Origin: a bacterium
Lineage (GTDB): Bacteria > UBP6 > JAFGXH01
Assembly: GCA_027064085.1 (NCBI GenBank)
Contig: JAMOQH010000054.1
Coordinates: forward strand, 1-15,826
Direction: 5' to 3'
Length of the DNA stretch: 15,826 nucleotides
Part shown: in pieces, positions 1 to 15,826 of the stretch
Layout of the letters: every line of letters starts with the position of its first letter
How positions within the stretch are numbered: position 1 is the first letter of the stretch
Position numbers and translations under genes: made by a program
Notes under the pieces: model-generated
The model's database searches: none
What the model was told of the DNA's origin: nothing
What the model saw: only the letters and a program-made list of their open reading frames with translations

Positions 1-6
1 TGCTTA

Positions 7-31
7 AAAAACCAGTTCAGAACTGGTTTTT
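7..31. terminator. Bidirectional intrinsic terminator-like palindrome
   Basis: Perfect inverted repeat: arms AAAAACCAGTTC and GAACTGGTTTTT around a single central base, which would fold as a stem of about 10 bp with a 5-nt loop. It has an A-run on one side and a T-run on the other, so it could terminate from either direction. The gene it serves would lie mostly outside the window or be the ATPase remnant next to it. Confidence 0.7.
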
Positions 32-112
32 GTAAAGGTTTTATTTTATAATATTTTAAAAAAAGAAACTTTTTTTCTGACTTAACTCATGACTGAAGTC
101 AAAAGTGTGCAG

Positions 113-323
113 TCAGGTTTCATCAATTTTCATATCAGTTCCAAATAATTCTTCCATTTGCTTATTGTTATCAAAATTTACATAGCCGTCTTTTCATAAA
201 CAATTTCACCAAATTTTTTCATAAGCCAAGTTTTTCCAACTTGCCTTGCACCTTTAATAATTAATGGCTTTTTATTTTTATTTTTTTCCACTTATATAAA
301 TTATTCATAGCATTTCGATACAT
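113..323 (-). pseudogene. Remnant of an AAA+ ATPase (AAA_14 / DUF4143-type) gene, N-terminal part only
   Basis: Read on the minus strand from an ATG at 323 behind the RBS-like GAGAGGTGATAAT, the start encodes MYRNAMNNLYKWKK. The reading frame then breaks in a poly-A run and resumes with KPLIIKGARQVGKTWLM, a Walker A P-loop (GARQVGKT) typical of the N-terminus of this ATPase family. A second shift follows, and the last recognisable piece is YVNFDNNKQMEELFG, which also fits the family, ending at a TGA. Full-length members are around 400 residues, so only about 70 codons remain. Two frameshifts plus the truncation make it non-functional. These ATPases are often found scattered in accessory DNA. 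The family call rests on motif recognition only. Confidence 0.65.
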
Positions 324-682
324 ATTATCACCTCTCTATGTCCAATATATCTCGAAATCACATAATTTACAACGAATTTAATAATCGCTTTTACACTTTT
401 ACGAACGAAAAAATATAAAAATGCATTCAAATATTAATTTTAAATAAAAAAAGAGAATCTCTAATTAAGAAAATCCTCTATCTTATATATTATTTACTTT
501 CAACCTGTGCATACAATATTGCTGTTATATTGAAAATTGTTTTTGTCACATTATGTTTATTTGTCATTTTTGTTTATATATTTTTTATATCATCTATAAA
601 GTATTTTTTTCGGTTTTGAGATACCAAATATTCGGATAAAACACTTTAACTGTATTATTTGTTAATCTTGAATAAGTATACT
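324..682. other. Intergenic stretch without a gene
   Basis: No convincing coding region or RNA gene. It holds a weak minus-strand terminator-like hairpin (listed separately) and, on the plus strand at about 611-623, the 13-mer GGTTTTGAGATAC. That word also occurs inside the minus-strand promoter of the GGDEF gene (2581-2609). Here it is not accompanied by recognisable -35 or -10 boxes or by the downstream hairpin, so it may be a decayed copy or chance. Confidence 0.5.
445..479 (-). terminator. Possible intrinsic terminator downstream of ywbE
   Basis: On the minus strand AGAGGAT can pair with ATTCTCT (7 bp including one G-U) across a 14-nt loop, followed directly by seven T. It lies about 200 nt beyond the ywbE stop, which is far for a dedicated terminator, and the stem is weak. 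Confidence 0.35.
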
Positions 683-892
683 CTACTCATCAAGCTTTTT
701 GATAATAATTTCTTTTACTCTACCAACAGTACCATCTTTTAACATGACTTTGATGCCATGATGATGATTCGGTGATTTAGTAAGAAGCTTTTGAACTATT
801 CCTTCTGTTAATTTTCCTGAACGTTGGTCTTGCTTTTGAACTACCATAACTTTACTTCCAACTTTTATATTCTCTCTTTTAGTTCCTGACAT
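683..892 (-). CDS. ywbE: YwbE family protein
   Basis: A 69-residue basic protein that reads as the YwbE family: MSGTKRENIKVG at the start, then KQDQRSGKLTEGIVQ, a conserved SPNHHHGIKV segment and GRV near the end. The fold is expected to be a small KOW/SH3-like beta barrel. The family has no established function that I can cite. The frame is open to a GTG at 898, but that GTG lies inside the Shine-Dalgarno stretch AAAGGGTG. The ATG at 892 has proper spacing and gives the family's usual MSG- start. The gene starts 25 nt after the GGDEF gene ends, with no promoter or terminator between, so the two are probably cotranscribed. Confidence 0.85.
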   Translation of the reverse strand: MSGTKRENIKVGSKVMVVQKQDQRSGKLTEGIVQKLLTKSPNHHHGIKVMLKDGTVGRVKEIIIKKLDE

Positions 893-917
893 ATACACCC
901 TTTCGTATTAACAATAT

Positions 918-2477
918 CTAAAACAACATATTTTCTTCATACACATCATATTGATTTCTGCCTTTACGTTTTGCATTATAAAGACCTAAATCAGCAATAT
1001 ATATCATATCTTTAACCTCTGATATCATATGATATTTTGTATTCATAACACCAACACTTAATGTAATTTGAATTTCCTTATCTTCATCTTCTATATATAT
1101 TTTATTGTTTCTAACAGCGTTAATAATTTTTTCAGCCATTTTTTTTGCTTCAGAAAGATTTGTGAATTCCATTATAGCAACGAATTCATCACCACCATAT
1201 CTTCCAAATACATACCTGTCTCCAATTATTTCTTTACAAAGTTCAACCGTTTTTTTAATTACTTTATCTCCAGCTAAATGACCATAAGTATCATTTACTT
1301 TTTTAAAATAGTCAATATCAAACATTAAACAAGAAACAGATTCCTTCTGTAGCTTATTATAAAATGCAATCTCTTCTAATTTTTCTTCAATTCCTTGACG
1401 GTTAAAAATTCCTGTTAAAAAATCTCTTTTCGCTTCACTATCTTTATCATAATACTTTCCCCAAAGCTGATCATAAAAAGATTCCAAAGCTTTTGATTGC
1501 TCTACAATTTTTTTATTACTTAATTCAAGCATTTTATTTTTCTCTTCTATTTCTTTATATCTTTTATGTCGTTCTTTAACTTGATGTTGAATTTCTAACG
1601 AAAGAGTTAGTTGATCCAATTCTTCCTCTTTTATTTTATGCATTAAATCAATATATAATTTTTGAGTAAATGCTAAATTTTTATAATCTTTATTTTCATT
1701 ATATATTTGAATAACAGCTTCATAACTTTCTTGCAGTAAAACATTATCATTATATTCTTTTAAAAGGTTAATAGATTCATTAAAATATTCTAATGCTTTT
1801 CCCTTATTATTATTCTTATAAAAATAATTAGCATTTAAATTATAATAAAAAATTAAAATTCGTTTATTTCCTTTAAGTATTTTCATTTCTTTAATTTTAT
1901 CAAGATAGTTTTTACTTTCTTCTAATTTACCTAAATAGATATATGTTTTAACTAAATTAATTAATCCACGAATAACTAATTCTTCATTATCTGGATTATA
2001 ACGCATTGCTAAACTATATGATTTATCAGCATAGGTTAAAGCTTCTTCATACGCACATTCTAAATTTAAAACATGAGAATAGTTGCTATAAGCATTACTT
2101 AAAATAGTTTTATTATCTATTCGATTACATAAATTAATTAAACTTACTAAAGTTTCTTTACATTTATCATAATCTTCATTATATAAATGAAGAACAAAAA
2201 TAAAATTATAGGAATTTAAGAAATCTTCATTAGTACCTTCTTTATCAATTAATTCTTTATGATGCATTAAATCATTAAACGCATTTTTAGTGTCACCTAT
2301 GTTATAATATGAAACTCCTCTTTGAAAATAACTTTCAATTAATGCTCTATAATGATTATTTTTTTCACCAAATCTGATCATATCACCACATAATTCAATT
2401 ATTTTTTCATAATCAGATTCATTTCTATATTGATCTATTTTATTTTTAAAGTCATTTTCATTAAAAATAATCACCAT
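918..2477 (-). CDS. TPR-repeat diguanylate cyclase (GGDEF domain protein)
   Basis: Predicted cytoplasmic diguanylate cyclase, making c-di-GMP from two GTP. Residues about 1-280 are tandem TPR-like helical hairpins with no membrane segment, 280-340 are predicted coiled coil (KERHKRYKEIEEKNKMLEL), and 351-515 are the GGDEF domain. It has the RDFLTGIFNR entry motif, metal-binding FDID (386-389), FKKVND, an intact GGDEF (428-432) and LSVGV near the end. The positions where the inhibitory I-site RxxD normally sits read GDRY, so product feedback through that site is probably absent. The N-terminal TPR array presumably binds a protein or peptide partner. The start ATG has its SD (AGGGAG) directly adjacent; the next codon, GTG, is an alternative start. 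The promoter at 2581-2609 and a conserved leader precede it. A decayed paralogue lies at 8030-8679. Confidence 0.93.
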   Translation of the reverse strand: MVIIFNENDFKNKIDQYRNESDYEKIIELCGDMIRFGEKNNHYRALIESYFQRGVSYYNIGDTKNAFNDLMHHKELIDKEGTNEDFLNSYNFIFVLHLYNEDYDKCKETLVSLINLCNRIDNKTILSNAYSNYSHVLNLECAYEEALTYADKSYSLAMRYNPDNEELVIRGLINLVKTYIYLGKLEESKNYLDKIKEMKILKGNKRILIFYYNLNANYFYKNNNKGKALEYFNESINLLKEYNDNVLLQESYEAVIQIYNENKDYKNLAFTQKLYIDLMHKIKEEELDQLTLSLEIQHQVKERHKRYKEIEEKNKMLELSNKKIVEQSKALESFYDQLWGKYYDKDSEAKRDFLTGIFNRQGIEEKLEEIAFYNKLQKESVSCLMFDIDYFKKVNDTYGHLAGDKVIKKTVELCKEIIGDRYVFGRYGGDEFVAIMEFTNLSEAKKMAEKIINAVRNNKIYIEDEDKEIQITLSVGVMNTKYHMISEVKDMIYIADLGLYNAKRKGRNQYDVYEENMLF

Positions 2478-2500
2478 CTCCCTATCAATTTATATTACTC

Positions 2501-2525
2501 TAAAGTTTTGTAAAGTATGTAAAGT
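2501..2525 (-). promoter_or_regulatory. Triple direct repeat in the GGDEF-gene leader (possible operator)
   Basis: Three exact copies of TAAAGT on the plus strand (2501-2506, 2511-2516, 2520-2525), with a 10- then 9-bp period. Read in the gene's direction they are TTTACA-like hexamers, resembling PhoP/OmpR-family half-sites. A matching pair lies at the same distance from the -10 box in the SLH-operon leader (12653-12668). They sit about 60 nt downstream of the predicted transcription start, so repression or an RNA-level role is as likely as activation. Confidence 0.45.
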
Positions 2526-2554
2526 AATTGAAGAATGAAATCAAAAAAAATTTT

Positions 2555-2574
2555 TATACGTCAACCTTCGCATA
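2555..2574 (-). promoter_or_regulatory. 5'-terminal leader hairpin, copy 1
   Basis: In transcript sense the stem is TATGCG / CGTATA (one G-U) with the 8-nt loop AAGGTTGA. It begins 6 nt after the -10 box, so it would form the very 5' end of the mRNA. Copy 2 at 12699-12718 has the same spacing and nearly the same loop, with stem TATATG / CATATA, so two pairs differ in a way that keeps pairing. That is either a structured RNA or a dyad operator at +1. Confidence 0.5.
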
Positions 2575-2580
2575 CACTGT

Positions 2581-2609
2581 ATTGTATCTCAAAACCCGCT
2601 CTTTGAAAA
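2581..2609 (-). promoter_or_regulatory. Promoter of the GGDEF-ywbE unit
   Basis: On the minus strand, -35 TTTTCA (2604-2609), a 17-bp spacer and -10 TACAAT (2581-2586). The spacer ends in GGGTTTTGAGA. The same boxes with the same spacing and a similar spacer precede the SLH operon (12725-12753), and such conservation supports real use. The long leader to the ATG (about 100 nt) carries the hairpin and hexamer repeats. Confidence 0.65.
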
Positions 2610-2619
2610 GCTTTTTATC

Positions 2620-2639
2620 AAAAAAACACCTTAAGATGT
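2620..2639 (-). terminator. Small terminator-like hairpin before the GGDEF promoter
   Basis: In the minus direction, ACATC-TTAA-GGTGT is a 5-bp stem (one G-U) with a 4-nt loop, followed by a run of seven T. It would end transcripts coming from the capsule operon and its aminotransferase remnant. Related to the stronger stem at 12774-12803, which stands in the same place relative to the second copy of the promoter module. Confidence 0.45.
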
Positions 2640-2772
2640 ATTCGTCAACTGAAAATTCACATTATTTTAATTGAATTTTGACATTTGCTAAATTTAGATT
2701 TTAGATAAAAATGAGAATTTGATTGTATAATCTAATCCTCGCTTATTTAACTTTTATATTGTTGTGATTTAA

Positions 2773-3502
2773 TTACGTATCTTTTAAGCTGGATAATTAT
2801 CTCTTATAAAAATCATAGATATACTTCTTCTTTTCAACTCTCTGGTTAATACTTTAAATTGTCCTCAACCAATATCAGCAACTATATTGCTAACTCTATA
2901 GTTAAATCCTAATTTCGAATCTTGATAATGCCTTGCTTTGTCTCAGGCTTGAGTAGCTCAAAATCTAGCTTTTTTTATTTTTTCTTCATCATTTAACACT
3001 AACATTCGCCACCTGAAGTAGTAATAATTTTATTTCCACTAAAACTATATATCCCATAATCAACAAAAGTTCCAGTGTGTTTTCCCTTTATGATAAGTCC
3101 CCAGGCTTTCTGCTGCACCTTCTATAATAGGAACATTATATCAATTCAATCCATATCAGCTATAATAAATGTAAGACTAAGCTAGCCTTTAGTTCTGAAT
3201 ATTTCTTAAAAGCTTCTTCTAATTCATCTGGATCCATATTCCAAGTTTTATAATCACTATCTATAAAAACAAGTTTTACACTTTGATGCATTATTGGATT
3301 TGCAGTAGCAGAAAATGTTAATGTTTGGCAAAATACTATACCACTCTTTCAAATCTGCAAGTCATTTTTAAAAACTATTAACATTAGGCCTAAACAGTAC
3401 TATACAATTAGTATCAAAAACTTCTTTTACATATTCTTATTCATAGCCCTCATCACTCGTATGTTATGAAGCTAACTAAATCTTATTTGCTATTTTGGTC
3501 AT
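2773..3502 (-). pseudogene. Decayed DegT/DnrJ/EryC1 (EpsN/PglE-like) sugar aminotransferase
   Basis: Minus-strand translation in shifting frames follows the family in order: an N-terminal stretch close to 'SDEGYE-EYVKEVFDTN', 'RPNVNSF', then 'LTFSATANPIM', 'VFIDSDYKTWNMDPDELEEAFKKY', 'PIIEGAAESLG', 'GTFVDYGIYSFSGNK', the PLP-lysine region 'NKIITTSGGGML', and 'FNYRVSNIVADIG'. These are PLP-dependent aminotransferases that make amino sugars for surface polysaccharides. It starts at an ATG 35 bp beyond the cpsB stop, so it was the next gene of the capsule operon. It carries many stops, several fitting CAA-to-TAA, CGA-to-TGA or TGG-to-TGA changes, several frameshifts and deleted segments, and cannot make an enzyme. 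It accounts for most of the 1.06-kb stretch without an open reading frame. Confidence 0.85.
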
Positions 3503-3536
3503 CTCTTCTTTTATTTTTATCCTATTTTTCCGTTTT

Positions 3537-4313
3537 CTAACTCAAACTACTAAAAAGTCCTTTTATACCTTTAGGTTTTCTTTTAATGGTATATGGGATA
3601 ATTGATTCATTATTAAGAATCTTTTTGCCATTGTTTATTAATAGATCATTGTATATATTTGTTGTTACTAGCTTCTTAATAATTTCAATTCCTTCATTGA
3701 TTTGTAAATTAATTGAATTTTTATGATGTACATCTGTTCCTAGAACATGAATCATAGATGCTTTTAAAAGAGCTTCAGCCGCTTGTTTAGCTTCGGTTCC
3801 ATAACGACCTATTAAAGATGAAATATTCATTTGAAGAAGTACATCACTATTAATTAATTTATCTAATGAGTGAATATCCTTTTGAACAAATCTATATCTT
3901 TCAGGATGAGCTAAAATTACATTATAGCCTTTAATATGTAGTTCAAATATTATATCCTCTAAATTATTTAATTCTTGAGATAATGGTAATTCAATTAATA
4001 AATATCCAGTACCTTCTATTGTATTTATTTTTTTATTTTCTAAATCTTCAAATATTGTTGAATCAACATATATTTCATGACCACTATAAATATTAATTCG
4101 AACATTTTCTTCTTTTAGTTTTTCTCTTAAAATATTTAATTTCTCATTAATAGTTTCAGGTGTACTAACCATAGCACCTTTCATATAGTGAGGTGTTGCT
4201 ACCATATCTGTAATACCTTTTTCAGAAGCCTCTTTAATAATATCTATACTTTCTTCAATACTTTTAGAACCATCATCAACGTCATATATAATATGACTAT
4301 GTAAGTCAACCAT
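3537..4313 (-). CDS. cpsB: Capsule tyrosine-protein phosphatase, PHP type (CpsB/CapC/YwqE)
   Basis: Manganese-dependent protein-tyrosine phosphatase of the PHP fold that dephosphorylates the cognate BY-kinase; full length at 258 residues. Metal-ligand motifs are in the expected order: DLHSHI (residues 3-8), DDG, TPHY, SGHEIY, the HPERY motif and GTDVHH near the C-terminus. It is the third gene of the CapA-CapB-CapC arrangement, 8 nt after the kinase stop, preceded by an AGGGTAGGTG ribosome site. With the kinase it would form the phosphorylation-dephosphorylation cycle that controls polysaccharide chain length or export. The gene is intact, but the operon's next gene is a ruined aminotransferase and no glycosyltransferase, flippase or polymerase gene is visible here. 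Confidence 0.95.
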   Translation of the reverse strand: MVDLHSHIIYDVDDGSKSIEESIDIIKEASEKGITDMVATPHYMKGAMVSTPETINEKLNILREKLKEENVRINIYSGHEIYVDSTIFEDLENKKINTIEGTGYLLIELPLSQELNNLEDIIFELHIKGYNVILAHPERYRFVQKDIHSLDKLINSDVLLQMNISSLIGRYGTEAKQAAEALLKASMIHVLGTDVHHKNSINLQINEGIEIIKKLVTTNIYNDLLINNGKKILNNESIIPYTIKRKPKGIKGLFSSLS

Positions 4314-4321
4314 TATAACAC

Positions 4322-5008
4322 CTACCCTTTTTCATGAGCATATTTATAATAACTTGAGTAATGATATTTATAATATCCACTATTTTTTTGTGGGATTTTT
4401 GTTAATACAACACCTAAAATATTTGCATTAACTCTACTTAGTTGCAATTTTGCATAGCTTGCTGCTTTTTTCTCTGTTTCTTCAACAGCAACAGTTAAAA
4501 TAGTACCATCTGCTGAAGCAGCTAATAGTGCACTATCCGTTACAAACCCTACAGGTGGTGAATCTATAATAATGTAGTCATAATGCTCCTTTAAATTATC
4601 GAGTAAGCTCTTCATTTTAGTTGATCCAAGCATCTCTGAAGGATTCGGAGGTATAGGCCCTGAAGATAAAATCTCAAGTCCTTCAATTATTTGAGTGCAA
4701 TCTTTAAGTATCTTTTCACCTATTAAAACAGTACTTAAACCCCATTGATTAGTTATTTCAAATTTTTTATGTAGCATCGGTCTTCTAAGATCTGCATCAA
4801 GAAGTAAAACTTTCTTTCCACTTTGAACAAAAGCAAAAGCTAAATTAATTGATGTTGTTGATTTTCCTTCTCCCGCACCACTAGAAGTAATAACAATAGT
4901 TTGTAATTTCTTATCTATTGATGAAAATTCAATATTTGTTCTTAAAGTTCTATACGCTTCAGCCACTGGTGATTTAGGATCTGAATTTATTAAAACGTTA
5001 TTTTTCAT
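4322..5008 (-). CDS. cpsD: Capsule BY-type tyrosine kinase (CpsD/CapB/YwqD)
   Basis: Bacterial tyrosine kinase of 228 residues. Walker A SGAGEGKST (43-51), Walker A' LLLDADLRRP (68-77) and Walker B IIIDSPP (146-152) are all intact, and the C-terminus carries an autophosphorylation cluster of seven tyrosines (residues 212-223, pattern YYKYHYSSYYKY). In Gram-positives it works with a separate membrane activator, here the upstream CpsC/CapA protein. The frame is open to an ATG at 5026 inside the preceding gene, but that ATG has no ribosome site. The ATG at 5008 follows AAAGGGG at the right distance, overlapping the CpsC stop, and gives the family's usual start, so 5008 is chosen. Confidence 0.95.
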   Translation of the reverse strand: MKNNVLINSDPKSPVAEAYRTLRTNIEFSSIDKKLQTIVITSSGAGEGKSTTSINLAFAFVQSGKKVLLLDADLRRPMLHKKFEITNQWGLSTVLIGEKILKDCTQIIEGLEILSSGPIPPNPSEMLGSTKMKSLLDNLKEHYDYIIIDSPPVGFVTDSALLAASADGTILTVAVEETEKKAASYAKLQLSRVNANILGVVLTKIPQKNSGYYKYHYSSYYKYAHEKG

Positions 5009-5018
5009 TTCAACCCCT

Positions 5019-5708
5019 TTATTCATGCTCTGGAATCATACCTAATACAGGTAAATTTAATTGTCTTTCTATATCTTCCGGTGTTTTTATTGTATTATCA
5101 AACATTTCTAATAAAAATATAATAAATACTGCAATCATTATTGCTAAAACTCCTGCAATAGCAACATTTAATTTTTTATTTGGACTTACCGGATCAATTG
5201 GTATTTCTGCTTTATCTAATAATTGTACATTTTCAATAGACATAAGTTCTGCAACTTGTCTTGAAAAAACTTCTGCTAATGTATTTGCAATAATAGTTAT
5301 TTTTTCAGGTGAAGTACCTTTAACAGTTATTTTAATAATCTCTGTATTATTAAATAATGAAATATCTACTGATTGATTAAGATTTTTCATTGAAATATCG
5401 AAAGCTAATTCTTCTTGTACTTCTTCTAATACTCTTCTAGAGGTAGCAATCTTTGCATAAGTTCCTATTAAAGCTTGATTTAATCTAACATCATTGTATT
5501 CAATACCTTTAACTTCACCATAATCTTCATATTTACCTAACATCAATGTTGAATAAGTACTATAACTTGGAGTAATAAAATAAAAACTTATAACACCACT
5601 AATAATTGTTGATAATACAAATAACGCAACAATTAACCATATTCTTTTCTTTATTATAAAATAGATATCTCTTAAATCTATTTCTTGTGTTTCATAACTC
5701 TCGTTCAT
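5019..5708 (-). CDS. cpsC: Wzz-domain chain-length regulator / kinase activator (CpsC/CapA/YveK)
   Basis: Membrane protein of 229 residues with two transmembrane helices (about 22-45 and 181-201) flanking an extracellular Wzz-type loop. The Pro-rich SPNK segment lies before the second helix, and a cytoplasmic tail (DNTIKTPEDIERQLNLPVLG) is the part that in this family contacts and activates the BY-kinase. It controls polysaccharide chain length and kinase activity. The frame extends to a TTG at 5720, but GGAGG lies within that extension and is correctly spaced for the ATG at 5708. The kinase SD overlaps this gene's stop, so the two are tightly coupled. About 280 bp separate it from capD; a minus-strand TTGAAT-N19-TATCAT in this gap could be a weak internal promoter. 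Confidence 0.93.
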   Translation of the reverse strand: MNESYETQEIDLRDIYFIIKKRIWLIVALFVLSTIISGVISFYFITPSYSTYSTLMLGKYEDYGEVKGIEYNDVRLNQALIGTYAKIATSRRVLEEVQEELAFDISMKNLNQSVDISLFNNTEIIKITVKGTSPEKITIIANTLAEVFSRQVAELMSIENVQLLDKAEIPIDPVSPNKKLNVAIAGVLAIMIAVFIIFLLEMFDNTIKTPEDIERQLNLPVLGMIPEHE

Positions 5709-5813
5709 CCTAACCTCCAATTAATGTTTCTTTTTTATGTATTTTATGATAGACTAATTAAAGACGTTCCATTCAAATATATTTGTTTTATAGTGTTTTT
5801 AGAAAGGGCTTTT

Positions 5814-5981
5814 ATGAAAAATTCAATTAAATCAATAAAAAAAATTATTAAAGGAAAATCAACCAAATATACAAATGCTGACCATTTACTTACAAAAAAA
5901 GAAAAACAGCATTTAGTATTGTTATCAAGTATATTTTTAATCCCTATATTCATAGGATTAGGAGTTTATCTGTTAGGATAA
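5814..5981 (+). CDS. Small membrane peptide, unknown function, on the opposite strand
   Basis: Encodes 55 residues beginning MKNSIKSIKKIIKGKSTKY: a lysine-rich first half and a hydrophobic C-terminal helix (LVLLSSIFLIPIFIGLG), hence a likely single-pass membrane peptide with the basic end in the cytoplasm. A good ribosome site, AGAAAGGG, stands 5 nt before the ATG, and a strong hairpin with six T overlaps the stop codon, so start and end signals are both present. It is the only convincing plus-strand gene in the window and sits in the gap between capD and cpsC, antisense to any capD-to-cpsC read-through transcript. The frame is open further upstream, but the ribosome site decides the start. 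No promoter is clear. Not a family I recognise. Confidence 0.7.
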   Translation: MKNSIKSIKKIIKGKSTKYTNADHLLTKKEKQHLVLLSSIFLIPIFIGLGVYLLG

Positions 5982-5994
5982 ACTCCTATTTTTT
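5960..5994 (+). terminator. Intrinsic terminator of the small plus-strand gene
   Basis: Perfect stem AGGAGTTTATC / GATAAACTCCT with a 6-nt loop, followed on the plus strand by a six-T run. The small gene's TAA lies within the stem, and the T-run reaches the last codon region of capD. On the minus strand there is no T-run after the stem, so it should not stop capD transcription efficiently. Confidence 0.85.
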
Positions 5995-7882
5995 ATTGTC
6001 TTAATTTTATTTTCTCTTGAGTCACAGATTCAACAAAACTCTTATTTACTATTTCATTTAATTGATAATTTGGTACTAATCCTTTAATAGCTTCTCTTAA
6101 TAATTGTGAATCATTTCTTTTAATAATATCTTTTAAATTAAATAAAAACTTAACTAATAACTGATATTCTAGAGTTTCTGGTTTATCAATGTAAATTTTC
6201 TTATTATCTGTTGTTCCTAAAGAATCACCCATTAATAACTCTTCATATAATTTCTCTCCTGGTCTTAAGCCTATAATTTCAATATCTATATCTTCATTTG
6301 GTTTAAATCCTGATAAACGAATAAGATCTAATGCTAAATCATAAATTTTTACAGGTTTACCCATATCTAATACAAATATTTCTCCACCCATTGCATAAGC
6401 ACCTGATTGTAAAACTAACTGTGATGCTTCTGGTATTGTCATAAAATATCTAATTACTTCTTTATGAGTTACTGTTACAGGACCACCTTTTTCTATTTGT
6501 TTTTTAAATAGTGGTACTACTGAACCATTAGAACCTAATACATTACCAAACCGAACTCCAGTAAATTTTGTTTTTGATTTTTCATTAATAGATTGAACAA
6601 TCATTTCGCAAATTCTTTTAGAAGCTCCCATAACATTTGTTGGATTAACAGCTTTATCAGTAGAAATTAAAACAAAACGTTCAGTTCCAACTTTATCTGC
6701 TGCAGTAGCAACATTTAATGTCCCAAAGCAATTATTCAATATTGCTTCTCTTGGAGTAGTCTCCATTAAAGGTACATGTTTATGAGCAGCTGCATGGAAA
6801 ACAGCTTGAGGTCTATATTTTTTAAATATATATTCAACATTTTCTTTATCTCTTACACTACCTATTAATGTAACAATATCAAATTCATCTTTATAATTAT
6901 CTTTTAATTCATTTTGAATGTTATAAGCATTATTTTCATAAATATCAAAAATGATTAATTTTTTGGGTTTGAATCTTGCAATTTGTCTACAAAGTTCTGA
7001 ACCAATAGATCCTCCACCACCAGTAACAAGAACAACTTTATCATTAAGATATGAACTAATACCACTGTTATCAAGTTTTACTGGATTTCTTCCAAGCAAA
7101 TCTTCAATTTCAACATCTCTGATTTCATTCATAGATACTTGCCCATCAATAATTTCATGAATACCTGGTGCTGTTTTAACTTTACAATTACAACGAGAAC
7201 ATTCTTTCATAATCTCTTTTTTTTCTTCATTAGAAGCACTTGGAATAGCAATAATAATCTCATCAACTTTATATCTATTAACAACACTATAAATATCAAA
7301 TTTATTCCCTAGAACTTTTGCTCCATTAATATAACTACCATTTTTGGAATCATCATCATCAATAAATCCTTTCAATAAACCATGAATTTGTGGTCTCTCA
7401 TGCATTTCTTTAGCAATCATTCCTGCTGTTGATCCAGCACCAATAATTAGTACATTTTTATAATAATCTTGTTTTGTTAAGCTTCTTTTATTTTTTACTC
7501 TTCTAAATATACGATAACTAAAACGCGTAGTACTTATACCAGCCATCTCTATCATAAAAGTTATAATTAAACTCGCTAAAGAAATTACATTCCCTTGAAT
7601 TAATAAATAAATTTCTCCAGCCATAGTCGCCAATACTACAGCAGACACTATTCGCATTAATTCTTCTATTGAGGCATAAGACCACATACTATCATATAGT
7701 GAGAAAAAATAATAAACTCCAATTTTAAGTCCTGTATAAATAATTGCATTACTTAAGTAAAATGATAATTGCATTCTCGGAATAACAAAGTCATGAGTCA
7801 AAGCCATAGCCATAATAATAGCTAAATTAACAATAATTATATCTAGAATAAACAAAGTTAATCTTTTTTTTTGTTTAGACAT
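5993..7882 (-). CDS. capD: Membrane-bound UDP-sugar 4,6-dehydratase/epimerase (CapD/EpsC/WbpM class)
   Basis: Polysaccharide biosynthesis enzyme of 629 residues that typically converts UDP-GlcNAc to a 4-keto-6-deoxy sugar at the membrane. Four N-terminal helices lie within residues 7-120, then a CoA-binding-like Rossmann domain (GAGSTAG, 148-154) and a catalytic extended-SDR domain with NAD motif TGGGGSIG (287-294). The STDKAVNP segment starts at 407, and MGASK (418-422) replaces the usual YxxxK, as is normal for this subfamily. The ATG is preceded by AAAGGAGGG. It is the first gene after the promoter at 7953-7981 and leads the capsule block. A C4 aminotransferase usually acts on its product, and the EpsN-like gene downstream that could have done this is destroyed. 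Confidence 0.95.
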   Translation of the reverse strand: MSKQKKRLTLFILDIIIVNLAIIMAMALTHDFVIPRMQLSFYLSNAIIYTGLKIGVYYFFSLYDSMWSYASIEELMRIVSAVVLATMAGEIYLLIQGNVISLASLIITFMIEMAGISTTRFSYRIFRRVKNKRSLTKQDYYKNVLIIGAGSTAGMIAKEMHERPQIHGLLKGFIDDDDSKNGSYINGAKVLGNKFDIYSVVNRYKVDEIIIAIPSASNEEKKEIMKECSRCNCKVKTAPGIHEIIDGQVSMNEIRDVEIEDLLGRNPVKLDNSGISSYLNDKVVLVTGGGGSIGSELCRQIARFKPKKLIIFDIYENNAYNIQNELKDNYKDEFDIVTLIGSVRDKENVEYIFKKYRPQAVFHAAAHKHVPLMETTPREAILNNCFGTLNVATAADKVGTERFVLISTDKAVNPTNVMGASKRICEMIVQSINEKSKTKFTGVRFGNVLGSNGSVVPLFKKQIEKGGPVTVTHKEVIRYFMTIPEASQLVLQSGAYAMGGEIFVLDMGKPVKIYDLALDLIRLSGFKPNEDIDIEIIGLRPGEKLYEELLMGDSLGTTDNKKIYIDKPETLEYQLLVKFLFNLKDIIKRNDSQLLREAIKGLVPNYQLNEIVNKSFVESVTQEKIKLRQ

Positions 7883-7952
7883 CTTACCCTCCTTTTCTGC
7901 GTATATTAAAAATATTTATTTTCACAACAATAAGGTTGCGTGTACATCGTTA

Positions 7953-7981
7953 ATCATACACCCAAAACCCTTAATTTTCAA
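7953..7981 (-). promoter_or_regulatory. Promoter of the capsule operon
   Basis: Minus strand: -35 TTGAAA (7976-7981), 17-bp spacer, -10 TATGAT (7953-7958), about 70 nt before the capD start. The spacer contains GGGTTTTG just upstream of the -10, as in the GGDEF promoter. Downstream, GTGTA and TACAC plus GGTT and AACC give the leader some fold-back potential. Confidence 0.65.
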
Positions 7982-8029
7982 GTTATTTTGTATAATAAAC
8001 ATAACATTTACAAAGTAAGTATTATGTAA

Positions 8030-8679
8030 CTAAAAAGTAATATTTTCTCATACACATCATATTGATTTCTACCTTTACGTTTTGCATTATAAAGACCTAA
8101 ATCAGCAATATATATCATATCTTTAACCTCTGATATCATATGATATTTTGTATTCATAACACCAACACTTAATGTAATTTGAATTCCCTTATCTTCATCT
8201 TCTATATATATTTTATTGTTTCTAACAGCGTTAATAATTTTTTCAGCCATTTTTTTGCTTCACTATCTTTATCATAATACTTTCCCCAAAGCTGATCATA
8301 AAAAGATTCCAAAGCTTTTGATTGCTCTACAATTTTTTTATTACTTAATTCAAGCATTCTATTTTTCTCTTCTATTTCTTTATATCTTTTATGTCGTTCT
8401 TTAACTTGATGTTGAATTTCTAATGAAAGAGCTAGTTGATCTAATTCTTCTTCTTTTATTTTATGCATTAAATCATTAAACGCATTTTTAATGTCACCTA
8501 TGTTATAATATGAAATTCCTCTTTAAAAATAACTTTCAATTAATGCTCTATAATGATTAATTTTTTTCACCAAATCTGATCATATCACCACATAATTCAA
8601 TTATTTTTTCATAATCAGATTCATATCTATATTGATCTATTTTATTTTTAAAATCATTTGCATTAAAAATACTTATCAT
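8030..8679 (-). pseudogene. Decayed paralogue of the TPR-GGDEF gene
   Basis: Near-identical at the DNA level to pieces of the gene at 918-2477, in the same orientation. It begins at ATG 8679 behind AGGGA, then has an extra A that shifts the frame and a CAA-to-TAA stop (YFQRG to YF*RG). It has lost 624 bp, joined at atgcattaaatca (a 13-bp repeat present twice in the intact gene), and about 285 bp, joined at gcttca. The second deletion removes the FDID and GGDEF catalytic motifs. One further base is lost near the end. The two longest open pieces (8202-8468, 8030-8250) are only coiled-coil and C-terminal scraps, so it cannot be a cyclase. Confidence 0.93.
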
Positions 8680-8719
8680 TCCCTAAATATTTAGAAATCA
8701 TAAATATATCAATTCCAAA

Positions 8720-8755
8720 ATAATACCTTGAAGTTTAATAACTTCAAGGTATTAT
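8720..8755 (-). terminator. Strong intrinsic terminator of the SLH operon
   Basis: Perfect 16-bp stem ATAATACCTTGAAGTT / AACTTCAAGGTATTAT with a 4-nt loop, starting 7 nt after the SLH gene's stop, followed on the minus strand by TTTT. The outer A-T pairs mean it could also work for plus-strand transcripts. Confidence 0.9.
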
Positions 8756-8761
8756 ATAATG

Positions 8762-10549
8762 TTATTCTAAAGTTTCTGCAGCAGCTTCAATAGCTCCAAA
8801 GCCCCAATTTTCTTCAGTTACATCAATAAATTTATTTTTAAGCACTGTATTAGTTTCTCTTCCAATAAATTGATTAATCATTATAGCAAATTCACTTCTA
8901 GTAGTTGGTTTATTTGGTCTAAATGTACCATCACCAAATCTAACACTAATTCCTGCATTATACATACGTCTAATATAATATCTAGCCCAATGATCAGAAA
9001 TATCAAACATACCCACTTCAGTTATTGGTACCATTATACTATTAACAGTCCAATAATTTGATAGAATTGCTGCAACTTCACCATTAGTAACAGGTTTATT
9101 AGGTTTAAAAGTGCCATCTGGATAACCATTAATTAATTTATGTTTAGTAGCAGCTTGTACTTCTTCATAATACCATTCTCCTACCTTTACATCACTAAAT
9201 AATGCTTCGCCAGGATCAGTTATATCTATCTCTAATATTCTAGTTAAAATAGCAACAACTTCCGCTCTTGTAACTGGTGCATTAGGTCTAAATGTACCAT
9301 CTGGGTATCCCTCTAAATACGCTCCACTAAAATATACTAAAGCTCCTTCAATATCTGGAGAATCAACTACAGATAATTGATCTGGTCCTCCACTACCTAA
9401 TGGTGTAACATTATCATCAATAAGAATGAAATCTTTTGAAATTTCAATTAATACCATTCCAGTATCTTCATTTCCATCTTTATCAGCTATAACATATCTA
9501 AAGATACCTCTACCTTTAAAATTATTTTTTGGTGTAAAAGTAATTACATTACCATTTATTGATACTGTACCATTATTAGTTTTACCTAAACCAACAAATC
9601 TTTCAGCATCTCTATCATTTGCTAATAATTCTTCAACAGTAACTTCAACAGGTATATTTATTCCAGTCACTAATTTATCATTTACTGCTTTCGGACCATT
9701 TTGAGCTGTTGGAGGCATATATCCTCCACCGCCTCCGCCACCTGGATTTGGTGGTGTTGGTGTTGTATCAATTTCTTTTAACAAACTAAAACCTTTAACA
9801 ACATCAGCAATTTCTCTTGTTGTATAATTTGCTTCTCCACTATTTAAATAATCATTTAACATTGAATTTAAACTATTTTCTAATTTAGTATCTAAATCAT
9901 CAAAAGTCTTTCCGCCACGATCAGCAGCTAAATCAATATACTCTAATATAGTATACTCATGAAATGTGCCCCCAACATTTGTTGTAATTTTTGTCGAATT
10001 TTTATATTCATCTGCAAAACTAAAATATAATTTTTTCCCATTTTCATCAAAAGTCATGATTTTTTTATCTTGCATTAATACACCTATATAGTACATATAT
10101 GTTGCAAATCTTGAACCTTCCTCAGCAGAAAAATCATATCCTGATTCAAAAGTATTACCTAAATTATCAATAAGATATTGATAATTGTCTTTTAAATCAT
10201 CTAAAGCAGTAATAAGTTCATCTAAATCTGTAATTGATTGTGGATCCGCTGTATCTAAAAGAGTGTCAATTACCTCTTTTGTTATATCAGATGTAATACC
10301 ATTATTATTAAATATTCCTTCTAACTCTAGATTACTATCCCTAAGTTCCTCAATAGCACCTTTTACAGAACCTTTATAATCATAATAATCTTTAAGTAAA
10401 TCTCTTAAATCTTTTGCATCATCTAATGATATCCCTAAACTTGCTACAACACTAAAAGGTGTATAAGTTCCTTGAGCAAAAGTAACTGGTGTAATAATCA
10501 TTGACATTATAATTACTAATGCAATGAATAAACTTAAATATTTTTTCAT
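8762..10549 (-). CDS. Secreted S-layer homology (SLH) protein with cadherin-like domain
   Basis: Predicted exported cell-wall protein of 595 residues. A signal peptide covers residues 1-25 (cut near TFA|Q), a mostly helical unknown domain about 30-260, a Pro/Gly linker 262-280 (seven consecutive Gly), a cadherin/tandem-type beta domain 286-372 (LLANDRDAE, ITFTPKNNF, FRYVIADKDG), and three SLH motifs at about 400-440, 450-498 and 513-562. The TRAE-type residues read TRAE, TNGE and TRSE. The tail after 570 (FIDVTEENWGFGAIEAAAE) looks like the first half of a fourth SLH motif. SLH domains anchor proteins non-covalently to pyruvylated wall polymers. A GTG at 10561 is part of the GTGAGG ribosome site, so the ATG at 10549 is chosen. 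Last gene of a three-gene operon. Confidence 0.92.
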   Translation of the reverse strand: MKKYLSLFIALVIIMSMIITPVTFAQGTYTPFSVVASLGISLDDAKDLRDLLKDYYDYKGSVKGAIEELRDSNLELEGIFNNNGITSDITKEVIDTLLDTADPQSITDLDELITALDDLKDNYQYLIDNLGNTFESGYDFSAEEGSRFATYMYYIGVLMQDKKIMTFDENGKKLYFSFADEYKNSTKITTNVGGTFHEYTILEYIDLAADRGGKTFDDLDTKLENSLNSMLNDYLNSGEANYTTREIADVVKGFSLLKEIDTTPTPPNPGGGGGGGYMPPTAQNGPKAVNDKLVTGINIPVEVTVEELLANDRDAERFVGLGKTNNGTVSINGNVITFTPKNNFKGRGIFRYVIADKDGNEDTGMVLIEISKDFILIDDNVTPLGSGGPDQLSVVDSPDIEGALVYFSGAYLEGYPDGTFRPNAPVTRAEVVAILTRILEIDITDPGEALFSDVKVGEWYYEEVQAATKHKLINGYPDGTFKPNKPVTNGEVAAILSNYWTVNSIMVPITEVGMFDISDHWARYYIRRMYNAGISVRFGDGTFRPNKPTTRSEFAIMINQFIGRETNTVLKNKFIDVTEENWGFGAIEAAAETLE

Positions 10550-10570
10550 ATTATTCCTCACTTTCTTTAT

Positions 10571-12007
10571 CTATTTCTCCGTCAATATAATGTCATATAA
10601 TTTCTTAACCATTTTAGCTACTTCACCACGTTTAATCTCCCGTTTCGGTGTAAGTGTACCATCTGCATTACCATTAATAATGCCAAGATTTGTAGCCATA
10701 ATAATTGAATCTTTATACATTTCTGATACTTTATCAAAATCAGAATAATTATCCTGATATATAAGAGTTTCTTCATCAATTTCAACTTCTAATATTTCTA
10801 AAGTGTTAGCAATCATTTTAATGATTTCTTCTCGTGATGGATATTTGTCAGGATTAAATTCATAATCAGATGGTACTATACCAATTGCTTTTGCTTGTAA
10901 TAAATATGATGTATACCATTCATCTTGATATTCTTCATCTAAATCAACACCTTCTGTAATGGTTTTTCCTTTATCGCTTACTATAGTTGCCACTAAAAAT
11001 TTAATAATTTCACTTTCTTTAATAAGTCCATCAGGTTCAAAAGTGGTTTCTGAACGACCATTAAGAATTTCTCTCTTTGCAAAGAAATCAACATAATCTT
11101 TTGACCAATGGTTCTTTGTATCGTCAAAATCAATTTCTAATATTTTTTCTTCAATTTTTTCAAAAATCAAACCTTTATTTTTTCGCCTATCCATTACGGA
11201 TAATCCTGATAATGGTGTCTCATCACCCTGAATTAAGAATAATTGATCAATATTTATAATAACAATACCTTCATCCTCACCAATGTCATTTACTACAGTA
11301 TAGTAAAATACACCTCTACCAATATGATCCTTATCCGGTGTAAAAGTTATTTGATTACCTTTTACTTCTATCGTTCCATTTATAGACTTACCAACAGATA
11401 AAAAGATTTCTGCATTTTTATCATTAGCCATAAGTTTATCAGCTGTAATTGTAATTGGTTCATTAACCATTGTATATAATATATCTTTATTAACTTTAGG
11501 TGCATTTGGATCTACAATTATAACAGGCGGAATAAAAGTTCCTCCTGAAGGCGCACTTCCACCATCGCCATTATTGTTATCATCATTACTACCACCTGAA
11601 TTTGTTCCTTTATATTTTTCATTAAGTTCATTAATTTTCCCTTTAGCAATTGTAACATCTGCCATTAATCCATAATCAATAAGTTTCATACGATCACTAT
11701 ATGACCAAGTTTTCAATGCTAAAATATTATCTTTTATTTTATTTGTACTAATATTTAAAGATTGTAATTTTTCTAAATCTTCATCTGGTAAATAACCTTC
11801 AAAATTATTAGCAAAATTAGTTAAATTAGTATCATTATCAAATACACCTCTAAGCATACTATCATAAAACATTTTCATTGTTCCATCCACATTTCTTGCT
11901 TTACTAAATAATATATCCATCTGGTCTAGATCAATTTGTTCTGCGTATACAGTATTAATACCCAATATTGAAATAATTATTAATAAAACTGTAATTATTT
12001 TTTTCAT
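10571..12007 (-). CDS. Secreted SLH-like protein with cadherin-like domain, paralogue of its neighbour
   Basis: A 478-residue exported protein built like the downstream SLH protein. Signal peptide 1-22 (VYA|E), helical domain 25-132, Asn/Asp/Gly/Ser linker 134-160, cadherin-like beta domain 166-253 (LMANDKNAE, ITFTPDKDH, FYYTVVND), then three SLH-type repeats at about 291-340, 355-402 and 422-470. The SLH binding tetrads are poor: KESE, SREE and KRGE instead of TRAE, so wall-polymer binding may be weak or altered. The parallel order of domains suggests duplication followed by divergence. The GGAGG ribosome site is formed by the last two sense codons of the upstream gene, with only 3 nt between its stop and this ATG, implying translational coupling. 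Confidence 0.9.
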   Translation of the reverse strand: MKKIITVLLIIISILGINTVYAEQIDLDQMDILFSKARNVDGTMKMFYDSMLRGVFDNDTNLTNFANNFEGYLPDEDLEKLQSLNISTNKIKDNILALKTWSYSDRMKLIDYGLMADVTIAKGKINELNEKYKGTNSGGSNDDNNNGDGGSAPSGGTFIPPVIIVDPNAPKVNKDILYTMVNEPITITADKLMANDKNAEIFLSVGKSINGTIEVKGNQITFTPDKDHIGRGVFYYTVVNDIGEDEGIVIINIDQLFLIQGDETPLSGLSVMDRRKNKGLIFEKIEEKILEIDFDDTKNHWSKDYVDFFAKREILNGRSETTFEPDGLIKESEIIKFLVATIVSDKGKTITEGVDLDEEYQDEWYTSYLLQAKAIGIVPSDYEFNPDKYPSREEIIKMIANTLEILEVEIDEETLIYQDNYSDFDKVSEMYKDSIIMATNLGIINGNADGTLTPKREIKRGEVAKMVKKLYDIILTEK

Positions 12008-12010
12008 ATA

Positions 12011-12628
12011 TTAACCTCCAATATATTCTTCAAATTTTGAAAGAATCCATTCTTGTTCTTCCTCTGTGAAATTTTCATAAAACATTTCTAAAGCTTCTGC
12101 TTTTTCTTCTGAAGTAAAGCCACCTTTAGATATTGTTAAGAGCCTCTTAATCTGTTCAGGTGATAACTTCTTAACAGCTAATGCCATAGCTTGTACTTTA
12201 TCTTTTGCTTTAGCATCATTCTTAGCCGCTTCTATTGTCTCATCATCTAGAGTTTTTTCTTCTGCTTTAGGCCCTTTTTCTTCTTCCGTAACTATATTTT
12301 TCTCTACTACTTCTTTTTCCTTTTCAGACTCTACTACATTCGCTACATTTTCATTTTCTACTATAGTTTCAAAATTATTATTGTTATTTTTATTGAAAGC
12401 ATATTCTTTTTCTTTTTTTAATTCTTCTAAAGAATCAACAAAAACAAATTCATTTTTACTTAAAGATTCCTTTTTAACTTCATTGTCTGTTTTAATCTTT
12501 TCATCACTTAATTCTTGATTTTGAAGTAAATCGTCCTTAGAAATTTCAAAATTTTCAATATACATATATATGCTTGTAAAAATTAAAAAAACTATAAGTA
12601 TGATAAAACCAAATATCTTTTTTTTCAT
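12011..12628 (-). CDS. Membrane-anchored acidic/charged protein, unknown function
   Basis: A 205-residue protein with one N-terminal transmembrane helix (about 5-24, IFGFIILIVFLIFTSIYMYI after MKKK) and no good signal-peptidase site, so probably a membrane anchor with the rest outside. Residues 30-140 are a low-complexity Glu/Lys/Asn-rich stalk with a poly-Asn run. Residues 140-203 form a compact predicted helical domain (KKLSPEQIKRLL, GFTSEEKAEALEMF, FTEEEQEWILSKF). First gene of the SLH operon, with ribosome site AGGTGG and the leader module upstream. Its partners suggest a role at the membrane-to-S-layer interface, but this is inference; I do not recognise the family. Confidence 0.8.
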   Translation of the reverse strand: MKKKIFGFIILIVFLIFTSIYMYIENFEISKDDLLQNQELSDEKIKTDNEVKKESLSKNEFVFVDSLEELKKEKEYAFNKNNNNNFETIVENENVANVVESEKEKEVVEKNIVTEEEKGPKAEEKTLDDETIEAAKNDAKAKDKVQAMALAVKKLSPEQIKRLLTISKGGFTSEEKAEALEMFYENFTEEEQEWILSKFEEYIGG

Positions 12629-12644
12629 TTAACCACCTATTTTT

Positions 12645-12668
12645 TTAGTTTGTAAGGCAATGTAAGGT
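12645..12668 (-). promoter_or_regulatory. Direct repeats in the SLH-operon leader (possible operator)
   Basis: Plus-strand TAAGGC (12653-12658) and TAAGGT (12663-12668), exactly 10 bp apart, with a weaker third TTAGTT at 12645. In gene sense they read CTTACA-N4-CTTACA. They match the TAAAGT triplet in the GGDEF leader in sequence and in distance from the -10 box. Confidence 0.4.
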
Positions 12669-12698
12669 GTACTAAAATATAAAGTCAGTACTTTCCTT

Positions 12699-12718
12699 TA
12701 TATGTTAACCTTCATATA
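12699..12718 (-). promoter_or_regulatory. 5'-terminal leader hairpin, copy 2
   Basis: In transcript sense, a perfect 6-bp stem TATATG / CATATA with loop AAGGTTAA, starting 6 nt after the -10 box. Compared with copy 1 (2555-2574), the fourth stem pair changes from G-U to A-U and the fifth from C-G to U-A, while the loop differs at one base. Confidence 0.5.
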
Positions 12719-12724
12719 CAATGA

Positions 12725-12753
12725 ATTATATCTCAAAAAACACACTATGAAAA
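12725..12753 (-). promoter_or_regulatory. Promoter of the SLH operon
   Basis: Minus strand: -35 TTTTCA (12748-12753), 17-bp spacer ending GTTTTTTGAGA, and a consensus -10 TATAAT (12725-12730). The layout is the same as the GGDEF promoter at 2581-2609. The leader to the ATG at 12628 is about 90 nt. Confidence 0.7.
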
Positions 12754-12763
12754 GCTTTTTTAC

Positions 12764-12803
12764 AAAAAACAAAAAACATCTTAAGATTGATCTTAAGATG
12801 TTT
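12764..12803 (-). terminator. Intrinsic terminator after the riboswitch-controlled vanZ-like gene
   Basis: Stem AAACATCTTAAGA / TCTTAAGATGTTT (13 bp, loop of 4) at 12774-12803, followed on the minus strand by TTTTTTGTTTTTT. It begins 20 nt after the vanZ-like stop and lies directly upstream of the SLH promoter. Confidence 0.9.
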
Positions 12804-12822
12804 AACTTTTATTATATCTAGT

Positions 12823-13308
12823 TTACGCTTCTTTTACTTCTTTTTTATTTTTTATAATTGTAATTATTAATCCAACAACTAATACTGCAACTAAAACACC
12901 CGAAGAATCAATCATTACATCTTTTACTTGAGGTCCACGACCAGGTACGAACATTTGATGAAATTCATCTAAAGCCGCTAATAATGTTCCAAATAAATAA
13001 CTTGCTCTAAACATTACTAATCCTGATAATTTAAATGAAAATGCAAATACGCTAGCACTACCAATTAAACCAAATAAAGTAAAATGAGCTAATTTTCTAA
13101 CAAAATGCATAGTTACATTTTCAAAACCTAAAGCTTTAAAAATATTTAATACATTTCCGCTTTGTAATTTAGATATGCTTGCTGGTTGTGATGAAAAATA
13201 AAATGCTGCTAGAATCAAACTAGTTACTAATAAAGCAGATGCTATTTTTAATTTATCTATTGGTTGTTTTTTATTATAAACTTGACTTCTAATATTTGTT
13301 ATTTCCAT
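12823..13308 (-). CDS. VanZ-like family membrane protein under c-di-GMP riboswitch
   Basis: A 161-residue multi-pass membrane protein with about four helices. VanZ-family signatures: FSSQ at the end of the first helix (38-41), RKLAHF (71-76), and the DEFHQ ... PGRGP ... KD segment (114-130) before the last helix. VanZ itself gives low-level teicoplanin resistance by an unknown route; most family members are uncharacterised, so no resistance role is claimed. The ribosome site GAGGGGG precedes the ATG. The gene has its own promoter, a c-di-GMP-I riboswitch and a terminator in the leader, so its expression should respond to c-di-GMP. It is a divergent paralogue of the protein encoded at 13540-13986 and carries a longer, polar N-terminus. 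Confidence 0.9.
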   Translation of the reverse strand: MEITNIRSQVYNKKQPIDKLKIASALLVTSLILAAFYFSSQPASISKLQSGNVLNIFKALGFENVTMHFVRKLAHFTLFGLIGSASVFAFSFKLSGLVMFRASYLFGTLLAALDEFHQMFVPGRGPQVKDVMIDSSGVLVAVLVVGLIITIIKNKKEVKEA

Positions 13309-13356
13309 GAGATCCCCCTCTAATATCTAAACGAGAACCCGAATTATTTTAGAATT

Positions 13357-13382
13357 AAAAAACGATAAGATTCCTCTTATCG
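13357..13382 (-). terminator. Riboswitch expression-platform terminator
   Basis: Stem CGATAAGA / TCTTATCG with loop GGAA followed by six T on the minus strand, between the c-di-GMP aptamer and the vanZ-like start. This is the arrangement of a transcription-attenuating riboswitch. Confidence 0.85.
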
Positions 13383-13403
13383 CCGATTTCTATAATCATA
13401 TAA

Positions 13404-13485
13404 TTCGGCAACTTGGCAATCGTAGAGTAAAACTCCTTAGATCCATAGCTTTGCGTCTCAAGATTTCTCTTGATTTGCTTTTATC
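13404..13485 (-). promoter_or_regulatory. Cyclic-di-GMP-I (GEMM) riboswitch aptamer
   Basis: On the minus strand the class I c-di-GMP aptamer is recognisable step by step. A 5' GCAAATC is followed by hairpin TCAAGA-GAAA-TCTTGA (13458-13473) with its GNRA tetraloop. Then come the conserved GACGCAAAGC (13448-13457) and a second arm beginning TATGGATCTAAGG, the tetraloop-receptor side. That arm closes through ACGATTGCC, and the aptamer ends with GTTGCC, whose TTGC pairs with the 5' GCAA as P1. A consensus promoter lies upstream and a terminator downstream. Whether c-di-GMP turns the gene on or off cannot be decided by eye. Confidence 0.93.
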
Positions 13486-13514
13486 GTTACATTTAATTTT
13501 TAATTACTATCTGT

Positions 13515-13543
13515 ATTATACAGTAATAAAAAACATTTGTCAA
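13515..13543 (-). promoter_or_regulatory. Consensus sigma-A promoter of the riboswitch transcript
   Basis: TTGACA (13538-13543), exactly 17 bp, TATAAT (13515-13520): a perfect consensus match. The -35 box overlaps the TGA stop of the upstream vanZ-like gene. Such a strong promoter suits control by attenuation downstream. Confidence 0.92.
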
Positions 13544-13986
13544 AAATTTTCTTTGTATTTCTTTATTAATAAACTATATATAATTACTCCAAGAAACAAA
13601 CCAGATATATCAATGAATACATCTTTTATTCCTGGTCCACGCCCTGGAATAAAACCTTGATGAAATTCATCTGAGCTTGCAACAATCCCACCCATAAGTA
13701 TGGCAGCTGTTATATATTTTTTTAATAAACTTTTATTTTCATTCAATGCATTCATTAAAAGTAATCCTAAAATCAAATATAGAAAAAAATGTGCATTTTT
13801 TCTAATATAATGATTTAATTCAACAATATCAAATTCTTTATCTGGAACTACTTTGTGAACTGTTTCTACTACTATCTCAGTAACGTTTGTACTTAAGTTA
13901 TTTGATTCATTTGCAACTTGCGATGAAAAACTAAAAATAACTATAATCCAACCTAGAACAGCTATCCAACCAATTATTCTTTTCAT
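13540..13986 (-). CDS. VanZ-like family membrane protein
   Basis: A 148-residue multi-pass membrane protein (helices at about 5-20, 65-80, 88-104, 127-142). Family signatures are FSFSSQ (18-23), RKNAHF (62-67) and DEFHQ ... PGRGP ... KD (106-122). It shares these with the neighbouring riboswitch-controlled paralogue, but the two differ widely elsewhere. The ribosome site GAGAGG stands before the ATG, and two good promoters lie upstream (14018-14080). No terminator separates it from the next promoter, so its transcript may read into the riboswitch leader. The biochemical role of VanZ-like proteins is unknown. Confidence 0.88.
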   Translation of the reverse strand: MKRIIGWIAVLGWIIVIFSFSSQVANESNNLSTNVTEIVVETVHKVVPDKEFDIVELNHYIRKNAHFFLYLILGLLLMNALNENKSLLKKYITAAILMGGIVASSDEFHQGFIPGRGPGIKDVFIDISGLFLGVIIYSLLIKKYKENF

Positions 13987-14017
13987 TTAAACCTCTCACT
14001 TAAAATTATTTGTTGTT

Positions 14018-14046
14018 ATTATATCTTAACTAAATTTGTTTTTCAA
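14018..14046 (-). promoter_or_regulatory. Proximal promoter of the upstream vanZ-like gene
   Basis: Minus strand TTGAAA (14041-14046), 17-bp spacer, TATAAT (14018-14023), about 30 nt before the start codon. Confidence 0.75.
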
Positions 14047-14052
14047 TATGTT

Positions 14053-14080
14053 ATTATATCTATCTCAAACTGAATCTCAA
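14053..14080 (-). promoter_or_regulatory. Distal promoter of the upstream vanZ-like gene
   Basis: Minus strand TTGAGA (14075-14080), 16-bp spacer, TATAAT (14053-14058), in tandem with and just upstream of the proximal promoter. Confidence 0.5.
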
Positions 14081-14237
14081 TATTTCTTAGATATTTTTCT
14101 AGTATAATCATAATCCACGCAGTTTGTCTTGCTGGCTGTATTTAGTCCCTCATGAAAAACACGCCTTACGAATGGAAATATATTATTAGTAGATGGAATT
14201 AATGGATGCTACCATTACATAGCATTTTTAGCCGATT

Positions 14238-14576
14238 CTATAGCACATCGAAGAATCCACCGATAGAAAAAGTTAGTTTGCTAATGTAAGATATATTTTC
14301 ATTAAACTTGATTATCTTTTTCTCTATTCTTGAGAGAATATAAGTACCTCCAATTTCACACAATGTTTTTTTCGCAAAATTAAGATACTCACGTGAGCAA
14401 TTGATTCTTACTAATTCATTTGGATGTATTAACTCTCCTAACTCATCATTCGGTTTCTCTAATATATTTTTCAATCGTCCTATTTCTTGTTTTAAGCTGC
14501 GTATTGTCGTTCTTAATTCTTTTTCATCTTTTCCTTTTAACTGTAGTTCGTAATATGTTTTAGGACTAATCATCAT
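14238..14576 (-). CDS. Small conserved-looking protein of unknown function
   Basis: A 112-residue protein starting MMISPKTYYELQLKGKDEKE, with a coiled-coil-like segment (LKQEIGRLKNILEKP), a middle part (NCSREYLNFAKKTLCEIGGTYILSRIEKK) and an end reading ISKLTFSIGGFF. I have an impression of similar hypothetical proteins in Clostridia that continue a little past SIGGFF, so the end here (DVL, stop) may be slightly truncated. A clear ribosome site (AGAGGTGA) precedes two consecutive ATGs. A TAA belonging to an upstream coding-like remnant overlaps the first ATG (TAATG). No function can be given. Confidence 0.65.
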   Translation of the reverse strand: MMISPKTYYELQLKGKDEKELRTTIRSLKQEIGRLKNILEKPNDELGELIHPNELVRINCSREYLNFAKKTLCEIGGTYILSRIEKKIIKFNENISYISKLTFSIGGFFDVL

Positions 14577-14738
14577 TACATCTCACCTCTTTCAATTTTC
14601 ATTGTAATTCATTTAATTATTAATATAATATCTGCATATAATGCTCTGTAATCAAAACATTGAGTTTTAAGCTCTTCTAGATAATACCTTTTCAAGAAAT
14701 TCTCAGCAATATAGTTAAACTAATCTTTAAATGTAATC
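14576..14738 (-). pseudogene. Coding-like remnant of an unidentified gene
   Basis: One minus-strand frame reads as plausible protein broken by two stops: ITFKD, stop, FNYIAENFLKRYYLEELKT, then FDYRALYADIILIIK, stop, ITMKIERGEM, ending in a TAA that overlaps the next gene's ATG. The tail also contains that gene's ribosome site. It could be the end of a decayed upstream gene in the same operon, or simply AT-rich sequence that looks coding. The rest of the 14577-14877 gap shows only a weak hairpin. Confidence 0.25.
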
Positions 14739-14801
14739 GGCACAAAGATTATTCCAATGAAAACCATTCTTTGGTAACTTTTTATTACTACAATAAAAGC
14801 T

Positions 14802-14818
14802 AAATGCTTTAAGCATTT
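14802..14818 (-). terminator. Weak terminator-like hairpin after the HEPN-like gene
   Basis: AAATGCT / AGCATTT, 7 bp with a 3-nt loop, about 60 nt past the stop. In the minus direction only AGCTTTTATT follows; in the plus direction the T-run is better but no plus-strand gene is there. Confidence 0.3.
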
Positions 14819-14877
14819 TTTTGATATCTATAAACTATATTTTCTATGTGAATTCCAATCATATTAAAAATATTATT

Positions 14878-15406
14878 CTACTTAAATATATCGCCTTCAA
14901 TTACCTTCCAATCCATTTTAAAGTGTTCTTTATTTACACTATAGAAATTTTCTGCAGCATAACATAACAAATTACATAAATAAGTAACATTAATAATATA
15001 ATTTTTTACAGTCATCATTCCATTTCCTATATCAAAATCCATTGACATCTCATATATTTTTTTATCGTCACCTAGTAACAAAATAAATTTATCAATTTGA
15101 TTTTCTACTTTTTTTATTTTTGCTTTATTAATATTAAGATTCCCCTGATGATAATAAGTATTTCTTAAATTATAAATAATCTCACCACTCAAATATGGCA
15201 TACCTACCTTATCACCAACTGAATGCTCTTTAATTTCATTATGGCAAACATATTCATCACACCAAGTAATATATCTCTTTGCAACAGAGATGTTTTCACC
15301 TAATTTAACTACGCCATAAATATCTGATAATGCAAGAGCAAGAGAAAGTGCTGCAAAATAACATTTATTCTCCAGTGCATTTTGACATCTTAAAATTCTG
15401 TTCCAT
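14878..15406 (-). CDS. HEPN-like hypothetical protein with probable frameshift near the start
   Basis: The frame open from about 15384 to 14878 reads CQNALENKCYFAALSLALALSDIYG, then RYITWCDEYV, PYLSGEIIYNLRNTYYHQGN and on to a helical C-terminus. This matches a common type of small hypothetical protein with 'AALxxALxLxDICG' and 'RxxxxHQG' signatures. R-N-T-Y-Y-H fits the RNxxxH/Rx4-6H motif of HEPN domains, often RNases in toxin and defence systems. No ATG, GTG or TTG exists in this frame before 15201. An ATG at 15406 (MEQNFK, overlapping the end of the PLD gene) would join it if one base near 15388 were absent. It is therefore either frameshifted, or starts only at 15201 and lacks a third of the domain. 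The HEPN assignment is by motif only. Confidence 0.55.
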
Positions 15407-15826
15407 CCTCTAATTCAACAATACCTAAAAGTTCATTACTTAATTCATTACTTACAATCCTTATTACAGAATCATCTTCTCTATTAAAATTTAATATATT
15501 AATTCCCCCATACCATACTACTTCTTGATCAACGATTGCAAATTTATGCTGATTTTTACTTATTTGAATAATATTTATTCCTTCTTTTCGAAGCAATGAT
15601 ACAGATTTAAAAATAAACATTTTCTTTTTTTCAGAATAATCCTCAAATTCTTTAATACACAACACTACTCTAACGCCTGATTTATATTTTTCTACTAACA
15701 TTTTTCTTATATATTCAAATTTCTTTTTTTGAATATAGGGACTTGATATAACAATTGATTTTTTTGCATATTCAATATCATTTAGAAATTTATCCCAATA
15801 TGAAACTGAATCATATATACATTCCT
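15390..15826 (-). CDS. PLD-like phosphodiesterase domain protein, C-terminal part (cut by window edge)
   Basis: The frame runs open to the window end, giving about 144 residues, so the ATG at 15701 is not the true start. The sequence (YDSVSYWDKFLNDIEYAKKSIVISSPYI ... GVRVVLCIKEFEDY ... HKFAIVDQEVVWYGGINIL ... IVELEDGTEF) is a PLD-like domain, of the kind found at the C-terminus of helicase, primase or restriction-associated proteins. The active-site region reads QHKFAIVD, so the His is directly before the Lys instead of in the canonical HxK spacing. The gene overlaps the candidate start of the HEPN-like gene by 17 nt, suggesting a coupled pair. The N-terminal domains lie outside the window and decide its function. 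Confidence 0.7.
   Translation of the reverse strand, partial: ECIYDSVSYWDKFLNDIEYAKKSIVISSPYIQKKKFEYIRKMLVEKYKSGVRVVLCIKEFEDYSEKKKMFIFKSVSLLRKEGINIIQISKNQHKFAIVDQEVVWYGGINILNFNREDDSVIRIVSNELSNELLGIVELEDGTEF

What the first reader, a model, noticed from the sequence alone, without database searches (positions are those of the whole stretch)
2497..2640. Promoter-leader module shared by the GGDEF gene and the SLH operon, with a covarying 5' hairpin
Two non-homologous transcription units (GGDEF gene, module at about 2497-2640; SLH operon, 12640-12803) start with the same module. It consists of a terminator hairpin, TTTTCA-N17-TAyAAT with a spacer ending in TTTTGAGA, exactly 6 nt, then a 6-bp hairpin with an 8-nt loop (AAGGTTGA or AAGGTTAA), and TTTACA/CTTACA direct repeats about 60 nt on. 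The stems are TATGCG/CGTATA and TATATG/CATATA, so pairing is kept despite two changed pairs. The hairpin would be the first nucleotides of the mRNA. It could be a regulatory RNA element, a 5' stabiliser, or a +1 operator tying c-di-GMP synthesis to surface-protein expression. I do not recognise it as a known riboswitch class.
Basis: partly seen in the sequence, partly recalled or inferred. Interest (0 to 1): 0.75.

Follow-up and report, generated by a model that had tools for sequence, protein, structure and literature searches.

The report
Duplicated promoter with a 5' hairpin
Two neighbouring transcription units, one making a c-di-GMP synthase and one making surface-layer proteins, start from recognisably the same old copied stretch of promoter DNA with a small hairpin at the predicted RNA start; the copying is real, but nothing available here shows that the hairpin is a special regulatory device.

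Summary
The shared block is real. On the minus strand, 2637-2553 (before the GGDEF gene) and 12787-12697 (before the SLH operon) align at 77% over 91 columns and 81% over the 64-nt core, far above shuffles. Both have TTTTCA-N17-TAYAAT, a 6-nt gap and a 6-bp/8-nt-loop hairpin at predicted +1. Parts of the reading fail. Only the SLH copy has a strong terminator; the GGDEF copy keeps one arm, folding to a weak hairpin. The TTTACA/CTTACA repeats are no more alike than chance. The "covariation" is one compensatory pair plus one A-U/G-U change; random substitutions keep all pairs in 27-52% of trials. No further copy with the hairpin was found in the bin, its two family relatives, 391 evenly drawn Clostridia or 9 other genomes or records. 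That negative is weak: the contig looks like a misbinned Firmicute contig, and no close relative was available. Best reading: an old duplication of a sigma-A promoter/leader segment, giving both units the same start region. The hairpin may mask the mRNA 5' end from RNase J, or be incidental. The locus does have a demonstrable c-di-GMP link: a strong c-di-GMP-I riboswitch upstream of the adjacent VanZ gene.

The parts
2553..2637 (-). Block copy A (upstream of GGDEF gene 2477-918): terminator-arm remnant, AAAAGCTTTT dyad, promoter, +1 hairpin
   Evidence: blastn self-match to 12697-12787, 77% over 91 columns; shuffle test
2604..2609 (-). -35-like TTTTCA, partly inside the 10-bp DNA palindrome AAAAGCTTTT (2615-2606)
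   Evidence: sequence; AAAAGCTTTT occurs only in the two blocks in the window
2581..2586 (-). -10-like TACAAT, 17 nt from the -35
   Evidence: sequence
2555..2574 (-). 6-bp hairpin, loop AAGGTTGA, beginning at predicted +1; one G-U pair
   Evidence: fold -4.2 kcal/mol for the first 22 nt
2509..2523 (-). TTTACA direct repeats (2523-2518 and 2514-2509); resemblance to the SLH leader not above chance
12697..12787 (-). Block copy B (upstream of SLH operon 12628-8762): terminator 3' arm, AAAAGCTTTT dyad, promoter, +1 hairpin
12774..12803 (-). Intrinsic terminator after the upstream VanZ gene, 13-bp stem; its 3' arm is the start of block B
   Evidence: fold -13.4 kcal/mol
12748..12753 (-). -35-like TTTTCA
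12725..12730 (-). -10-like TATAAT
12699..12718 (-). 6-bp hairpin, loop AAGGTTAA, beginning at predicted +1
   Evidence: fold -2.8 kcal/mol for the first 22 nt
12651..12666 (-). CTTACA direct repeats (12666-12661 and 12656-12651)
918..2477 (-). Diguanylate cyclase gene (TPR repeats + GGDEF), first unit preceded by the block
   Evidence: Pfam PF00990 E 5.9e-38
8762..12628 (-). SLH operon (unknown 205 aa, SLH1 478 aa, SLH2 599 aa), second unit preceded by the block
   Evidence: Pfam PF00395 in SLH1 and SLH2
8027..8693 (-). Degenerate copy of the GGDEF gene (from just upstream of the start codon to the stop), directly after the SLH operon; 94-97% identical to parts of 2492-915
   Evidence: stops and internal deletions
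13404..13489 (-). c-di-GMP-I riboswitch aptamer upstream of the VanZ gene 13308-12823, followed by a terminator at 13384-13361
   Evidence: Rfam RF01051, 84.4 bits, gathering 35

Best explanation
The two sites are two old copies of one segment of about 85-95 bp. The segment runs from the 3' arm of a terminator through a sigma-A-type promoter to about +22. Duplication or recombination within this surface-polysaccharide/SLH locus placed it in front of two unrelated units. RNA polymerase starts at about the first base of the hairpin in both, so both mRNAs begin with the same 20-nt stem-loop. The likely effect is similar basal expression of both units, plus modest protection of the mRNA 5' end from 5'-to-3' exonuclease (RNase J). 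Shown: the homologous block, its anatomy, and its two-copy number in what could be searched. Inferred: promoter activity, start site, duplication history, hairpin function.
For: Similarity of the two regions is far beyond shuffles (score 80 versus maximum 35 of 1000) and stops abruptly at about +22 downstream and inside the terminator hairpin upstream. The GGDEF copy keeps one arm of the terminator that is complete in the SLH copy, as expected if the segment was cut from a terminator-promoter junction. The locus shows other duplications: a degenerate GGDEF copy, two VanZ paralogues, two SLH/Big_9 paralogues. The block copies (77-81%) are more diverged than the GGDEF gene and its degenerate copy (94-97%), so they are older than that event. 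Hexamers, 17-nt spacing and 6-nt gap are kept. In RNase J bacteria, 20-25-nt 5' stem-loops are reported to protect RNAs such as RsaC and s-SodF (PMC8406224).
Against: No relative with either block could be found, so the direction and date of the duplication are unknown. Selection on the hairpin cannot be separated from mere shared ancestry with two copies: it differs at 4 of 20 sites, the rest of the 64-nt core at 8 of 44. The hairpin is weak and, in the SLH leader, predicted pairing drops to 14% when 130 nt are folded. No transcription data.
Confidence: 0.6

Rival explanations
1. The block is a shared operator region: a DNA-binding regulator binds the AAAAGCTTTT palindrome at the -35 and/or the +1 to +20 dyad, so that GGDEF and SLH expression are controlled together.
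For: AAAAGCTTTT is a perfect 10-bp palindrome, identical in both copies and found nowhere else in the window. The +1 dyad is symmetric in the SLH copy. Sites at -35 and +1 are classical operator positions (general knowledge).
Against: The +1 dyad is broken as DNA in the GGDEF copy (G/T at pair 4). The conserved loop is not expected for a simple palindromic operator. No further copies were found. Identity is equally explained by shared ancestry.
Confidence: 0.17
2. The hairpin is a dedicated cis-regulatory RNA element (protein or ligand bound, perhaps with the loop AAGGU pairing to downstream RCYUU sequences) that ties c-di-GMP synthesis to surface-protein expression.
For: Loop AAGGTTRA is nearly identical in both copies; the hairpin starts at predicted +1 in both; one two-sided compensatory change. 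Loop-complementary 5-mers are enriched downstream in the SLH leader (4, P about 0.01) but not in the GGDEF leader (4, P about 0.35).
Against: Pairing is kept by chance in 27-52% of random substitution sets; the downstream leaders are not alike beyond chance. No Rfam match. No further copy of the hairpin among 391 Clostridia genomes. At 20 nt it is smaller than known metabolite aptamers (general knowledge).
Confidence: 0.13
3. Variant of the best explanation: same duplicated promoter, but the hairpin has no function. Both sites simply inherit the same start region, and similarity persists because the promoter is constrained and time has been limited. (Confidence is for this sub-question and overlaps the best explanation.)
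For: Hairpin sites differ as often (4/20) as the rest of the core (8/44). About 8% of window positions begin some hairpin of at least 5 bp. The best Clostridia hit is a similar promoter-like site without the loop sequence (L127).
Against: The hairpin begins at predicted +1 in both copies and is in the lowest 1.5% of shuffles by energy; homology ends right after it.
Confidence: 0.4

Closest known systems
5' stem-loops that protect RNA from RNase J (e.g. RsaC of Staphylococcus aureus, s-SodF of Streptomyces coelicolor; PMC8406224)
   Same: A 20-25-nt stem-loop at the very 5' end, in a lineage expected to have RNase J (Firmicute-like contig)
   Different: Those are processed sRNAs; here the RNA start is only predicted, the stem is weak (-3 to -4 kcal/mol) and there is no decay measurement
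Housekeeping sigma-A promoters of Clostridia
   Same: TTTTCA-N17-TAYAAT, AT-rich spacer; the best hit in 391 Clostridia genomes is a promoter-like site TTTACA...TTTTTTGTGATATAAT (L127)
   Different: The -35 is weak (TTTTCA) and the two copies share far more than hexamers, including the spacer end TTTTGAGA and +1 to +20
c-di-GMP-I riboswitch (RF01051)
   Same: Present in the same locus, upstream of the VanZ gene that precedes the SLH operon
   Different: Unrelated in sequence and structure to the 20-nt hairpin; known class

Membership tests
Sigma-A-type promoter | -35 and -10 hexamers with 16-18-nt spacing | tested here: met
   SLH copy 10 of 12 matches with spacing 17; GGDEF copy has the same layout with TACAAT. 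Such sites are common by chance here (96 found, 115 expected), so presence alone is weak.
Sigma-A-type promoter | RNA 5' end 6-8 nt after the -10 | not testable with these tools
   no transcript data
Structured cis-regulatory RNA / riboswitch | Match to a known family | tested here: not met
   no Rfam match over either module at gathering score; none at E<=1 for the GGDEF copy, only sub-threshold matches around the terminator for the SLH copy
Structured cis-regulatory RNA / riboswitch | Covariation supporting the stem across homologues | tested here: inconclusive
   two sequences only; one two-sided change; pairing kept by chance in 27-52% of trials
Structured cis-regulatory RNA / riboswitch | Recurrence before functionally related genes | tested here: inconclusive
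   only the two window copies in the bin and none with the hairpin in 391 Clostridia; source lineage probably not sampled
5' protective stem-loop (RNase J barrier) | Stem-loop at or within a few nt of the 5' end | tested here: inconclusive
   predicted only; hairpin starts at predicted +1
c-di-GMP-I riboswitch (for the neighbouring element) | RF01051 aptamer above gathering score | tested here: met
   84.4 bits versus 35

The most novel reading that the evidence does not exclude
A lineage-specific 5' hairpin, with or without the AAAAGCTTTT dyad, is a true regulatory element shared by a diguanylate cyclase and an S-layer-type operon, so that c-di-GMP synthesis and surface-protein expression respond together, next to a c-di-GMP-I riboswitch that reads the product.
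Probability: 0.15. Interest if true: 0.5.

Novelty: new member of a known kind. Interest (0 to 1): 0.22.

Why it matters
If only a duplicated promoter, it is a clean small example of how two unrelated units in one locus come to share a start region. If the shared start region is regulated, it would place a diguanylate cyclase and surface proteins under one control next to a c-di-GMP riboswitch, a testable feedback arrangement. It also warns that the bin this contig sits in is probably mixed.

Tried and rejected
Pattern with up to 3 mismatches in the bin: only the two copies. Covariance model R1: own bin next hit E 0.26. Weak hits in family genome G001 were examined and lie inside coding frames, so rejected as chance. 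391 Clostridia: the best two hits (36 and 32 bits) were examined; L127 is a promoter-like site without the loop sequence, L128 is not convincing. Nine other Firmicute or outlier genomes/records: nothing convincing (best E 0.02, L126, inside an ORF). No GGDEF orthologue in 391 Clostridia: nearly all hits cover only the GGDEF domain, and R1 finds nothing around these hits, so phylogenetic footprinting was not possible. Viral contigs, phages, plasmids: no match to the block (each copy was searched in only one of the phage and plasmid collections). A loop-to-repeat pseudoknot (AAGGU with RCYUU) was considered; enrichment is seen in one leader only and was noticed after the fact, so it is not claimed. 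A leader peptide starting at the AUG in the stem was considered and dropped because the AUG is at different positions in the two copies. A plasmid hit from Paraclostridium sordellii (SLH region) was looked at only as a gene-content lead and not used.

Full report
WHAT IS THERE. All features are on the minus strand. The GGDEF gene (2477-918, TPR repeats plus a GGDEF domain) and the three-gene SLH operon (12628-8762) are each preceded by a block that aligns without gaps over a 64-nt core: AAAAAGCTTTTC, ten variable bases, TTTTGAGA, TAYAAT, six bases, TATRYG-AAGGTTRA-CRTATA, AA. Twelve of 64 positions differ. The longer blastn match is 2637-2553 against 12787-12697, 77% over 91 columns. The local-alignment score of the two upstream regions is 80; 1000 pairs of dinucleotide shuffles reach at most 35. 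The similarity is therefore real.

WHAT IS NOT THERE. The terminator hairpin is complete only upstream of the SLH promoter (12803-12774, 13 bp). The GGDEF copy has the 3' arm with its T-run but not the 5' arm, and folds to about -3 kcal/mol. From +23 to the start codon the two leaders are no more alike than shuffles (212 of 1000), so the TTTACA/CTTACA repeats are not established as a shared feature. The stems differ by one two-sided change and one G-U/A-U change; keeping all six pairs would happen in 27-52% of random substitution sets, so covariation gives no real support.

COPY NUMBER. Within the bin the pattern and the covariance model find only these two. The bin's class, order and family contain only three held genomes. 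The relatives gave only hits inside reading frames. Of 391 evenly drawn Clostridia, two gave marginal scores (36 and 32 bits). On inspection the better one is a promoter-like site TTTACA...TTTTTTGTGATATAAT without the loop sequence, which suggests that part of the model is simply clostridial promoter style.

THE CONTIG IS PROBABLY MISBINNED. The other contigs sampled carry genes that look Gram-negative in style (M16 peptidases, lipoproteins, RpoN, my reading), whereas the window has split Cps4B/C/D-type capsule regulators, SLH proteins, VanZ, YwbE and the bin's only c-di-GMP-I riboswitch. Codon usage differs (Arg codons p = 1.2e-7, Ile p = 8e-5), and the window has the largest mean codon-usage distance of the 11 stretches (0.622), though one own contig is near it (0.610). 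Tetranucleotide profiles do not separate it. This is an inference, but it means that absence of further copies in 'its own genome' and family says little.

HISTORY. The degenerate GGDEF copy at 8693-8027 sits right behind the SLH operon and is 94-97% identical to the intact gene from just upstream of the start codon to the stop. The promoter blocks at 77-81% are older than that duplication. The GGDEF promoter block carries one arm of a terminator whose complete form lies upstream of the SLH block, which suggests that the segment was copied from a terminator-promoter junction like the SLH one. Direction is inferred, not shown.

MECHANISM. Most likely both units use the same sigma-A-type promoter and begin at or next to the hairpin. 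A 20-nt 5' stem-loop can hinder RNase J, as reviewed for RsaC and s-SodF (PMC8406224), so modest mRNA stabilisation is the leading functional idea; it is inference. With two copies, constraint on hairpin, dyad and promoter cannot be separated from common descent.

CONTEXT. The c-di-GMP-I aptamer (13489-13404, 84.4 bits) lies upstream of VanZ (13308-12823), itself upstream of the SLH terminator. Its 5' strand AACGATAA is exactly complementary to TTATCGTT in the terminator's 3' arm, which would fit an antiterminator and a switch that turns VanZ off when c-di-GMP is bound; this was not tested further. It is the sounder evidence that c-di-GMP matters at this locus.

VERDICT. A real homologous promoter block, ordinary in kind; the interpretation as a covarying regulatory RNA is not supported by present data.

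Noticed in passing
window 13489-13404 (-), terminator 13384-13361: c-di-GMP-I riboswitch upstream of a VanZ-family gene; AACGATAA at the aptamer's 5' side is exactly complementary to TTATCGTT of the terminator, suggesting a terminator-type OFF switch. It is the only RF01051 match in the bin.
   Followed up: partly
window 8693-8027 (-): Degenerate copy of the GGDEF gene, 94-97% identical, whose homology runs almost exactly from ribosome-binding site to stop codon, with internal deletions, directly behind the SLH operon.
   Followed up: partly
window about 3380-2784 (-): Remains of a DegT/DnrJ/EryC1-family aminotransferase gene broken by stops and frameshifts (Pfam PF01041 on two fragments), between the capsule genes and the GGDEF promoter.
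   Followed up: partly
whole window (contig C54 of the bin): Codon usage and gene content suggest a Firmicute contig misbinned in a MAG of a different, sparsely sampled class.
   Followed up: partly
window 2615-2606 and 12759-12750: Perfect palindrome AAAAGCTTTT overlapping the -35 in both promoter blocks and nowhere else in the window.
   Followed up: partly
window 2492-2470 (-): The GGDEF ATG at 2477 directly abuts the AGGGAG ribosome-binding sequence; the true start may be the next codon GTG or a later codon.
   Followed up: no
window 13986-13540 and 13308-12823 (-): Two paralogous VanZ-family genes in tandem with the riboswitch between them.
   Followed up: no
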